From: Chloroflexota bacterium
GTDB lineage: Bacteria > Chloroflexota > Dormibacteria > Dormibacterales > Dormibacteraceae
Direction of reading: 5' to 3'
Length of the DNA stretch: 64,000 nt
Assembly (NCBI GenBank): GCA_005887685.1
Contig: VBHJ01000009.1
Coordinates: 32,079-96,078 of the forward strand
Part shown: positions 1 through 64,000 of the stretch, one piece after another
Position numbering within the stretch: the first letter of the stretch is position 1
Layout of the letters: every line of letters begins with the position of its first letter
Notes under the pieces: generated by a model
What the model saw: only the letters and a program-made list of their open reading frames with translations
Database searches by the model: none
Told to the model about the DNA's origin: nothing
Program-made: the position numbers and the translations under genes

Positions 1-216
1 GAACCCGAGCTGTTGCCGACCTGGCTGGTCGTGTTGGCCGAACCCTGGCCGGTCGAACCCGAGCTGTTGCCGACCTGGCTGGTCGTGTTGGCCGAACCCT
101 GGCCGGTCGAACCCGAGCTGTTGCCGACCTGGCTGGTCGTGTTGGCCGAGCCCTGGCCGGTCGAACCCGAGCTGTTGCCGACCTGGCTGGTCGTGTTGGC
201 CGAACCCTGGCCGGTC
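1..216 (-). repeat. 54-bp in-frame tandem repeat, four full copies
   Basis: The 54-bp unit begins at 1, 55, 109 and 163, with a diverged fifth copy from 217. Copies are near-identical; the one difference I see, in the third copy, is synonymous (GGT to GGC). The length is a multiple of three and encodes 18 residues, so copy number can change without breaking the frame. The array probably extends left of the window. Confidence 0.9.
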
Positions 217-701
217 GAACCCGAGCTGTTGCCTACCTGCGTCGAAGCCGTCTGCGCCGAGCCGGCTCCAGTCGAGCCGGTGCTGTTACCGACCTCTGGC
301 TCCTTGGGCTTCGGCTTGGCCGGAGCCTGCGCGCTCTTGTTCGACTCCGCGCTGCTGCTGGGGGCTGCTGCCCCGCTGCTGGAGTGGCTGCTCGTGCCAC
401 TGCCGCTGCTGGTGGGGCCACTTGAGCCGCCACTTCCGGTACCGCCTCCACTGCCGCCCGTTCCGCCACCGCCGCCGATCTGGTGCTCGTTCCGCGCCGT
501 GGGGCTGTCCTGGCGGTGCGCCATCGCGGAAGCACTCGTGTGATCTTGCGCTTTGCCCTGACCGTGTCCGTTGTCGGAGGCCAGAGCCGGTGACGTGCGA
601 GCCAGCATGAGGAGAAGTCCGGCCATCAAGACGAATGCGTTGACGACCAGGCGCCGTGCCAGCGCGGGTCGACTCGCTAAGAACTCACCGAACGCTTCCA
701 A
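1..701 (-). CDS. Secreted low-complexity tandem-repeat protein (3' end outside window)
   Basis: Not in the ORF track because it runs off the left edge. The minus-strand frame opens at a TTG preceded by GGAGGT six bases upstream, which decides the start. The N-terminus is amphipathic (EAFGEFLASRPALARR), followed by a hydrophobic core (LVVNAFVLMAGLLLML) and an Ala-Leu-Ala cleavage-like site, so export is likely. A Gly/Ser-rich linker of about 90 residues and a PAKPKPKEPE stretch follow. The protein then enters 18-residue repeats (GSTGQGSANTTSQVGNSS), four exact copies plus one degenerate, continuing past base 1. No enzyme motif is visible. It may be a surface or adhesin-like stalk, but I do not recognise a family. 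The plus-strand ORF over this region is a shadow of the repeat. Confidence 0.8.
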   Translation of the reverse strand, partial: MEAFGEFLASRPALARRLVVNAFVLMAGLLLMLARTSPALASDNGHGQGKAQDHTSASAMAHRQDSPTARNEHQIGGGGGTGGSGGGTGSGGSSGPTSSGSGTSSHSSSGAAAPSSSAESNKSAQAPAKPKPKEPEVGNSTGSTGAGSAQTASTQVGNSSGSTGQGSANTTSQVGNSSGSTGQGSANTTSQVGNSSGSTGQGSANTTSQVGNSSGSTGQGSANTTSQVGNSSG

Positions 702-826
702 ATGCCCACCTCCACGTGGAAATGAGCAAATTGCCTCGCCGCCATCCTGGACACCAACCCCGCAGCCCCGGGGATATGTCGCAGAACGCCCCGCTCAGCG
801 TTCCCTAGTAGGGCAATTCGCTTGCA

Positions 827-2164
827 ATGGAAACGCAAACTTCATCTTTAGTAACCATGCAGGCGGCAACCGACGAGGAGTCGGTGGCCGCTTTTGTGGA
901 CGAAACGCTCGCCGGCACCGGCTGGGAGGTCGACTCCATCCGGCACCGCGTGAACCGAATCGATCCTCCGAATTCGTACTGGTCGATCTTCAGCGTCGAC
1001 ATATATAAGGACGGAGAAGAGCGCAACCTGCGGCTGGTCGCCAAGGGCGCCCTGAACCCTGAGGCGTGGGAACAGCTCAGCGCGCGTCTGATGCGGCACG
1101 GAGCCGGCAACCCCTGCGACCCGATCAACGGGCTTGGCTACCCGCGGCTCTTTCCCGAGACCCAGCACGCCTACTGGTACTACCCGTACGACCCTTCGAT
1201 GCCCAACCTGCCGCTAGCGAACGACGCGGCGAGGATGGCGGGCGTGCTATTTGGGCTCGATCAACCCGAGGAAATGCAGGCCGCGGCTGGACGCGTGGAC
1301 ATCGAGCGCGTCCGCTACATGCCAGAGGTCGGCGCCATCCTTCGGTACACGATCGACGTGGGGGGCGCCCCGAACGTGATCTACGGCAAGGTCCAGCCAG
1401 GCCGGCGGGGGCTTCGGACCAACCAGATCGTGGAGGGCTTGTGGCGAGCGTCAGCCAAGTACCCCGGCTATTTGAACTTGCCGCGTCCGTTGGGCTATGT
1501 CGAGGAGATGGGCATGCTCATCGAGGAAGGCATTCGCGGCAAGCCGGTAGGTGAAAGGCGGACGAGCACCCAGTTCATGCTCATGGCCGAACCGGCGGCC
1601 GAAGCGCTTGCCGTGATCCACGAATCACGCGTCGAGAACGACGAGCGAATTACGATCCAGGCCGAGCTGGAACGCCTCGACAGGGTCGCGGAGAAGTTCG
1701 CATATGTCCATCCCGAAGGACACTTCCTGCTCAAGGACCTCATCACTCACATACGCGAGCACGTGCAGAAGACCACTGAAGAGGAGTGGCTGCCGACTCA
1801 TGGCGATCTCAAGTACGACCAGTTCATGTTCCACAACGACCGGTTCACGCTGCTGGACTTCGACTATTTCGCGACGGCTGAGACCAGCTATGACCTGGGT
1901 AAGTTCTGTGCCTACCTGGTGCCGACGCGCCCCAAGGATTGGAGGGACTCGGTGGCCGTGGAGGAGGCGCGCGTCCGGTTCATCCGCCGCTATCGCGAGC
2001 TGAGGCCCCACGCGACACTTCAACGCTTTGCCATCTATGAGGCGCTCCAGTTTGCGCTGCGCGCCATGGCCACCATGTGGGGGTCGAAGCCGGGGTGGCA
2101 CCGAGTCGCGGAAACCTACCTGGTCTTCGGCTTCGAGCGCCTCAAGAGCCGGCTGCCCGAATAA
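827..2164 (+). CDS. Aminoglycoside phosphotransferase-like (APH/choline kinase fold) kinase
   Basis: A cytosolic 445-residue protein with the APH-type kinase core in its C-terminal half. THGDLKYDQFMF matches the Brenner-type catalytic loop (HGDxxxxN-like, with Asp as base), and LLDFDYF is the metal-binding DFD motif. An N-terminal region of about 150 residues precedes the kinase. The family phosphorylates small molecules such as aminoglycosides, sugars or choline, and the substrate cannot be read from sequence. ATG at 827 has only a weak AGGG upstream; an in-frame ATG at 857 is an alternative. It stands alone between the divergent repeat protein and the CAP-domain gene. Confidence 0.8.
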   Translation: METQTSSLVTMQAATDEESVAAFVDETLAGTGWEVDSIRHRVNRIDPPNSYWSIFSVDIYKDGEERNLRLVAKGALNPEAWEQLSARLMRHGAGNPCDPINGLGYPRLFPETQHAYWYYPYDPSMPNLPLANDAARMAGVLFGLDQPEEMQAAAGRVDIERVRYMPEVGAILRYTIDVGGAPNVIYGKVQPGRRGLRTNQIVEGLWRASAKYPGYLNLPRPLGYVEEMGMLIEEGIRGKPVGERRTSTQFMLMAEPAAEALAVIHESRVENDERITIQAELERLDRVAEKFAYVHPEGHFLLKDLITHIREHVQKTTEEEWLPTHGDLKYDQFMFHNDRFTLLDFDYFATAETSYDLGKFCAYLVPTRPKDWRDSVAVEEARVRFIRRYRELRPHATLQRFAIYEALQFALRAMATMWGSKPGWHRVAETYLVFGFERLKSRLPE

Positions 2165-2257
2165 CAGCGGTTTCGATACCCGGCGATTCTTTTTACAAGC
2201 CTTAACCCAACTCGCACCAGCTAGGCGGCCGCCCGCGGTCAGGCTCTGCCGTCTGCC

Positions 2258-2875
2258 ATGCGGCTTGTTTCATGGTTCGGGGGATTTCTCGTCGTCGCCG
2301 CCCTGCTTGTCGGGGTGCTTTCCGCCGTGCAGCTGCGCTCGGCCAGCGGGCACTCGCTGAATGCCTCCCGCCAACCGGTGGCCGCCCTGTTCGGGGTTCA
2401 CGACCCCGCGCCCGATCCACCACACAAGATCCTGCCGCCGATTCCGAGCCCGGTCCCCGTCGCGCCGGCCGAATCGGCCCCCGCGCCGGCCCCACCGGCG
2501 CGCCCGGCCATCGTCGTCAACTCGACACAGCAGGCCTTGATCAACCAGGACCGCGCGCGCAACGGACTTCCCGCGCTCACCTGGAGCAGCTGCCTCAACA
2601 ACATCGCGCGAGGCCAGTCCGCGTACCTTGCTTCACCCAACGTCGCGTTCCAGCACTACAACGGCGTGCAGCAAGATCTGGGCTGTCATCTTGGAGCCCA
2701 GGTCGGCGAGAACATTGGCTGGTGGTCGCTCGGTGTCGACGACTCGCAGCTCAACACGATGTTCATGAACAGCGCCGAACACCGCGCCAACATCCTCGGT
2801 CCGTACCGTTATGTGGCGACCGCTTGGGCGGTCCGTTCCGACGGTCGAGGCTACATTGCGGTCGAGTTCGGCTGA
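2258..2875 (+). CDS. Secreted or membrane-anchored CAP-domain (SCP/PR-1, YkwD-like) protein
   Basis: This 205-residue protein has an N-terminal hydrophobic segment (FGGFLVVAALLVGVLSAV) acting as signal peptide or anchor. A Pro/Ala-rich linker leads to a C-terminal CAP domain from about residue 90. Typical elements are NQDRARNGLPAL, a His in AFQHYNG, GENIGW, and NSAEHRANIL, which supplies the conserved Glu-His. CAP proteins are extracytoplasmic and their bacterial role is poorly defined. The domain ends at the stop codon, so it is full length. The neighbour downstream is a class A PBP, consistent with an envelope role, which is inference. Confidence 0.9.
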   Translation: MRLVSWFGGFLVVAALLVGVLSAVQLRSASGHSLNASRQPVAALFGVHDPAPDPPHKILPPIPSPVPVAPAESAPAPAPPARPAIVVNSTQQALINQDRARNGLPALTWSSCLNNIARGQSAYLASPNVAFQHYNGVQQDLGCHLGAQVGENIGWWSLGVDDSQLNTMFMNSAEHRANILGPYRYVATAWAVRSDGRGYIAVEFG

Positions 2876-2980
2876 GTTCGGCCCGCTGAGTAACCCGATT
2901 TAACCGGGCGTTGTTCTGACGTAGCGCTCCAACGCGGGCCCGAGACGCCCACCAGAGCGCTCGGAGGAGGAGCGTGAAGG

Positions 2981-5068
2981 GTGTCGACGCAACCTGCCGT
3001 ACGCGGCCACCATGCGCTCTGGCTTCGACCAATCGCGTGGATGTGGGCCAAGCGGGCGTGGATCGCGGCCCTGGTCGGAGTCTTCCTTATCGCTTCGACG
3101 CTGTACGTGCTCTGGGCGATCAAGGATCTGCCTGACCCGAGCCAGAATGTGCTGGCGGCGGGCGATGTCGTCGTGCTCGACCGCAACGGCAAGCTCATCG
3201 AGGACTGGAGTCCCGCGGGCCACTACCACATCACCCTCACCCTTCAGCAGATGGGGCCCTACGCACCAAAGGCGGTGCTGGCGGCGGAGGACCGCAACTT
3301 CTACAACCACGGCGCGATCGACCCAGGGTCGACGGCGCGCGCGGCGTGGGTCGACCTCACCTCGCACGGCCTGAACCAGGGCGGGAGCACGATCACGCAA
3401 CAGCTGGTGAAGATCCAGCTGCTCACGCCGCAGAGATCGCTGACACGCAAGATCCAGGAGGTCGTCCTGGCGATGGCGCTCGAACAGCGGTACTCGAAAG
3501 ACCAGATCCTCGGCATGTACCTCAACCGCGTGTACTTCGGCCACGGCGCGTACGGGGTGGGCGCGGCGGCGCGCACATATTTCAACAAGGACGCCAAGGA
3601 CCTGTCGGCCGCGCAAGCGGCTTTTCTCGCCGGCCTCATCCAGGCGCCCACGCTGTACGACCCGGTAGTCCACTACGAGCTCGCCCAAGGACGCGAGGCA
3701 TATGTGCTGCAAGGCATGGTTTCCACCGGCGCCCTGAAGCCCGATGAGGCAGACAAAGCGGCCAATGAGGACGTCAAGTCGGAGCTGCAGATCCAGCCGT
3801 CGGCGCGTCAGAGCCTGGCACCGCACTTCGTCGATTACGTCCTGACGCAGCTGGAAAAGCTCTTTGGGGCAGCGGCCGTCCAGCAGGGGGGCATCGTGGT
3901 GCACACCACTCTCGACCTCGGCGTGCAGAATGATGCCGAGGCTGCGGTCGCCAACGGGGTACAGGACCTCAAGCCTTTCAACGTGAACAATTCGGCGCTG
4001 CTCGCGGCGGATCCGAAAACCGGCGCGATTCTGGCCTGGATTGGTTCCGCCGATTACGGCAATGACTCGATCGGAGGCCAGTTCGACGTGGTGCTTTCGC
4101 CGCGCCAGCCCGGCTCTTCGTTCAAGCCTTACGTCTATGAGGCGGCGCTCCGCGACCACAAGATCACGTGGGCCACGATCCTCCACGATCGCCTGACCAA
4201 CTTCAACGGCTATCAGCCGCGCGACTTCGACAACGGAGGGATGGGCGACATCAAGGCGAGCACCGCGATCCTCTACTCGCGCAACATCCCGGCCGTCGAG
4301 GTCGGTCAGATGGAAGGCATCAACAACGTGAACAACCTGGCCCACGCGATGGGCATCAAGAGCAACCTTCAGCCGTACCTATCGACCGCCATCGGTGCGA
4401 GCGACATCACTCTCTATGAGCACGTGCAAGGCTACGAGACCTTCGCCAACCAGGGCCAGCGCATCGACCTCCGCGTGCTCAACGAGGTCGATGATTCGAC
4501 CGGCCACGCCGCCTTCAAGTACGAGAACCCGACCGGCACCCCAGTCCTGTCGCCTGCCGAGGCGTTCCTGATGTCAGACGTGCTGAAGAACTACCAGAAC
4601 ACGTGGCACTTCGGTTGGAACCGTCAGATGGCGAGCAAGACGGGCACGAGCGACAACGGAAAGGGCGGTATCCCGGACTCGTGGATCATGGCGTACAACC
4701 CTGACATCGTGGTCGGAGTGTGGGTGGGCAACACCGCGCCGAACGGGGGCGGCGGACTGATTCGCGCCTATGGCGAAAACGTAGGCCTGACGATCATGAA
4801 GCGCTTCGTGAACGCGCTCCCGTCCGGCATGCACGACTGGTACGCACGCCCGGCCGGCGTCGTGCAGGGTTGCGGCAGCGACACGCAAGACCCGTTCCTG
4901 CCCGGCGCCTGCACCGCATCGCCCTCGCCGTCTTCGTCCCCGAGCCCGTCGCCGTCCGGCAGTCCGTCGGTGTTGCCTTCGGTCCTACCTTCGATTCTCC
5001 CCTCGGCGTCGCCTTCGGCCTCACCGCCGGCGTCGCCATCACCGTCACCGTCACCTTCGCCGAGCTGA
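2981..5068 (+). CDS. Class A penicillin-binding protein (bifunctional peptidoglycan synthase)
   Basis: This polymerises lipid II and crosslinks stem peptides at the outer face of the membrane. One N-terminal TM helix (about 25-48) is followed by a GT51 glycosyltransferase domain with the catalytic Glu in EDRNFYNHG (about residue 103), GGSTITQQLVK, and MYLNRVYFGHGAYG. The transpeptidase domain has SSFK (about 378), SRN and KTGTSD (about 552), the full SxxK/SxN/KTG set. The C-terminus is a Ser-Pro tail of about 50 residues, an extracellular low-complexity linker. The GTG start at 2981 follows GGAGGAGGAG. The stop overlaps the next ATG as TGATG, so the OtsA-like gene is probably co-translated. 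A second class A PBP lies at 10966. Confidence 0.95.
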   Translation: MSTQPAVRGHHALWLRPIAWMWAKRAWIAALVGVFLIASTLYVLWAIKDLPDPSQNVLAAGDVVVLDRNGKLIEDWSPAGHYHITLTLQQMGPYAPKAVLAAEDRNFYNHGAIDPGSTARAAWVDLTSHGLNQGGSTITQQLVKIQLLTPQRSLTRKIQEVVLAMALEQRYSKDQILGMYLNRVYFGHGAYGVGAAARTYFNKDAKDLSAAQAAFLAGLIQAPTLYDPVVHYELAQGREAYVLQGMVSTGALKPDEADKAANEDVKSELQIQPSARQSLAPHFVDYVLTQLEKLFGAAAVQQGGIVVHTTLDLGVQNDAEAAVANGVQDLKPFNVNNSALLAADPKTGAILAWIGSADYGNDSIGGQFDVVLSPRQPGSSFKPYVYEAALRDHKITWATILHDRLTNFNGYQPRDFDNGGMGDIKASTAILYSRNIPAVEVGQMEGINNVNNLAHAMGIKSNLQPYLSTAIGASDITLYEHVQGYETFANQGQRIDLRVLNEVDDSTGHAAFKYENPTGTPVLSPAEAFLMSDVLKNYQNTWHFGWNRQMASKTGTSDNGKGGIPDSWIMAYNPDIVVGVWVGNTAPNGGGGLIRAYGENVGLTIMKRFVNALPSGMHDWYARPAGVVQGCGSDTQDPFLPGACTASPSPSSSPSPSPSGSPSVLPSVLPSILPSASPSASPPASPSPSPSPSPS

Positions 5069-6624
5069 TGCTTGCCGTGAGAAGTTCCGAGACTCCGTTT
5101 CTCGAGAGCGTCGAGCGCCGGCGGCCGGGCACGTCGCTGCGCGGCTACGTGACGCGCACACTGCCCCACAGCTCTGCGATCGTGGTGGCCAACCGCGCCC
5201 CGCACGAGCCCCGTGCCGAGGGAGGCTTCACTCGCGGCGCGGGCGGAGTGATCACCGCCCTGCTCACTCTCGCCGAGGTCGCCGCGGCGGACTGGGTCGC
5301 TGTCGCCCGCACCGAGGGTGAGCGCGCGCTGATCGAGGACCACGGCACGACGTGGAACGCACCGCTGGTCCGCAGCGAGACGCAACTCCACTACGCAACT
5401 CCGACGCCCGAGCAGTACGAGCAGTACTACTCGGTGATCTCCAACCCGGTCCTGTGGTTCGTCCAGCACTACCTCTGGGACCTCGCGCATCAGCCTGTCA
5501 TCAACGGCCGCATCCACCGTGCGTGGAAGAACGGGTACGTCGAGGTCAACAAGCAGGTTGCGCGAAAGGTGGTTGAGGTGGCGCGGGGGCTGCCCGGGCG
5601 ACCCCTGGTCATGGTCCACGACTACCAGCTCTACCTCGTGCCGAAGCTCGTCCGCGAGCAGCTGCACGGGGCGATCATCCAGCACTTCGTCCACATCCCG
5701 TGGCCGACGCCGCAATACTGGAAGGTGCTCCCGCGCGAGATGAGGGACGCGATCCTCCACGGGCTGCTCGGCTGCGACATCGTCGGTTTTCAGACCAGCC
5801 TCGATGTGCGCAACTTCCTGATGACGTGCGAAGAGAACGCCGGGCTCGCGGTGGACGAGCGTGAGAAGGCCGTGCTGGTCGACGGGCGGGTCGTCTACGC
5901 GCGCGCTTACCCCATCTCCATCGACGTCGCGAGCACGACGCGCCTCTCTTATTCACATGGCGTGATGGTCGAGGAGCGAAAGCTGCGCGACTGGAGACCC
6001 GAGCACCTGATCGTTCGGATCGACCGCACGGATCCTTCGAAGAACATCATTCGCGGCTTCCTCTCCTACGAGAAGCTGCTGGCGCATCATCCCGAGCTGA
6101 AGGGCAGGGTGCAGTTCTGGGCCTTCTTACAGCCGTCGCGCCAGGACGTCGCCGTCTATCGGAACTACGTGCGCAAGGTCCGCCAGACGGTGCAGCGCAT
6201 CAACGCCCAGTACGGCGCGCATGGTTGGCAGCCGATCCGGCTGGAGCTGGGCGAGAGCGTCCGCAAGGCGATGGCCGCCATGCGCAACTTCGACGTGCTG
6301 GTGGTCAACTCCGTTTATGACGGGCTCAACCTCGTCGCCAAGGAAGGCGCGCTGGTCAACCGTTCCGACGGCGTGATCGTCCTGTCGGAGAATGTGGGCG
6401 CGCACGAGGAGCTGCATCCACACGTGCTCTCAGTCAACCCGTTCGACATAGAGGCGACGGCCAATGCGATGCACCAGGCGATCGTCATGCGCGTCGAGGA
6501 GAAGCGTCGGCTGAACGAAGGGGCCCGCGAGGTGGTGCGCACCAACGACATCGCGCGCTGGATCACCCGCCAGGTGCAGGACATAAGAGACCTGGCCGCA
6601 GCACCCGGACTTAGAGCGGGGTAA
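5068..6624 (+). CDS. otsA: Trehalose-6-phosphate synthase-like glycosyltransferase (GT20)
   Basis: GT20 enzymes transfer glucose from a nucleotide sugar to glucose-6-phosphate. The ORF track starts this frame at 4720, but that part is a shadow of the PBP tail. The ATG at 5068, overlapping the PBP stop, gives 518 residues, near family length. Visible landmarks are VVANRAP near the N-terminus, GGFTRGAGG, VHDYQLYLVP (family HDYHL), HIPWPTP, GFQTSLDVRNFL, RIDRTDPSKN (the Arg and Lys of the family RxDxxK nucleotide-binding motif are kept), and YDGLNLVAKEGALVN. HDYQL and TDPSKN differ from classical OtsA, so another acceptor, or a pseudo-glycosyltransferase as in the VldE branch, is possible. No phosphatase domain is fused and no otsB is visible. 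Confidence 0.82.
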   Translation: MLAVRSSETPFLESVERRRPGTSLRGYVTRTLPHSSAIVVANRAPHEPRAEGGFTRGAGGVITALLTLAEVAAADWVAVARTEGERALIEDHGTTWNAPLVRSETQLHYATPTPEQYEQYYSVISNPVLWFVQHYLWDLAHQPVINGRIHRAWKNGYVEVNKQVARKVVEVARGLPGRPLVMVHDYQLYLVPKLVREQLHGAIIQHFVHIPWPTPQYWKVLPREMRDAILHGLLGCDIVGFQTSLDVRNFLMTCEENAGLAVDEREKAVLVDGRVVYARAYPISIDVASTTRLSYSHGVMVEERKLRDWRPEHLIVRIDRTDPSKNIIRGFLSYEKLLAHHPELKGRVQFWAFLQPSRQDVAVYRNYVRKVRQTVQRINAQYGAHGWQPIRLELGESVRKAMAAMRNFDVLVVNSVYDGLNLVAKEGALVNRSDGVIVLSENVGAHEELHPHVLSVNPFDIEATANAMHQAIVMRVEEKRRLNEGAREVVRTNDIARWITRQVQDIRDLAAAPGLRAG

Positions 6625-6631
6625 TCAAAAA

Positions 6632-6664
6632 AGAGGGGCGCCGGCACCTATACCGCGCCCCTCT
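6632..6664 (-). terminator. Intrinsic terminator for yggT (possibly bidirectional)
   Basis: A perfect 10-bp stem, AGAGGGGCGC / GCGCCCCTCT, has a 13-base loop. Read on the minus strand it is followed by TTTTTT, so it fits the end of the YggT-family gene best. It also lies just after the otsA stop and may serve both strands. Confidence 0.8.
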
Positions 6665-6717
6665 CCCCAGGTCCCTCTCCCCCGTGGGGAAAGGGTGCCC
6701 AATCTACTGACTACCGG

Positions 6718-7176
6718 TTAGTAGCCCCTCGGTCGAAAGCCGCCCGAGCGTCGTGCCACCGTCACGTTGCGGAAGAAGATGATCGTGACCAGGCGCGCCA
6801 CAGCCCATCCGGCGAGCGCGTAGACCAGGATCGCGACGACCACTGACATCTCGAGCTGCGATTGCGTCGTTCCGATCGTGGGCAGGATGTTCTTGAACGG
6901 CCCGAGGAAGACGGCGGTCACGTTGTAGAGCCAGTTGGAGAAGCCCGCCTCGGGGTTCGCACCGAGCAGCTTGAGAACGAGCCGCAGCAAAAGCAAGCCG
7001 TCGATGAGCCCAAAGACGAGATAGACGAACTGAACCGCGCGCCAGCCCGGGTTGGAGGTGCTCACCACCTCTGACGATTCGGGCGGCACTCCTGGATCCT
7101 CGGTCGTGACGGTCCGATGCTCATGCACCCGGCCGCTCACGGGATCACGCTCGACGTCGGTGTCCCTTCGCTCCAT
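6718..7176 (-). CDS. YggT-family membrane protein
   Basis: The track starts this ORF at 7221. The ATG at 7176 is preferred because GGGAG lies eight bases upstream, giving 152 residues. A charged hydrophilic N-terminus (about 50 residues) is followed by TM1 (VYLVFGLIDGLLLLRLVLKLLGAN), a short loop (FSNWLYNVTAVFLGPFKNILP) and TM2 (VVVAILVYALAGWAVARLV). The layout and the amphipathic loop fit the YggT/YlmG family, small membrane proteins of unclear function found near division or osmotic-stress genes. It is monocistronic, with terminator-like hairpins on both sides. Confidence 0.75.
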   Translation of the reverse strand: MERRDTDVERDPVSGRVHEHRTVTTEDPGVPPESSEVVSTSNPGWRAVQFVYLVFGLIDGLLLLRLVLKLLGANPEAGFSNWLYNVTAVFLGPFKNILPTIGTTQSQLEMSVVVAILVYALAGWAVARLVTIIFFRNVTVARRSGGFRPRGY

Positions 7177-7228
7177 TTTGAATACTCCCTTTGCGTGGTT
7201 AAAAACGATGAACGGGCACAAATGAAAA

Positions 7229-7256
7229 CGCCCGGGTGGTTTTTGCCACCCGGGCG
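7229..7256 (-). terminator. Intrinsic terminator of the DUF1906 gene
   Basis: A perfect 11-bp hairpin, CGCCCGGGTGG, loop TTTTTG, CCACCCGGGCG. On the minus strand it follows the DUF1906 stop by about 20 bases and is followed by TTTT. Confidence 0.85.
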
Positions 7257-7276
7257 CCTGGGGGAGGTAGGTGAGC

Positions 7277-9382
7277 TCAGGGAGTGTTGGTCGGATACCA
7301 CAGCGGCAGGGTGGAGAGCGCCTCGTCGGCGTCTACGTCCGGGTCGGGGCTGTTGCTGCCGAGCTGGTACTGCCAGGCGGCGAGGTGGTCCGGGCAGCCC
7401 GTTTCATACGGCTGCCATACCGGCGCATTGGCCTTCGACCAGCCGCCCGAATCGAGGGAGGGCTCAAAGGACCAGATGTACGAGTCCCAGGAGATCGCCT
7501 GCTGCTCGCTCTGGGCCTGGCACCAGGCGGCTCCGAACTCGCTTCCCGCCGTCCCGTTCCCGTAGAAGACCGGGACGTAACCAGCTCCTGTGACGCCGTC
7601 ATACCAGCCGCGGATGAAGCCGGAGTCGATGTTGCCGGCGCCCGGACATGCCTCGCCGGGCGGTTCGATATCGATGGCGATGACGTGACCCACGGGCTCG
7701 GTGTCGTGCGCGGCCACCGAGGTTGCGACCTGGGCGTAGCCCATGCCGGTGTCGTAGCCCGAGACCGCGGAGCAGTTGTAGTCGTTGTAGATCGGCAGGA
7801 TGCCCATCCGCATCTTCGCGGCGGTGTAGATCTCGGGCCAGCTCAGTCCCGGACACACCGTGGATGTCAGGTAACGGCCCCAGAAGTCGGGGTTGCCCAG
7901 CGCCCGCTGCACGCCCGGCAAGACCTCACCCGTGGGATCGCCCGTGAAGGCCTTGCAGGAGTCGACGCCCCACAAGAGCCTGGCCGGCTGGATTGCCGCC
8001 GACCGCGCCTGGACGTCGATGAGGGTCGTGGGTCCCGTCACCTTCTGGAGGAGCTGGCCGAGCTTGCTCTGGTTTCGCGTCGACGGGACCGCGCCGATCG
8101 CCGCGCTGAACTGAGGAGTCGAGCCGGACGTGGCCGCGACCGAGGCGCTGCAGGTGTTGCCGTTCTTGCAGGGCGGCGCCACCAGGTGGCCCTGCTCGTC
8201 GAAGATGCCGATGCTCCAGGGCGTGTTCGTCAGGTCGGCGTTGGTGCTGGCGGTGAGGTGGATGTTGCTCCCGACCTGGAACGTGGAGCTGCCGCCGATG
8301 GCGATCGAAAGCCAGGCGACCGAGACGTGTTCGGAGACGGCCCAGATGTCGGGGTTGGAAAACGTGGCCGTCAACGTTCCGATGGCAGCAACGATCGACC
8401 GCGTGCCGCTCGCCGGCTGCGTCAGCGCGACGCTGCAATTGGTCCCTCGGCTGCAATAGGTGATCCGACCCATGTTGCTGAGGTCGAACATTTCAATCGC
8501 GTAGCCAAACTGTTCGACGGGGATGGTCGAGGTTGCGGTCAGGGTCGTTGGCTTGCCCGGCCCCACGGCCGACTGGGTCGCTGCGAGGCTGAGGCCGAGC
8601 CAGCCGACGGAGACCGTGTTCGAGGTGAGCGCGCCGCTGGTCGGGGCCTTTGCCGTCGGGGCGCCCAGGTAGGCCACGAAGTTGTGGACCCCTGCCTTGG
8701 CCGAGTAAGCGACCGCGCATTGCCCGCCTTGCAAGCAGGAACCCAGCAGAGTCGCGGTCGTCGTGTCAAAAATCTGGATCGCCTTGCCGGTTCCGGTCAC
8801 TCCCGCCCCCGCGGTGGCGGTGAGCAGGACTTTGCCGCCTGACTGGATCGCCTTCGTGTTGGAAGTGAGAGTCAGCTGCTGGACGGAGGCCGCCGGCCGG
8901 AGAGACAGGATCGGAACGCTGGGTGCAATCGATGGAGTGTCGGCCGGCGCGCCGGAGTTGTTGCCCGGGTTCGAACCACCGGAGAGAGGAACGTCGCTGC
9001 AGGCCGCCGGTGTGGCGAGGGTTGGGTCGGCTCCCGCGGGGCAGGGGGACTGCCCGTCTGGAGTCGACGGTGTCCCCGCGGCGGTGTTACCCAGGCCATC
9101 GTTGGTGACGCAAGAGGCACCTTCGCCAGAGGCAGGGCACTGCTGCGCCCCGTCGGGAACGCTGAGCTGCAAGCTCTCACCGGCGCCCGGTGAGCACGAC
9201 TCGCCCCCCTCACCAGAGCCTGAGCAAACGGTCACCGTCGACTGGTGCAGGACGCTGCCGGCGGCCGGGGCGGCCGCCAGCGCCGTGAATGTGAGCTGGT
9301 TCGCCACGGCGACGAAGACCACCGCCAGATGGACGGCCGGGCGCGCTTGGAAAGAAGTGAAAACCCGTCGAAGTGAGTGCAC
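7277..9382 (-). CDS. Secreted DUF1906 (Rv2525c-like glycoside-hydrolase fold) protein with repeated beta-domains
   Basis: A 701-residue exported protein. The GTG start has GGGGG upstream, and the N-terminus is a signal peptide (AVHLAVVFVAVANQLTFTALAAA). A Cys- and Gly-rich low-complexity region runs to about 160. At least three related segments of about 90 residues follow (LTLTSNTKAIQSGG, LSLAATQSAVGPGK and similar), which look like Ig-like beta-domains, each with a small Cys pair. The C-terminal 230 residues are the DUF1906 domain: WGVDSCKAF, GRYL, GILPIYNDYN, AIDIEPP, PVFYGNG, WSFEPS, AWQYQ. DUF1906 has a glycosidase-like TIM-barrel fold and is linked to cell-wall substrates in mycobacteria. 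Acidic residues in the GVD and AIDIEP strands fit an active site. Confidence 0.85.
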   Translation of the reverse strand: MHSLRRVFTSFQARPAVHLAVVFVAVANQLTFTALAAAPAAGSVLHQSTVTVCSGSGEGGESCSPGAGESLQLSVPDGAQQCPASGEGASCVTNDGLGNTAAGTPSTPDGQSPCPAGADPTLATPAACSDVPLSGGSNPGNNSGAPADTPSIAPSVPILSLRPAASVQQLTLTSNTKAIQSGGKVLLTATAGAGVTGTGKAIQIFDTTTATLLGSCLQGGQCAVAYSAKAGVHNFVAYLGAPTAKAPTSGALTSNTVSVGWLGLSLAATQSAVGPGKPTTLTATSTIPVEQFGYAIEMFDLSNMGRITYCSRGTNCSVALTQPASGTRSIVAAIGTLTATFSNPDIWAVSEHVSVAWLSIAIGGSSTFQVGSNIHLTASTNADLTNTPWSIGIFDEQGHLVAPPCKNGNTCSASVAATSGSTPQFSAAIGAVPSTRNQSKLGQLLQKVTGPTTLIDVQARSAAIQPARLLWGVDSCKAFTGDPTGEVLPGVQRALGNPDFWGRYLTSTVCPGLSWPEIYTAAKMRMGILPIYNDYNCSAVSGYDTGMGYAQVATSVAAHDTEPVGHVIAIDIEPPGEACPGAGNIDSGFIRGWYDGVTGAGYVPVFYGNGTAGSEFGAAWCQAQSEQQAISWDSYIWSFEPSLDSGGWSKANAPVWQPYETGCPDHLAAWQYQLGSNSPDPDVDADEALSTLPLWYPTNTP

Positions 9383-9395
9383 TGATACCCCCGTT

Positions 9396-9460
9396 GGCGC
9401 ACCCAGGGACGGGGGCGCTAGATGTCAGGGGGCAAGCTACTGGCGGCATGCCGGTGCGCC
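9396..9460 (-). promoter_or_regulatory. Possible structured 5' leader of the DUF1906 gene
   Basis: An 8-bp inverted repeat, GGCGCACC (9396-9403) and GGTGCGCC (9453-9460), closes a 49-base loop that holds a small GGCATGCC palindrome. It lies between the gene start and a TTGACA further upstream. It does not match a riboswitch I know; the evidence is only the repeat. Confidence 0.3.
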
Positions 9461-9611
9461 CACGGCGCTTGGGTTAATAAGCCTGAAGCGTTGTCAATTG
9501 CTCTGAATCAGGGCAAAAGTCGGGGGTTTTGGAGCCGGATCGGTCGGGCTTGACGCGGGGGCGGGTGCATTGTGACGGAAATGCCGCCGCTTGACCAGCC
9601 CGGAGAAAAGC

Positions 9612-9639
9612 GAAGCAGCCCGGGGCAGTGGGCTGCTTC
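9612..9639 (-). terminator. Intrinsic terminator after the small membrane protein gene
   Basis: A perfect 10-bp stem, GAAGCAGCCC / GGGCTGCTTC, with an 8-base loop. Minus-strand reading gives a GCTTTTC tail; the plus strand gives TCTTTT. Its position 28 bases beyond the stop at 9667 supports that ORF being transcribed. Confidence 0.8.
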
Positions 9640-9666
9640 TCTTTTAGAACGTCGGACCGCGGGCGT

Positions 9667-9972
9667 CTACGGGCTCGCGTGCACGGCGCCGAGCACGTTT
9701 CCGTACATGACACCCAGCGCGAGCAATCCGAGGAGAGAGAGCAGGACCAGGATGAAGGCCCGCGCGCATGCGTCCATCAGCCACGACTCCTCGGTCGAGT
9801 CCGAATCGGCGACGTTCCAACGCCGCCCGTAGAGGCCGGCTCTCACGGACAGACCGATGGTCGCCAGCAGGATGATGAATAGAACAGCCATCACATAGGT
9901 CGAGGGCGTGGACACCGAGCGGGTCGGCGTCCACGCCATCCAGACAACGCGCCGCGGGGCGAATGTGAACAT
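9667..9972 (-). CDS. Small two-TM membrane protein, unknown function
   Basis: A 101-residue ORF with two convincing TM segments (TYVMAVLFIILLATIGLSV and AFILVLLSLLGLLALGVMYG) separated by a charged loop (RRWNVADSDSTEES). No family is recognised. The intrinsic terminator directly downstream supports it as a real transcript. The start at 9972 has no clear ribosome site; the in-frame ATG 12 codons on (MAWTPTRS) is an alternative. It is divergent from the membrane protein at 10077. Confidence 0.6.
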   Translation of the reverse strand: MFTFAPRRVVWMAWTPTRSVSTPSTYVMAVLFIILLATIGLSVRAGLYGRRWNVADSDSTEESWLMDACARAFILVLLSLLGLLALGVMYGNVLGAVHASP

Positions 9973-10076
9973 GTCGGGTCCGCTTCAAATTGCGCCCCGG
10001 CGCCAGACGTCATTTGAGGACGCGAGCGCCCCCGGACTCGGCCAATACTCGTGACGGGGGACGCGTTCTTCTAGGC

Positions 10077-11006
10077 GTGGAGGTCCCGCTGCTGCTTCAG
10101 TTCTCGATCGCCTTGTTCACCGGCATGGTGGCGGCCACTTTCGTGCCGCCGGTCCGGAGGTCGATCCCCAAGCCCGTAGAGATCCTTCTTTGGGTCGGCT
10201 TGGTGTCGGTATGCGTGCTCGGCGTGGCCAGCATCACCGACCCCAACGCGCGTGAGCTCAGCGCATCGGCAGCCTGGGCCGCGAACCAGATCCTCAATAC
10301 GCTGGTCGGTCTGGCGCTGGGAGGATTCGGCGGCTGGATCCTGGACCATCGCTTCCCGATCGCGAGCTGGCTCGTGATCATCGCCGGCACCGACATTTTT
10401 GCCCTCATGTTTCTTCACTCGATGCGCCGCGCCCAGCCATGGCGACCACGCATCAGGCTGCGCGAGTGGATGGAGCTGCCAGTGCCCGAGCCCCCCACAG
10501 CGACGGCGCGTCGCCGGCTCGTCCTTGCGGACCCGCTCGCCGATGTGAACCGCAGGCTCGCCGCCACCGGCGCGATTGCCGGGACGGCGGCCCTGGCCAA
10601 GATGATCGACTTTTCGATCTGGGTGCGGAACATCATGGTTCCGCGTGAGGCTCGCCGGCTGGCGCGGGTTGCGGTTGTCGGACGGGTCGAGTCGCAAGCT
10701 CGCTTGGAGGGGCTGCGTGACGCGACGGCGCACCTCCAGTACGCAGCGCGCTCCTGGTATGCGGCCGCGGGCGAGCCCGCGATCAGCGGTCTCGCTGTCA
10801 AGGCCGGCAGTGCGGTACGCACCGCGCGAGCAGCCAGGCAAGGTCTGAGCCCGAGCGCTCTGCGACCGGGTCAGGTGATCGACATCCACGCGCTTATGAG
10901 CGCGCAATCGCTCGGCTGGTACGGACCCTTGACCGCCGCACCGAACGAGTCACCGGGGGAACAGGATGGCGCTGAATCACAACGATCAGATCGTCTGGCC
11001 TCGTAG
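10077..11006 (+). CDS. Four-TM membrane protein with a helical cytoplasmic C-terminus, unknown function
   Basis: The track begins at 9990, but hydrophobic coding sequence starts near the GTG at 10077 (VEVPLLLQFSIALFTG), giving 309 residues. Four TM helices are predicted in the first 115 residues (LLLQFSIALFTGMVAATFV; VEILLWVGLVSVCVLGVASI; ILNTLVGLALGGFGGW; SWLVIIAGTDIFALMFLH). An Arg/Ala-rich, probably helical, soluble region follows. No catalytic motif or known domain is seen. Its end overlaps the start of the second class A PBP by 41 bases, so the two are probably co-expressed; a cell-wall accessory role is inference. Confidence 0.6.
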   Translation: MEVPLLLQFSIALFTGMVAATFVPPVRRSIPKPVEILLWVGLVSVCVLGVASITDPNARELSASAAWAANQILNTLVGLALGGFGGWILDHRFPIASWLVIIAGTDIFALMFLHSMRRAQPWRPRIRLREWMELPVPEPPTATARRRLVLADPLADVNRRLAATGAIAGTAALAKMIDFSIWVRNIMVPREARRLARVAVVGRVESQARLEGLRDATAHLQYAARSWYAAAGEPAISGLAVKAGSAVRTARAARQGLSPSALRPGQVIDIHALMSAQSLGWYGPLTAAPNESPGEQDGAESQRSDRLAS

Positions 11007-13050
11007 GGTAAACGGCATGCGACGGCGCGCCAGCGCCGCGCACGTTCTGAGCAAAGGCAAGGTTTCGCGACCAGCCGGCTGGCTCGTGCGGCTCTTCATC
11101 CTGGTCGTGATCGCCGTGCCGAGTCTGATCATCACGTCACCGGGCTACGTCGCATTCGCCGATAAGCTGCCCGACCCGAGCCAGGTGACCTCCGCCATTC
11201 CCGGGGATACGTTGATCTACGCGTCCGACGGCAAGACGCTCCTCGCGGACCTGCACCCGCCCGGCTATCAGAGCTACTACGAACCGCTGGTGGACATGGG
11301 AACGCTGCTCCCGGAGGCGGTCATCTCGATCGAGGACCACAACTTCTACTCGGAGCCCGGCATCGACCCGCAGGGCATCATGCGCGCCTCCATCGTCGAC
11401 TATCAATCCGGGTCCGCGGTCCAGGGCGCTTCCACGATCACCCAGCAGCTGGTGAAGCTGCGGCTGGTCGGCAACCAGGCGTCGCTCGACCGCAAGATGC
11501 GCGAGGCGCTCCTCGCGTTCGAGATCGAGCGCCACTACACCAAGGCGGAGATCCTCGAGTGGTACCTGAACAGCGTGTTCTTCGCGAACACCGCATGGGG
11601 CACAGCGGCGGCCTCCAGGATCTACTTCCACAAGCAGACCAAGGACCTGGACCTGGCTCAGGCGTCGATGCTTGCCGGGATCATTCGTGGTCCGACGCTC
11701 TACAACCCGCTCGTCAACTGGACGTCGGCCAAGAACCGGCAGAAGACCGTGCTCGACGCGATGATCCGCGACGGCAAGATCACCGCCTCAGACGCGGCAC
11801 GAGCATTCGCTGAGGACCTCTCGCGGCCGTCCCACATGTTCATGCCCACCAACCAGATAGTGGCGCCGGCCTTCGTCAGCTACGTGACGTCAGCGCTGAT
11901 CGCGCAGTTCGGCAAGGACGCTACCTACAGCGGGGGGCTTCGGGTTGTGACGACGCTGAACTACACGCTCCAAGTCATGGGTCAGGGCGTCGTCAGCAAC
12001 GTCATCGGGTCTCTCGCCTATCGCAGAGTCACTCAAGGTGCCCTGGTGGCCCTTGATCCGACGTCGGGTGCGATCCTGACCATGGTCGGCTCTGCCGATC
12101 CCAACTCCAATGGCGGCCAGTACAACCTGGCCGTCTGGCCTCCGCGAAACCCGGGATCGTCGATGAAGATCTATACGTATACGGCCGCCATCGCGAGCGG
12201 AAAGTTCACCATGACGACGCCGATCGCGGACAGCCGCTTCTCGTATCGGGATCCGATTTCGGGAGAGGTCTATTCGCCGCAGAACTACGACGGGCACACT
12301 CACGGGACGTGCCAGCTCCAGGTGTGCATGGGCAACTCCCTCAACATCCCAGCGGTCAAAGTCGAGCTCGGCATAGGGGTCTCGAGCGTCGTCCAGATGG
12401 CACGCACGATGGGAGCCCCGCCGTACCAGCTCCACGGCACCGACGCGAACGGGTTCCCGATCTACACGAGCGACGACGCGCTCAACACGTATGGCCCGTC
12501 GTTGACCCTCGGCGGTTACGGTGAGACTCCGCTTCAGATGGCGACAGGTGCATCGGTGCTCGCGGCGCAGGGAATTCTGCGCCAGCCATACGCGATCAGT
12601 GTCGTCACCAAGGGCGACAACCTGATGTACGTGCATCAGTACGACCCGGGCAAGCAGGTGGTCGATCCACGGGTCGCGTACATCATGGAGCAGATCATGT
12701 CGAACGACAACAACCGCGCCATGATCTTCGGCCGCAACTCGCTGCTCACACTTCCCGGACGGCGTGTTGGGGTAAAGACCGGAACATCCGACTCGTTTGC
12801 GGATGCCTGGACCGTCGGCTACACACCACACCTGGTCGCTGCGGTTTGGGGCGGCAACGCCAACTGGACCGTCAAGATGACGAACAACTCGGACAGCTAT
12901 TACATCGCCGCGCCGATGTGGCATCCCTTCATGCAGATGGCGCTCGACTCGCTTGGATTGGGCGACGAGTGGTACTCGGAGCCGGCCGGACTGGTCAACC
13001 AGAGCTGTCACGGGCAGACCGCCTACTACATGCCTGGCACCCACTGCTAG
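10966..13050 (+). CDS. Class A penicillin-binding protein (second copy)
   Basis: A 694-residue bifunctional murein synthase. TM helix at about 45-68; GT51 domain with EDHNFYSEPG (catalytic Glu about 122), QGASTITQQLVK and WYLNSVFFANTAWG; transpeptidase with SSMK (about 397), SLN in GNSLNIPAV, and KTGTSDS (about 603). It lacks the Ser-Pro tail of the 2981 gene and ends in a Cys-containing segment (SCHGQTAYYMPGTHC). The ATG at 10966 has GGGGGA about six bases upstream and lies inside the preceding ORF; an ATG at 11017 is possible. The glycosyltransferase motif reads EDHNFYSEPGID rather than EDRNFYNHGAID, so the two PBPs are diverged paralogues, not a recent duplication. Confidence 0.93.
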   Translation: MALNHNDQIVWPRRVNGMRRRASAAHVLSKGKVSRPAGWLVRLFILVVIAVPSLIITSPGYVAFADKLPDPSQVTSAIPGDTLIYASDGKTLLADLHPPGYQSYYEPLVDMGTLLPEAVISIEDHNFYSEPGIDPQGIMRASIVDYQSGSAVQGASTITQQLVKLRLVGNQASLDRKMREALLAFEIERHYTKAEILEWYLNSVFFANTAWGTAAASRIYFHKQTKDLDLAQASMLAGIIRGPTLYNPLVNWTSAKNRQKTVLDAMIRDGKITASDAARAFAEDLSRPSHMFMPTNQIVAPAFVSYVTSALIAQFGKDATYSGGLRVVTTLNYTLQVMGQGVVSNVIGSLAYRRVTQGALVALDPTSGAILTMVGSADPNSNGGQYNLAVWPPRNPGSSMKIYTYTAAIASGKFTMTTPIADSRFSYRDPISGEVYSPQNYDGHTHGTCQLQVCMGNSLNIPAVKVELGIGVSSVVQMARTMGAPPYQLHGTDANGFPIYTSDDALNTYGPSLTLGGYGETPLQMATGASVLAAQGILRQPYAISVVTKGDNLMYVHQYDPGKQVVDPRVAYIMEQIMSNDNNRAMIFGRNSLLTLPGRRVGVKTGTSDSFADAWTVGYTPHLVAAVWGGNANWTVKMTNNSDSYYIAAPMWHPFMQMALDSLGLGDEWYSEPAGLVNQSCHGQTAYYMPGTHC

Positions 13051-13070
13051 GAGAAGGTGACCGCAGACCG

Positions 13071-13259
13071 ATGCAGGCCAGGTTCGACAAGGCGGGCAGG
13101 AGGCTTCCCGACACCGGGCACGGCTGTGGCTGCCAGCTCTGCGCGGACTCGAATGCGCCGCGTTACGAGCGCCGCGAGGACCCCGAACGCGAGCCGCGAG
13201 TGTGGAGTCCGCTGCGGAGACGCGTCGTCCGGATGTTCCAGAGAGCGGCCGCCGGCTGA
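13071..13259 (+). CDS. Small Cys-containing basic protein, unknown
   Basis: A 62-residue ORF from ATG 13071 lies 20 bases after the PBP stop. Codon third positions are G/C-rich like its neighbours, which the alternative frame from GTG 13057 does not show. It carries HGCGCQLCADS, a CxCxxC cluster that could bind metal, and a C-terminal basic helix (PLRRRVVRMFQR). The AAGGTG about 11 bases upstream is a weak ribosome site. No family is recognised. The stop codon sits in the loop of a GC-rich hairpin. Confidence 0.5.
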   Translation: MQARFDKAGRRLPDTGHGCGCQLCADSNAPRYERREDPEREPRVWSPLRRRVVRMFQRAAAG

Positions 13260-13269
13260 GCCGGCGGCC
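13247..13269. terminator. GC hairpin whose loop is a stop codon, between convergent genes
   Basis: A perfect 10-bp stem, GGCCGCCGGC / GCCGGCGGCC, with loop TGA, which is the stop of the small Cys protein. There is only a weak T-tract (GATTCTCCTT). It lies between convergent ends and may act for both strands. Confidence 0.55.
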
Positions 13270-13285
13270 TAGATTCTCCTTGCCG

Positions 13286-13888
13286 TCAGCCTTCTACCGC
13301 GAAGCTCGCGGCGCCGTCGTCGAGGGCCGCCTGCGGTCCGTACGAATGCTTCAGCATCACGCGCAGCCGCTCCTTCGCCACGGCCAGCCTCGAGGCCACC
13401 GTGCGCTCAGGAATGCCGAGGGCCTGCGCGATCGCGCGGTTGGTGTAGCCGTGGTAGTGGCGCAGCACGATGGCCGCGGCCTGCTTCGGCGGAAGCTTGG
13501 AGAGGGCGATGGCGAGGTCGCGGTGTTCGACGACCTCTTGCGGGTCGGGCGCGAGGCCCGGCCGGCCCAGCCGGCGAATCACCTCACCGACCTCGCGGAG
13601 GCGCATTTTTCGCTGGTACGAAACCGCGGCGTTGATTGCGATGCGGTGGACCCACGCCTCGGCCGGCGCGATCGGCTGCCATGTCGACCACTTCTTGTAC
13701 GCGCGCTCGAACGCGTCCTGGGCGCAGTCCTCGGCCGCGGCCCTGTCGCCAAGCATCCCGGTCAAGGTGCCCAGGATCTTGCCGTAAGAAGCCTGGTAGA
13801 GACGCTCAAAGTCCGCTTCGTTGCCGGCCTGGTAGCTCGTCGTTGGCTGTTTCGTCTCGCCGGTGCTCGCAGAGATCGGCTCTGCCAT
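13286..13888 (-). CDS. ECF-type RNA polymerase sigma factor
   Basis: A 200-residue sigma-70 family protein. Region 2 is recognisable (DFERLYQASYGKILGTL; AAEDCAQDAFERAYKKW; APAEAWVHRIAINAAV), as is region 4 (LPPKQAAAIVLRHYHGYTNR, then IAQALGIPERTVASRLAVAKERLR), the -35-recognising helix-turn-helix. It resembles the sigma factor at 60694 across its length (shared EVIRRLGRP and VLRHYHGYTNR), so the two are paralogues. No anti-sigma gene is adjacent. ATG 13888 is the start. Confidence 0.92.
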   Translation of the reverse strand: MAEPISASTGETKQPTTSYQAGNEADFERLYQASYGKILGTLTGMLGDRAAAEDCAQDAFERAYKKWSTWQPIAPAEAWVHRIAINAAVSYQRKMRLREVGEVIRRLGRPGLAPDPQEVVEHRDLAIALSKLPPKQAAAIVLRHYHGYTNRAIAQALGIPERTVASRLAVAKERLRVMLKHSYGPQAALDDGAASFAVEG

Positions 13889-14013
13889 GGTTTTGCTTCA
13901 ACCCCCTTGGTTCGGTGAGCTCACGCTCAACCTCGGCCTAACTCTCCGCCTCAGGGGGTATTTGGGTCGCCGTACCGATGGTCGGATTTTGGCTAACTCA
14001 GTTGCAGTAGCAG

Positions 14014-15546
14014 GTGTCGGCGCGCCCCGCGACGTTTTCAAAAGAGATGAATCCTGGGGCAGACTCAGGCGGAACGTACGCGGTGGACGTGCTGGCAACC
14101 CTGGCCAGCGGTCTCAGCGTGGATGCGACCGAGAGCGGCAGAAAGGCGCTCGAGGTCGTCCGTGAACGCTCGCCTGAGCTGATCGCGATCGGCGAGCAAA
14201 CCGGCGAAGACCTCGTCACGACATCGGCGGGGTTCATCGACATGATGCTCGCCGCGCTGCGCAACGACGTCGAGCTGCCGTGGCCGGACTTCGAGCAGCG
14301 ATCGCGCGATTACGGCCGGCTCCGCGCGGCGCAGGGACTGCCGCTTGAGCTGCTGATCGACGTGCTCGCCGTCTACCGGCGCGCGACGATCGAGCTCATC
14401 TCGCGGCCGATCCAGGGCAAGCCGCACTACGACGAGATCATCACGATCGCGCAAGGCCGGCTTGAGGATGTGACCGAGCGCCTCACCACGGCGATCGCGC
14501 GTGGCTTTCTCGAGCACATCGATGAAGAGCACCGGGCCCGCGAAAGTGAGATGTACGGGCTCGCCGCGATCGTGAGCGCGATGGGACGTTCGCTTGACCT
14601 CGGAGAGACGGCGGAGGTCGCGCTGATCGAGGCCCTCGCCGCGCTTCGGTTGAGCACCGGCGCGTTGTGGCTGCGCGAGCGGTCGTCCTACAAGCTGGTC
14701 CACACAGTCGGCCTGGACGCGGACCAGGTCGATGACTTCGCGCGCCAGGTCGGCCCGCATGTGAAGGCGTCGGCGTCGGCGGTCGGCAGGGCGGAGTCGC
14801 AGGTGGACCGCATCTCCGGCCAGGAGTGGAATGCCCTGCGCGCGCAGCTCCGCGTCCGGGGCAGGACGGTTGGAATGCTGACCGTGGCGACCATGGTCGA
14901 TCGCGTGTTTGGCGCATCCGACCTGCTTTTCACGGCGGCCGTTGCGGACCAGGTGGCCATCGCCATCGACCGCGCGCGCCAGTTCGCGAGCGAGGCCCGC
15001 ACCGACCACCTCACCGGTCTTGCGAACCGCCGCGAGTTCGAGCGGGTCATGGAGCGCGAGGCCGCTCTCGCCGAACGGCACAACCGGCGGCTTTCACTGA
15101 TGATGATCGACCTCGACAACCTGAAGCGGATCAATGACCGGCTTGGACACAGCGCGGGCGACGGAGCGCTGAAGATCGTCGCGCAGCAGCTGCAGCGTGT
15201 CGTGCGGGCATCGGATGTCTGCGCGCGGGTGGGGGGGGACGAGTTCGCGGTTGCGATGCCCGAGACCGACCTCGACCGGGCTCGCGATGTCGCGCTCCGC
15301 CTTCGCGGTGCAGTCGAACACGCCGCCCTCAGCCTGCGCGCGCCGGAGCACGTGGAGGTCAGCGTCGGCATCGCCGCGTGGCGGCCCGGCCAGGACTGGC
15401 AGGCGATCTACAAGGCCGCCGACACCGATCTCTACGAGGACAAGCGGCGGCGCAAGACAGTGCGGCGCTGGCGGCAGGAGGACCAACCGGCGGAGATCCG
15501 GATACTGGGACGGGGCGCCGGGCGGCGACGGGTGTCCGGGGCGTAA
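14014..15546 (+). CDS. Diguanylate cyclase with RsbRD-like N-domain, GAF and GGDEF
   Basis: A soluble 510-residue c-di-GMP synthase. The N-terminal 170 residues are helical and resemble the RsbRD/PucR-associated sensory domain (WPDFEQRSRDYGRLRAAQG; LPLELLIDVLAVYRRA). A GAF-like domain spans about 185-320. The GGDEF domain has DHLTGLANRREFE, MMIDLDNLKRINDRLGH and an intact GGDEF active-site loop (about 407), so it should be catalytic. No RxxD product-inhibition motif is visible at the usual spacing. The GTG at 14014 has poor ribosome-site support; ATG 14047 and GTG 14083 are alternatives. Confidence 0.88.
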   Translation: MSARPATFSKEMNPGADSGGTYAVDVLATLASGLSVDATESGRKALEVVRERSPELIAIGEQTGEDLVTTSAGFIDMMLAALRNDVELPWPDFEQRSRDYGRLRAAQGLPLELLIDVLAVYRRATIELISRPIQGKPHYDEIITIAQGRLEDVTERLTTAIARGFLEHIDEEHRARESEMYGLAAIVSAMGRSLDLGETAEVALIEALAALRLSTGALWLRERSSYKLVHTVGLDADQVDDFARQVGPHVKASASAVGRAESQVDRISGQEWNALRAQLRVRGRTVGMLTVATMVDRVFGASDLLFTAAVADQVAIAIDRARQFASEARTDHLTGLANRREFERVMEREAALAERHNRRLSLMMIDLDNLKRINDRLGHSAGDGALKIVAQQLQRVVRASDVCARVGGDEFAVAMPETDLDRARDVALRLRGAVEHAALSLRAPEHVEVSVGIAAWRPGQDWQAIYKAADTDLYEDKRRRKTVRRWRQEDQPAEIRILGRGAGRRRVSGA

Positions 15547-15632
15547 GAAGGGGTTCGAGTCTGCCCCTCCGGCCCTTCGGGCCACCTGCCGGACTAGCCG
15601 GTCCAGGACGCGCTGCCCGCGCCTACTTATTG

Positions 15633-15646
15633 CCCCATAAATGGGG
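15633..15646 (-). terminator. Short inverted repeat after the response-regulator gene
   Basis: CCCCAT-AA-ATGGGG lies 22 bases beyond the response-regulator stop. The stem is six pairs with little T-tract. Weak terminator candidate. Confidence 0.3.
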
Positions 15647-15667
15647 AGGAGACTTATCTAATTGCCT

Positions 15668-16318
15668 TTATTCCACCAGCGCCAATTCGCGTGCTTTGAC
15701 TATTGCTTCTAGCTTGGAGTGCACTCCCAGCTTGCTGCCCAGGCTGCGGATATGGGTGCGGACTGTCGTGTAGCTGATCCCAAGCCGGCTCGCGATGTCG
15801 CGACTCGACGTGCCCTCCGCCATGAGGCGAAGGACCTCCTTCTCCCGCGGCGTCAACCGCTCGAGCTGCGCTTCGGCCTCGCGCCGGTTGTTGAGCAGCT
15901 GCGCGATCGACCGCGGCGTGAAGAGCGAGCCTCCCTGCGCTACGGTGCGAATTGCGTCGACCACCTCCTGCGCGGCTCGGGACTTGTGGATGAACGCGCT
16001 CGCGCCCGCCTCGAGCGCGGCGAAGCGCGCCGCATCGCTGTCCTCCCGGGTCAGGAAGATGAGCTTGGTCTCAGGGCGCAGCTGGCGGATGCCGGTCGCA
16101 GCGTCCGCGCCCGTCCCGTCGGTGAGCCGGAAGTCGATCAAGACAAGGTCGGGTTTTAGCTCGGCCGCGCGAGCGATCGACTCAGAGACCGATCCGGAGT
16201 GCCCGACCACGGTCATGTCTTCCTGGTCGTTGATGAGCGCGGCCAGACCTTCGGCCACGACCTGGTGATCCTCGACGATCAGGACACGAGTCGTTTCGCT
16301 CTTCATTTCCGTCGCCAC
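15668..16318 (-). CDS. NarL/LuxR-family response regulator
   Basis: A 216-residue regulator. The receiver domain (about 10-125) has acidic residues in LIVEDHQ, the phospho-acceptor Asp in LVLIDFRL, and the conserved Thr/Lys surroundings (IFLTRED; FIHKSRA). The LuxR-type DNA-binding domain at the C-terminus has LTPREKEVLRLMAEG, and SSRDIASRLGISYTTVRTHI as the recognition helix. It starts with GTG one base after the kinase stop, so it is translationally coupled; an in-frame ATG four codons later is possible. It should act with the sensor kinase. Confidence 0.93.
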   Translation of the reverse strand: MATEMKSETTRVLIVEDHQVVAEGLAALINDQEDMTVVGHSGSVSESIARAAELKPDLVLIDFRLTDGTGADAATGIRQLRPETKLIFLTREDSDAARFAALEAGASAFIHKSRAAQEVVDAIRTVAQGGSLFTPRSIAQLLNNRREAEAQLERLTPREKEVLRLMAEGTSSRDIASRLGISYTTVRTHIRSLGSKLGVHSKLEAIVKARELALVE

Positions 16319-16319
16319 T

Positions 16320-18098
16320 TTACAGAGGCATCCAGAACTCGACCGTCGTGCCGAGTCCAGGCTCGCTTTCGATCTTGTTCCAGCCTCCCGCCAGAAGGGC
16401 TCTTTCGTGCAGCGCGAGCAGGCCCAGGTGTCCAGGCAGGCGATCGCGTTCTGCGACCACGAAGCCGCGGCCGTTGTCCCGGACCAGTCCGCGCACTCCG
16501 CCGTCGTCGACTCTCAGCGAGACGTGCACCCGGGTGGCGGAAGCGTGCTTCTCGACGTTGGTCAGCGCTTCGGTGAGCTGGCGAAAGATCATCGACCGGT
16601 AGTCATAGGACAGATCGTCTGGAATGTCGAATTCGACCTCCACCTCGGCGCCTGACAGCGACTTGAGGATCTGGACCCGGTCGCGGACGGTCTCCATGAA
16701 TCCGCCGGGGACCTCGAGTGCCGGCGGCCGGACCTCGAACAGCAGTCGGCGTAGCGCCTCTTCGGTCTGGGCGAGCATGTCCTGAGCCTCGGCCAGCAGC
16801 CTGCCCGCATCGCCGTTCGGCTCCCGCAGCCGTTGCAGCTGCAGCTCGACCGCGGTCAGCTTCTGAAGCGCATCGTCGTGCAGGTCGCCCGCAAAGCGCT
16901 TGCGCGCCTTGTCGACGGCGGTCGACACGTTCTTGAGCAGCATCTGGCGCGCGGCGTCGACCTTCTCGAGGCGCTCGACCGTTTTCTTCAGGTCCGCGTC
17001 CGCGTACTTCAGCTGCCAGACCAGTCCCGCCGCAAGACCTGCTTTCTGCAGAACCCAGGCATCTTCGCGCGAGAAACCTTCGCGGCGCCGCGAGTCGTAG
17101 GCCGCGACGAGGCCAAGGCGCTGGTCTCCCGCCCGCCAGGGCACGGAGATGGCGTTGTCAACGTTCAGCACGTCGAGCACGTAGCTGAAGTCGCCCGACT
17201 GGTCGGTGCGTGACGCCCTGAACATCAGGTCATGAAAGACGACCCGGCTCGCCAGGTCGTCGCGGTCCAGCGCGCAGGGCACCGGGTGCAGGCCGGCGAG
17301 AAAAGGGTCATCGATGCCGTGGCCGCCGGCGATCGGATACAACATGCCGTCATCGCTGCGCCGCCAGAAGAGCACTTTGCCCGCCCCGACCAGCTCCGCG
17401 ATGCTGCGAGTAAGGCGGCGGTAGAAGTCGGCCAGGCCATCCCCGGTCCGGGCGTGGCGCGAAACCGCCAGCAGCGCCTGGACCGCCGCTTCATGTGCGT
17501 GCTCGACCCGTTCCGCGCTCTGTGCGCGCTCGTCGTTGATAAGCCGCTGTCGCTCGCTTCGGTCGAGGTCTGCTCGCAGGTTGACGAGTGTGTCGACCAT
17601 CTCCTGGCGCCGCTCCTGGAGCTGTGCGAGCCCGATCGCCGATGCGACCTGATGGGCGAAGATCGCAAAGGTCCGCTGCTGGACCGCCGTGTACCCGCTC
17701 GGGCTGGCGACTCCCAGCATGCCAATCGAGCGGCCGCCCGCCTCCAGCGCCTGCGCGCAAGTCGAGCGGATGCCGGGTGCGGCGTTGTCCGCCATCCCGC
17801 TCCAGATCGCGTTCGACATCGAACCCGAGAGGGCCCGAGCGGTAGCGAAGATGCTCTCCACCTCATCTTCCGGCAGTCCCTGCATCGGGTCGCTGGCCAT
17901 CGTGTACACGTGCTTGCCGTCGCCGCCGTCTTCGGCAAGGGCGAGAAACGCGACCGTCGACCGCGTCAGCTCGATGGCGAGGCGGAGGGCGTGCTCCGCG
18001 ATGTCCGGGACCGTCCTGAAACGAGACAGCTCGGCTGAAGCATTCTGGAACGACTCGAGAACATCGCCGTAACCGGCCCCCGCCCCGACGGTTTCCAA
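16320..18098 (-). CDS. GAF-domain sensor histidine kinase (HisKA_3 type)
   Basis: Cytosolic two-component sensor. The track begins at 18233, but TTG 18098 sits just after AAGGGGGGAG, a very strong ribosome site, giving 592 residues. Two GAF-like domains (about 20-165 and 190-345) are followed by a HisKA_3 dimerisation helix with the phospho-acceptor His in FAGDLHDDALQKL, and an HATPase_c domain with an N-box (EALTNVEKHA) and G-box (VRDNGRGF). There is no TM segment, so a cytosolic ligand or redox signal is likely. The promoter region contains two perfect palindromes. Operon with the NarL-type regulator. Confidence 0.92.
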   Translation of the reverse strand: METVGAGAGYGDVLESFQNASAELSRFRTVPDIAEHALRLAIELTRSTVAFLALAEDGGDGKHVYTMASDPMQGLPEDEVESIFATARALSGSMSNAIWSGMADNAAPGIRSTCAQALEAGGRSIGMLGVASPSGYTAVQQRTFAIFAHQVASAIGLAQLQERRQEMVDTLVNLRADLDRSERQRLINDERAQSAERVEHAHEAAVQALLAVSRHARTGDGLADFYRRLTRSIAELVGAGKVLFWRRSDDGMLYPIAGGHGIDDPFLAGLHPVPCALDRDDLASRVVFHDLMFRASRTDQSGDFSYVLDVLNVDNAISVPWRAGDQRLGLVAAYDSRRREGFSREDAWVLQKAGLAAGLVWQLKYADADLKKTVERLEKVDAARQMLLKNVSTAVDKARKRFAGDLHDDALQKLTAVELQLQRLREPNGDAGRLLAEAQDMLAQTEEALRRLLFEVRPPALEVPGGFMETVRDRVQILKSLSGAEVEVEFDIPDDLSYDYRSMIFRQLTEALTNVEKHASATRVHVSLRVDDGGVRGLVRDNGRGFVVAERDRLPGHLGLLALHERALLAGGWNKIESEPGLGTTVEFWMPL

Positions 18099-18141
18099 CG
18101 GCTCCCCCCTTAGCACCCGATGTGCGCCTGACAGGATTTTA

Positions 18142-18167
18142 CTTCTCTCGTCCGCGGACGAGAGAAG
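18142..18167. promoter_or_regulatory. 26-bp perfect palindrome upstream of the two-component operon
   Basis: CTTCTCTCGTCCG is followed directly by its reverse complement CGGACGAGAGAAG, 13-bp half-sites with no spacer. It lies 44 bases upstream of the kinase start, in the intergenic region shared with the divergent small gene. Likely a dimeric operator, with autoregulation by the response regulator as one candidate, or a hairpin. Confidence 0.6.
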
Positions 18168-18178
18168 CATCGCCACCG

Positions 18179-18192
18179 GTACTCGCGAGTAC
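18179..18192. promoter_or_regulatory. 14-bp perfect palindrome beside the larger one
   Basis: GTACTCG / CGAGTAC, a perfect palindrome 11 bases from the 26-bp one. Two unrelated palindromes in tandem suggest two regulators, or one regulator and a structured leader. Confidence 0.45.
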
Positions 18193-18276
18193 GGGGGCCG
18201 GGGGCCGCGTTCATGAATCGAGGGGGCTTCCACTGGTTGCTTCAGCGGAGCTCCTCAGGAAGGGGAGAGTGTGGCC

Positions 18277-18576
18277 ATGCAAGCAGTCGAGCGATCTTCA
18301 GTCCAGCGGTACTCAGCGAGGCGGCGGCGTTCTCTAATCGGCATGGTGTCCCGAGCCTTCCAGCTGGTGAACGGCTCGGCGAGTTTGGTCTTGGTCAAAC
18401 CCATCGTGGTCATGGCAGCCAGGGTTCTGGGTCCCGGTCCGACACGACTGCGGCTCGTCAAGCTGGCCCACAACCTCGGCCATAACGGCGTCGTCGCGGC
18501 GCCCCACACGCCCCAGCGAGATGAGTACGATGAGACCCAGGGACCGGCTGCACAGCCCACCAGGCGCGCGGCGTAG
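18277..18576 (+). CDS. Small basic protein, unknown function
   Basis: A 99-residue ORF. ATG 18277 is preceded by GGAAGGGGAG, a good ribosome site; GTG 18271 is the alternative start. Third positions are G/C-rich. The N-terminus is Arg-rich (RYSARRRRSLIG), and the middle is hydrophobic (NGSASLVLVKPIVVMAARVLG), possibly one membrane-associated helix. No family is recognised. It is divergent from the two-component operon across the palindromes, so it may be that system's target, which is inference. Confidence 0.6.
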   Translation: MQAVERSSVQRYSARRRRSLIGMVSRAFQLVNGSASLVLVKPIVVMAARVLGPGPTRLRLVKLAHNLGHNGVVAAPHTPQRDEYDETQGPAAQPTRRAA

Positions 18577-18597
18577 GTTGGTCTTAGGGGCATTTTC

Positions 18598-18613
18598 GCC
18601 GCCTTCGGGCGGC
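18598..18613 (+). terminator. UUCG-tetraloop hairpin after the small basic protein gene
   Basis: GCCGCC-TTCG-GGCGGC, six pairs with a stable tetraloop, 22 bases after the stop. No T-tract follows, so termination is uncertain. Confidence 0.4.
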
Positions 18614-18674
18614 TCGCTGGGGAAAAATCTGAGGATCTCAGGTAGTCCCGTCGTAGGAGGCGTTTCTGCTACAG

Positions 18675-18860
18675 ATGAACGACTTCGACCAGATCCTGGA
18701 ACTCAAGCTGCGGCAGATGCTCGACCCGGTGGTGGCCAGCCCTCCTCCCGCCCGAGGACGGCGGGTCAAGAGGTCGCGTCGGCCGATCCTGGCGGTTGAA
18801 CCGGGCCCGTTAGAGGCCATGCCGGTTGCCGTCGCGGTCACCAGCGCACCGCAGCTCTAA
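18675..18860 (+). CDS. Small protein related to the N-terminus of the ECF-linked protein at 61302
   Basis: A 61-residue ORF. Its first 28 residues (MNDFDQILELKLRQMLDPVV...) align with those of the 61302 protein (MSDLERELESELHRVLDAVA...), with identities including LD.V.A.P.P.R. It ends before any TM segment, so it is a short or decayed relative. The leader (GGCGTT...ACAGATGA.CGAC.TCGA) and the downstream GCAA-loop hairpin are also shared with that locus. No function can be assigned. There is no sigma factor beside it, unlike the 61 kb copy. Confidence 0.55.
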   Translation: MNDFDQILELKLRQMLDPVVASPPPARGRRVKRSRRPILAVEPGPLEAMPVAVAVTSAPQL

Positions 18861-18885
18861 ACCAGAACCCCTTCCTTCCTCTCGC

Positions 18886-18911
18886 GAGGCCGGGTCGCAA
18901 GACTCGGCCTC
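18886..18911 (+). terminator. Conserved GCAA-tetraloop hairpin, copy 1
   Basis: GAGGCCGGGTC-GCAA-GACTCGGCCTC, 11 pairs including one G-T. The copy at 61918 has the same loop and stem with two compensatory pair changes (A-T to G-C and T-A to C-G). Both copies follow a CCCCTTCC...TCTCG tract just after related genes. Confidence 0.7.
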
Positions 18912-18956
18912 TTCGCCCCCTTCGCCGGAGCGGGCATTGGTTACTGTTGGAGCAGC

Positions 18957-20081
18957 TTGAGCTCCCGCACCTCGACCATCAAGTTCGCCATCAGCCGCGT
19001 GCCGGAACGCCTGCCCGCCGCCGAACGTGAGCGCCGGCTGGGGAATCCCGGTTTCGGGCGGATCTTTACGGAGCACATGGTCCGGATCAGCTGGGACTCC
19101 GAGCACGGATGGCATGACGCCGAGCTGAAGCCCTACGGACCGCTGCCGCTCGACCCCGGGACGTCGGTGCTGCACTATGCCCAGGCGGTCTTCGAAGGCC
19201 TGAAGGCATTTCGCCAGGCCGATGGCGGCGTTGCCGCCTTCCGCCCTGGCTCGCACGCGGCACGCTTTCGTGGCTCGGCGCGGAGGCTGGCGCTGCCCGA
19301 GCTTCCGGACGAGACGTTTCTCGAGGCCATCGACGTGCTGCTCGAGGCGGATCATGCATGGGTCCCTTCGAGCGCCGAGCACAGCCTGTATCTGCGGCCG
19401 CTGATGTATGCGAGCGAGGTCAGCCTGTCCGTCCATCCGTCTGGCGAGGTCGCCTTTCTGCTGATCGCGTCGCCCTCGGGTTCCTACTTCCCGCGTGGCG
19501 TCAAGCCGGTGACCGTGTGGCTCTCCGAAGACTTCAGCCGCGCCGCGCCCGGCGGGACCGGCGCCGCCAAGACGGGCGGCAACTACGCAGGTGGCCTGCT
19601 CGCCCAGGCCCAGGCCGCCGAGCAGGGATGCGACCAGGTCGTCTGGCTGGACTCCAACGAGCACCGCTGGGTCGAGGAGATGGGCGGCATGAACCTCTTC
19701 TTCGTCTTCGGGAGCGGCGAGGCGGCGCGCCTGATGACCCCGGCCCTGACCGGAACGCTCCTGCCCGGTATCACGCGCGACTCGCTGTTGGTGTTGGCAC
19801 GTGACCTCGGATACAGGGTCGAGGACGGGCGGATCAGCGTCGATGAGTGGCGAGCCGGCTGCGAAGACGGTTCTCTGACCGAGGTCTTCGCATGCGGGAC
19901 GGCCGCCGTCATCACGCCGGTGGCCGCGGTCAAGTCCGCGCGTGGGTCATGGACGGTGGGGGACGGCGAGCCGGGCGAGGTCAGCATGCGATTGCGCAAG
20001 GAGCTGGTCGACATCCAGCGCGGCGCGGCGCCTGACCGCCATGGCTGGCTCCACCATGCCCGCGTATCGTCAGAGGGCTGA
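18957..20081 (+). CDS. ilvE: Branched-chain amino acid aminotransferase
   Basis: A fold-type IV PLP aminotransferase of 374 residues, exchanging amino groups between Leu/Ile/Val and 2-oxoglutarate. Key elements are LHYAQAVFEGLKAFR, YLRPLMY, GAAKTGGNYAGGLLAQ (the Lys forms the PLP Schiff base), VEEMGGMNLFFVF, TGTLLPGITRDSLL and EVFACGTAAVITPV. Length and motif order fit the class with a VEEMGGMN segment. The TTG at 18957 has GGAG four bases upstream; GTG 18999 is an alternative. The stop overlaps the following ATG (TGATG), coupling it to the FAD oxidoreductase. Confidence 0.93.
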   Translation: MSSRTSTIKFAISRVPERLPAAERERRLGNPGFGRIFTEHMVRISWDSEHGWHDAELKPYGPLPLDPGTSVLHYAQAVFEGLKAFRQADGGVAAFRPGSHAARFRGSARRLALPELPDETFLEAIDVLLEADHAWVPSSAEHSLYLRPLMYASEVSLSVHPSGEVAFLLIASPSGSYFPRGVKPVTVWLSEDFSRAAPGGTGAAKTGGNYAGGLLAQAQAAEQGCDQVVWLDSNEHRWVEEMGGMNLFFVFGSGEAARLMTPALTGTLLPGITRDSLLVLARDLGYRVEDGRISVDEWRAGCEDGSLTEVFACGTAAVITPVAAVKSARGSWTVGDGEPGEVSMRLRKELVDIQRGAAPDRHGWLHHARVSSEG

Positions 20082-21307
20082 TGTCGCGCGTCGTCATCGT
20101 CGGGGGCGGAGGCACGGGCGACGCCGCGGCGTTCGGGCTCCGCAAACGTGGCTTCGACGGCGAGATCGTCATTCTCAGCGCGGACCAGGACCGGCCGTAC
20201 GACCGACCGTACCTCTCCAAGGAGTTCCTCCGCGGCGAGGTCGACGTGCCGAAGGTGTTCTTGCACGACGAGGCCGAGTACGCCAAAGAGCGGATCGAGC
20301 TGCGTCTCGACCAGCGCGTGACCGGCGGGTCCTTGCCCGAGCATAGACTGACCATGTCCGGCGCGGACGCAGTTGGTTTCGACGTTCTGGTGCTCGGACT
20401 CGGCGGATCTCCGCGTCGCCTACCCGACATGCCCAGCGCCGAGAATGTCCGGACGCTTCGCTCGCTTCGTGACAGCCAGGATCTGCGCGCTGCGCTGCGG
20501 CGCTCGAACCGGTTGCTCCTGATCGGGGCCGGGTTCATCGGTGCCGAGGTTGCAGCCTCCGCGCGCCAGCTGGGCAAGGAGGTGCTGATCGTCGAGGCGC
20601 TGCCCGTCCCGCTGCAGCGGGCGCTCGGGGACGAGGTCGGCAAGGTGTACGCGCAGATCCATCGCAGCCACGGCGTCGACCTGCGAACTGAGACTTCCGT
20701 GCGGGACTGGCACACGAGCGGCGGGCAGGTCGTGGGCGCTACTTTGTCGGACGGTAAGCGGGAGGAGCTCGACCTGGTGCTGGTGGCCATCGGCATCGAG
20801 CCGAATCTCGAGCTCCCCCGGGCGCTGGGACTGCCGATCGAGCGCGGCGGCGTCCGCGTCGACCAGGCGTTGAGGGCGGCGCAGGACGTCTATGTCGGCG
20901 GAGACATCGCGCTGCACCACCACCCGGTCCTCGGGCGATCGATCCGCGTCGAGCACTGGGAGGTGGCCAAGGGGCAGGGCCGCGGCATCGCGGCGAGCAT
21001 CGCCGGCGGCGAAACGGCCTACACCAAGCTGCCTTACTTCTGGTCGGACCAGTACGACGTCAGCCTCGAATACCGTGGCAACGCCTCAGGCGACGACGCC
21101 GCGGTCTGGCGCGGCGACCGCGAGGCTTTGAAGTTCTCCGTGTTCTACCTGCGCGACGGCATGGTCGAGGCCGTGCTGTCGATGAACGACGCCAAGACGA
21201 ACGAGGAAGGGGGCAAGCTGATCGAGAGTCGGCGTCGCGTCAGCCCCGCTGCGCTGGAAGACACCGGTGTCCAGATCTCGGAGCTGCTCGGAACGGCCGC
21301 CCCTTAA
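20081..21307 (+). CDS. FAD-dependent NAD(P)H oxidoreductase (ferredoxin-reductase type)
   Basis: A 408-residue flavoprotein of the pyridine-nucleotide-disulphide oxidoreductase superfamily without the redox Cys pair. FAD-binding GGGGTGDAAAFGLRKRG at the N-terminus; PYDRPYLSKEFL as in ferredoxin/rubredoxin reductases and AIF; NAD(P)-binding GAGFIGAEVAASARQLG (about 147-163); the second FAD motif YVGGDIA; and EHWEVAKGQGR with a C-terminal reductase domain (YFWSDQYDVSLEYRG). No ferredoxin or oxygenase gene is adjacent, so the partner is unknown. Overlaps ilvE at TGATG and shares a TTAA with the convergent gene downstream. Confidence 0.88.
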   Translation: MSRVVIVGGGGTGDAAAFGLRKRGFDGEIVILSADQDRPYDRPYLSKEFLRGEVDVPKVFLHDEAEYAKERIELRLDQRVTGGSLPEHRLTMSGADAVGFDVLVLGLGGSPRRLPDMPSAENVRTLRSLRDSQDLRAALRRSNRLLLIGAGFIGAEVAASARQLGKEVLIVEALPVPLQRALGDEVGKVYAQIHRSHGVDLRTETSVRDWHTSGGQVVGATLSDGKREELDLVLVAIGIEPNLELPRALGLPIERGGVRVDQALRAAQDVYVGGDIALHHHPVLGRSIRVEHWEVAKGQGRGIAASIAGGETAYTKLPYFWSDQYDVSLEYRGNASGDDAAVWRGDREALKFSVFYLRDGMVEAVLSMNDAKTNEEGGKLIESRRRVSPAALEDTGVQISELLGTAAP

Positions 21308-21747
21308 GCCTCCGGTTGGTTCTCCTCGGGAAGGAGCCAGGGCAGAGCTTCGGCAAGCGGTCGCATGAGGGTGGCCTGCTGCTCCTTGCTGATCAGGTTT
21401 CCGGCGACCAGACCGAGGGCGGCCATGAACGCCGCGTCCTCCGCCTTGTGCCCGATGTCGCCGTGCTCCGCCTTCCAGCTGACGAGCGCCCCGCCTGACT
21501 CGGTGAGGCCGAAAAGGTTGCGCCGGACCTCATCCCAGGCCGCGCCGCGCCCATCCGATTCGATGGCGTGGATGGCGGCCTTCTCTGCGGCATGGATCGC
21601 ATCCAGGCCGTGGAGTCGCGCGTGGCGATCCCAGCCCTGCGCCGCGCGCTCGACGCCCGCCGGCGACAGCACTCGGATGTCGTCGATGAGGCGCGCCAGC
21701 GTGCGTTGATGCTCGGGGAATCCGTAGCCCTCGGCGTCGACGCTCAC
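21304..21747 (-). CDS. Hypothetical soluble helical protein
   Basis: The track extends to 21954, but that part overlaps DoxX in another frame. GTG 21747, 11 bases after the DoxX stop, gives 147 residues starting VSVDAEGYGFPEHQRTLARL. The sequence is mostly alpha-helical (LSPAGVERAAQGWDRHARLHG; HAAEKAAIHAIESDGRG) with an IGHKAEDAAFMAALGLVAGN segment. I recognise no domain. It is last in the nucleotidyltransferase-glycosyltransferase-radical SAM-DoxX run. Its TAA overlaps the convergent FAD-enzyme stop. Confidence 0.65.
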   Translation of the reverse strand: MSVDAEGYGFPEHQRTLARLIDDIRVLSPAGVERAAQGWDRHARLHGLDAIHAAEKAAIHAIESDGRGAAWDEVRRNLFGLTESGGALVSWKAEHGDIGHKAEDAAFMAALGLVAGNLISKEQQATLMRPLAEALPWLLPEENQPEA

Positions 21748-21757
21748 GATGACTACC

Positions 21758-22195
21758 CTATCGCAACCACGCGGGGACCCAGCCGAACCGTCCAAGCGCG
21801 AAAGGGCCGGGCCCGGAGACGATGATCTGCGCGTTGGCAATGACGGCGAGGTAGTAGAGCCAGCGAAATCCATCGTCGTTCGCGGCGAACGCGACCGTGA
21901 GCGCGAGGTTGACGGCCAGGAGCAGGCCCAGGATCCCGGCCCAACGCGCGGCAAGGCCGAGGATCAGAAGAACCCCCACCACCGTCTCGCCCACCCCCTG
22001 CGCGAGCGCGAACAGCAGCCAGTTCGGCACGATCACAGAGGTGAGGAGCTCATGCAGCCCCGGGATCGGATTGGCCTTTGCGGTCTCGACCATGAGCGAG
22101 TGCATCCAGCCGACCCCCTGCCACTTCTGGCTCGCGAAGTAGAGCCAGTAGATCCCGACCACGATTCGGAACACGCTCGGCCACGCCTCACTCAT
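21758..22195 (-). CDS. DoxX-family membrane protein
   Basis: A 145-residue protein with four TM segments (FRIVVGIYWLYFASQKWQG; VIVPNWLLFALAQGVGETVVGVLLILGL; AGILGLLLAVNLALTVAF; WLYYLAVIANAQIIVSG). The FASQKW near TM1 and GVGETVVGVLLILGL fit the DoxX/DoxD-like family, linked in some organisms to thiosulphate or thiol redox chemistry, though most members are uncharacterised. ATG 22195 lies 30 bases after the radical SAM stop with no clear ribosome site. Confidence 0.8.
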   Translation of the reverse strand: MSEAWPSVFRIVVGIYWLYFASQKWQGVGWMHSLMVETAKANPIPGLHELLTSVIVPNWLLFALAQGVGETVVGVLLILGLAARWAGILGLLLAVNLALTVAFAANDDGFRWLYYLAVIANAQIIVSGPGPFALGRFGWVPAWLR

Positions 22196-22225
22196 GGGCG
22201 CGCCGTCCGGCAGGGACCACGGTCG

Positions 22226-23560
22226 CTATTTGAGCACGCGAAGAACCGGGTCGGTGGCGAGCTGGAACGCTCGAGCCGCGGGTCGCATGTGCATCCGGTT
22301 GAGTCGGTGCTGGATGGCGCCCTTCAATATCGCAGCGCGCAGCTTGTGCTCCGAGAAGTCTGTGTTGAAGAGCAGGCGATTGTGGCGCACCTTGTGCCAC
22401 TCGCCGTGCAGGCGGCGTTCGCGCACCCGGTCGTAAAAGCCCGTGCCCGGCAGCGGATAGGCGATCGTGTAGCTGACGTAATCAAGCGGAAGGCTGCTCG
22501 AGAAGTTGATGCTGCGGATCAAAGAGTCCGTCGTCTCGCCGATGTAACCGACCATGAAAAATCCGGCAGCCTTGATTCCCGACGCGACGCACGCCTCGAC
22601 CGCCGCGCGAGCCTGGTCCGGCGTGATGCCTTTCTTCATCTCTTTCAGCACACGCTCATCGCCGGACTCGATGCCGAAGAAGATCCGCTTGCAGCCGGCG
22701 CGGTGCATCTGCTCGAAGAGGTGCTGGTCGACGTGGGTGACGCGGCTGAGACACTCCCATGTCAGCGGCAGGCGCGCGTCCTCGATCGCCTTCGCGAGCT
22801 CGAACGTCCGCTTGTAGTTGAGCGTGAACAGGTCGTCCGACATCCAGATGTGGTCGTAGCCGAGCTCGGCGATCTCGCGCATCTCTTCCACGACTGATTC
22901 GACAGGTCGCGCGCTGAACAGATCGCCGAAGACCGACTTGTGGCAGAAGTCACAGCGGAACGGACATCCTCGGGTCGACATCAGAGGCGTGGTCGCATCC
23001 TTCCAGTGTTTGCGCCAGTAACGGATGTACTCGTCGTTCGGTATGTCGCCGCGATAGGGCAACGGCAGGTCCGACATGTCCTTGCTGCGGTGGAGCGCGG
23101 TGCTTTTGATCACCTCGCCCTCGCGCTTGAAGACGACCCCGGGGATCTCCTCGAAGCGGCGGTCATCCAGGTGCTGCATGATCGAGACGATCGTCTGCTC
23201 GCCCTCGCCGACGGCGACCAGGTCGAAGTCGTCCACGAACGTTTCGGGCTCACCCGAGGGATATGGTCCGCCGACGACTGTCAGCGCTTTGCCCCGGACC
23301 TGTGCCGCAAGCGAGAGCGCCTCGTCTTGCATCGTGATCATGCAGTAGATGCCGATCACCGAGGGTTGAAGCCTCTCGATCTCTTCGAGGACTTCGCGAC
23401 GCTCGAGGAACGTGTGGTCGATGTGTCGCACCGTATAACCAGCTCGGCGCAGTGAGGCGCTGAGGTACATCAAGCCAAGCGAGGGCATGATCCAGTGACG
23501 GCCTTGCTTCGGCGCGCGCTGGGGATAGACGAGCACGGCGTCGACCTGCTGCTTGGTCAT
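22226..23560 (-). CDS. B12-binding-domain radical SAM protein
   Basis: Track ORF is longer, but ATG 23560 follows GGAGG by five bases, giving 444 residues. The N-terminal 150 residues are a cobalamin-binding-like Rossmann domain (PSLGLMYLSASLRRAGY; VVGGPYPSGEP; VAVGEGEQTI). The radical SAM core has RGCPFRCDFCHKS, the CxxxCxxC that binds the 4Fe-4S cluster, then FFGIESGDERVLKEMKKG and AGFFMVGYIGET. This class includes hopanoid, lipid and antibiotic methylases or ring-forming enzymes; the substrate is not inferable. ATGA overlap with the giant glycosyltransferase stop couples the two. Confidence 0.9.
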   Translation of the reverse strand: MTKQQVDAVLVYPQRAPKQGRHWIMPSLGLMYLSASLRRAGYTVRHIDHTFLERREVLEEIERLQPSVIGIYCMITMQDEALSLAAQVRGKALTVVGGPYPSGEPETFVDDFDLVAVGEGEQTIVSIMQHLDDRRFEEIPGVVFKREGEVIKSTALHRSKDMSDLPLPYRGDIPNDEYIRYWRKHWKDATTPLMSTRGCPFRCDFCHKSVFGDLFSARPVESVVEEMREIAELGYDHIWMSDDLFTLNYKRTFELAKAIEDARLPLTWECLSRVTHVDQHLFEQMHRAGCKRIFFGIESGDERVLKEMKKGITPDQARAAVEACVASGIKAAGFFMVGYIGETTDSLIRSINFSSSLPLDYVSYTIAYPLPGTGFYDRVRERRLHGEWHKVRHNRLLFNTDFSEHKLRAAILKGAIQHRLNRMHMRPAARAFQLATDPVLRVLK

Positions 23561-26500
23561 TGCGCCTCCTTGACGTTGATGTGGTATGTCGCGCCGGCGA
23601 ACCGGCCGGCAAAGATGTAGTCCAGGCCCGCCCAGTCGAAGTCGGGTGCGCTGAGCTCGCGGCCGCCATGCAGCGATGCGCCTGCGAGCGAAGGCACCGA
23701 CCATTCGACTCCGAGCGTCGATGATCGAAGTCGCGCCCAGCCGCCGGTCACCAGAACCCAGCTGCCGAACTGAGGGCCCTTCAGCGTCGCCTGGTTTTCA
23801 GCTGCGAAGTCGTCGAATGCGGAGGACTGCTCGTTGAGGATGCCGACCTCTGAATATCCGGGCGCCAACCAGATCGTTTTCATCGCCACTGACACGCCAG
23901 TCCCGTCGACGGTGTAGGTGACTTCGATCGCACCTCGTGATGGGATCGGCGTGAAACGGTATTCGTGTGCGGCATCGCCGCCGATCTCGTCGAGCTGGAA
24001 CGTGCGCTGCCAGACGGCGGTGTTCGGGGTGGACAGGTCGACGTCCGCCACGGTTCTCGAGTAGACCCAACCGTCGGCGTAGTGGACGATCGGGACCCCG
24101 AATCCCATTCCTTCGCCGGTCGCCTTCCGGGAGGCGATCTGCAGCGCGAGGCCTTTGGCCAGGGGAGCGGTCTTACCCTGCGCGGGCATGGGCGAGATCG
24201 CCACATTGGCGCCGGGGTAGACGGACTGCAGCGCGCGGGCCTGGCCGAGCCGGTAGACGTAGACGGGCTTGCCGGCGCCGGCCTGATAGCTGCTCTGCTG
24301 GCCCAACGACGCAAAAGGCGGAGAGGGCGATCCGACCGCCAGCTCGGGGAACACCTCGGTCGCGCGGTAGTAGCTGATGTTCTCCACGACGACGACGTTG
24401 ACTCCATGCGAGCGCATCCACTCCAGGGCCTGGGCACGGTCGAGCGGGAGCGCCTGCGAGCCGGCGATGTCGGACGGGCGCTTTCCGCTGTAGTACGCGG
24501 TGGCCGGAGAATCGGTGAGCAGCACGCCCGGCGCTCCCGCCGAAGCGCGACCCGCCGCCACCAGTCCCGCGTTGGCGTTGGCGAAGCTCCAGAAGACGGG
24601 TAAGAATCCGACCGCGAGCATCGCTGTCGCGCCGACGGCGAGCAGCCTGACGACCCGGGTGTGCCTGTCGAGCGCGGCCGCAGCCAGGAGCGCCATCGCG
24701 GGCAGGGCCGGGTACAGGTAGCGGTGGCTTCCGCTGTAAACCCCGATCGCGACGAGCACGAACACGGCGGCGAGGTAGACGAGAGCGGGGAAGTAGACGA
24801 ATCGCCACACCGCGGTGGCGTGGCTGCGAAGGGCGGCGACCGCTCCGACCACCCCGAACGCGACCAGCGGCAGAGCGGCCAGACCGAAGGTCGCGGCGAG
24901 CTCGCCCAGGCGATGCACGCCGTTCGCGGGCAGGCTGCCACGCGCGGATGCGGACAGCACCTCGACCGTGCCTCGAGCCATCGAATGGCTCGCCGGCGCA
25001 AAACCGAACTGCAGGAAGAGCAGCACCGCCAGCGACGGGACCGCCCATGCCACCGCGGCGGCGCGCGAGGGCGCTGTGGCCCGCGACCGGATCGTCTCGA
25101 CCAGGGCGAATCCGGCCGCCGCCACAACCCAGATCCACGCCTTGGTCGAAGTCACGCACGCGAGCGCGGCGAGGAGCGCCGCCACCTTCAGCCGGCCACG
25201 CACCGCGGCGAGTGCGGCGGCCGTCAGGAGCGCGGTGAGAAGGGGCTCGATGACAGCCGACCCGGAGGTGAACAGGAAGACCGGGTTCAGGACGAGCAGG
25301 GCTACAGCAAGCCGTGCCTGGCGTACGTTGGGCGCAAGGGCATACACGCATGCCGCGGTCGCCGCCCCCAGCAGCGCGCCCATTGCTTTGAGGGCGCCGA
25401 GCTGCTGCAGGCCGAAGAGCTTCAGCAAACCCGCCGCCAGCACGTGGTAGGCGGGAAGCCACGTGTCTTCCATGCCGAACAGCGGGTCGTGCAGGTGTCC
25501 GGTGGCGGCAAAGTTGGCCGCGATGAGCCAGTGCCCGTATCCGTCCTCGAATGGCTCGGGCAGCTGGGCGGCAAGCAGCAACAGGATGGCCGCCAGCCCG
25601 AGCAATGCCACCACCGGAGCGCCGGCCTGGACTCGAACCAAAGCGCGCCGGCCGAGGCGGCGCAGCGTCAGCACCTCCAGGAAATCGACGATGCTCAGCG
25701 CCGACACGACGAAGAAGCCGAGCGCGAACATTGTGGAGTACACGGCGATCAGCGACTGGCCCCTCGCGAGGGCGAAGGGGACCAGGGCGAGCGCGATCAG
25801 GCCGGCCGCGCCATCGATCAGCGCGCGTGGATCTCCCACCCGCACGTAAGCCTGGTCTCGCCACTCCTGCCCCCTTTGCACGATGCGGTGCTTGGGTGTG
25901 CGCACGAAGACGCCGCCCGGCCGAAGCGCGCGGCTGAGCGCGATCAGGGTGTTCAAGGACATGCCCGCGCCGACCACCTGGCACAGGATCGATGGAATGC
26001 CCGACCACCACTTCCGCCCTCGCCTCGTCTGCGCGGCCACGAAGCCCACCCACGGCGCGACGCCGACGAGGATCGTGATCGCGGAGGAATCGGCCAGGTA
26101 CCAGGGCAGGCGCAGTCCGGCGGCCCCGAATGCCAGCAGAACCAGGGGGTAGCACGCGAGCTGAACGAGCATCACCGGCCCCACCCCATAGGCCAGCAGG
26201 TGCACCGCAGCCTCGAACTTGACGGCCGCGCGGCTCCGGCTGCGCAGCACCGGAACCAGCAACCGGAACGCGGTCTGGAAGCTGCCCGTGGCCCAGCGCG
26301 ATTGCTGGCGCCGGTAGGCATCGATGGAGACGGGCAGCTCTTCCGGCACGACGAGGTCCTCGACGTAAGCGGCCTTCCAACCGCGCAGCTGCGCGCGGTA
26401 GCTCAGGTCCAGGTCTTCGGTGAGCGTGCGGGCGCTCCATCCGCCGGCGTCCTCGATCGCCGTACGCCGCCAGACGCCGGCGGTCCCGGTGAAGTTGGTG

Positions 26501-27129
26501 AAGTAGCCGCGCGAGGACCGGACGGCCTGCTCGACCAGGAAGTGAAAGTCGATCGCCATCGCCTGCAGGCGCGTGAACAGCGAATAGCCCTCGTCGAGGT
26601 GGCCCCATCGCGCCTGGGCGAATGCGACAGACCGATCGTCGAAGGCGCCCATGATCCGCCGCAGAAAGTCAATCGGTGGCACGAAGTCGGCGTCGAAGAT
26701 TGCGATGAACGGCGCGTCCGTCTGCTCGAGGCCGAAAGCCAGCGCGCCGGCCTTGAAGCCGGCTCGCGAACCACGGCGCACGTGGGTGACGTGGATCTGT
26801 TTGCGTCGCCAGTGCGCCGCACGCCTCGCGATGATCTGCGTCGTTTCGTCGTCCGAGTCGTCCAGGACCTGGACCTCGAGATGCCCGCGCGGCCAGTCCA
26901 TCGAGCACACCGCGTCGATCACGCGCTCCGCGACGTATCGCTCATTGAAGATGGGAACCTGGACGCAAACCGTCGGCTCCTCTCCATTCACGGGGAGGTG
27001 GCGGGGAGCGCCGGAGGGGCTGTTCCGTATCCGTAAAGCGCGAAGCGTCAAGTAGAGAAGGTTCAACCCAAAGACGAAGAGCAGCACGCTCGTCGTCGCG
27101 AGTACGGCGACGGCGATGAACCTGATCAA
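23557..27129 (-). CDS. Giant membrane glycosyltransferase: GT2 plus GT39/ArnT-like plus C-terminal domain
   Basis: About 1190 residues from a TTG at 27129 that overlaps the upstream stop (TTGA); the track start at 27261 lies in another gene. One N-terminal TM is followed by a processive GT2 domain: VLDDSDDET (about 90), FDADFVPP (about 147), TEDLDLSYRA (about 237) and QQSRW (about 275), the D,D,D,QxxRW set of CslA/BcsA-like enzymes, then further TMs. A second module is a polytopic GT-C-like domain with an acidic loop motif near EPFEDGYGHWL and LPAYHVLAAG. The last 250 residues are soluble and beta-rich (SSYQAGAGKPVYVYRLG; HYADGWVYSR). A single chain with two glycosyltransferase folds suggests making and then transferring a surface glycan, which is inference. 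Confidence 0.85.
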   Translation of the reverse strand: MIRFIAVAVLATTSVLLFVFGLNLLYLTLRALRIRNSPSGAPRHLPVNGEEPTVCVQVPIFNERYVAERVIDAVCSMDWPRGHLEVQVLDDSDDETTQIIARRAAHWRRKQIHVTHVRRGSRAGFKAGALAFGLEQTDAPFIAIFDADFVPPIDFLRRIMGAFDDRSVAFAQARWGHLDEGYSLFTRLQAMAIDFHFLVEQAVRSSRGYFTNFTGTAGVWRRTAIEDAGGWSARTLTEDLDLSYRAQLRGWKAAYVEDLVVPEELPVSIDAYRRQQSRWATGSFQTAFRLLVPVLRSRSRAAVKFEAAVHLLAYGVGPVMLVQLACYPLVLLAFGAAGLRLPWYLADSSAITILVGVAPWVGFVAAQTRRGRKWWSGIPSILCQVVGAGMSLNTLIALSRALRPGGVFVRTPKHRIVQRGQEWRDQAYVRVGDPRALIDGAAGLIALALVPFALARGQSLIAVYSTMFALGFFVVSALSIVDFLEVLTLRRLGRRALVRVQAGAPVVALLGLAAILLLLAAQLPEPFEDGYGHWLIAANFAATGHLHDPLFGMEDTWLPAYHVLAAGLLKLFGLQQLGALKAMGALLGAATAACVYALAPNVRQARLAVALLVLNPVFLFTSGSAVIEPLLTALLTAAALAAVRGRLKVAALLAALACVTSTKAWIWVVAAAGFALVETIRSRATAPSRAAAVAWAVPSLAVLLFLQFGFAPASHSMARGTVEVLSASARGSLPANGVHRLGELAATFGLAALPLVAFGVVGAVAALRSHATAVWRFVYFPALVYLAAVFVLVAIGVYSGSHRYLYPALPAMALLAAAALDRHTRVVRLLAVGATAMLAVGFLPVFWSFANANAGLVAAGRASAGAPGVLLTDSPATAYYSGKRPSDIAGSQALPLDRAQALEWMRSHGVNVVVVENISYYRATEVFPELAVGSPSPPFASLGQQSSYQAGAGKPVYVYRLGQARALQSVYPGANVAISPMPAQGKTAPLAKGLALQIASRKATGEGMGFGVPIVHYADGWVYSRTVADVDLSTPNTAVWQRTFQLDEIGGDAAHEYRFTPIPSRGAIEVTYTVDGTGVSVAMKTIWLAPGYSEVGILNEQSSAFDDFAAENQATLKGPQFGSWVLVTGGWARLRSSTLGVEWSVPSLAGASLHGGRELSAPDFDWAGLDYIFAGRFAGATYHINVKEAQ

Positions 27130-28034
27130 TTGGAGTCGAACAACGTGTACGGCCGCATGGTGGCGCGGACGAATGCCACACGGGCCAGTGCGTCGGGACG
27201 GTTGCGTCGGGTCCACTGCATGTAGCGCCACGCCGACTCGCCGAGCAAGCGCGCGGGCCAATCGAGCACGGACGGGAACAGCAGCTTCGACACGCGGCGT
27301 TGCGGAGGATCGATCAGCAGCGGCGAAGACCGTTGCGCGAGCTGCGGAAAGTGGTCGAGGAGAATCGGATTGGCATCGATCACATCACGGATCGCTTCAA
27401 CTCCGAAGACCGGTTCGCCGATGAGAAGCTCGAACGCCATGTCTTCGTCCTGCCGCACGAGAGGCAGGCCCTGAGACCGCTCCAGGATCAGGTTGGCGGT
27501 CATCAGCCGCGGGGCGATTGGACGCCGGGTCAAGTCGTCGACCGGTTTGTGGCGATACCTCAGCGCGTGCAGGATGCCGAGGACGTTCACCATCACATAC
27601 GCGAGGTGGCGGTGGCCGTCCTCCACGATCAGGTTCAGGTCGACGTCGTCGGATTCGCGAAACCCGCCGCTCGCCAGCGACCCTGCGATGGAAACGCTCG
27701 TGATAAAGGGCGCGACCGACACCAAGGTGCGGATGAACTCGACGGCGAGCCGGACATAAGCCGCCGACTCATGGCTGTGGGCAGCGGATCGGCTCCGGAT
27801 GTCCCCCGCCCGACCGAGGGCGGAGCGCTGCACGACCAGGTCTTCGGCGATTGCGAGCTCGGGGTCGGCCGCGACCGCCCAACTGACGTCGGCTTCGGCA
27901 ACGGGCCCGCCGAGGCAGAGCTCGGAGAGTCGCCGGGGTGAGACCGCGTACCCACGCCTGTCGAGAAGAGCGATCGTCCGCCGGACGCGCTCTCCGACAG
28001 GGCGCGCGGCCACCGCCGCGTAGCCGACGCTCAT
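27126..28034 (-). CDS. Nucleotidyltransferase-fold protein
   Basis: A 302-residue protein. SIAGSLASGGFRESDDVDLN matches the polymerase-beta nucleotidyltransferase signature (GS...G...DxD) at about residues 116-135. No zinc finger or tRNA-processing domain is seen. The Arg-rich C-terminus (YMQWTRRNRPDALARV) is unassigned. The target could be an aminoglycoside, a protein or a nucleotide sugar precursor. It overlaps the glycosyltransferase start by four bases, so it belongs to the same operon. The ATG at 28034 has no ribosome site and may be leaderless. Divergent from the P5CDH fusion. Confidence 0.75.
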   Translation of the reverse strand: MSVGYAAVAARPVGERVRRTIALLDRRGYAVSPRRLSELCLGGPVAEADVSWAVAADPELAIAEDLVVQRSALGRAGDIRSRSAAHSHESAAYVRLAVEFIRTLVSVAPFITSVSIAGSLASGGFRESDDVDLNLIVEDGHRHLAYVMVNVLGILHALRYRHKPVDDLTRRPIAPRLMTANLILERSQGLPLVRQDEDMAFELLIGEPVFGVEAIRDVIDANPILLDHFPQLAQRSSPLLIDPPQRRVSKLLFPSVLDWPARLLGESAWRYMQWTRRNRPDALARVAFVRATMRPYTLFDSN

Positions 28035-28118
28035 GGGGTGGGATACGGGTTTGGGTTACGTGCCATCATCGAGTCGCAAGATCAAGAAAGCGCACGAACA
28101 ACTCGTGGAGGAAGGCAG

Positions 28119-30464
28119 ATGACAGCCGACGGACATTTCCAGGTTCCCCAGCCGACCAACGAGCCGGTTCGGTCCTACGCGCCATCTGACCCCCACCGCA
28201 AGAGCCTCAAGTCTCGCTTGGCCGAGCTCACGGATGCAAGGACCGAGGTCCCGATGCTGATCGGTGGCGAGCGTCGCTGGGGCGCGTCGCGAGCCGACAT
28301 CCGAGCGCCGCATCGGCACGAGCTCGCCGTCGCGGAGTACGCGGTCGGCGGAGCCAAGGACATCGACGATGCGATCAAGGCCGCGCTCGGGGCGCGGAAG
28401 ATGTGGGCGGCCACCGCCTATCACGAACGTGCGGCTGTCCTGCTTCGCGCGGCGTCGTTGCTGGCCGGCCCGTGGCGCGACACCATCAACGCGGCCACGA
28501 TGCTCGGCCAGTCGAAGACCGTGCACCAGGCGGAGATCGACGCAGCTTGCGAGACGATCGACTTCTGGCGTTACAACGCATTTTTCGGCGACCAGCTGCT
28601 GCGCAACCAGCCGCTCAATGACGGCACGGCGTGGAACCGGCTCGAGTACCGTCCGCTGGAGGGATTCATCTTCGCGGTCAGCCCGTTCAACTTCACGTCG
28701 ATCGGGGGCAACCTGCCGACGGCGCCGATGCTCATGGGCAATACCGTGGTTTTCAAGCCGGCGACCCAGACCCTGCTGGCCAGCCATTTCCTGATGGAGC
28801 TTCTCATCGAAGCCGGAATGCCGCCGGGAGTGATCAACATGGTGAGTGGGAGCGCTGCCGAGATCTCGAGCAAAGTGCTCAGCCACCCCGAGCTGGCCGG
28901 GATACATTTCACCGGCTCAACCGAGGTGTTTCATGGCATGTGGCGCGAGGTCGGGCAGAACATCGACCGCTATCGAACGTATCCGCGGCTGGTGGGCGAG
29001 ACCGGCGGCAAGGATTTTGTCGTTGCGCATGACTCTGCTGACACAGATGCGCTGCGCACCGCGCTGATCCGCGGCGCGTTCGAGTACCAGGGCCAGAAGT
29101 GTTCGGCCGCGTCGCGCGCCTATATCCCGCAGTCGATGTGGAAGGAGATGAAGCCGGAGCTGGTCGACCTGGTGGAGGCGATTCCGCAGGGCGACGTCGC
29201 CGACTTCCGCAACTTCATGGGCGCGGTGATCGACGGCCGCGCCTACGCGAACCACATGACCGCCATCGAATTCGCGCGCAAGACCGATACCGCGAAGGTC
29301 GTTGCGGGCGGCAAAGGCGATGACAAGGTGGGTTGGTTCATCCGTCCGACGGTCATCGAGACGACCGATCCGAACTTCAAGCTGCTGCGCGAGGAGCTCT
29401 TCGGGCCGATCCTGACCGTCTACCCGTACGCGGATGGAAAGTTCGAGGAGACGCTGGACCTGTGCGACCGGACAAGCCCGTATGGGTTGACCGGGGCCAT
29501 CTTCGCGCGCGACAGGCAGGCCATCAGCAAGGCGTCGGAGACGCTGGTCAACGCTGCCGGCAACTTCTACATCAACGACAAGCCAACCGGTGCGGTGGTG
29601 GGCTTGCAGCCTTTCGGCGGCGCACGTGCCTCGGGGACGAACGACAAAGCGGGGTCATTTCTCAACCTCATCCGCTGGGTCAGGACCACGAGCGAGGAGC
29701 ACTCTAAGACCGTTCGGTTCGAGGTCGATGGGGCGGTCGCGACCGTCACCATCGACCGCCCGCAGGTCCGCAACGCAGTCGACTCGGAGACCGCGGCCGC
29801 GCTGGCGGAGGGCTTCCGCCGTTTCGAAACTGACGAGAGCCTTTCGGTCGCCGTGCTGACAGGTGCGGGGGGCAACTTCTGTGCCGGCTTCGACCTGAAG
29901 GCGCTCGCCGCCGGCGGCGGCAACCGGTTGACCGAAACCGGCGAGGGTCCGATGGGTCCGACGCGGATGATGCTGGGCAAGCCGGTCATCGCCGCGATCG
30001 AGGGCTACGCGGTGGCCGGCGGGTTGGAGCTCGCGCTCTGGTGCGACCTCCGGGTCGCCGCACGCAGCGCGACGCTCGGCGTGTTCAATCGCCGGTTTGG
30101 CGTGCCGCTGATCGACCTGGGCACGGTGCGCCTGCCGCGCCTCGTCGGGCAGGGTCGCGCGCTCGACCTGATCCTGACCGGCAGGCCGGTGCGCGCCGAG
30201 GAGGCGCTGGAGATCGGTCTGGTGGAGCGGTTGGTCGATCCCGGGCAGGCGCTTGCCGAGGCGCAAGAGCTCGCCCGGCAGATCGCCGGAGCGCCCCAGG
30301 GAGCGTTGCGTGCCGACCGCTTGAGCGCGCTCAATCAGTGGTCGCTCGACGTGGAGCAGGCGATGCGGGCGGAGTATCGGGGTGGGCTCGACGTCATCGC
30401 CTCGGGCGAAGCTCAAGAGGGCGCGCGTCGATTTGCGGAAGGGTCAGGACGTCACGGGACGTGA
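28119..30464 (+). CDS. L-glutamate gamma-semialdehyde (P5C) dehydrogenase fused to a crotonase domain
   Basis: The track start (28038) precedes a better ATG at 28119 with GGAGGAAGG upstream, giving 781 residues. Residues 1-527 are a full-length group 4 P5C dehydrogenase: FAVSPFNFTSIGGNLP, VFKPATQT, FTGSTEVF, LVGETGGKD (general-base Glu about 293), YQGQKCSAASRAYIP (catalytic Cys about 327), EELFGPILTVYPY, FGGARASGTNDKAG. It oxidises glutamate semialdehyde to glutamate with NAD. From about 530 the same frame encodes a complete enoyl-CoA hydratase/isomerase fold: VTIDRPQVRNAV, GAGGNFCAGFDLKAL, EGYAVAGGLELALWCDL, RFGVPLIDLGTVRLPRL. I know no standard pathway joining these. No proline dehydrogenase is adjacent. 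Confidence 0.92.
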   Translation: MTADGHFQVPQPTNEPVRSYAPSDPHRKSLKSRLAELTDARTEVPMLIGGERRWGASRADIRAPHRHELAVAEYAVGGAKDIDDAIKAALGARKMWAATAYHERAAVLLRAASLLAGPWRDTINAATMLGQSKTVHQAEIDAACETIDFWRYNAFFGDQLLRNQPLNDGTAWNRLEYRPLEGFIFAVSPFNFTSIGGNLPTAPMLMGNTVVFKPATQTLLASHFLMELLIEAGMPPGVINMVSGSAAEISSKVLSHPELAGIHFTGSTEVFHGMWREVGQNIDRYRTYPRLVGETGGKDFVVAHDSADTDALRTALIRGAFEYQGQKCSAASRAYIPQSMWKEMKPELVDLVEAIPQGDVADFRNFMGAVIDGRAYANHMTAIEFARKTDTAKVVAGGKGDDKVGWFIRPTVIETTDPNFKLLREELFGPILTVYPYADGKFEETLDLCDRTSPYGLTGAIFARDRQAISKASETLVNAAGNFYINDKPTGAVVGLQPFGGARASGTNDKAGSFLNLIRWVRTTSEEHSKTVRFEVDGAVATVTIDRPQVRNAVDSETAAALAEGFRRFETDESLSVAVLTGAGGNFCAGFDLKALAAGGGNRLTETGEGPMGPTRMMLGKPVIAAIEGYAVAGGLELALWCDLRVAARSATLGVFNRRFGVPLIDLGTVRLPRLVGQGRALDLILTGRPVRAEEALEIGLVERLVDPGQALAEAQELARQIAGAPQGALRADRLSALNQWSLDVEQAMRAEYRGGLDVIASGEAQEGARRFAEGSGRHGT

Positions 30465-31557
30465 AGGCTGCGACTGACAGCAGGACCACCGCGCCCAGCT
30501 CGGCGGCGATCACGGGGACCGGGCCCCAGATGGGTTCGCCCTCCACCGCCAGCACGCCGGCCAAGAGGTAGATCCAGATCCAGACCGGTCCCTTGGCACG
30601 GAGACAGAGCCACGCCGCAAGTCCCAGCATGGCGAGGTCGTCGAGGTGGACGTACGGCGTCGCGAGCATGCCTCCGACCAGCGCGCAGACGTAAATCCAC
30701 TCGATGCCGCGCCGGCGCAGGCGGTACGCCAGGACCAGGGTCCAGATGGCGATGACCACCTGGACGGGCCGCGCGGCATCGCCTAGCAGGTAGGCGAGGG
30801 TGAGCTCACGGTTCACCGGCACGCTTGCGGCAAAGCTCAGGCGCGCCTCGTACGCGCCGAGGCCGTCGAATCCCAGCGCGAGAGCCGACGCCCCGGCCAG
30901 CGCGCCCACGGCGATCACGCTGCCGAGAAAGGCGCGGTCCTGGCGCGCCGCCAGCAGCGCAAGTGGTGCCAGGAACGCGAGCTGCGGCTTGAGGGCGAGC
31001 AGTCCGAGCGCGAGTCCGGCCAGCAGCGGTCGCTCCGCACGCAGTAACGCGTACGAGCCCGCGACCCCGAGCGCCACGAACATCCCGGGCTGGCCCAGCT
31101 GCAGCCCGTAGATCACCGGCAGCCATCCCACGGCAGCGGCCAGGTAGATGATTCGAGCGCGACCGACGCCAGGCGCGGCCAGGTACCACGTACCGGCCAG
31201 GGCGGCCAGGAGCAGCGCGCTCCAGACCCAGTAGCCGGCGGCATAGGGAAGCGGTGTCAGCGGCAGCGCCAACCAGGCCACAGGCGGTGGGCTGATGTAG
31301 CGAGCCAGCTCGGCGACCTTTATCCCCGACCCAAGCATGTCGAGCTGCGCCTGCTGCAAGGAAAGGTCGTAGATCGAAGACCAGCCTTGTCCGAGGCCGA
31401 TCTTCGCGGCGACGTAGTAGAACGTGAAATCGTTGTGGAAGTGGTCGGACGCGTACGCCGCGGCCCACTGGTACAGGTCGAAGATGGCGAAGAGTACGGC
31501 GGTGGCGGCGCCGGCGGCAGCGCCGAGGTTCCGCCACCGTCCCGAAGATGCGACCAC
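30394..31557 (-). CDS. GT87-type (DUF2029) polytopic mannosyltransferase
   Basis: A 387-residue membrane protein with about ten TM helices. It fits the GT-C/GT87 family: DFTFYYVAAKIGLGQG with the acidic residue of the first loop, SPPPVAWLALPLTPLPYAAG, QLGQPGMFVALGVAGSYALL, LGLLALKPQLAFLAPLAL and the late YVHLDDLAMLGLAAWL. Family enzymes add mannose or arabinose from polyprenyl-phosphate donors to envelope glycolipids. GTG 31557 is the start. Its 3' end overlaps the P5CDH-crotonase gene tail by 71 bases on the opposite strand. Divergent from the GNAT. Confidence 0.85.
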   Translation of the reverse strand: MVASSGRWRNLGAAAGAATAVLFAIFDLYQWAAAYASDHFHNDFTFYYVAAKIGLGQGWSSIYDLSLQQAQLDMLGSGIKVAELARYISPPPVAWLALPLTPLPYAAGYWVWSALLLAALAGTWYLAAPGVGRARIIYLAAAVGWLPVIYGLQLGQPGMFVALGVAGSYALLRAERPLLAGLALGLLALKPQLAFLAPLALLAARQDRAFLGSVIAVGALAGASALALGFDGLGAYEARLSFAASVPVNRELTLAYLLGDAARPVQVVIAIWTLVLAYRLRRRGIEWIYVCALVGGMLATPYVHLDDLAMLGLAAWLCLRAKGPVWIWIYLLAGVLAVEGEPIWGPVPVIAAELGAVVLLSVAAFTSRDVLTLPQIDARPLELRPRR

Positions 31558-31575
31558 GGGCGCAGGTTACCTTTT

Positions 31576-32112
31576 GTGGTGGTGACTTCGACCGATTTTG
31601 AACCTCGCGTGATCGAGCTGCGGGACGGCACGAAGGTCCACCTCCGGCCGATCGTTCCCGAGGATGAGCCGCTGCTGCACGAGGCGGTTGCATCGATGTC
31701 GGAGAGGACCGTCTATTTCAGGTTCTTCTCACCCCTCAAGCGCATGTCGGATGCGCTGGCGCACCGGCTTGCGGTCGTGGATTACAACGATCGCTTCGCC
31801 CTGGTCGCGACCACGCACAGGCCCAGCGGTAAAGAGCGAATCGTCGGCGTTGCGCGGTATGACCGAGCCCGCGACACGGACGTTGCGGAGGTGGCCCTCG
31901 CCGTGATCGACGAGTTTCAGCGCCGCGGCCTCGGCAGCGTTCTTCTCGGGGAGCTCGCGCGCGTGGCCCGGAACCACCGCATCAAAACGTTCCAGCTCAT
32001 CGTCCTGCCGGAGAACCGCGAGATGCTCGGCCTGCTCCGGAAGATGGGGTGGATCCACCAGGCGAAGCTGAATGGCGGCGTCTACGAGATCTCGTTCGAC
32101 GTGCCCGAGTGA
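31576..32112 (+). CDS. GNAT-family acetyltransferase
   Basis: The track begins at 31387, which is a shadow. Three tandem GTG codons (31576, 31579, 31582) are the plausible starts, giving about 178 residues. The GNAT fold is clear: IELRDGTKVHLRPIVPEDEP, SERTVYFRFFSPLKRM, and VIDEFQRRGLGSVLLGELAR, with the acetyl-CoA-binding Q/RxxGxG/A (QRRGLGS). The closing NREMLGLLRKMGW is typical. The front matches GNAT domains found alone or fused to acyl-CoA synthetases for protein lysine acetylation. GTGA overlap with the LysE gene couples them. Confidence 0.87.
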   Translation: MVVTSTDFEPRVIELRDGTKVHLRPIVPEDEPLLHEAVASMSERTVYFRFFSPLKRMSDALAHRLAVVDYNDRFALVATTHRPSGKERIVGVARYDRARDTDVAEVALAVIDEFQRRGLGSVLLGELARVARNHRIKTFQLIVLPENREMLGLLRKMGWIHQAKLNGGVYEISFDVPE

Positions 32113-32735
32113 TCGACACCCAGCTGCTTGCTTTCGCGGGAGTCTCCCTTTTGCTTGCGGTGACGCCCGGACCCGACATGGCGGTGGTGACCAAGAACGC
32201 CCTCGCGCACGGACGCCGAGGAGTGGTCCTCACCACAAGCGGCATCGCACTGGCCCTGGTCATCTGGGTCACCGCGACGGCGGTCGGTATCTCCGCGCTG
32301 CTGCGAACTTCAGGAGAGGTGCTGTTCGTCCTCAAGCTGATCGGCGCTTGCTACCTCGCGTATCTCGGCATTCGCGCGCTTCTCGAATCGCGTTCGAGGC
32401 CGGCTGATCTCCTAGCGGGCATGGCGCCTGCCGCGCCGGCCCACGCGGTGTTCAGGCAGGGATTCCTCTCGGCCATCAGCAACCCGAAGCTCGGCGTGTT
32501 TTTTGTCACGTTCCTGCCGCAGTTCGTGCTGCCGGGCCAGCCGGCGCTGTCGCGACTGCTGGTTCTCGGCGTCACCTTCGCCGTGATCGGGTGGATCTGG
32601 ATGAACGTCTACGGGCTTTTCGTGACGCGGCTCCGCGACGTGATCACCGCGCCCCGGGTACGGCAGTGGATGCAGAGAGTGACCGGGGTCGTCCTGCTCG
32701 GTTTCGGCGCGCGGTTAGCGCTGGAGAGGATCTAG
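32109..32735 (+). CDS. LysE/RhtB-family amino acid exporter
   Basis: GTG 32109 overlaps the GNAT stop (GTGA) and gives 208 residues, the usual size. Six hydrophobic segments are visible. Family marks are LLAVTPGPDMAVVTKNALAHGRR after TM1, LKLIGACYLAYLGIRAL, and GFLSAISNPKLGVFFVTFLPQFV. The family exports basic or neutral amino acids or their derivatives at the inner membrane; the substrate is unknown. Co-translation with a GNAT suggests export of an acetylated or detoxified amino acid, which is inference. Confidence 0.92.
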   Translation: MIDTQLLAFAGVSLLLAVTPGPDMAVVTKNALAHGRRGVVLTTSGIALALVIWVTATAVGISALLRTSGEVLFVLKLIGACYLAYLGIRALLESRSRPADLLAGMAPAAPAHAVFRQGFLSAISNPKLGVFFVTFLPQFVLPGQPALSRLLVLGVTFAVIGWIWMNVYGLFVTRLRDVITAPRVRQWMQRVTGVVLLGFGARLALERI

Positions 32736-33511
32736 GCCCACGCGACCTCCGTGCAGAGATAGTCGAATGCCTGCCCCTCCGGCATGCCGTAGGGGAAGTT
32801 CTTCGGGTCGGCCGGTCCGAGCGCGAAGATCGCCACAGTCACTCCTTTCTGGCTCGCCACGATCACCGCAAAGCGGACTTTGGCGGCCGTTTGCGATGCG
32901 CCGACCAGGTTCGCCGAATAGACCTGGCCGACTCCGTCCTGGTTGCCGATGTGGGCGCCCTTCACGCTCGCGACCAGGGTGACGTCCTGCCACTGCGACG
33001 TCGGCAGATTGGAAACGGTCGATTGGAGGACCTGGTCGGGGTTGCCGCCGCTCGAACCGGTGACCTGGACGAGGCCCATCTTCGTGCCCAGCGTGATGCC
33101 GGAGGCATCTTGCGTGCGCACGGTCCACTGCGAGAAGTAGTTGACCTGGAACTTGTACGCCGAGCTGGTGTATGTCGCCTGCTCGGGCAGCGGGGTGACG
33201 AACTTCGGCGAGCAGTTCACCGTGCAGGTCGAGTGGTTGCCCCCGACGAATTGTGAGAGGGCGAAACCTCCGACGAGGACCGCGACCACGATCAGGATGA
33301 GCACGAGTCCGCCGGCGATCAGCGCCGGCGCAAGCTTGTACTGCCCCGCCGCGGGGTACGTCGCGCGCGGCGCCTGCGGGTAGCCGTAGAACGGTCGCGC
33401 CGCGGCCGCCTGCATCAGCACCGGCGTTCCGCAACGGCCGCAGAAAGTCGCGTTGGGCGGAAGCGGCGCGCCGCACCGCCCGCAGTAGCGCACCGGAGCC
33501 TGCGACGCCAT
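32732..33511 (-). CDS. Zinc-ribbon membrane protein with extracytoplasmic domain
   Basis: ATG 33511 overlaps the previous stop (TGATG), giving 259 residues. The N-terminus is a zinc ribbon (RYCGRCGAPL...ATFCGRCGTPV, two CxxC pairs). A Pro/Tyr/Ala linker and one TM (APALIAGGLVLILIVVAVLVGGFAL) follow. The rest is outside: an NHSTCTVNCSP Cys pair, then a beta-rich domain (YKFQVNYFSQWTV; DVTLVASVKGAHIG) like lipoprotein/DUF sensor domains. No enzyme motif. It closes the overlapping operon with the PrsW-like protein, sedolisin, GNAT and CDF. Its 3' end meets the convergent LysE gene with a four-base overlap. Confidence 0.8.
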   Translation of the reverse strand: MASQAPVRYCGRCGAPLPPNATFCGRCGTPVLMQAAAARPFYGYPQAPRATYPAAGQYKLAPALIAGGLVLILIVVAVLVGGFALSQFVGGNHSTCTVNCSPKFVTPLPEQATYTSSAYKFQVNYFSQWTVRTQDASGITLGTKMGLVQVTGSSGGNPDQVLQSTVSNLPTSQWQDVTLVASVKGAHIGNQDGVGQVYSANLVGASQTAAKVRFAVIVASQKGVTVAIFALGPADPKNFPYGMPEGQAFDYLCTEVAWA

Positions 33512-34701
33512 CACACTCCACCCGCAACTTTCGGGCGGCCCTGCTTCGCCGCCGCCGCTCGGGCCGCGCCGCATGCTGGGCAAAATGCCATCGTCGGCAC
33601 GATGCGATGGCATTCCGGGCATGGCGCATCCGGTCCGATCTCATGCTCGGCGCCCTCGGTCAGAAGTGCTTCGTGGATCACCACGCGTAGGAATAGAAGG
33701 AGCACGGCCGTCACGAGGGCCAGGATCGCCAGATCCAGGATGAGGTCCTGCACCGCGAACGTGAGCATCCCGAGCAGGACCTGGACCCCAAAAGCCACGA
33801 CCAGCGCCGCGAGCACAGACGACCACCAGGGCCGGCCGCTCCGCCGCCGGTCGTAGCGGCGCAGCCAGAGCGCCGCGGTCACGAGGCCGGTGGTGCACGC
33901 GTTGATCAGCATCACGAGCAGTCCCGCACGGGTCAGCCGCGCGGCCCAATCCAGCGTCGAACCGGTGCCGACGAGAGGTCCGGTGAGCAGCGGCCAGAAC
34001 CGCGTCAGTGCGCTGGCCATGGTGAAGCCGAGGGCCGAAGCCGCGCCGAAGCTCAACCCGTCGAGCGGTTCCCGAAAACGCTCGCGGAACAGATAAAGGA
34101 ATAGGGGGCCTGCCAGCATCAGGGTCTGCGCGACCACCGGGATGGCGATTCCGGCCAGCACAAACGCGGTTTCCCGGTCGCCGGTTATCAGCAGTTGGGA
34201 CAGGGTGCCGCCGGCCAGGTTGGTGAAGGCAATTCCAAGAAGAGCTCCGATCACCATCGTCGCGCCGATGACGAGCCACGGCTCGGACTCGTACACCTCG
34301 ACTTCGTAGAGATACATGAGGTAGAGGACGGGCACGACGAGAACCGCCGCCACGGTCGCGAGCGCAAAGAGATGCAGCGCTGCCAGCAGGGCAACGAGTG
34401 CTGCACCCGCGACCAGCGCGAGGCGAAACGAGGCGCCGCGGCGATGAGGCAGGTGCGGCAGGAGCGTGCTGATGATCGCGAGCTGAACCACGCGCTCGTT
34501 GGGCACCGCGGCAAAGGCGTGGCTCCTGCGCCGGCTGTTCATTGTCAGATGTGCGCCGCAGTGGCCGCAGAAATCGCCGGCCGGAACGATCGAACCGCAG
34601 TGCGGACAGGTCACGAGCGGAGGCCGTTCGAGCGGCAGCTCGCCCGTTTCGCCGGCCCGCCGGCCTGCGCTCTTTCTTCGCTCGGGCCCACGCTCCTTCA
34701 T
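33511..34701 (-). CDS. PrsW-like polytopic membrane protein flanked by zinc ribbons, catalytic Glu pair absent
   Basis: ATG 34701 (ATGA overlap with the sedolisin stop) gives 396 residues. The N-terminal zinc ribbon is CPHCGSIVPAGDFCGHCG, and the C-terminal one is CPECHRIVPTMAFCPACG. Between them are about nine TM helices. YLYEVEVYESEPWLVIGATM and PLDGLSFGAASALGF match the PrsW (M82) arrangement. Where PrsW has its Glu-Glu pair, this protein reads IPVVAQTLMLAGPLFLYLF, and the later Glu is also missing (GFTMASALTRFW). It is therefore probably a non-proteolytic PrsW relative. PrsW proteases cleave anti-sigma factors; here a binding or regulatory role is more likely. Family assignment is by pattern only. 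Confidence 0.65.
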   Translation of the reverse strand: MKERGPERRKSAGRRAGETGELPLERPPLVTCPHCGSIVPAGDFCGHCGAHLTMNSRRRSHAFAAVPNERVVQLAIISTLLPHLPHRRGASFRLALVAGAALVALLAALHLFALATVAAVLVVPVLYLMYLYEVEVYESEPWLVIGATMVIGALLGIAFTNLAGGTLSQLLITGDRETAFVLAGIAIPVVAQTLMLAGPLFLYLFRERFREPLDGLSFGAASALGFTMASALTRFWPLLTGPLVGTGSTLDWAARLTRAGLLVMLINACTTGLVTAALWLRRYDRRRSGRPWWSSVLAALVVAFGVQVLLGMLTFAVQDLILDLAILALVTAVLLLFLRVVIHEALLTEGAEHEIGPDAPCPECHRIVPTMAFCPACGAARAAAAKQGRPKVAGGV

Positions 34702-36344
34702 CCGCCGCCCTTGATGTAGCGCGCCCACGCCGCGTCGAGTGCCGATGCATCCATGCTGCCCCAACCCGTGGCGAAGTCCCATCCCGTCCCCGCGTCATAG
34801 AAGAGGTTGTTACCGGACGTCACGTCGTGGAACGGTTTCGGGCTGAGCTTCGAAGAGTTCTCGCCCATCCAGTAAATCGCAGGGTTGGCGAAACCGATCT
34901 CATGCAGGCCCTTGTGCTTCAGGTCCTGGTTGATGAGCGCGGCCGTGGCGGCCCAAAGCGGTGTCGCGGCCGACGTTCCACCCACCTGTTCGTCCTTGCC
35001 GCCGAAGATGATATGGAACCCCGTCAGTGGGTCAGCGTCGGCCGAAACGTCGGGGACCTGGCGCCGTCCGTGGCCGCCCGGCTGGCCCTCGCTCGTCTGG
35101 TAAGCGGGCATAGCATAAAACTCGCTCGCGCCTCCGCCCCCGCCGCTCTGGTCGAGGGGGCTGCCCCACGCGTACTCCTTCAAGTACACCCCCTGTGTGG
35201 ATTCGAAGACGGTGGTGCCGCCGACCGACGTCACCGACGGCAGCGTGGACGGGAAGCTGCTCGCGGCGGGCTGGTCGAGGCCACATGTATAGGCGCCGTT
35301 ATCTCCGCTGGCCACGAAGTGCGACATGCCCAGGGCCACGGCTCGATCCTGGATCGCCGCGTAGTTGTCGCGAGCGCCGCTTGGCGTTTCCGGTTCGCAG
35401 GATCCGAGGCTCTCGGAGATGATCGACCCCAGGTGATCCGTGACCATCTGGTCGAAAGCGCGGTCGCTGTGGCCGAAGTCCGGTGACGAGAAGTAGACGA
35501 CCAGGTTGGCGTTGGGCGCGACCTCGTGGATGATCTCCAGGTCGAGCGCGGTCTCGCCTTGCGCCTTCTCGGGCGTGCCCCAGTTCGCGTCGCGCTTCAC
35601 CGTCAGCACCGACTCGAACGCGGGCAGACCGAACTTCGAAGCGAACTTGTCCAGGTCGTTCATGTTCGGCAGGTCGTCGATCTCGGGCAGCATGATCGTC
35701 TGCCCCGTGCCATCGAGGCCGGCGTCGCGGAGCGGCTTGATGTTGTAGTAGCTCAGCACGTCGACGGGAACCAGGCCGCCCGGGCGAACGGCATAGCCGC
35801 GGTCGCGGTGGTAGTCGTCGAGGCCGCTGACCGCTGCGGCGGCCGCAGCGATCGGCGCCGGGAGATGCGGCTGGTCGAGCGTGGCGTAAAAGGTGGCGCC
35901 GCCCGGCAGGCGGTAGTTCTCGATGTCCACGCCAAGCAGCTGCGAAGCTGACGGTGCGGGCCCGTCCGCCGCGATCAGGCTCGACGGTGGCTGCCACACC
36001 GCACGCAGGCCGGCGGCCCGAAGGAAGGCCACAGCTCGCTCCACGAGGACCGGGTCGGGTCCGAACCTGGCCGCGTATTCGGACGCCGACAATGTCTGGC
36101 CGGATGCGAGCACCGCATCGAGCTGAGCCTGATTGCGGACCTTCAGGCCAAAACTCAGAAAAACAGTCGTGGACGAGTCGGCGGGTCCGAGCGGTGTGGA
36201 CCGGCGGATCGCGTCCGACAGGGTGAGCGGCGGTTTCTGGATCACCTCTCCCACCTGCTGACGAGCGTTGGCGTGGGGGCTGCTGCAGGCCGCCGCCGCC
36301 AGTGCCGCAACCATGACCAACGCGGCTGCGGCGGGAAATTTCAC
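34698..36344 (-). CDS. Sedolisin-family (S53) protease, lipoprotein-like
   Basis: The track start lies within the GNAT; GTG 36344 overlaps the GNAT stop (GTGA) and gives 548 residues. The signal ends in AALAAAAC, a lipobox, so it is likely anchored outside the cell by lipid. A pro-kumamolisin activation domain spans about 40-185 (LKVRNQAQLDAVLASG; PALLVERAV-like helix). The peptidase has GETALDLEIIHEVAP, containing the ExxxD of the Ser-Glu-Asp triad, SLGSCEPE with the oxyanion-region residues, and GGTSAATPLWAA with the nucleophilic Ser. DVTSGNN and WDFATGWGSMD fit the C-terminal calcium site. Sedolisins are active at acid pH. Catalytic residues look complete. Confidence 0.92.
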   Translation of the reverse strand: MKFPAAAALVMVAALAAAACSSPHANARQQVGEVIQKPPLTLSDAIRRSTPLGPADSSTTVFLSFGLKVRNQAQLDAVLASGQTLSASEYAARFGPDPVLVERAVAFLRAAGLRAVWQPPSSLIAADGPAPSASQLLGVDIENYRLPGGATFYATLDQPHLPAPIAAAAAAVSGLDDYHRDRGYAVRPGGLVPVDVLSYYNIKPLRDAGLDGTGQTIMLPEIDDLPNMNDLDKFASKFGLPAFESVLTVKRDANWGTPEKAQGETALDLEIIHEVAPNANLVVYFSSPDFGHSDRAFDQMVTDHLGSIISESLGSCEPETPSGARDNYAAIQDRAVALGMSHFVASGDNGAYTCGLDQPAASSFPSTLPSVTSVGGTTVFESTQGVYLKEYAWGSPLDQSGGGGGASEFYAMPAYQTSEGQPGGHGRRQVPDVSADADPLTGFHIIFGGKDEQVGGTSAATPLWAATAALINQDLKHKGLHEIGFANPAIYWMGENSSKLSPKPFHDVTSGNNLFYDAGTGWDFATGWGSMDASALDAAWARYIKGGG

Positions 36345-37222
36345 AGGAAAGAAGCTTCCCAGACCTCGGCCTCGAACATGACCGCAAAACCCAGCTTTCC
36401 ATACACGTCGTACGCGCGCATCGGGCTGAGTCCGTCGACGTAGAGCGATGCATGGCGCGCCCCCGCGCGGCGCAGGCGGTGCAGCGATTCGGCGACCAAC
36501 CATCCGGCAAGACCTCGCCGCCTGTGCTCGGGCACCGTGCCGACCGAGCTCACCAGACCGACCGGCTGGGGCCGCGAGTCGCCAGGGTATGTCTCGAGCT
36601 CGGCCAGGGTCATCGCCGCGGGTGACCCGCCGGCCGACGTGACGGCCATCAGGCTCAGCTCGGGCAGCTTGCCGGCGAGGATCTCGCCTTCGGCGCGGGG
36701 CTTGAACCGCCAGTGGTCCACGAAAGTCCGGTTGAACATCTCGGACCATCGGCCGGGCGGCACGGACGTCCCGTCAAGCAGCCTGTAACCGGGCACCGTC
36801 GTCGTTTCCGGCAAACCGTCGCTCAGGCTGCGATCCATCCGCCACCACGGGCGCACCACCGTCATCCCGGTTTCGGCGAGGCCGTCGCCCCGGCCCTTTG
36901 CGACCGTCGTCTGGACGATGGTGGCGCCGGCCGCCCGCGCGAACTGCACGCCCCAGCGCGCCATGTCCCGATACCTGTCGCCGTGACCGGCCGCATACAC
37001 GGTCGCGATGACGCCGTCCGGCGAAGGCCTGCTCATCACCAGCGCGGAGCCCGCGATCCGGCCCGACTCCTCGATGACTCGCGACTTCGTTTCCCAATCG
37101 AAACGCGCCAGCACGCGCTGCAACAGGCTTTCGCTCGGCACGATGTCCTGCCGTCCTGCGGTCACCTCGTCGCGCATGAGCTCGATCAGCCCGGAAAGGT
37201 CCGCCTCGCGTCCGGGCCTCAT
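36341..37222 (-). CDS. Tandem-GNAT acetyltransferase (mycothiol-synthase MshD-like layout)
   Basis: A 293-residue protein with two GNAT halves. The first (about 1-130) is degenerate (VIATVYAAGHGDRYRDMARW). The second carries VGTVPEHRRRGLAGWLVAESL, an acetyl-CoA-binding RxxGxA loop, followed by AYDVYGKLGF. The two-domain arrangement resembles MshD and related N-acetyltransferases, but no other mycothiol gene is in the window, so the substrate is open. ATG overlaps the CDF stop (ATGA), and its own stop overlaps the sedolisin GTG, so it is translated within the same operon. Confidence 0.82.
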   Translation of the reverse strand: MRPGREADLSGLIELMRDEVTAGRQDIVPSESLLQRVLARFDWETKSRVIEESGRIAGSALVMSRPSPDGVIATVYAAGHGDRYRDMARWGVQFARAAGATIVQTTVAKGRGDGLAETGMTVVRPWWRMDRSLSDGLPETTTVPGYRLLDGTSVPPGRWSEMFNRTFVDHWRFKPRAEGEILAGKLPELSLMAVTSAGGSPAAMTLAELETYPGDSRPQPVGLVSSVGTVPEHRRRGLAGWLVAESLHRLRRAGARHASLYVDGLSPMRAYDVYGKLGFAVMFEAEVWEASFL

Positions 37223-38592
37223 GCCGTGACGCGTGTCACCACCTCATGAACTTCCGGTACCTCGCGGCGGATCGTCTCTTCGAGCTGGCTCTCGATCTCG
37301 TGCGCGTGCTCGAGGCTGATGTCTCCGGCGACCTCGGCCACGACGTGCGCGTAGATGCGGTTGTGCCGGTCGCTCAGCTCGACGTCGACGCACCGCTTCA
37401 CCTCCGGGTGGGCTTCAACGATCTGGCGCATCCGCGCCGCCAGCTGAGCCCGTCTGGCGGTGACGTCCTCACCTGGTACGACCTCAGGCTCCATGGGTTC
37501 GAGGTGGATGTCAATGCGCGTCACTTCGGGGAGCTCCGCGCGAATCGCGCGCTCGAGCCGGCGGCTGGTGCCTGAGGCTTTGGCCAGTGTCTGGTCGCCT
37601 GGCAGCTTCGCGTGCATCGTGAGGTGAAGCGACCCGTCGGCTTCGCGCTCGACCGTGACGTTGTGAAGATCACGAACGCCGCCGTTTCGCGCGGCCGCGG
37701 CATGGATCCTTTCCACCAGGTCGCCCTGCTGCTCCTGCCCCTGCACCGCGACAGCCAGGTCGAGGCCCGGAAGCACAGATCGCGCCCGCGTCTTCACGTC
37801 GTCGACCAGCGCGCCGGCTGCCTCGACGGAAAGCATGCGACCGGTGGCGATGCTCGCGTCACCGATCATGTTGGGACCGGACCGTCGCACGCGCACCGAC
37901 CGGACCTCGCGCACGCCGTCGACGTCGCGAATCGCGTCTCGCAGCTGCTTCTCGGCGCCGGCCGGAGCTCGGTCGATCAGGATGTCGCCCGAGCGCCACG
38001 CCAGCAGGCCCGCCGCTCGCGCGACGATCGCCGCCACCAGCAGCGCCGCCACCGAGTCGGCCCAGGTCAACCCCATCCGCACTCCGATCAGCCCGGCGAT
38101 CACGCCCAGCGTCGCCAGCACGTCGGACAGGCGGTTCGTCGCGTCGGCGAGCATGGCCTCGCTGGATGCGAGCCGGCCGACCCGGCGCAGGACCCCGGCC
38201 CGTCCGGCCTCGATCAGGAGCGTGGCGATCAGCAGACCGAATGCGTAGCCGGCTGGATTGACGATGGCGCCGCCCTCGGCCAGCCTGCGGATCGCCTCGA
38301 AAGCGATGAACGCGGCGGTGATCAGAAGCAGGATGCCCTCGGCGAACGCGGCCAGGTTTTCGGTCCGGCCGTGGCCGTAGGGATGCTCGGTGTCGGCAGG
38401 CTTGTGGGATGTGCGGACGGCGGCGAGGGTGAATCCGCTGGCCGCGAGGTCCAGGAATGAATGCGCTGCCTCGCTCAGGATGCCGAGGCTCCCGGTGAGC
38501 AGGCCGACCACCAGCTTGGCGACGACCAGCGCCACGCCGATGACGAGGGAGCCGACGGCGACGAGCTCTGGACGCCTCTCCACCCTTCTCAC
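37219..38592 (-). CDS. Cation diffusion facilitator with extended, repeated C-terminal domain
   Basis: A 457-residue metal/proton antiporter; typical CDFs are about 300. TM2 has HSFLDLAASG (HxxxD), with HPYGHGR between TM2 and TM3. TM5 has DATNRLSDVLATLG, so the usual second HxxxD reads NxxxD. After the membrane domain come three cytoplasmic segments of similar pattern (VREVRSVRVRRSGP; VRDLHNVTVEREADG; VKRCVDVELSDRHN), each resembling a CDF C-terminal domain. Metal specificity cannot be called; the H-D-N-D site could favour Mn or Fe over Zn. First gene of the operon that overlaps down to 32732. Confidence 0.85.
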   Translation of the reverse strand: MRRVERRPELVAVGSLVIGVALVVAKLVVGLLTGSLGILSEAAHSFLDLAASGFTLAAVRTSHKPADTEHPYGHGRTENLAAFAEGILLLITAAFIAFEAIRRLAEGGAIVNPAGYAFGLLIATLLIEAGRAGVLRRVGRLASSEAMLADATNRLSDVLATLGVIAGLIGVRMGLTWADSVAALLVAAIVARAAGLLAWRSGDILIDRAPAGAEKQLRDAIRDVDGVREVRSVRVRRSGPNMIGDASIATGRMLSVEAAGALVDDVKTRARSVLPGLDLAVAVQGQEQQGDLVERIHAAAARNGGVRDLHNVTVEREADGSLHLTMHAKLPGDQTLAKASGTSRRLERAIRAELPEVTRIDIHLEPMEPEVVPGEDVTARRAQLAARMRQIVEAHPEVKRCVDVELSDRHNRIYAHVVAEVAGDISLEHAHEIESQLEETIRREVPEVHEVVTRVTA

Positions 38593-38668
38593 GGCTCCAC
38601 TTTAAGCGCACGTTTAGCGGCCGCCAGGACCGTGGTCGCGCTCGCCGAGGAGGGGCGCGGGCCTTCGT

Positions 38669-39673
38669 TTATCTCAGCTTCGAGGCCGACGCAAAAAGCT
38701 GGTCCTCGGTGCCGAGTGCGATGACGAGGTCCCCTTCCTCGAGCCTGGTGCTGGCCGGCGGGTTGGTGAGAACGGTGCCGTCCGGCTTGCGCACCGCCAA
38801 CAGCTTGCCCGCGTCCGGCGCCAGCAGCCCGGCCTCCTCGATCGTCTTGCCTATCGTCTTCGTCGTCGGTGTCACGACCATCTCCTCGACACCGATCCCG
38901 GCTTCCCCGTGATGCAGCGTGTCGAGAAGGTCGACCATCGCCGGCCGGATGGCGAGCTCGGCCATTCGGTGGCCGGCCATCACGTACGGCGAGATGGTGC
39001 GCGTGGCGCCGGCGAGCTCGAGGCGGCGGATGGAGTCAGGCCGACCGGCCCTAGCGACGATGTAGAGGTTGGGGTTGAAGGCGCGGGCCGCCAGCACTAT
39101 GTAGACCGCGCGCTCATCCGAGTCGACAGCCGAGACGAGCCCACGCGCGCGCTCGATGCCGGCTTGCAGCAGCACGTCCTCCTTCGAAGCGTCGCCCTCG
39201 ATGTGGAGTTTGCCCTCGGCGCGAATCCTCTCCAGCGCCTCGTCGGTCTGATCGATCACCACGTAGGGAACTTTGTGGTTCTCGAACTCGGCCACGATCT
39301 GGGTCCCGATGCGGCCGTAGCCGCAGATGATGAAGTGGTCGCGAAGGTGATTGAGATCTCTCTGCAACTGTCGCTCTCTCCGATACCTGCCGAATGCATT
39401 GTCCGCCAGCGTCTCCGCGAAAACACCAAAGCCGTAGAGCATCGTCGCCACGCCGATCACGATCAGACCGGATGTGAAGAGCCTGCCCGCGTTGCCCTGC
39501 GGATGCACTTCCGTGTAGCCGACGGTGCTGATGGTGATGATCACCATGTAAAACGAGTCGAGCAGGTCCCACCCGTTGATCAGCCTGTATCCGATGATCC
39601 CGACGACGATCACGATGCCGAGCAGCACTGCGGCGAGACGAAAACGGCGGAGCGGGTGCTCGAGCCGCGTCAC
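38669..39673 (-). CDS. TrkA-domain (RCK) potassium channel
   Basis: The track ORF runs upstream into fumC. The GTG at 39673, nine bases after the fumC stop, gives 334 residues. TM1 (RLAAVLLGIVIVVGIIGYRLI) precedes the pore loop and selectivity filter TISTVGYTEV and TM2. An RCK/TrkA_N domain follows (FIICGYGRIGTQIVAEF, NAD-type Gly motif; HIEGDASKEDVLLQAGI), then TrkA_C (IGKTIEEAGLLAPDAGKLLAV). Architecture matches MthK/Kch-type K+ channels. AGGA lies right against the GTG, so the exact start is uncertain. Probably co-transcribed with fumC. Confidence 0.9.
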   Translation of the reverse strand: MTRLEHPLRRFRLAAVLLGIVIVVGIIGYRLINGWDLLDSFYMVIITISTVGYTEVHPQGNAGRLFTSGLIVIGVATMLYGFGVFAETLADNAFGRYRRERQLQRDLNHLRDHFIICGYGRIGTQIVAEFENHKVPYVVIDQTDEALERIRAEGKLHIEGDASKEDVLLQAGIERARGLVSAVDSDERAVYIVLAARAFNPNLYIVARAGRPDSIRRLELAGATRTISPYVMAGHRMAELAIRPAMVDLLDTLHHGEAGIGVEEMVVTPTTKTIGKTIEEAGLLAPDAGKLLAVRKPDGTVLTNPPASTRLEEGDLVIALGTEDQLFASASKLR

Positions 39674-39681
39674 TCCTGCAT

Positions 39682-41094
39682 TCAGCCGCCTCCGCCTGGC
39701 CCTTCCAATCCCGGTTTGGTCATCTTGCCCAGGTCGAGCACCTTGTTCAGCTCCTTCTCGCTCACGCCCCGCGCGCGCGCCAGCTGGCGGATGGAGCGCC
39801 CCGTCCGCATCGACTCCTTGGCCAGCTTCGCCGCCTCGTCGTAGCCGATGACCGGGTTCAGCGCCGTTGCCAGCATCGGACTTCGCTCGACCAGCTCGGG
39901 TCCGCGGTCGGTCGCCTGGAGGCCTTCGACGCAGCGCTCGGAGAAATTGCGGGTCGCCGCGGCGAGCAGCGTGATCGATTCGAGAATCGCCTGCGCCGCG
40001 ACCGGCATCATGACGTTGAGCTCGAACAGGCTGCCCGCCTGGCCCGACACCACGACTGTGGCGTCGTTGCCGTAGACGCGCGCGATCACCATCAGCAGCG
40101 ACTCGATGATCACGGGGTTGACCTTGCCGGGCATGATGCTCGAGCCCGGCTGCGTCTCGGGAAGCCGCAGCTCGCCCAGGCCCGCAATCGGACCGGTCCC
40201 CATGAGCCGGATATCGGAGCCGATCTTCCACAGGCTCGTTCCGATCGTCCGCAACGCGCCGTGGGCGGCGACCACGGCATCGATCGTGGCCTGCGCGTGG
40301 AAGTGGTTGGTCGATTCCTTGACCGGGACTCCGCTTGCCTTCGCGAGGCGGGCCGCCGCGATCCGTGCGTACTGCGGGTGAGTGTTGATGCCGGTCCCCA
40401 CCGCCGTCCCTCCGAGGGGCACGCGCGCCAGCTCGTCGACCGCGCCGCCGGCGCGGCGGATCGATTCCTCGACCTGGCCCGCGTAGCCCTTGAATTCCTG
40501 ACCGAGGCGGATCGGCGTCGCGTCCTGGAGGTGTGTGCGGCCGGTCTTGACGACGGGCCAGAATTCTTTGCTTTTCGTTTCGAGCGCACGATGCAGGCGT
40601 TCCAGGGCCGGGATGAGCTCGTCCTGGATGGCCATCGCGGCAGCAAGCTGGATCGCTGTCGGGATGACGTCGTTCGAGGACTGGCCGAGGTTGACGTGAT
40701 CGTTGGGATGGACGAGCTTGGAGCCTCGCTCGCCGCCCATGATCTCGGTGGCGCGGTTGGCGATGACCTCGTTGGCGTTGGTGTTGGTCGAAGTGCCTGA
40801 ACCGGTCTGATAGACGTCAATCGGAAACTGATCGTCGAGCTTTCCATCGATGACTTCCTGCGCCGCGGCCGCGACCGCGCGCGCCCGCCTGCGCGGCAGA
40901 AGGCCCAGCTCGCGATTGGTCTGCGCCGCCGCCCGCTTGACCATCCCGAGGGCGCGGATGAAGCGGCGCGGCATCGGCTGGCCGGAGATGGGAAAGTTGA
41001 CGACCGCGCGCTGGGTCGATGCGCCGTAGTACGCGTCGGCCGGGACCTGCATCTCGCCCATCGAGTCGCGCTCGATGCGAGTGCGCTTCGCCAC
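39682..41094 (-). CDS. fumC: Class II fumarate hydratase
   Basis: A 470-residue cytosolic TCA-cycle enzyme interconverting fumarate and malate. It has GSGTSTNTNANEVIANRA, HPNDHVNLGQSSNDV, KTGRTHLQDATPIRLGQEF and GSSIMPGKVNP, the signature loop with the catalytic Ser. Length and motifs fit FumC rather than aspartase, though the two are close. GTG 41094 is the start. The C-terminus ends in a Gly run (LEGPGGGG) that family members usually lack. The downstream K+ channel gene begins nine bases later. Confidence 0.95.
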   Translation of the reverse strand: MAKRTRIERDSMGEMQVPADAYYGASTQRAVVNFPISGQPMPRRFIRALGMVKRAAAQTNRELGLLPRRRARAVAAAAQEVIDGKLDDQFPIDVYQTGSGTSTNTNANEVIANRATEIMGGERGSKLVHPNDHVNLGQSSNDVIPTAIQLAAAMAIQDELIPALERLHRALETKSKEFWPVVKTGRTHLQDATPIRLGQEFKGYAGQVEESIRRAGGAVDELARVPLGGTAVGTGINTHPQYARIAAARLAKASGVPVKESTNHFHAQATIDAVVAAHGALRTIGTSLWKIGSDIRLMGTGPIAGLGELRLPETQPGSSIMPGKVNPVIIESLLMVIARVYGNDATVVVSGQAGSLFELNVMMPVAAQAILESITLLAAATRNFSERCVEGLQATDRGPELVERSPMLATALNPVIGYDEAAKLAKESMRTGRSIRQLARARGVSEKELNKVLDLGKMTKPGLEGPGGGG

Positions 41095-41119
41095 GCCGTG
41101 ATTCTAGAGTTCCAACTCG

Positions 41120-42034
41120 ATGCGCCTTGCCGCACTCGACATCGGGTCCAACACCGTCCACATCCTGGTCGCCGACGCCGTCAGAGGCCGCCTTGAGGAA
41201 GTGGCCCACTACGTCGAGATGCCCGAGCTCGGTCCGCAGGTCGCCCGGAGCGGGGCGATCGGCAGTCGGGCCGGCGTCGCCCTCCGCGCCGTACGCAAGG
41301 TTTGGGCCCAGGCGCAGTCGCACGGGTATGAGCGGCTCATCGCCTGCGCCACCGAGGCGGTCCGGCAGGCCTCCGACGGGTCGGCTTTCGTCCGCCAGGC
41401 GAGCCAGATCATCGGCGTCCCAGTTCATGTCATCTCGCCCCAACATGAGGCGAAGCTCAGCTTTCTTGGAGCGGCGAGCCGCCATGCCGTCAAGCGCGAA
41501 TGGGCGCTCGTGGACCTGGGGGGCGCCTCGACGGAGATCGTGATCGCCCGGGACCACGACATGCTGCGCTCCGCCACCCTCGCGCTGGGCTCCGGCGTCC
41601 TTGCCGCCACCTACCTGTCCGACCCCCCGAAGCCGGAGGAGCGTGCCCGCCTGCGCAAGGCGGCCGTCCGCGGGCTGATCCACGCCCCGGACGGAGAAGT
41701 GGAGCGGCTGGTCGCGACCGGCGGAACGGCCTCCAATCTCCCGTCTGTTCTCGCCCGGCGCAACCCCCCAGGCGTCCTCACGACGGCCGACCTGCTGACC
41801 TGCGAGGCTCGACTGGACGGCCACCGGGCCCTCCAGCTTCAAGCTGAGCTCGGCCTGCCGGCCGGCCGGATCAAGGCCCTCCGGGCGGGCGTGGAGGCGC
41901 TCCTCCTCCTGCTGGACTGGTACGGGCTGGCGCTGCTTCACGTCAGCCATGAGGGGCTGCGCCACGGGATGCTGCTGGCCTACCTGAAACATGGAGAGAA
42001 CTGGTGGCGGGACCCACCCCACGAAATCACGTGA
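41120..42034 (+). CDS. Ppx/GppA-family phosphatase
   Basis: A 304-residue protein of the ASKHA fold: LAALDIGSNTVHILVAD (phosphate-1), ACATEAVRQASDG, WALVDLGGASTEIVIA (phosphate-2), SGVLAATYL and RLVATGGTASNL (adenosine-like motif). The family includes exopolyphosphatase and pppGpp phosphohydrolase. It lacks the C-terminal HD-like extension of E. coli Ppx, so it is the short form. ATG 41120 sits close to the divergent fumC start with no ribosome site, hence possibly leaderless. The stop codon lies inside a 28-bp palindrome. Confidence 0.9.
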   Translation: MRLAALDIGSNTVHILVADAVRGRLEEVAHYVEMPELGPQVARSGAIGSRAGVALRAVRKVWAQAQSHGYERLIACATEAVRQASDGSAFVRQASQIIGVPVHVISPQHEAKLSFLGAASRHAVKREWALVDLGGASTEIVIARDHDMLRSATLALGSGVLAATYLSDPPKPEERARLRKAAVRGLIHAPDGEVERLVATGGTASNLPSVLARRNPPGVLTTADLLTCEARLDGHRALQLQAELGLPAGRIKALRAGVEALLLLLDWYGLALLHVSHEGLRHGMLLAYLKHGENWWRDPPHEIT

Positions 42035-42044
42035 TTTCGTGGGG
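42017..42044. terminator. 28-bp perfect palindrome over the ppx/gppA stop codon
   Basis: CCCCACGAAATCAC is followed by its exact reverse complement GTGATTTCGTGGGG. As RNA it would form a long GC-capped stem at the 3' end of the gene. There is no T-tract. It may be a terminator/mRNA stabiliser or a protein-binding site for the CDF gene 30 bases downstream. Confidence 0.5.
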
Positions 42045-42073
42045 ACCCCTGTGGCGATGGGTAGAGTGAATTC

Positions 42074-43042
42074 ATGGACCGTGTGAACCGCCGCGGCGCC
42101 GCTCTCAAGACGGCGCTGGCGCTGACCTGCGTCATCCTGCTCGTCGAGTTCGCCGGGGGGCTGATCTCGCACTCCCTGGCTTTGCTCTCGGACGCAGGCC
42201 ACGTGCTGACGGACGTCTTCGCCCTCGGCCTCGCCTGGTTCGCGGTCGAACAGTCGAAACGCCCCGCCGACCGCCGCCGCAGCTACGGCTACCAACGGGT
42301 GAGCATCCTGGCCGCGCTGGTCAACTCGGTGACTTTGATCGTGATCGTGATCGCGATCGCCTACGAGGCTGTGCGCCGGCTGGCCAGCCCAGAGCCTGTA
42401 CAGGGGTGGGTGGTGGTCGTGACTGCGCTGATCGGCATCGCCGTCAACTCCTACGTCGCGTTCGGACTCCGCGGAGACACAAAGAGCCTGAACATGCGCG
42501 CAGCATTTCTGCACGTCGCGGGCGACATGGGCGCCTCGGTCGGGGTCGTCCTGGCAGGAGTCGTGATCCTGCTGACCGGCTGGCTCTACATCGACCCGAT
42601 CCTGTCGCTGGGCATCGCGGCGCTGATCGCGTTCGGGGCCTGGCGGATCGTGCGGGAGACGGTCAACCTCCTGCTGGAGGGGACGCCGCCCGACATCGAT
42701 CTTTCAGCGGTGAGCGACGAGATCAAGCACACGGACAAGGTCGCCAGCCTCCACGACCTGCACGTGTGGGCGCTGTCCTCCGAAGACACAGCGCTCAGCG
42801 TTCACGTCGTGGTCGGTGACTGTCCCCTTGGCGACGCCGAGCACATGGTTCGAGACCTGGAGCAGCGGCTGTGCGGACGCTTTGCGATCGGGCATACGAC
42901 GATCCAGGTCGAGAGCTGCCATCCGTGCGGGGAGATCCATCACGGCGCCGGCGAGCACAACCACCCGCACGAGCACCTCATGTTTACTTCTGGGGAACCA
43001 GCGCCTCCTCGCGCTGCAGGATCCTCCTCGCCACGGCGATAG
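42074..43042 (+). CDS. CzcD-type cation diffusion facilitator (zinc/cobalt/cadmium exporter)
   Basis: A 322-residue inner-membrane antiporter. TM2 carries SDAGHVLTDVFALGL (HxxxD), TM5 carries AAFLHVAGDMGASVGV (HxxxD), and SYGYQRVSILAALVNS is the TM2-3 loop. The cytoplasmic C-domain has SLHDLHVWALSS and a His-rich end (HPCGEIHHGAGEHNHPHEHLMF), which is typical for metal binding. The H-D-H-D site fits Zn2+ export. It differs from the CDF at 37219, which lacks the second His. The 3' end overlaps the opposite-strand gene by 59 bases. Confidence 0.93.
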   Translation: MDRVNRRGAALKTALALTCVILLVEFAGGLISHSLALLSDAGHVLTDVFALGLAWFAVEQSKRPADRRRSYGYQRVSILAALVNSVTLIVIVIAIAYEAVRRLASPEPVQGWVVVVTALIGIAVNSYVAFGLRGDTKSLNMRAAFLHVAGDMGASVGVVLAGVVILLTGWLYIDPILSLGIAALIAFGAWRIVRETVNLLLEGTPPDIDLSAVSDEIKHTDKVASLHDLHVWALSSEDTALSVHVVVGDCPLGDAEHMVRDLEQRLCGRFAIGHTTIQVESCHPCGEIHHGAGEHNHPHEHLMFTSGEPAPPRAAGSSSPRR

Positions 43043-44681
43043 CAGAGGCGTACGTCGAGTCCATCCCGCGATAGCTGAGGCCGCGGGCGCCCAGCGTCCG
43101 CGCCTGGGTGTATGGCGTGTCTGATGCGTAGTGAACGATGCCGAGGTCGAAGTGGGCCTGCGCCATGTTGACGCTCTCGTTGACCGGGTATCGGTCGGGC
43201 TGGCCGATCTCGTAGCACGCGTCGAGGTAGGGTCCCGCCTCCATCTCCACGACGGTGTAGCGCCCCTGGTAATAGAAGTCGAGGTAGTCGCGGTTCTGCA
43301 GGAAGGTCCCGCGCACCGTCACCGCACGCTGGTTGTCGAGGGCTGATCCGTAGACGAGATTGGGCTGCACGTCGCTCGCGGTGAAGCAGTTGTCGAGCCA
43401 GTAGGTGTTGCCGGAGTGCTCGTTGTAGACGGCGTTCGGGATCATCACGTCCCCAACGTCCGCATTGAGGGTGGCCGCCTTCCCGAGCACGTACACGCCG
43501 GCCACCCATGCCGCCTGCTCCGCGACCTGCCTCAGGATGTGATAGGCGGCTTCGCCGAGCGGGTAGTCGACGTTGAGGATGCACGCGTCCGACTCGCGCA
43601 GCTTTCTCTCGTCTACTGCGCCGACCCGCGGGTCGATCGCCGAGGCGTCCAGCTTGGACAGCATGAAGACCTGCGCCGCCGAGTCGACGCCGGTTCCGAC
43701 GGCCGGGATATGGCGCACCCCATTCGCCGCCTCCAGCTCGGCGCGCCACTTGCGCAAACGGTCGCGCTCCGGGTGAACGTCGAAAACCTGGCGGGCCCCG
43801 TAGTACAGCCAGTTCTGTCGCGAGGCACGGCTGTGGCCGGCCTCGAGCTTTCGCCGCTCGGAGTCCAGGTCTCGGTCCGACTTCCCGATCCAGTCCACGA
43901 TCTCGTTCTCGATCCGGCGCGCAACGCCGGTCAGCACGTTGACCAGGCTGTGTGCGTTGGAAGAGACGAAGTAGATCGGGGCGTCGCGTGCGCCGAGGTC
44001 GTCCATCGCCGCGGCGATCGGCAGCCACCAGCGGCTCGCGTTGCGTGCGAACCCAAGATGACTGCCGCCGATGAGTCGAAGCACCATGCGGCACTCTTCG
44101 CGCTTGATCGCCGCGAGGTTGGCGTCAAAGGCGTCTCCCCAGGCATCGTGCAGCCGGCGCCAGTCGTCCTGGGTGGCGCCGGCGGCGTGCCTGGCCTCGT
44201 CCTCTGAAAGGCCGACGTCCTGCAGCAGGCGATGCAGCTTGTTCCATTCGATCTGAAATGCGACGAGGGTGGGCACAAGGTCGTCGATGTCCGACGCCGA
44301 GGCGATGAGCACAGCGAGCGTGTTCTTGCCGTCGTGGTACCAGCGACGGCGGCGGGCGGGCGCCTTGACCCCCTCCCAGCCCAGGATGTCCGCGCCGAGG
44401 ACCGCCTTGAAACCCTGCGGGCTCTGGCCCATGATCACGCGCCTGCAGTGATTGATCGCGGCCGGCAGGCGTCGCACCGCGTAGAGGAGCGCGCCCATGT
44501 CGGTTTGCGGCTCCGCCGCCTGCGGATGAAGCACCGAGCCCATGAGGAGGTGGGCCTGGACGAGCGACTCGACCTTGATGTCGCCCGAGCTCTGGAGCAT
44601 GGTCGTGTACGTGCGTACGTACAGCTCGACGGCGTGCTTGCCGCTCCAGCCCGAGCCAGGTGACGTCGGTGGGGCTTCCAT
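42984..44681 (-). CDS. Large unknown protein with nucleoside-phosphorylase-like C-terminal half
   Basis: A 565-residue soluble protein; I believe it belongs to a conserved uncharacterised family (possibly DUF6909), recalled rather than checked. The N-terminal 250 residues are helical (YVRTYTTMLQSSGDIKVESL; HHGKN-like WYHDGKNTLAVL; RNASRWWLPIAAAMDDLG). The C-terminal 270 show phosphorylase-type pattern: IPAVGTGVDSAAQVFMLS, AAWVAGVYVLGKAATL, GDVMIPNAVYNEHSG and YTVVEMEAGPYLDACYE, where VEMEAGP resembles the nucleoside-binding MEG/MEA motif. A phosphorylase or nucleosidase activity is inference. TATATT lies 8 bases upstream of the ATG, so a leaderless transcript is plausible. Confidence 0.65.
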   Translation of the reverse strand: MEAPPTSPGSGWSGKHAVELYVRTYTTMLQSSGDIKVESLVQAHLLMGSVLHPQAAEPQTDMGALLYAVRRLPAAINHCRRVIMGQSPQGFKAVLGADILGWEGVKAPARRRRWYHDGKNTLAVLIASASDIDDLVPTLVAFQIEWNKLHRLLQDVGLSEDEARHAAGATQDDWRRLHDAWGDAFDANLAAIKREECRMVLRLIGGSHLGFARNASRWWLPIAAAMDDLGARDAPIYFVSSNAHSLVNVLTGVARRIENEIVDWIGKSDRDLDSERRKLEAGHSRASRQNWLYYGARQVFDVHPERDRLRKWRAELEAANGVRHIPAVGTGVDSAAQVFMLSKLDASAIDPRVGAVDERKLRESDACILNVDYPLGEAAYHILRQVAEQAAWVAGVYVLGKAATLNADVGDVMIPNAVYNEHSGNTYWLDNCFTASDVQPNLVYGSALDNQRAVTVRGTFLQNRDYLDFYYQGRYTVVEMEAGPYLDACYEIGQPDRYPVNESVNMAQAHFDLGIVHYASDTPYTQARTLGARGLSYRGMDSTYASAIAVARRILQREEALVPQK

Positions 44682-44752
44682 GGGCCGAATATAGCCCGCC
44701 GACTTACAAAACCATGAGGAAGGTGGGGCCGGGTGTGTGCCTAATTGAACCT

Positions 44753-45484
44753 ATGACAAGCCTCTTGAAAGCCCGACCCCTTCGCATCGCCGGCCTTGCC
44801 CTGGGCGCGGTCGCCGTGGCCGGCGCCGCCATCGTGATCACCGCCTCAGCGTCCGGCATGAGCTTCAACCTGCGCCCTTCCGGGCCTGCCCAGCAGGGTG
44901 ACGCCGCCGTAACCGCCAACGGCGCTTCCTCCGCCGCCTGCACCGATTTCATGAAGCACTTCGCGGTTGAGATCGGCAAGACCCAGGCTCAAATCCAAGC
45001 CGCCTTTCAGAAATCGATCGCCGACACGCTGGCCGACGAGGTGAAGAGCGGGCAGATCACGCAGGCCCAGGCCGACGCGATCAAGAAGAAGCTCGCCAAC
45101 CAGACCCCGTGCACGCTTCCGAGCACGGCCGGTCACAGCGGCACCGCTGCGAAGCCCGCGATCGCCGCCTACATGCAGCAATACCTCGCGGCGGCCGCGT
45201 CGGCGCTGGGCATCACCGCGACCCAGCTCACCGCGGACCTCAAGGCCGGACAGTCGCTGTCCCAGGTGGCGGCGGCCCAGCACGTCTCGGAAGCGGACTT
45301 CCGGACCAAGGTGATCGCGAACCTCAAGCCTCTGCTCGACCAGGCGGTGAGCAACAAGACCATCACCGCGGCGCAGGAGCAAACGCTGATCAACCAATTG
45401 CAGACAGGGCCGCTTCCGCTGTGGAACGCGCCCGCCAAACGCGTCAAGCCGACGCCGGCGGCCTCGCCGAAAACCGCGGCTTAG
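44753..45484 (+). CDS. Secreted helical-repeat protein, unknown function
   Basis: ATG 44753 (or ATG 44714 in the same frame) begins a signal-peptide-like N-terminus (RIAGLALGAVAVAGAAIVITASASG). The mature part, about 200 residues, is helical with two related segments, each followed by a short helix: ADEVKSGQITQAQADAIKKK and LDQAVSNKTITAAQEQTLIN. The pattern LGITATQLTADLKAGQSLSQV AAAQHVSEADF resembles secreted proteins of high-GC soil bacteria that are uncharacterised. No ribosome site is near either ATG. The stop overlaps the convergent gene by four bases. Confidence 0.7.
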   Translation: MTSLLKARPLRIAGLALGAVAVAGAAIVITASASGMSFNLRPSGPAQQGDAAVTANGASSAACTDFMKHFAVEIGKTQAQIQAAFQKSIADTLADEVKSGQITQAQADAIKKKLANQTPCTLPSTAGHSGTAAKPAIAAYMQQYLAAAASALGITATQLTADLKAGQSLSQVAAAQHVSEADFRTKVIANLKPLLDQAVSNKTITAAQEQTLINQLQTGPLPLWNAPAKRVKPTPAASPKTAA

Positions 45485-45852
45485 TTCAGCTCTTCCGGCG
45501 GCGGGTTTCCGCCGCCGAGGCGGCGCATCAGCTCCTCGAGGAGCTGGCGCGTCTCCGGGTCGGCCATCAGCCGCTCCTGCATCTGTTCAGCGGAGCGGCG
45601 GATCTCCGGGTCCGACATCAAGCGCTCCGACATCGCCTCGAAGCGCGATGCCATGTCCTTCATTGCGCTCTCCTGTGCCACCTGGATCAGGATCGGCTGG
45701 CTCGCCGCTGCGGCTACCGCCTCGGCCTGGGCGCGCACCATCTCGATCCCCTTGCAGCCAAGGCACTCGCCCTTGAGGCCACAGTGGCAGAGCTGGGGAC
45801 GCAGGCGATCGAGCGCCGCGTGGAGGTCGGAAAGGTCGATGGGTCCCGCCAT
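45481..45852 (-). CDS. Small Cys-cluster helical protein, unknown
   Basis: A 123-residue ORF 10 bases after the acyl-CoA synthetase stop. The N-terminus has LCHCGLKGECLGCKG, four Cys in a tight cluster that could bind zinc or iron-sulphur. A long amphipathic helix region (QVAQESAMKDMASRFEAMSE; MSDPEIRRSAEQMQERLMADPETRQLLEEL) follows, containing two similar DPE[I/T]R units. No known domain. It ends in NPPPEELN. Operon with fadD-like and greA is suggested by spacing. Confidence 0.65.
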   Translation of the reverse strand: MAGPIDLSDLHAALDRLRPQLCHCGLKGECLGCKGIEMVRAQAEAVAAAASQPILIQVAQESAMKDMASRFEAMSERLMSDPEIRRSAEQMQERLMADPETRQLLEELMRRLGGGNPPPEELN

Positions 45853-45862
45853 GTTCGTGAGC

Positions 45863-47713
45863 TTACGAGTCCTTCTTTTTCCCCGTGTACATCGCTTCGA
45901 TCTCGTCGCGGTAGTGATCCGCCACCACCTTCCGCTTGACGTCCAGCTTCAACGACAGCTCGCCCGACTGCTCTGTGAAGTCGTGCGGCAGCAGCGTGAA
46001 GTACTTGATCGTCTCCCAGTGGCCGAGCTTGGCGTTGACGCGGTCGACCGTCCGCTGGATCTGTGTCCGCAGCGCGGTCTCATCGAGGCCCTGGCCCTTC
46101 GCCGCGTCCGAATCGGGAACGATGAGCGCAGTGACGTACGGCCTCGACTCGCCCAACACCACGGCGCGGGAGATAAGCGGATCGCTCAGCAGGTCATGCT
46201 CGAGCTGCACCGGCGCAATGTATTTGCCGCCTGCGGTCTTGAAAAGCGATTTCTTCCGGTCGGTGATTTTCAAGAACCCGTCGCTGTCGATCTCACCGAT
46301 ATCGCCGGTGTAGAACCAGCCGTCCTTCAACACCTCGGCGGTGGCCTCGGGCTGGTTGTGGTACGCGAGCATGTTGCCCGGCCCTTTGACGAGGATCTCG
46401 CCATCGTCGGCGATCTTCAACTGAACACCTTCGAACGGCTTGCCGACGGTGAGGAACTTGTGCGCGTACAGGGTGTTCGAGCACACGCCGGACGAGGTCT
46501 CGGTCAGGCCCCAACCGTTCAAGACCGGCACGCCCAGCGCCCAGAAGAACTCCTCGATCTCCCTGGACAGTGCGGCGCCGCCACTGACGAAGAAGCGCAG
46601 GCGCCCGCCTGTAAGAAGCGTCCTTACGTTGCTCAGCACGAGACGATCAGCGAGGCCGCGCTGGGCTTTCAGGAATGGACCGGGGTTCTTCGTCTGTGAG
46701 AAGCGCGCGCCGACCGCGATGGCCCACCTGAAGATCCGCTGCCGCATGGAGCTCGACTTGCGGACGCGAGCCGTTACGGCCGCATACATCTTTTCGTATA
46801 CGCGAGGCACGCTGCACATGACCGTTGGTCTGATCTCCCGAATTTCTTGAGCAAGATGGTCCGGCCCGCGGGAGATCCAGGTCTGGCCACCGTAGAGGAT
46901 GCCGTCGAAGATGTCGTTGAACCGGCCGAAGACATGGGCGTAAGGCAGCCACGAGATCGAGACGTCCTGCTCCGTCAGCGGATGCGCTTTGACCGCCTCG
47001 CGACTGAGATCGACGAGGCAGCGATGCGCGAGCTCCACACCTTTGGGCGTTCCGGTCGTCCCCGACGTATAGACGATCGTGCAGAGGTCGTCGGCTGAGA
47101 CCTTGCTGAGTCGCGAGGCGATCTCGGACAGGCTTCGGGGACCCTGCCTGACCCACTGCACAACCTCGCGGTCCATCAACGCCACCTTGCGCAGGGTGCC
47201 GCCCACGTCCAGCTTGGCTGCGAGCTCGCCGTCCGATGCAATGGCAAACGTGGCGGCGCTATCCCTCGCGATGACCTGAACAGCTTCCGCTGAAACATTC
47301 GGATAGACCGGCACTGTGACCGCGCCGATGGACTGGATGGCGAAATCGCAATAGAGCCACTCCAGTCGGTTTTCGGACATGAGAATCACGCTCTCGCCGT
47401 GCCTGACGCCCGCGTCGAGCAGTCCGGCGGCGACCGCAAGAATGTCCCGCTGCATATCCGACCAGGTCTCGATCTGCCAGGCCCCATCGCCATCGCGGTG
47501 ATGGACCAATGGCCGATCCGCGTACCTCGCGATCTGCCGAAACAAAACTCCGACGGTGGTGCGATCCGCGATCGATTCGGGATCGATGACCGGCGTCGAG
47601 GTGGTAGCCCTTACTGACGTCGCGCTACTTGACCGCCTTGACCGTGAGAGTAAGAGTTCCGGAGGGCACGCCCACAGTGACTCTGTCGCCCTTCTTCTTC
47701 CCGACCAGCGCAC
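45863..47713 (-). CDS. Long-chain acyl-CoA synthetase (AMP-binding)
   Basis: About 590 residues of the adenylate-forming family, activating fatty acids to acyl-CoA. Motifs: TIVYTSGTTGTPKGVELAH (P-loop), WLPYAHVFGR, GGAALSREIEEFFWALG, NGWGLTETSSG, GDIGEIDSDGFLKITDRKKS (A8 and hinge) and TAGGKYIAP. The layout matches FadD/FACS. The start is unresolved: true coding similarity begins near PVIDPES; between the greA stop and TTG 47545 there is no ATG or GTG in frame. ORF limits are given. TTG 47545 would cut into the domain, while 47713 lies inside greA. An unusual start codon or overlap is possible. Confidence 0.85.
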   Translation of the reverse strand: MRWSGRRRATESLWACPPELLLSRSRRSSSATSVRATTSTPVIDPESIADRTTVGVLFRQIARYADRPLVHHRDGDGAWQIETWSDMQRDILAVAAGLLDAGVRHGESVILMSENRLEWLYCDFAIQSIGAVTVPVYPNVSAEAVQVIARDSAATFAIASDGELAAKLDVGGTLRKVALMDREVVQWVRQGPRSLSEIASRLSKVSADDLCTIVYTSGTTGTPKGVELAHRCLVDLSREAVKAHPLTEQDVSISWLPYAHVFGRFNDIFDGILYGGQTWISRGPDHLAQEIREIRPTVMCSVPRVYEKMYAAVTARVRKSSSMRQRIFRWAIAVGARFSQTKNPGPFLKAQRGLADRLVLSNVRTLLTGGRLRFFVSGGAALSREIEEFFWALGVPVLNGWGLTETSSGVCSNTLYAHKFLTVGKPFEGVQLKIADDGEILVKGPGNMLAYHNQPEATAEVLKDGWFYTGDIGEIDSDGFLKITDRKKSLFKTAGGKYIAPVQLEHDLLSDPLISRAVVLGESRPYVTALIVPDSDAAKGQGLDETALRTQIQRTVDRVNAKLGHWETIKYFTLLPHDFTEQSGELSLKLDVKRKVVADHYRDEIEAMYTGKKKDS

Positions 47714-48089
47714 GCCCGACCGGGGAGTCGACCGAGATCCGGCCCGCCGACGGATCGCTCTCCACGGCGCCGACGAGGTGGTAGGTCTCGGTCTCGCCTT
47801 CGTTGTCGACGACCTCGATCGTCGAACCAGGACCGATCACGCTCGAGTGGGTGTCCCTGATGATCTGGGCGCGGCCGATCATCTCCTGGAGCTCGTAGAT
47901 GCGACCGTCGAGAAGTCCGACTTCCTCTTTCGCCTGCTCGTATTCGGGGTTGTCCTCGATGTCGCCAGGCTGGAAGGCTTCCTTCAAGCGCTCGCCGGCC
48001 TCGACGCGCCGCCCCAGCGCGACGTCGAGGTCGCGCTTGAGCTTCTCGAGCCCCTCAGGTGTCAGCAAAACAGGTTCGGTTAGATCCAT
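47625..48089 (-). CDS. greA: Transcription elongation factor GreA/GreB
   Basis: 154 residues from ATG 48089, with AAGG eight bases upstream; the track adds two residues via TTG. The N-terminal coiled coil (LTPEGLEKLKRDLDVALGRR; NPEYEQAKEEVGLLDGRI) carries the acidic residues that enter the RNA polymerase secondary channel. The C-terminal FKBP-like domain has GSTIEVVDNEG and SPVGRALVGKKKGDRVTV. It rescues backtracked polymerase by stimulating transcript cleavage. Divergent from the small gene at 48122. Confidence 0.94.
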   Translation of the reverse strand: MDLTEPVLLTPEGLEKLKRDLDVALGRRVEAGERLKEAFQPGDIEDNPEYEQAKEEVGLLDGRIYELQEMIGRAQIIRDTHSSVIGPGSTIEVVDNEGETETYHLVGAVESDPSAGRISVDSPVGRALVGKKKGDRVTVGVPSGTLTLTVKAVK

Positions 48090-48106
48090 ACCCAAGCCTT
48101 AACTGA

Positions 48107-48112
48107 ATAATA
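48107..48112. promoter_or_regulatory. Divergent -10 element between greA and the 48122 gene
   Basis: ATAATA on plus reads TATTAT on minus. It lies 10 bases from ATG 48122 and about 18 from the greA ATG, the only AT-rich hexamer in the 32-base gap. Leaderless or near-leaderless transcription of the plus gene is suggested. Confidence 0.4.
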
Positions 48113-48121
48113 GCCCGGCGT

Positions 48122-48430
48122 ATGGACCCCTCCGATCTCAGGGCCGAGCTCGCCGAACGGCTGGCGAATAGTACGCCAATCGATGCGGAGACGTTCAACG
48201 CGGCCTGCTTCATGTTGACCCGGGCGCTCGAGCAGATGGAGCTCAGCGTGCCCGAGGCCGCGCCGCTGGTGCGCCGGCTGCTGCGGGTCGCAGGGCGGGT
48301 CGTCATCGACACCGGAATGCCGGATTCGTCACCCGAAACCTGGGCCAACACGCGGGAGATGGCGCTGCAGTGGATCGACGAAGCGCTGCAGGCGCTCGGC
48401 TACGAGGCGCGCCCGGCCGAACCCGCCTAG
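48122..48430 (+). CDS. Small helical protein, unknown function
   Basis: A 102-residue soluble ORF (AELAERLANSTPIDAETFNA; FMLTRALEQMELSVPEAAPL; MALQWIDEALQALGYEA). It is entirely helical by appearance, without Cys, and no domain is recognised. No ribosome site precedes the ATG. GC-rich third positions and divergent placement from greA support it as real. It converges with the TadG-like gene and overlaps its stop by four bases. Confidence 0.6.
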   Translation: MDPSDLRAELAERLANSTPIDAETFNAACFMLTRALEQMELSVPEAAPLVRRLLRVAGRVVIDTGMPDSSPETWANTREMALQWIDEALQALGYEARPAEPA

Positions 48431-50640
48431 TTGATCAGTCGCGCGGCCGGCGGGGCCGGCGAGTAGTTCGGGTTGAAGTCGATCCCGGCGTTCGCGCTGC
48501 CGGTGACCTTCGCCGCGTACGCGATCACCTGGCCGGCCAGGGGCGAGGTGTCGGAACCGAGGATGTCCCAGCTCGCCGTCGGCGAGTAGATGGTTCCGAT
48601 GTACTGCGTGAAGGCGTTGCCGTTCAGCTTCTGGTAGGAGCATGTGCTGCCGGGCTGCTGGTAGATGACGATCCAGTTGTACTGCTCGCCCGAGAACACA
48701 TGGGTCGAGCCGTTGCCGTTCTGGTCCAGGCAGTTGTTGCCGGCCGGGAACCAGAACTGAACGGCACCGGGCGTGATCTTGGCAGTGGCGCACGGCGCGT
48801 TGGTATCGCCTGATCCAGATGCGGGCGTCTGCTGGCAGTAGTTCTCGTTGGCGACGTCGCCGCCGTTGTAGGGCGCCCACTCGAGCCCCATCGCGTGGTT
48901 GTCCTGCGGGACCGTGGCCGCGGGCGGGCAGTTGGCAAAGCACTGAGGGGTCACCTCGTCCGCTGAAGCCCGGCACGTGGTGCCGCGGCTCTGCGCGTCG
49001 CAGGTGAACGTCGTGGTGACGTTGTTGGCGGTGATCTTGCACACCGACACGGTCAGCACCGGGCAGTTCCAGCCTGCGCGCCCAAGGAGAAGCGTCCCTG
49101 TGTATGGGCCGACGCCGACTGCGGGCGGTCCGCCGCCGTCTGTCCAGCCCGGCGCCAGGTACGTGCCGACAAATGAGAAGTTGTCGCGGCAGCTCTGTCC
49201 GGCCACCTTTTGGACGCAGGCATACGTCTCGCACCCATAGGGATCGATGTACACGTTGTAGTACTGGGCGCCAGGTGCGTTCTGCGTGATGTTGACGTTG
49301 ATGCCGGTGTCGTTGGTGTCCAGGTTGCTCGCCTGCACGCAGGCTGAGGGCGCGCTCTCCCGGCGGCAGCCGGGTGACGCGAAGCAGACGTTCCCACCGG
49401 CTGAGTTGTCGAGGAATCGGTCGTAACGCACCGACGTGAGCTCGATGCCCCAGTTGCCGCCGGCGCCCTGGTGCTTCAATCCGTTACCTGGGGTGACGGC
49501 GGCGACTGACACGTTGAAGCTGCCATCGCATCCACCCCAGAAGGACGAGCTGGGCCCATTCGTGGAGCCCGGCTGGCTCCAGAGCACCTCGCCGGGAGGC
49601 TTGAGCTCGTTCGAGGTCATGCCACCGTGCGAGGTATAGCCACCGTTCCAGGTGTAGACGCCCCCGTCCATGAAATAGCAGGTACCCCCGTTGACCGACC
49701 AGTTGTTGTAAGTCCCGGGCGTCATCTCGACGTATCCGCCCCGGTTGAACGTGGCGCCGCCCAGGCCGTAGTACGTCTGTGACGTCGCCGTGTAGCCGGG
49801 GTCGGGAAGCGTGGGTGCGGGGACGACCGGGTTTCCGATCGTGTCACCTCCGTTGCAGCCGTTCACACCTGGCGCGTAGGGGATGAAGCCGGGCGACGAG
49901 TTGTAGCAGAAGTACTGCGCGGCGTTGCAGTTGGAGCCGGCCTGTCCGTAGCAGTTGCCCGCCAGGTGCAGGTTGGCGTCGACGCAGGCCGTCCCGTTCG
50001 TGTATGCGTCGCCGAGGATCGTGAGCGTTCCGGAGCCCTGCAGCTGCGTCGCGCATGCGTTGGGGCTCAAGGTCAACAGGGCAGGCGTCTGCCGCTGGTT
50101 GCCGACGATGGAAGTGGCGGTGGCGCTGATCCCGACGGCGGGCGAGCCGCCGAAGATCTGGATGAACGCCAGCGGGAGGTTGTGATTCGTCAGGAAGGTG
50201 AACTGATACCCGTTGAACTGAGTGTTCGTCGCGGTGATGTCCAGTATGTAGCCGCCGGCGAATGTGTCGTGCCAGGCGTCCTGCGGCAGGTTGTCGTTGG
50301 GCGGAACTCCGACCGTGGTCGAGGTGTGACTGGTGGTCGAAAGGCCCGTGTAGATGCGGAGGTTGGCTTCGTACACCGCGACCGACTGCGGGATGACCGT
50401 GTTGACCAGGTCGTTGTAGTCGGGATAGTTGTCGTACCAGTCACCGGCGGCCAGGGCGGCAGCGTCCACCGCGGTCTGCTGGTCGCGCCGGTCGACGTAC
50501 GCGCGCCCGGAGTCTATCGCGAGGCCGAGCATGCCGAACAGCACGAGGATCAGCAGCGCGATCAGGACGATCGCCTGGCCCTCCTGCAGGCTCCGCTTCG
50601 GAGACCTAGTTCGAATATTCAGCACGGTAAATCGCATATG
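48427..50640 (-). CDS. TadG-like pseudopilin-related protein with large extracytoplasmic domain
   Basis: About 737 residues. The N-terminus has the TadE/G pattern: a basic leader (RTRSPKRSLQEGQA), a TM helix (IVLIALLILVLFGMLGLAID), then RAYVDRRDQQTAVDAAALAAG, the TadG-type A-rich helix. The remainder is a very long Gly/Asn/Thr/Pro/Cys-rich domain with many aromatic and paired Cys residues (CVDANLHLAGNCYG; CRDNFSFVGTYLAPG), probably disulphide-bonded and outside. No VWA MIDAS motif is seen. ATG 50640 overlaps the preceding gene by 35 bases; the track uses 50667. Last gene of the tad-like cluster. Confidence 0.72.
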   Translation of the reverse strand, partial: HMRFTVLNIRTRSPKRSLQEGQAIVLIALLILVLFGMLGLAIDSGRAYVDRRDQQTAVDAAALAAGDWYDNYPDYNDLVNTVIPQSVAVYEANLRIYTGLSTTSHTSTTVGVPPNDNLPQDAWHDTFAGGYILDITATNTQFNGYQFTFLTNHNLPLAFIQIFGGSPAVGISATATSIVGNQRQTPALLTLSPNACATQLQGSGTLTILGDAYTNGTACVDANLHLAGNCYGQAGSNCNAAQYFCYNSSPGFIPYAPGVNGCNGGDTIGNPVVPAPTLPDPGYTATSQTYYGLGGATFNRGGYVEMTPGTYNNWSVNGGTCYFMDGGVYTWNGGYTSHGGMTSNELKPPGEVLWSQPGSTNGPSSSFWGGCDGSFNVSVAAVTPGNGLKHQGAGGNWGIELTSVRYDRFLDNSAGGNVCFASPGCRRESAPSACVQASNLDTNDTGINVNITQNAPGAQYYNVYIDPYGCETYACVQKVAGQSCRDNFSFVGTYLAPGWTDGGGPPAVGVGPYTGTLLLGRAGWNCPVLTVSVCKITANNVTTTFTCDAQSRGTTCRASADEVTPQCFANCPPAATVPQDNHAMGLEWAPYNGGDVANENYCQQTPASGSGDTNAPCATAKITPGAVQFWFPAGNNCLDQNGNGSTHVFSGEQYNWIVIYQQPGSTCSYQKLNGNAFTQYIGTIYSPTASWDILGSDTSPLAGQVIAYAAKVTGSANAGIDFNPNYSPAPPAARLIN

Positions 50641-51223
50641 CGGTGATGACGATGTTGTTGCCGACAACTTGCTGGATGATCGGTGTCACCGGCTGGAACG
50701 TGTACCAGAGCGTCACCTTGATGGCCTCATTGCCAACCGCCGGCGTGACGACGTTGCAGCCGGCGCCAAGGTTGGGCGGCGGGTAGGTGCCCAGTCCACC
50801 GCGTGGACCGTTGGGTGTCCCGTTGCCGGCCTGGCTGGGGTCGGTGATGAAGATCCAACCCGTGTTGGCGGCGGGGAGCGACGGTGACCCAAGGGCGACG
50901 CCGTTGTTCGGCAGAGGACCGTTGGGGCATGCGGGGTTGTTGGCAAGGTTCATGATCACGGCGTGGCCTGTGATGGCGGTGGCCACGTCGCTGTCGGTGG
51001 GCCACGTATGGGTCGCCCCGTTGGGGTCGACGAAGTAAGAGGCTCGCACCGCCACACGCGCACCTTCGTTGGCCGCCTGCTGCAGCGTGATGTACAGGTA
51101 GAGCGCGCGTCCGAAGTCGATGATCCCGAAGGTGAGCAGCAGGATGATCGGCGCGATGATCGCGAACTCGGTCAGCCCCTGCGACCGCTGGCTCCGCGAG
51201 TACGACTTCACTTTCTCCTTCAT
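50606..51223 (-). CDS. TadE-like pilus-assembly family protein
   Basis: 205 residues from ATG 51223, which overlaps the upstream stop (ATGA). The TadE signature is QGLTEFAIIAPIILLLTFGIIDFGRALYLYITLQQAANEGARVAVR: hydrophobic helix preceded by a Gln-Gly...Glu pattern as in TadE/type IV-like pseudopilins. The C-terminal 130 residues are beta-rich with a Cys pair (CPNGP; GCNVV), ending AYAIYRAEYSN. The AGGG seven bases upstream is a fair ribosome site. Confidence 0.8.
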   Translation of the reverse strand: MKEKVKSYSRSQRSQGLTEFAIIAPIILLLTFGIIDFGRALYLYITLQQAANEGARVAVRASYFVDPNGATHTWPTDSDVATAITGHAVIMNLANNPACPNGPLPNNGVALGSPSLPAANTGWIFITDPSQAGNGTPNGPRGGLGTYPPPNLGAGCNVVTPAVGNEAIKVTLWYTFQPVTPIIQQVVGNNIVITAYAIYRAEYSN

Positions 51224-51792
51224 GGTTTGCCCTGGATGGTGAAGTGCTCGTTGTAGGCGAGGTTGAGCGTGTTGCCGAAGATGCTCTGGATGAACGGCGT
51301 GATGAGTTGGAACCTCATCAGGAGCTGGACGTTTATGTCGCCGAGTCGCCAAGAGTTGTCGGTCGGCGCGACGAGGTTGGTGCCCGATTGCGAACCGGTT
51401 GGCGTCGTGTAGCAGGCATAGACGTAGACCGTCTGCGCCGTCGGCGGATAGGCAGCGGTCGGGTACGGCTTGTCCCCTGACCCATTGCTGTCGCTGGGGA
51501 CCAGGCAGCCGGCGGTGGGGATGAAGGTCACCTGGAGCGAGGTGAAGCCGGCGCCACTGAGGGCCTGTTGGACCGTGGTGATGATCTCGGAGTCCTTCAG
51601 GTAGAAGTTGGCCCTGGCAGCCGTGTTGAACCAGGCGGCGTGGCGCGCGCCCTCTCTCGCCGCACCCTGGAGGGCCACCGAGTAGTAGAAGGCGCGTGAC
51701 AGGTCGATCAGGCCCATCGCAAGCAGCAAAAGGACCGTCGACGAGATGGCGAACTCGACCAGGGACTGACCGCGCTGTTTCTGGCGGTACAC
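51220..51792 (-). CDS. TadE-like pilus-assembly family protein
   Basis: The track starts at 51897, but GTG 51792 follows AAGGAAGAAAGG, giving 190 residues. The TadE pattern is QRGQSLVEFAISSTVLLLLAMGLIDLSRAFYYSVALQGAAREGARHAAW. The mature domain has CLVPSDSNG and ACYTT, a potential disulphide. It stands 147 bases after the TadG-like gene at 51940, the only sizeable gap inside the cluster, so it may have its own promoter. Confidence 0.8.
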   Translation of the reverse strand: MYRQKQRGQSLVEFAISSTVLLLLAMGLIDLSRAFYYSVALQGAAREGARHAAWFNTAARANFYLKDSEIITTVQQALSGAGFTSLQVTFIPTAGCLVPSDSNGSGDKPYPTAAYPPTAQTVYVYACYTTPTGSQSGTNLVAPTDNSWRLGDINVQLLMRFQLITPFIQSIFGNTLNLAYNEHFTIQGKP

Positions 51793-51939
51793 GCCCTTTC
51801 TTCCTTCAGGCACTTTGGCCACGACATTTAAGCAACCGGGAAAGCATTCTGTTGGCGCTAACGTGGAAAAAGCTGATTTCGTTCGTGAAAAAAGCAAGGA
51901 ATCTGTAATCCCCCGCCCCGGAGCGCCCCGGGACGGCGT

Positions 51940-54021
51940 CTAGCTGATCAGCAGGTGGGCCGGGTTTCCCTTGAGGCCGACAGCGAACGTGAGGGTGTCC
52001 GTCGAGGTGACGTTGGCCGTGATCTGGTAGCGCAGAGACCACCACCAGTTGCTTGGGTTCGCGCCTGGGTTGTAGGTCCCGGGGATCGGGATTTCGAAGC
52101 GGATCCAGTGGCCGTTGAAGTTCAGCGCTCCGTTGGACGTCGCCCGGATGGTGGCCGTCTGCGGCTGGCCGGTCTGGGCCAGGCACGGCACGGGCGGGTT
52201 GGTCAGGCCGCCGCTGCCTGTGCAGCTGGCGGCTGGGCCGCTGTTGGTCCGCGTCAGGCCGACGTCCCAAACGTGGATCACCTGCGGCGCGGCAACCGTG
52301 ACGGCGGCGCCGTTGTTGTCGAGGATGAACAGGTCGACGCTTCCTCCACCGGAGATGTCGCCGGGGTCGTAGACGTCGAGCGTCACCGTCTGGCCCGCGT
52401 AGTCGGGAGGCACCTTGAACATCGGGACGTCGAAGTGGCCGCCAGCCGCCACGGCAACCGGCGTGTAGACCGCCATGTCGTCCCACGCGCCGAGTGAGCA
52501 ACCGGAGCAGGTGTTGGTTCCGCCCATGAACCCGTTCTGATCGACCACCCGAACGGCGTACCCCTTGTGCGCCTGGCCGCCAGAGCTGATGCCGTTGGTG
52601 GGTGGATTGGTGCCGTCAAAGCCAAGCGTGTCGACCCGCAACCGGTACTGCCCTGGAGGCAGCATGCCGCCCGCGGGCGTGACCAGGCGCTGGAACGTCC
52701 CGCCGTCTCCCGCGCCGGTGTAGTTCGTGAGGTCGACCCACGCGTGGTAGGTCTGCATGTTGACGGGATTGCCGGCGGCATCCCACTGCTGCGTGATGTA
52801 GCCGCCGAGGTTGTCGATCGGGTTGTAGTTCTTGGCGGGTGCGCACCCACCGCCACAGTTCGACGGCGTGAGGTAGTAGCCGGTGGCGTCGATCGGGTAC
52901 ACCTTGACCTTGCTGATCTCCTGGTCGCTGGCGCGGATGAATGGGGTGTTGACGACAAACACCGTGTACTCCATGGTCGAGTACAGGTTCTGCTGGGCTG
53001 CGCTGTAGCCGTTGAGGTCCATCGAGTCTTCTTCGTGGAGGTAGTAGCTCTGGCCCGGGCTGCAGCTGTCGAGTCGGTCGTTGCCAGGCGACTTGATGTG
53101 GTTGTCGCAGTTGTTGTGATACGTGGGCCCCGCGCCGGCCCATGACTCCGAGGCCGGAAGGGCGGCGCCGTGGCCACCGTTTCGAGAGGGACAGAAGTAA
53201 GTCCCGTTGACATCCTGGCCGCTGCTCGTGCAGTTGTCCGGCGCGAAGATCGCGTTGTAGACCTGGATGTAGCCGCCGTTCGGCAGGTTGACCAGGTAGT
53301 TGTAGCCGCCGCGACTCGGCAGCGAGCCGTCCACCGTATCGCTGCCCTGCGTGGCGCTGATCGCATGTACGTCGCTCGATACGCCGAGCGCCCCGCCGGC
53401 CGGGTTGGGAGTGAAGGCGTCGCCCTGCTGGCGGTCGGTCGACCAACCCTCTGTGCGCATGAAGAAGTAGTTGTTGCCGCCCGTGCCGAGCTGCGAGGTG
53501 ACAGACCCGGTCTGCGTGCCGGGCTGCCCGAGCGAAAGCGGCGGGAGGTAGGTCGCGATCGCGGTGCGCGCGACCTTGAAGCTCGGGACGCCGAACAGGC
53601 CCATGAAGAAGGTGCCCACATCTCGAGTCACGGTGACCTGCAGCTTGTTGTCATAACCGGCGACCGGGGATGTGGTCACCACCACCCCGCCCGGGCCGGA
53701 CGCGGTGCATGTCCCACCGGCGCACGAGATCGGGCTGTTGGCGTCGAAGCCGTTCTTGCGAGCTTCGGCCAGCGCGCGGTCGGTTGCGTCGTTGCCCGTG
53801 CCGGCGGGGATGGCCTGCGAGGGTGTGAACTGGCCCGGCATGAACACCACACCTGAAAGCGCTGCCGCTCCGGCGGCTCGCTCGGCCAGGTTGTTGTAGT
53901 AGTAGCCGATACCTCCGTCGACCGCGAGGCCGATCAGGCCGATGAGCACCACGAGCATGAACGCGATGATCACCACTGCCTGACCCGCCTGACTGCGCAG
54001 ACGCGAGCTTTCCTGTCTCAC
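51940..54021 (-). CDS. TadG-like pseudopilin-related protein with very large external domain
   Basis: 693 residues; GTG 54021, one base after the previous stop. N-terminus SQAGQAVVIIAFMLVVLIGLIGLAVDGGIGYYYNNLAERAAGAAAL fits the TadG/Flp-associated class. The mature part (about 640 residues) is rich in Gly, Asn and Tyr with several CxxC-like pairs (CSGCSLG; CGGGCAP; CAGGTC). It ends in a beta-rich region (HWIRFEIPIPGTYNPG; WWWSLRYQITANV). It resembles the 48427 protein in design, not closely in sequence as far as I can see. No lectin or VWA motif is firmly identified. Confidence 0.75.
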   Translation of the reverse strand: MRQESSRLRSQAGQAVVIIAFMLVVLIGLIGLAVDGGIGYYYNNLAERAAGAAALSGVVFMPGQFTPSQAIPAGTGNDATDRALAEARKNGFDANSPISCAGGTCTASGPGGVVVTTSPVAGYDNKLQVTVTRDVGTFFMGLFGVPSFKVARTAIATYLPPLSLGQPGTQTGSVTSQLGTGGNNYFFMRTEGWSTDRQQGDAFTPNPAGGALGVSSDVHAISATQGSDTVDGSLPSRGGYNYLVNLPNGGYIQVYNAIFAPDNCTSSGQDVNGTYFCPSRNGGHGAALPASESWAGAGPTYHNNCDNHIKSPGNDRLDSCSPGQSYYLHEEDSMDLNGYSAAQQNLYSTMEYTVFVVNTPFIRASDQEISKVKVYPIDATGYYLTPSNCGGGCAPAKNYNPIDNLGGYITQQWDAAGNPVNMQTYHAWVDLTNYTGAGDGGTFQRLVTPAGGMLPPGQYRLRVDTLGFDGTNPPTNGISSGGQAHKGYAVRVVDQNGFMGGTNTCSGCSLGAWDDMAVYTPVAVAAGGHFDVPMFKVPPDYAGQTVTLDVYDPGDISGGGSVDLFILDNNGAAVTVAAPQVIHVWDVGLTRTNSGPAASCTGSGGLTNPPVPCLAQTGQPQTATIRATSNGALNFNGHWIRFEIPIPGTYNPGANPSNWWWSLRYQITANVTSTDTLTFAVGLKGNPAHLLIS

Positions 54022-54022
54022 G

Positions 54023-54556
54023 TCAAACCAGCACCGGCGCGGCTCGGTACACCGCGTGCTCGTTGAGGTTGATCGTGAAGCCGAGGACCCCGGTCGGAGG
54101 CGTGTACGTCCAGTCGAGGCGGACGCCTATCGAGGTCTCACTCGGCGGGATTTGGTTGCGCGCCGTGAGAGGAAAGCCGGAGTGAAGCGTGTTGCCGCTC
54201 GCGTCGAACTGATCGTATTGGTCGACTGCGGCATTGAAGTCGCCGCCGGGGCTGGACGGGCTGTAGATCGTGATCGTCCTCAGGGTCGAGTAGTTCATCG
54301 ACCCCGCTACCGCCAGCACGTTGCGAACGATGTCTTGATCGACCTGGGCGGTGGTCAGAAGCGGATTGGTGATCGTGCCGCCGATCTCCGCTGCGAGTCG
54401 CGCTCCCTGCCTGCACGCGCTCCCCGCGATGACCTTGTCCGAGATCATCACGGCGGTGTTGAAGACGCCGAAGAGCATGAAGATCAAGACAGGGGTCGCC
54501 ACCGCGAGCTCGATCAGCGACTGGCCGGTCTGCGACTTTTGACGCATCCCAATCAT
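54023..54556 (-). CDS. TadE-like pilus-assembly family protein
   Basis: 177 residues from ATG 54556, overlapping the upstream stop (TGATG). Signature: TGQSLIELAVATPVLIFMLFGVFNTAVMISDKVIAGSACRQGARLAAE. The mature domain is short and beta-rich (TLRTITIYSPSSPGGDF; VRLDWTYTPPTGV), ending EHAVYRAAPVLV. A second ATG three codons in is possible. Confidence 0.8.
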   Translation of the reverse strand: MIGMRQKSQTGQSLIELAVATPVLIFMLFGVFNTAVMISDKVIAGSACRQGARLAAEIGGTITNPLLTTAQVDQDIVRNVLAVAGSMNYSTLRTITIYSPSSPGGDFNAAVDQYDQFDASGNTLHSGFPLTARNQIPPSETSIGVRLDWTYTPPTGVLGFTINLNEHAVYRAAPVLV

Positions 54557-55092
54557 CAGTAGGTCTGAGGCTCGAGGCGGATGTCGAAGGTCTGGGTCAA
54601 GTTGATGGCGGTCGGCGCGATGAAGATGCCCGTCTTCCATTTGTACTTGTACTGCAGCGTGACGCCGAGGAAATCGCTCTGGCCGTTGGTCACGTTCCGC
54701 GAGCTTGAGGGCCACATCACCGCGCCGATGGGCGTTCCGTTCAGCTGGTAGCGGTTGTAATGCAGGGCGTCCACGAGCAATGAACCGTTGCCCTGCTCGA
54801 TCAAGCGGTAAATGTCGATTTCCGTCACTTCGGCAAGCGTCGTGGTGCCGATGGCGGTGCGCTGCAGCTGTTGAATCGAGATCGAATCGGCGTTGACCGC
54901 ATTGCCCGACTCCGATTCCTGGCGAGCAATCTCGCCACCTCCAAAGCGCGCCGATCCCACCACGAAAAGCAGCAGGCCGCTCTCGACGATGCCGAGGAGA
55001 AGGAAAAACAGGATGGGGGCGACGATCGCGAACTCCGTCATCGCCTGTGCCCGCGACCTGTCGTGGCGGTGCGTTAAGGCCTTATTCAGCAT
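54556..55092 (-). CDS. TadE-like pilus-assembly family protein, first gene of the cluster
   Basis: 178 residues from ATG 55092, with AGGGG about nine bases upstream. Signature: RAQAMTEFAIVAPILFFLLLGIVESGLLLFVVGSARFGGGEIARQE. The Glu after the Thr in MTEF matches the TadE pseudopilin-like pattern. The C-terminal domain has YNRYQLNGTPIGAVMWP and LQYKYKWKTGIF. The cluster promoter should lie in the 122-base gap before the divergent GGDEF gene. Confidence 0.8.
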   Translation of the reverse strand: MLNKALTHRHDRSRAQAMTEFAIVAPILFFLLLGIVESGLLLFVVGSARFGGGEIARQESESGNAVNADSISIQQLQRTAIGTTTLAEVTEIDIYRLIEQGNGSLLVDALHYNRYQLNGTPIGAVMWPSSSRNVTNGQSDFLGVTLQYKYKWKTGIFIAPTAINLTQTFDIRLEPQTY

Positions 55093-55214
55093 TCCCACAA
55101 CCCCTCGTTCGACTTAACGTGGGCGGGATTCACCGATTGCGATGAATTTGATTTCTTAGGGCTCATCATTAGGCCTCGCTTAAAAGCCATGTCCCTCCCA
55201 GGGCTTCGCGAACC

Positions 55215-55401
55215 GTGATCCAGGCTCCCCGGGTGGCGCCGAAGCAGTCGCCGCGGTGGCAAGACGTTCGCGCCACAGCGATCGATGCGACGTTCGACGC
55301 CGACCGCAGGCGGGTCGGCGAGCGGGTTGCGCTCGTGTTCAGGTGGTTGTTCCTGATCGTCCTCGGCGCGCTCAACAACCTGAACCCCCACGACGATCGA
55401 C
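55215..55401 (+). other. N-terminal part of the GGDEF-HD protein in a shifted frame
   Basis: From GTG 55215 this frame encodes a basic leader and a TM helix (ERVALVFRWLFLIVLGALNN). It is then broken at a C5 run (55385-55389). Removing one C gives ...ALNNLNPTTIDVVLFFW..., joining smoothly to the next frame. It should be read as one gene with the ORF at 55402 unless the shift is real. Confidence 0.7.
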
Positions 55402-57360
55402 GTGGTCCTCTTCTTCTGGGCGGTGATGACGGTCATCGTCCAGGTCGTGCTAGTGCGCGGTTACCGTCCGGGTAAGCAGTTCAGCCTGACAACGATGGTG
55501 CTCGACATCTTTTTCGCGGCGGGCCTGGTCTACCTTTCCGATGGCTTCAACAGCCCGTTCTTCCTGGCTCTCTTCCTGGCCGTGATCACCAACGCCGTGC
55601 GTTTCGGCGCGACGGCGAGCTTTCTCTCCGCGCTCGTCATCTCATTCCTTTATCTCTTCATCGGCGGCAGCTTCACGTCGGCGAACTTCAACATCGATGC
55701 CAACGCGACCATCGGCCAGGTGTTCCTGTTCCTCGTTGTGGCCCTCGCCACGGGCTACATGACGCGAGAGCTCGAACGGGAGCGGCGCGCGGCGGTGGAG
55801 CGGGCAGCGCAGGCGGACTCGCTGCGCGAGCTGAGCATGAACCTGGTCAGTGACACAGACATCAAAGACGTGTTCGACGTGCTCGTCGACCATGCGGTAC
55901 AGATGACGACCGCTGAGCACGGCCGCGTGGTCCTGTCGGCGCCCGACGGATTTTCAGTCGTCGCCGCGGCGAACCGCGACGGTGCCGAGGTCGTGGCCGA
56001 AGGCGAAGCGCTCGACGAGCATCAGATCTCGCAGGCCGCGAGCACCGGCGAGGCGGTGTTCTCCGCCGACCGTAAGAGCCTGATGGTCCCCATCGCATCC
56101 GGCGACGGTGCAACCGTGGTCGTCCTGCTGAGCCAGAGCACGGCCGCATTCACCAACCAGGATCTGTTCGCGGTCGACGCGCTGACCGGGAGCTCCGCGG
56201 TGCCGGTCGCGAATGCCCTCCGTTATCAGCGGAGCCGCCAGGAGGCGACCACCGACGGATTGACGGGTCTGGCCAACGCCCGCGAGTTTCGCCGCCGCCT
56301 CGATGCCGCCTTCGCGCGTCCGGATCGTCGGGACGTCCCGCTGTCGGTGCTCCTGATCGACTTCGATCACTTCAAGTCGGTGAACGACTTGAAAGGCCAT
56401 CAGCACGGTGACCTCGTCTTGCAGATGGGCGCGCGCATCGTGCGCACCGCGGTGCGCGGCCAGGACCTGGTGGCAAGGTATGGCGGCGACGAGCTTGCGG
56501 TCATCGCCGCCGATGCGAATGGTGCCGCGGCGCAGCGGCTCGCCTATCGCATCGTCGACTCGGTGCATGCGGCCGCGGTCTCGACCGTCCCCGGCCACCA
56601 GCTCACTTTCAGCATCGGGGTCGCGTCCTATCCCGAAGACGGCTTCACCGCGACCGAGCTGGTGGCGGCAGCGGACCAGGCGCTTTATCTGGCCAAGCGC
56701 GAGGGCAAGGACCGTCCCTGCACCTTCCCCCAGCTCGTCACAGAGCTCGAGCTGGCGGACGGCAACCTCGTGGCGATGCTCGCCGAGGCCGGTCCGCAGG
56801 TCATGGTCGCCGCGGCGCACGCGGTCGACCATCGCAATCCCGTCACGCAGGGCCATTCGAGCCGCGTCGTCGCGATCGCAGACGCCGTCGGCAGGCGCGC
56901 CGGCGTCACGTCGAGCGACCTGGAAAGTCTCCGCGCGGCGGCCTTCCTCCATGACGTCGGCCACATGACGCTGCCCGCCGGCGGTGAAGGCTTCGAGGTG
57001 CCTGGCCATTGCGAGGAAGGCGAGCGCATCGTCGCGGGCGCGCAGTTTCCCGACGAGGTCGTGGCGGCGGTGCGGCATCACCACGACCGCTGGGACGCGT
57101 CGGGCGAGCAGATTCCGCTCATGGCCCGAATCCTCGCTGTCACCGAGCGCTACGAGTCTCTGACCGCCGGCCGAGGGTGCCCGCGTGTTTCACCGCCAGA
57201 CGCAATGGCCGAGATCAAGAAGATGTCCGGGATCGAGTTCGACGCGGCGGTGGTCGACGCGCTAGGCCGTGCCTTCCAGGATCGGAGCCTCGAGCTGAAT
57301 CTGCCCGACGTCGCGCTGCCTGCGGTCACGGTTTCGCCGGAGCCCGTCGCCGCTTCTTGA
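55402..57360 (+). CDS. Membrane GGDEF-HD signalling protein (c-di-GMP), 5' end frameshifted
   Basis: The 652-residue ORF has membrane helices (FFWAVMTVIVQVVLVRGY; MVLDIFFAAGLVYLSDG; FFLALFLAVITNAVRFG; FLSALVISFLYLFIGGSF; VFLFLVVALATGYM). A GAF-like domain (about 135-285) and a GGDEF domain follow with DGLTGLANAREFRR, LLIDFDHFKSVNDLKGH and YGGDELAV (active-site GGDEL, usually functional). The C-terminal HD phosphohydrolase region has FLHDVGHM and RHHHDRWDASGEQIPLMARI, where the HD-GYP loop is shortened and GYP is absent. It might make c-di-GMP, and degrade it poorly. ATG/GTG at 55402 is not a good start; see the frameshift entry. Convergent with mrfB, tails overlapping by 99 bases. Confidence 0.85.
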   Translation: MVLFFWAVMTVIVQVVLVRGYRPGKQFSLTTMVLDIFFAAGLVYLSDGFNSPFFLALFLAVITNAVRFGATASFLSALVISFLYLFIGGSFTSANFNIDANATIGQVFLFLVVALATGYMTRELERERRAAVERAAQADSLRELSMNLVSDTDIKDVFDVLVDHAVQMTTAEHGRVVLSAPDGFSVVAAANRDGAEVVAEGEALDEHQISQAASTGEAVFSADRKSLMVPIASGDGATVVVLLSQSTAAFTNQDLFAVDALTGSSAVPVANALRYQRSRQEATTDGLTGLANAREFRRRLDAAFARPDRRDVPLSVLLIDFDHFKSVNDLKGHQHGDLVLQMGARIVRTAVRGQDLVARYGGDELAVIAADANGAAAQRLAYRIVDSVHAAAVSTVPGHQLTFSIGVASYPEDGFTATELVAAADQALYLAKREGKDRPCTFPQLVTELELADGNLVAMLAEAGPQVMVAAAHAVDHRNPVTQGHSSRVVAIADAVGRRAGVTSSDLESLRAAAFLHDVGHMTLPAGGEGFEVPGHCEEGERIVAGAQFPDEVVAAVRHHHDRWDASGEQIPLMARILAVTERYESLTAGRGCPRVSPPDAMAEIKKMSGIEFDAAVVDALGRAFQDRSLELNLPDVALPAVTVSPEPVAAS

Positions 57361-58449
57361 GCTGACCTTGCGCACCAGGCGCGCCCGCCGCTGTTCGAGC
57401 TCCGGCGCCGCCTCGGGCATCCGCCGCTGCGCGTCTTCGACCACGGAGAGCGCCCTTTCCGGATCGCGGCGGCGCCATTCCAACAGGCGCGCCCGCGCGA
57501 CCGAGACCCTGATGTCGTCGCGCGAGCTCGACTCGAGCCAGTCGAGCAGCCGGTCCGCGCTCGTGATCGAGCCCTTGCGGATCAGGCGCCGCGTCAGAAG
57601 GAGACCCGCGGTGGCGGCGGCCTCGCCGGTTGCGAATGCGGTCGCGTTCCGCAACGCGCGCCATCCGTCGGCCCGCGCGCCTCGGCGCCAGCGGTGCCGA
57701 CCCAATGCCAGCCAGTCGTCCGCGTCCATGTCGACGTCGGCGCCCTGGAGACGGCGCAGCAGTCTCGAGTGCAGGTGGACGAGGCTGATCACGTCCAGTC
57801 TGTTGTGCTCGAGCGCGGCCTCGAGAAAGTCTTGTGAGCCCCCGCGCAGGTAATCGAAGTACGCATCCGGCACGAGTGCGCTCGGCAGCGGGTCGTCGCG
57901 CTCGTAGCCGAGCACACGCTGCTCGACGTAACGCAGGGTGCAGGTTTCGAGACGATGCCGGTAGAGCGCGCGGACCAGGGTGAGCAGATCGACATGCGCC
58001 GCATGCGTGAACTCGCCGGGCATCCGAGCCATCACCCAGCGCGTGCGCAACACGGGTAGGTCGAATGAGCCGCCATTGAAAGTCGCGACACCATCCGCGG
58101 CGACCACTTCGTCGTGCAGCGCCTGCAGGAAAGGGGACTCCATCCCCGGCTCGGGCAGAAAGAACTGGGCGACGCGAAGACCGCATTCCAGCGGGGTCGC
58201 GATTGCCGCGGCAAAAACGTAGGTGCCGGCGCCGCCGGTCAACCCGGTGGTCTCGGTGTCGAGGTACGCGACGGTGCCGGGATATGGATCCAGCGGTGGC
58301 AGGGCTAGCACCTCCTGGCGAACGGCCGCGATGCCGTAGGCGGTCATGACCTGGTCGAACCCCCGCGGCAGCTCGTAGCTCCGCTGCGGTCGAGGTCTTG
58401 GCGGCGCGCCTAGACGGGTAAGGCGCTCGCGGAGAGAAGTCGCAGGCAA
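57262..58449 (-). CDS. mrfB: MrfB/YprB-like RNase H-fold exonuclease
   Basis: TTG 58449 gives 395 residues, and LRERLTRLGAPP matches the usual family N-terminus; the track start at 58518 is an alternative. The DEDD-type nuclease core is clear: VAYLDTETTGLTGGAGTYVF (DxE), GVATFNGGSFDLPVLRTRW (second Asp), and LEHNRLDVISLVHLHSRL (HNxxD). A helical C-terminal part (RRLIRKGSITSADRLLDWLE) looks TPR-like. In B. subtilis, MrfB is the exonuclease partner of the helicase MrfA in mitomycin C lesion repair. Here it overlaps the helicase 3' end by 40 bases, the same pairing. The far C-terminus overlaps the convergent GGDEF gene. Confidence 0.87.
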   Translation of the reverse strand: MPATSLRERLTRLGAPPRPRPQRSYELPRGFDQVMTAYGIAAVRQEVLALPPLDPYPGTVAYLDTETTGLTGGAGTYVFAAAIATPLECGLRVAQFFLPEPGMESPFLQALHDEVVAADGVATFNGGSFDLPVLRTRWVMARMPGEFTHAAHVDLLTLVRALYRHRLETCTLRYVEQRVLGYERDDPLPSALVPDAYFDYLRGGSQDFLEAALEHNRLDVISLVHLHSRLLRRLQGADVDMDADDWLALGRHRWRRGARADGWRALRNATAFATGEAAATAGLLLTRRLIRKGSITSADRLLDWLESSSRDDIRVSVARARLLEWRRRDPERALSVVEDAQRRMPEAAPELEQRRARLVRKVSSRSGDGLRRNRDRRQRDVGQIQLEAPILEGTA

Positions 58450-60665
58450 GCGTCTTTGGCTCCTTCGACCAGATGCAGTGGACCGACGCAAGACGGACAG
58501 CCCGCGGCGCAAGGGCAATCGCGGACGAGCGCAGCGGCGTCATCGAGCAATTCGCGATGGAGCTCATAGAGACGGGCGGCGAAGCCGACGCCCCCCGCGT
58601 AGACCTCGTAAACAGTGACGGTCGGGAGCTGGGTGGTGATGGAGCGGACCTCGGCCACGGAGCCGAGGTCTCGCGGGTCGCACATGAGCCGCAGGCTCGC
58701 GACGTGGCGCAGCGAGTGCGCCATCCCCTGCAGCCCCGCTTCCAACGTTTCCCGGCCGAGCGTCCGCCACAGGCCTTCGTCGACCGTTATCCAGTAGCCG
58801 GTCGTGTGCAGCGTCTGCTCGGGAAGATGGATCGGTCCCGCGCCGATGTTCTCGTGCGTGTGAAAACGGATCTTTTTGAAGATCGACGCAAGACTTGTGA
58901 TCTTCACCTCGCCATGACTACGCGTGAGGGGATCGCCGTGGGGGCCGTCAAACGTGTCGAGCACCTGCACCGTCACGGACGCGAGGGCGTCCGTGTAGTA
59001 GTCGACATCGACCGGACGCACGTATGCCTTCTTCTCATCCCAGTCGAGCCGGTCGACGTGGTACTGCGCGCCTTCATGCAGGTACACGGCCTCCTCGTGC
59101 AGCAGCACCGGCGCGGTGAACTGGTCCATCTCGCCGATCACCTGCGGTCGAGGCTGCGACGTGTCGATGATCACGACGTTGTCGGCGAGGATGCGCCGCA
59201 GGTGCACTTCCTCGGCCGGAAATGCCTGCCTGCTCCAGAACCATCGACCCGCCGAACGCGTCGCCGAACCGTCCTCTTCAAAAAGGCGCAGCAGCTCCTG
59301 CACGTCGGCGCCGCCTAGCCTCTCGTCATCCAGGAATGGAAGCTCGAACAGTCCCGCCTGGAGGTGCGCGGCGAGCAGGAGCAGGTTGTCCGGATCGATG
59401 AGGCCCTCTTCCGGATCCGTGCCGAGGAAATACTCCGGGTGCCGGACGATGAACTGGTCGAGCGGTGAGCTCGACGCGACGAAAACACCCACCGAGCCGG
59501 ACCGGCGACCGGCGCGACCCAGCTGCTGCCAGGTCGAAGCGATCGTCCCCGGGTAGCCGACCAGCACGGCGCACTGCAAGCTCCCGATGTCGATCCCCAG
59601 CTCCAGGGCGTTGGTGCTCACGACGCCGGTGATGTCTCCGTTGCGCAGGCCGGCTTCGATCTCTCGCCGATGCAGCGGCAGGTAGCCCGCGCGGTAACCG
59701 CGCACGCGTCGCGACGAGTCCAGGCGCGGATCCAGGTCTTGCCTGAGGTAGCTGAGCATCACCTCGACCTGCAGCCGGCTGCGGCAGAAGACGATGGTCT
59801 GCACACCGGAGCGAATCCACGGCGCTGCTATGCGGCGCGCCTCGAGCATCGAGCTGCGGCGAACACCGAGGTCTCGATTGAGGAGCGGCGGGTTGTAGAA
59901 GACGAGCCGCCTCTCGCCGCGCGGCGCGCCGCTCCGGTCGACGAGCGCGATGTTGTCTTCTTCCAGCAGGCGCTTCGCGAGCTCGAGCGGGTTGCGGATG
60001 GTCGCCGACGCGCAGATGAAAGTCGGGTTCGAGCCATAGAAGTTGCAGATCCTCTTCAGCCGGCGGATGACGTTCGCCACCTGGCTCCCGAAAAGACCGC
60101 GATAGGTGTGCAGCTCGTCGATGACGACGAACTCGAGGCTCGAGAACAGGCGCCGCCATCGCGTGTGGTGGGGCAGGAGCCCCGTGTGCAGCATGTCGGG
60201 ATTCGTCATCACGACGTGGCCGCCTTCGCGGATCGCGGTGCGCCGGCCCGGTGGCGTGTCGCCGTCGTAGGTGTCGACGCGAACCTCGATCGGCAGGCCT
60301 GATTTCAGCGCGCCGAGCTCGGCCAGCTGGTCCTGCGCCAGGGCTTTGGTCGGATATACATATAGGGCTCGCTTGTCGGGGTTCTCCAGGAGCCGCTGGA
60401 GCACAGGGAGGTTGTAGCAGAGCGTTTTTCCACTTGCGGTCGGCGTGACGACCACCAGGTGCCGGCCGCGACGGACCGCCGCGTAGGCCTCGGCCTGGTG
60501 GGAGTAGAGGCGCTCGACGCCGCGACCCGCGAGGGCGGCGACAAGCTCGGGGCGCAGGTCGGCCGGCAGGGGCACGAAATCGGCGGCGGTTGCGGGAATT
60601 ACGTGGTCCAGCGTTATCTCACCTGAAAACTCGGTGGGATCGAACCGGGGCGTCGCGCTGGACAT
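58410..60665 (-). CDS. mrfA: MrfA/YprA-like DExH helicase with four-Cys C-terminal domain
   Basis: 751 residues of the Ski2/Lhr-like superfamily 2 class. Motif Q region LYSHQAEAYAAVRRGRHLVV, Walker A VVTPTASGKTLCYN, DELH box (FVVIDELHTYRG), SAT (CASATIRNP), VVSTNALELGIDIGSL, and motif VI QQLGRAGRRSGS. The C-terminal DUF1998-like domain has CDPRDLG and DCPCAAGCPSCVG, the four-Cys metal site of MrfA. In B. subtilis MrfA is a 3'-5' translocase in a UvrA-independent mitomycin repair pathway. LexA-box-like palindromes overlap and precede the ATG. Divergent from an ECF sigma factor. Confidence 0.9.
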   Translation of the reverse strand: MSSATPRFDPTEFSGEITLDHVIPATAADFVPLPADLRPELVAALAGRGVERLYSHQAEAYAAVRRGRHLVVVTPTASGKTLCYNLPVLQRLLENPDKRALYVYPTKALAQDQLAELGALKSGLPIEVRVDTYDGDTPPGRRTAIREGGHVVMTNPDMLHTGLLPHHTRWRRLFSSLEFVVIDELHTYRGLFGSQVANVIRRLKRICNFYGSNPTFICASATIRNPLELAKRLLEEDNIALVDRSGAPRGERRLVFYNPPLLNRDLGVRRSSMLEARRIAAPWIRSGVQTIVFCRSRLQVEVMLSYLRQDLDPRLDSSRRVRGYRAGYLPLHRREIEAGLRNGDITGVVSTNALELGIDIGSLQCAVLVGYPGTIASTWQQLGRAGRRSGSVGVFVASSSPLDQFIVRHPEYFLGTDPEEGLIDPDNLLLLAAHLQAGLFELPFLDDERLGGADVQELLRLFEEDGSATRSAGRWFWSRQAFPAEEVHLRRILADNVVIIDTSQPRPQVIGEMDQFTAPVLLHEEAVYLHEGAQYHVDRLDWDEKKAYVRPVDVDYYTDALASVTVQVLDTFDGPHGDPLTRSHGEVKITSLASIFKKIRFHTHENIGAGPIHLPEQTLHTTGYWITVDEGLWRTLGRETLEAGLQGMAHSLRHVASLRLMCDPRDLGSVAEVRSITTQLPTVTVYEVYAGGVGFAARLYELHRELLDDAAALVRDCPCAAGCPSCVGPLHLVEGAKDACLRLLSASALPV

Positions 60666-60672
60666 ATGTTCG
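60660..60672. promoter_or_regulatory. LexA-box-like palindrome over the mrfA start codon
   Basis: On minus, CGAACATATGTCC: GAAC-N4-GTCC, one mismatch from the Gram-positive LexA core GAAC-N4-GTTC. It contains the mrfA ATG. Weaker than the second site. Confidence 0.4.
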
Positions 60673-60682
60673 GGAGGTTAGA

Positions 60683-60696
60683 CGAACATTCGTTTG
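60683..60696. promoter_or_regulatory. LexA-box-like site between mrfA and the ECF sigma gene
   Basis: CGAACATTCGTTTG fits the B. subtilis/actinobacterial pattern CGAAC-N4-GTTYG except for minor positions. It is 18 bases upstream of mrfA and overlaps the TTG start of the sigma gene. It suggests SOS control of both divergent genes; no lexA gene is in the window to support this. Confidence 0.5.
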
Positions 60697-61245
60697 CAGT
60701 CAAGAGAGAAGGAAGGGACACCGACAGCCGCCGGGCAGGCCGAAACCGAGCGCTACCAGCCGGGATCGGACGCCGATTTCGAGCGGCTGTACCGCACCAC
60801 CTACCGGCGGATCCTCGGCACGCTGGTCACGCTCGTCCGCGACGTCGCGACCGCCGAGGACTGCGCCCAGGAGACCTATGAGCGCGCCTACAAGGGCTGG
60901 GCGAAGTGGCGGCCCGACGCCCCGGTCGAAGCCTGGCTGCACCGGATCGCCATCAACGTGGCGATCTCAGACCGGCGCTACCAGCGGCTGCGCGAGGCGG
61001 GCGAGGTGATCCGGAGGCTCGGCCGGCCGGCGTCAGGGCCCGATCCCGCGGTGGTCGCGGAGCGCTCGGTCGTCGTCCAGGCCATGAAGAAGCTTCCCCC
61101 CAAGCAGGCCGCAGCGCTGGTGCTGCGCCACTACCACGGCTACACCAACCGCGAGATCGGCGCCACCCTGGGCGTGCCCGAACAGACGGTCGCCTCCCGG
61201 CTGGCCGCGGCGCGCAAGCACCTCCAGGCTGTGCTGGGCAAGTAG
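60694..61245 (+). CDS. ECF-type RNA polymerase sigma factor
   Basis: 183 residues; TTG 60694 is the only usable start before the conserved DFERLYRTTYRRILGTLVTL. Region 2: AEDCAQETYERAYKGW, APVEAWLHRIAINVAI. Region 4: LPPKQAAALVLRHYHGYTNR, then IGATLGVPEQTVASRLAAARKHL. It is a paralogue of the 13286 sigma factor, with the same linker EVIRRLGRP. A small TM protein follows 56 bases later, likely its partner. If TTG is the true start, a LexA-like box covers it. Confidence 0.9.
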   Translation: MQSREKEGTPTAAGQAETERYQPGSDADFERLYRTTYRRILGTLVTLVRDVATAEDCAQETYERAYKGWAKWRPDAPVEAWLHRIAINVAISDRRYQRLREAGEVIRRLGRPASGPDPAVVAERSVVVQAMKKLPPKQAAALVLRHYHGYTNREIGATLGVPEQTVASRLAAARKHLQAVLGK

Positions 61246-61284
61246 GTGGTCGGCCCAAGAATGGTTGACGGTGAGGTGGTCGGC
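61244..61284 (+). repeat. Pair of 11-bp direct repeats between sigma gene and its partner
   Basis: AGGTGGTCGGC occurs at 61244-61254 and 61274-61284, exactly 30 bases apart (about three helical turns). The second is followed by GGCGTT and, after 14 bases, the ATG at 61302. It may be a sigma-dependent promoter or a repeated operator. Confidence 0.4.
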
Positions 61285-61301
61285 GTTATGGCTTCTTACA
61301 G

Positions 61302-61883
61302 ATGAGCGACCTCGAGCGGGAGCTGGAATCCGAGCTCCATCGCGTCCTCGACGCGGTGGCGGCCAGGCCCATTCCGACCCGGCGGTCGGCCCCGGGCCGC
61401 GTCAGCCTCAGGGCGCTGCTGGGCGGCGCCGGCGCCGCGCTCACGATCAAGGTCCTGACAGGGGTTGCGGTGGCGGCCGCCGCGGTAACTGTGGCGGGCG
61501 CGGCGACGACCGGCAGCTTGAACCCGGCGGTGTGGGGCCAGCAGGTCTCGGACCACGTCCAGGAGTGCAAAGACCGGATCGCCAACAGCGGCCAGCACGG
61601 TATCGGCGATTGCGTCAGCTCTTTCGCCAGTCAGCATGGCGCGGCAGTGTCGAGCGCCGCGCGCCAGCATGGCAATGGCAATGGCAATGGCAATGGAAAT
61701 GGCAACGCGAACGGCAACGGCAGCTCCAACGGCAATGGGAACGCCAACGGCCACAGCAAGGACAAGACCAAGGACCACACTCCGCCTGCCAAGACCTCCT
61801 CGACCTCGCCGCCGACCTTCGATCCGGAACCGATCGACCCGGTCGGTACGCATCCGCCGGTGGCGATCTCGCCGAAGCCATAG
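61302..61883 (+). CDS. Single-TM protein with Gly-Asn repeat tail, putative partner of the ECF sigma factor
   Basis: 193 residues: a short cytoplasmic N-terminus (MSDLERELESELHRVLDAVA), one TM (LTIKVLTGVAVAAAAVTVAGAATTG), then an outside domain with two Cys (VQECKDRI; GDCVSSF). A (GN)n tract (GNGNGNGNGNANGNG) and a Pro-rich end follow. It lacks the HxxxCxxC anti-sigma zinc motif, so an anti-sigma role is inference from position and topology. The N-terminus resembles the 61-residue protein at 18675. A GCAA-loop hairpin follows the stop. Confidence 0.7.
   Translation: MSDLERELESELHRVLDAVAARPIPTRRSAPGRVSLRALLGGAGAALTIKVLTGVAVAAAAVTVAGAATTGSLNPAVWGQQVSDHVQECKDRIANSGQHGIGDCVSSFASQHGAAVSSAARQHGNGNGNGNGNGNANGNGSSNGNGNANGHSKDKTKDHTPPAKTSSTSPPTFDPEPIDPVGTHPPVAISPKP
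61671..61752 (+). repeat. GGCAAT hexanucleotide-type tract encoding Gly-Asn repeats
   Basis: Repeats of GGCAAT/GGCAAC with drift (GCGAAC, AGCTCC) inside the small TM protein gene. Length change by six bases keeps the frame, so the tail length can vary. Confidence 0.75.
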
Positions 61884-61917
61884 CTGCCGCCGGTCCAGCT
61901 TGACCCCTTCCTCTCGT

Positions 61918-61943
61918 GGGGCCGGGCCGCAAGGTTCGGCTCC
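61918..61943. terminator. Conserved GCAA-tetraloop hairpin, copy 2
   Basis: GGGGCCGGGCC-GCAA-GGTTCGGCTCC, 11 pairs with three G-T. It matches copy 1 at 18886 with two compensatory changes. It lies between convergent genes, abutting the cysS stop, and may terminate both. Confidence 0.7.
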
Positions 61944-63323
61944 TTACTTTTCGATGGACCTGTCGACCACGGAGACGCCGAGAGCCTTGAGCTCTTCCCG
62001 GAGCCGATCCGACCGAGCGAAGTCTTTCGCCGCCCGAGCCTTCTCGCGCTCAGCGATCAGCTCCTCTGCACCGGCCGGCAAAGCCTGATTGAAGTCGGTC
62101 CTCCCGAGATCGAGACCGAGGACGCGGTCCCAATCTCTAAGGAGGGCGGCCTTGGTCCATGGTGCGACGGTGGAGCGGGCAAGCTCGGCGACGAGCGCCA
62201 TCACCCGCGGAAAGTCGAGGTCTTCCGCAATCGCATCGCGGAATCGCATGTCCCACTCCGTGCGTACGGGAAGCCCCTCGGCCCCTTCATTCTGTGACCA
62301 TTCAGCAACGCGCTCGCGCAGGTGACGCAGAGCCCGGTCGGCACCCTCCAGGCCTTCGACGCTGAAATTCAGCGGCGCGCGGTACTTCGCCTGCAGCGCG
62401 AGGTAGCGGAACGCGAGCGGGTCCAGGCCTTGCTCCTCGATCTCGGTGACGCGCAGGAAGTTGCCCGCCGACTTCGCCATTCGCGCGCCTGACAACATGA
62501 GCAAGCCGCCGTGCAACCACGTGCCGACCACACGGTGACCTGTGGCCGCCTCCGACTGTGCGATTTCGGCCTCATGGTGTGGAAAGACGTTGTCCGCGCC
62601 GCCGGTGTGGATGTCGAATCGCTCCCCGAGCAAGAGCATCGACATCGCCGAGCACTCGATGTGCCAGCCCGGATAGCCAGGTCCCCAGGGACTCGGCCAG
62701 ACCTGCAGTCGGTGCTCGCCGGCCGCCTTCCAGAGGGTGAAGTCGCCCGGATGGCGTTTGCGGGGGTCAGGTTCGCCGCGCGAGCCCGCGATCAGCTTCT
62801 CAGTCGAATTGCGCGATAGCCGGCCATAGGCGGGAAAGCTCGCGATGTCGTAATAGACCGTTCCCTCGACCTCGTATGCGTGTCCCTTCTCGAGAAGCTT
62901 CTCGATGAGCCCGATCATCTGGGGGATGTGATCCGTCGCATGGGGATAGGTGTCCGCGGGCCGGATCCCGAGCTTTCTTACGTCGTCCTTGAAGGCGGCG
63001 GTGTAGTACGCGGCGATCTGTTCCGGGGATTTGTTCTCCAGTCGTGCCGAGACGAGCATCTTGTCCTCGCCGCGGTCGAACGTGTCATCGGTCAGGTGGC
63101 CGACGTCGGTGATGTTCATCACCTGCTCGGTCTTGTAGCCGAGGTACTCGAGGCTGCGGCGGAGCAGGTCGGGCAGCATGAACGTGCGCAGGTTTCCGAT
63201 GTGGACATAGCGGTACACGGTTGGACCGCACGAGTAGATGCGCACCACACCGTCGTCAAGAGGGCGCAGCTCCTCCTTCCTTCGCGTGAACGTGTTGTAG
63301 AGGCGAATCGAGGGCAGGTTCAT
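61944..63323 (-). CDS. cysS: Cysteinyl-tRNA synthetase
   Basis: 459 residues, class I synthetase charging tRNA-Cys. HIGN ([20 protein letters not shown]) is the HIGH motif; zinc-site residues are the Cys in YSCGPT and in WHIECSAM, with His in [23 protein letters not shown] is the KMSKS loop, slightly changed. DALR/anticodon-binding region ([29 protein letters not shown]) ends the protein. MshC (mycothiol ligase) is the nearest lookalike but lacks this full C-terminal part. ATG 63323 is weakly supported by AGAGG twelve bases upstream. Confidence 0.94.
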
Positions 63324-63345
63324 GCCGTCTCTATCCTCTCAATTG

Positions 63346-64000
63346 ATGCGCGCTATTCGTCTCGATGGCCGGTCGGCCTCGGCAAGCGACATAAAAGGAC
63401 GCGTGCTCGTCCACGACCTCGGGCCCGACCTGCGCAAGGGGACGATCCTCGACGACCGCCACCTCGACCGCGCGCGCCAGTTCGCCGAGATCCACGTCGT
63501 GGAGCTCGAGCCCGGCGACGTGCACGAGGACGAGGCGGCGCGCCGGCTGGCCGCGGCGCTGGTCGCCCCGGGTCTGGAGGCGACACCTCCCGTGCAGAGC
63601 CAGGCCCGCCTCGTGGCCAGGCGCCGAGGCCTGGTCCGGGTGCGCGGCGATGTGGTGGATTCGATCAACTCGCTCGGCTCAGTCTCGGTCTTCACCCTGA
63701 TGGACGGCCAGGCCGTGGGCGAAGGTGAAGAGGTCGCGGGCTGCAAGGTGACTCCCGTCGCCGTCCCGGGCCGGTTGATCGAGCGTGCCGAGCAGCTGTG
63801 CCGCGAGCGAGGACCTGTGATCGAGCTGCTCTCCTTCCGGCCCCTGAAGACATTCGTGGTCGCCACCGAACGGCTCAAGCCCAAAGCCCGCGAACTCTTC
63901 CGCTCCGCCGTGACGGCGAAGCTCGGCTGGTACGGCGCCGACCTCCTCGAGGTGCGCGAAGTGGCGCGAACGAGCGAGGCGGTCGCCGTCGCTTACCGCG
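63346..64000 (+). CDS. Molybdopterin-binding (MoCF biosynthesis-like) protein, 3' end outside window
   Basis: Absent from the track because it is open at the right edge. From ATG 63346 (TTG 63343 is in frame) it reads MRAIRLDGRSASASDIKGRV..., with CG-rich third positions throughout. SINSLGSVSVFTLMDGQAVGEG and VAGCKVTPVAVPGRLIERA resemble the MoeA-like linker region. Then LSFRPLKTFVVATERLKPKARELF begins the MoCF-binding fold. At least 218 residues. No other molybdenum gene is in view. Divergent from cysS. Confidence 0.7.
   Translation, partial: MRAIRLDGRSASASDIKGRVLVHDLGPDLRKGTILDDRHLDRARQFAEIHVVELEPGDVHEDEAARRLAAALVAPGLEATPPVQSQARLVARRRGLVRVRGDVVDSINSLGSVSVFTLMDGQAVGEGEEVAGCKVTPVAVPGRLIERAEQLCRERGPVIELLSFRPLKTFVVATERLKPKARELFRSAVTAKLGWYGADLLEVREVARTSEAVAVAYR

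Follow-up and report, generated by a model that had tools for sequence, protein, structure and literature searches.

Sedolisins (family S53) are secreted acid proteases, and to our knowledge the bacterial members have been little studied beyond such secreted enzymes. PrsW of B. subtilis is a site-1 protease that acts on an anti-sigma factor (PMC4602095), and the passages on Zn-ribbon PrsW fusions in a survey of polymorphic toxins propose that they are signalling peptidases (PMC3482391). In animals, the pseudoproteases iRhom1 and iRhom2 are paired with a membrane-tethered pro-protease, ADAM17 (PMC11248996). Here we describe a bacterial locus in which a sedolisin, a PrsW relative devoid of catalytic motifs and a protein with a predicted outside domain are encoded side by side. 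Our main reading, to which we give a probability of roughly 0.5, is that this trio makes up a pseudoprotease-regulated surface protease assembly anchored in the membrane. In the library of papers that was searched, we found no published description of the sedolisin/dead-PrsW/ectodomain trio and no paper that combines PrsW with a sedolisin or PrsW with a pseudoprotease. The full gene set also had no publication, in agreement with a sequence-only reading of this DNA that had recognized no described system in it.

The locus and its counterparts in relatives

The window, the whole stretch of 64,000 nucleotides that was analysed, carries five open frames with bacterial starts on its minus strand, to which all coordinates below refer. 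They encode, in order, a CDF cation exporter (37219..38592), a GNAT acetyltransferase (36341..37222), an S53 sedolisin lipoprotein of 548 residues (34698..36344), a PrsW-like protein of 396 residues that we call pseudo-PrsW (33511..34701) and a 259-residue protein, ZnR, with a zinc ribbon, a transmembrane helix and an ectodomain (32732..33511). The four junctions read ATGA, GTGA, ATGA and TGATG, overlapping by 4, 4, 4 and 1 bases. Recomputing frames and junctions upheld the sequence-only reading of five overlapping genes, and Pfam agreed with its protein identities (Cation_efflux, GNAT, Pro-kuma_activ with Peptidase_S8, PrsW-protease and Zn_Ribbon_1, the last being PF13240). The exporter matches Cation_efflux (PF01545) and ZT_dimer (PF16916) at 150 and 106 bits, with three ZT_dimer-like tail stretches, and TIGR01297 at 226 bits. 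The acetyltransferase does contain a GNAT domain (PF00583/PF13527), but its supposed tandem form is only plausible, as Pfam scores the C-terminal half alone. Promoter-like and terminator-like sites inside the operon did not exceed shuffled expectation (1 versus 0.5 and 3 versus 2.8, respectively).

Examining genomes of this phylum (Chloroflexota/Dormibacterota, soil bacteria) indicated that the operon is composed of two parts, a resident FumC-TrkA-CDF(-GNAT) locus and a separable trio of S53, PrsW-like and ectodomain genes. The trio is present in five families (f1, f2, f17, f38 and f21), and all three parts were found together wherever the contig extends far enough. Its order is S53-PrsW-ZnR in f1, f2 and f17 and PrsW-ZnR-S53 in f38 and f21, and two loci fuse PrsW and ectodomain into a single polypeptide. 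A neighbourhood search of the kind the sequence-only reading had suggested recovered the S53/PrsW-like pair in relatives with conserved order and overlaps: S53 to PrsW is spaced by -4 in most genomes and PrsW to ZnR by -1 or -4. CDF to GNAT and GNAT to S53 are likewise -4 in most, with gaps reaching about 100 bases in others. Slow genome rearrangement could produce such synteny by chance, and we retain that explanation for FumC-TrkA-CDF; we reject it for the trio because its order varies between families while the set stays. The association of the three trio genes is well supported, and their pairing in the genomes demonstrates a link in function rather than contact.

The sequence-only reading had raised the possibility of a single five-gene system for metal-responsive proteolysis at the envelope. 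Most f1 genomes with the trio do preserve the order of the five genes, far above chance, and their overlaps, but the two halves also occur apart and empty sites exist, and for these reasons we reject that system as mostly refuted and very improbable. The resident locus is found without the trio, its empty site visible in relatives: six genomes have CDF and GNAT at the same locus with no protease genes, and another has the CDF/GNAT half and the trio half on separate contigs. Conversely, neither CDF nor GNAT adjoins the trio in the four other families (f2, f17, f21 and f38), and in four genomes GNAT is absent while CDF still adjoins the trio. CDF distances agree with the distances of the trio genes to about the degree that common descent alone predicts; the gene-distance correlation is uninformative, as all pairs, even those with the resident CDF, fall at 0.80-0.90. 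A search for a mobile plasmid origin gave no plasmid record that matches the PrsW-like protein. We conclude that CDF is a resident neighbour and GNAT a lineage-specific one, both outside the core, and that the conserved unit outside family f1 is the last three genes rather than all five.

The three proteins of the trio

The sedolisin consists of a signal peptide with a lipobox cysteine (Cys20), a pro-kumamolisin activation domain (PF09286, 55.5 bits) and a catalytic domain that also matches Peptidase_S8 (PF00082). Its best match among solved structures is pro-kumamolisin (1t1e, E 9e-72). The catalytic residues, placed by alignment columns, span 34971..35555: E264 (35553-35555), D268 (35541-35543), the oxyanion-site aspartate D348 (35301-35303) and S458 (34971-34973). 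These four residues and Cys20 are invariant in the alignment of module sedolisins, in which the Ca-site motif is also retained, and in the sedolisin tree a branch with support 92/80 separates the module members from stand-alone sedolisins. By its prodomain, Ser-Glu-Asp residues and oxyanion aspartate the protein fits family S53, and we predict acid protease activity. It shares the prodomain, the Ser-Glu-Asp residues and the Ca-site motif with kumamolisin and its family, but differs in its lipoprotein tether and in a gene partnership that looks obligate.

Pseudo-PrsW is predicted to have eight transmembrane helices with a cytosolic zinc ribbon at either end. It scores 35.2 bits against PF13367 (PrsW-protease; curated cut-off 23.5), but only 21 bits against the NCBIfam PrsW equivalog model, whose cut-off is 225. 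The AlphaFold2 model is confident (pLDDT 83.9, pTM 0.84, 8 helices), and the predicted topology places 24 lysines and arginines in inside loops versus 0 in outside loops. A fold search with this model for a solved relative such as a CAAX protease gave a best PDB match of only E 0.5; because that is not convincing, the PrsW assignment rests on sequence. The sequence-only reading had noted the missing glutamate pair, and the other catalytic motifs turned out to be missing as well: compared with the canonical PrsW of the same genome, EExxK, FxxxE and the His motif are absent from every module PrsW that has the region, across all five families, while the paralogue PrsW2 keeps part of them. Module PrsW splits from PrsW2 with 100/100 support. 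All eight ribbon cysteines (Cys32, 35, 45 and 48 at 34558..34608; Cys361, 364, 374 and 377 at 33571..33621) are invariant in 28 of 28 module sequences, as are some other residues. The protein has lost its catalytic residues while remaining under selection. It may have some other catalytic use, but the small number of polar residues that are invariant in the helices of the 28-sequence alignment speaks against this.

The AlphaFold2 model of ZnR shows a single transmembrane helix (residues 61-89) and, outside the membrane, an ordered domain; in f1 and f2 the predicted layout is cytosolic ribbon, transmembrane helix, ectodomain. Foldseek assigned the ectodomain (residues 111-255; 32747..33181) a predicted PsbP/LpqN/Mog1-like fold, with matches to CyanoP (2xb3, E 9e-6, TM-score by target 0.66), PsbP, Apa, LpqN and Mog1. 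It shares only the predicted fold with these proteins, as it matched no Pfam family and no PDB sequence, and its partners differ from theirs. A paralogous PrsW2-ZnR2 pair exists without a sedolisin; profile-profile comparison gave moderate support for a relationship between the ZnR and ZnR2 ectodomains (64%, E 7e-5), a link that ordinary profile searches did not find. The third protein of f38 is a lipoprotein with neither ribbon nor cytosolic part, and we accordingly dropped the ZnR ribbon as an essential component. The two zinc-ribbon membrane proteins of the sequence-only reading are therefore not equals: the PrsW-like ribbons are invariant, whereas the ZnR ribbon is lost in some lineages and its outside domain kept.

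The layout of ZnR in f1 and f2, that of a transmembrane signal protein, would suit a signal relay. The sedolisin would act as the site-1 protease and cleave the ectodomain protein, whose cytosolic ribbon would report outside acid or envelope stress, with pseudo-PrsW as a receptor or translocation helper and its ribbons binding a cytosolic partner. The site-1 activity of B. subtilis PrsW on an anti-sigma factor (PMC4602095) and the signalling role proposed for Zn-ribbon PrsW fusions (PMC3482391) lend themselves to this idea. However, the ribbonless f38 lipoprotein has no cytosolic part from which a signal could be released, which rules out such release as the general function, and no sigma or anti-sigma gene was recognized in the five-gene set or in its immediate or conserved neighbours. 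We regard the relay as unlikely.

Nutrient scavenging is a further candidate, one that we consider rather unlikely. Here the sedolisin would be a surface protease like the secreted acid enzymes of its family, to which its nearest solved relative, kumamolisin, belongs; pseudo-PrsW would be a membrane chaperone for export or anchoring, and the ectodomain would, as a lipoprotein, bind peptides and pass them on for uptake. PsbP/LpqN-type folds are common among surface lipoproteins, as this would have it. Yet no conserved peptide transporter adjoins the trio, and the tether together with the strictly kept cytosolic ribbons suggests control from inside.

A proposed regulated surface protease compared with known systems

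Returning to the pseudoprotease-regulated assembly, we infer a physical complex, its direction of regulation, its substrate and its history as follows. The sedolisin would be synthesized as a pro-lipoprotein without activity and, after export, stay tethered on the outside of the cell. Pseudo-PrsW, as a non-cutting eight-helix pseudoprotease, would be its scaffold, chaperone or gate. The third protein would use a transmembrane helix or a lipid to keep its PsbP/LpqN-like domain directly outside the membrane, and towards the sedolisin it could play the part of adaptor, inhibitor or substrate; gene linkage fits all three. Historically, an ancestral PrsW and ectodomain pair, surviving as PrsW2-ZnR2, likely dropped intramembrane cutting once an outside sedolisin took over. 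If so, PrsW2-ZnR2 in the same genome would be a reference pair for the replacement of intramembrane by outside proteolysis, and a dead PrsW subfamily named an active protease in databases would gain a function-bearing context. A tethered, partnered bacterial sedolisin would itself be new ground.

Compared with B. subtilis PrsW and its partner RsiW, module PrsW shares the PF13367 domain and an eight-helix, multi-pass membrane layout, but it lacks the catalytic motifs, and its partner is a sedolisin, where that of B. subtilis PrsW is an anti-sigma factor. The Zn-ribbon fusions likewise join a bacterial PrsW domain to zinc ribbons and are presumed to signal, but the passages that describe them treat them as active peptidases and mention neither a sedolisin, a PsbP-like partner nor loss of catalysis (PMC3482391).

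Tentatively, by analogy, the trio may be a bacterial counterpart of iRhom-ADAM17, in which a PrsW-derived pseudoprotease would carry a lipid-tethered sedolisin, mature it and gate it, and which arose when an outside protease replaced intramembrane cutting by the ancestral PrsW-ectodomain pair. The differences are considerable. The pseudoprotease is of PrsW type and not a rhomboid, the protease is a sedolisin and not a metalloprotease, and the tether is lipid instead of a transmembrane helix; the bacterial proteins carry cytosolic zinc ribbons and have no homology to the animal pair, and the partnership shown for the trio is one of gene linkage. Both systems nevertheless combine a polytopic relative of intramembrane proteases that lacks catalytic residues with a tethered protease that has an inhibitory prodomain and is linked to it in function. 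In iRhom2 the extracellular domain holds the prodomain, and the fused PrsW-ectodomain proteins could do likewise. If this comparison is correct, bacteria evolved the pseudoprotease-cofactor principle of animal iRhoms independently, out of an intramembrane protease family with no relation to theirs.

The operon and its relatives

All five genes lie on the minus strand: CDF (37219-38592), GNAT (36341-37222), S53 encoding the sedolisin lipoprotein (34698-36344), PrsW-like (33511-34701) and ZnR encoding a ribbon-TM-ectodomain protein (32732-33511). Domain searches concur with the identities assigned in the sequence-only reading, and the overlaps it described hold at every junction, as ATGA, GTGA, ATGA and one base in operon order. 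They also recur in relatives and are therefore no local accident, with the relatives' start codons picked mechanically and the compared genomes being drafts. The CDF protein, with three ZT_dimer-like tails, is exactly 457 aa in all intact copies read from the window's family (f1). ZnR converges with a plus-strand LysE-type exporter gene, and both share the palindrome CTAG (32732-32735), each ending in TAG. The window's draft genome measures 3.05 Mb, and its closest named relatives are soil MAGs labelled Chloroflexi or Candidatus Dormibacterota.

Gene order was also conserved: about 20 f1 genomes have FumC-TrkA-CDF-(GNAT)-S53-PrsW-ZnR. In most of them LysE comes next, with another GNAT and a membrane protein after it; G005, G016, G019 and G024 have no GNAT beside the S53-PrsW-ZnR trio. 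The five-gene order is thus borne out, but the earlier view of all five genes as one system is not supported. In six f1 genomes (G023, G025, G027, G034, G036, G029), CDF and GNAT sit side by side, either with no trio or in a different context; in G029, the trio is on contig 30 and CDF-GNAT on contig 54. In G022, LysE directly follows FumC-TrkA-CDF, and GNAT, S53, PrsW and ZnR are all absent; all four are present in G033, of the same genus. In f2, a family of the same class, G041 and G047 carry the trio alone, without CDF or GNAT. Because each part occurs without the other, we conclude that the operon has two components, a resident CDF locus and, joined to it, a module of three genes. One contig assigned to a different MAG (G030:C158, L073, VBHX01000224.1) matches the window's module at 99-100% identity, yet C207 of that MAG holds a separate copy (62-64%); C158 is probably a binning mix-up.

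Residues lost and kept

Two proteins of the same genome served as references for aligning the module PrsW set: a canonical PrsW from contig 52, and PrsW2, a paralogue encoded on contig 93. PrsW active-site motifs are EExxK and HxxxD (PMC4602095). Every aligned module PrsW lacks EExxK, bearing out the missing Glu pair noticed earlier. Also gone are the FxxxE glutamate and the two His motifs. PrsW2 in f1 retains QExxK, FxxxE and one His; that of f2 has lost more. Both zinc ribbons are retained in the module PrsW, with eight invariant Cys (28/28). The AF2 model is confident (eight helices, pLDDT 83.9, pTM 0.84), and loop charge (24 K/R inside, 0 outside) puts both ribbons, by prediction, on the cytosolic side. 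Since a search for solved folds with this model gave no good match, the putative assignment to the PrsW superfamily rests on Pfam.

The module sedolisin retains Glu264, Asp268, Asp348 and Ser458; its lipobox Cys and the Ca-site motif at its C-terminus are kept as well. Among solved structures, pro-kumamolisin is the nearest relative (E 9e-72). Going by its family, the enzyme is therefore expected to be an acid protease that is tethered and controlled by its pro-domain.

The third protein is ribbon-TM-ectodomain in f1 and f2. No ribbon was found in that of G029 or f17, and the f38 version is a lipoprotein that consists of the ectodomain alone and has a C-x3-C pair next to the membrane. What is conserved is thus not the ribbon but the membrane-proximal outside domain. 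The confident model of this ectodomain resembles CyanoP/PsbP, Apa, LpqN and Mog1.

The module across the phylum

We searched PrsW-like and ZnR family profiles against 400 genomes of the phylum and read the regions at strong matches. Three further families carry the trio, as S53-PrsW-ZnR in f17 (L175, L176) and as PrsW-ZnR-S53 in f38 (L177, L180, L182, L183, L184) and f21 (L185). At L181 (G339:C58), also in f38, PrsW-ZnR sits between two sedolisin genes, one per side. At L178, L179 and L091, the contig ends before the position where the absent partner would come. At L098 and L186, the PrsW-like protein continues at its C-terminus into the ectodomain as a fusion, and a sedolisin adjoins. Changing order with constant membership, together with these fusions, is strong evidence that the trio is functionally linked. 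Module sedolisins fall on one side of a tree branch (support 92/80), module PrsW proteins are set apart from PrsW2 (100/100), and in both trees the lineages with the sedolisin last are separate from those that have it first (f1, f2, f17).

Seven f1 genomes carry PrsW2 immediately ahead of ZnR2, which is likewise a ribbon-TM-ectodomain protein; no sedolisin lies nearby (G000:C93:699-2707, L099; also L105-L108, L110, L111). This zinc-ribbon PrsW partly keeps its catalytic residues, and the pair lies downstream of a peptide-methionine-sulfoxide-reductase-like gene. By hhalign (64%, E 7e-5), ZnR and ZnR2 may have related ectodomains. G041 has a row of PrsW2, ribbon protein, S53, pseudo-PrsW and ZnR (L095:7726-14123), which looks as if two paralogous pairs were once tandem. 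The sedolisin-free pair and this row suggest an older unit of PrsW plus ectodomain, which a sedolisin joined as PrsW catalysis was lost.

A proposed pseudoprotease partner for a surface protease

Linkage, loss of the PrsW catalytic motifs, kept sedolisin residues and predicted topology are the steps that rest on data. Two rival readings of them are a signalling relay, in which the sedolisin would be the site-1 protease, and a scavenging protease with accessory proteins. By analogy, we favor a surface protease controlled by a pseudoprotease: the PrsW-like protein would bind the sedolisin, aid its maturation and hold its prodomain. Zinc-ribbon PrsW fusions as such were already noted in 2012 (PMC3482391). 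Within the open-access literature searched, we found PrsW together with neither a pseudoprotease nor a sedolisin, in line with the earlier remark that the set matches no described system. A protease with a pseudoprotease partner is a known principle, of which the trio is a realisation undescribed in that literature. In iRhom2/ADAM17 (PMC11248996), the pseudoprotease binds the protease, which it helps to mature and whose prodomain it holds; what the trio would share with that pair is a pseudoprotease partner for a surface protease.
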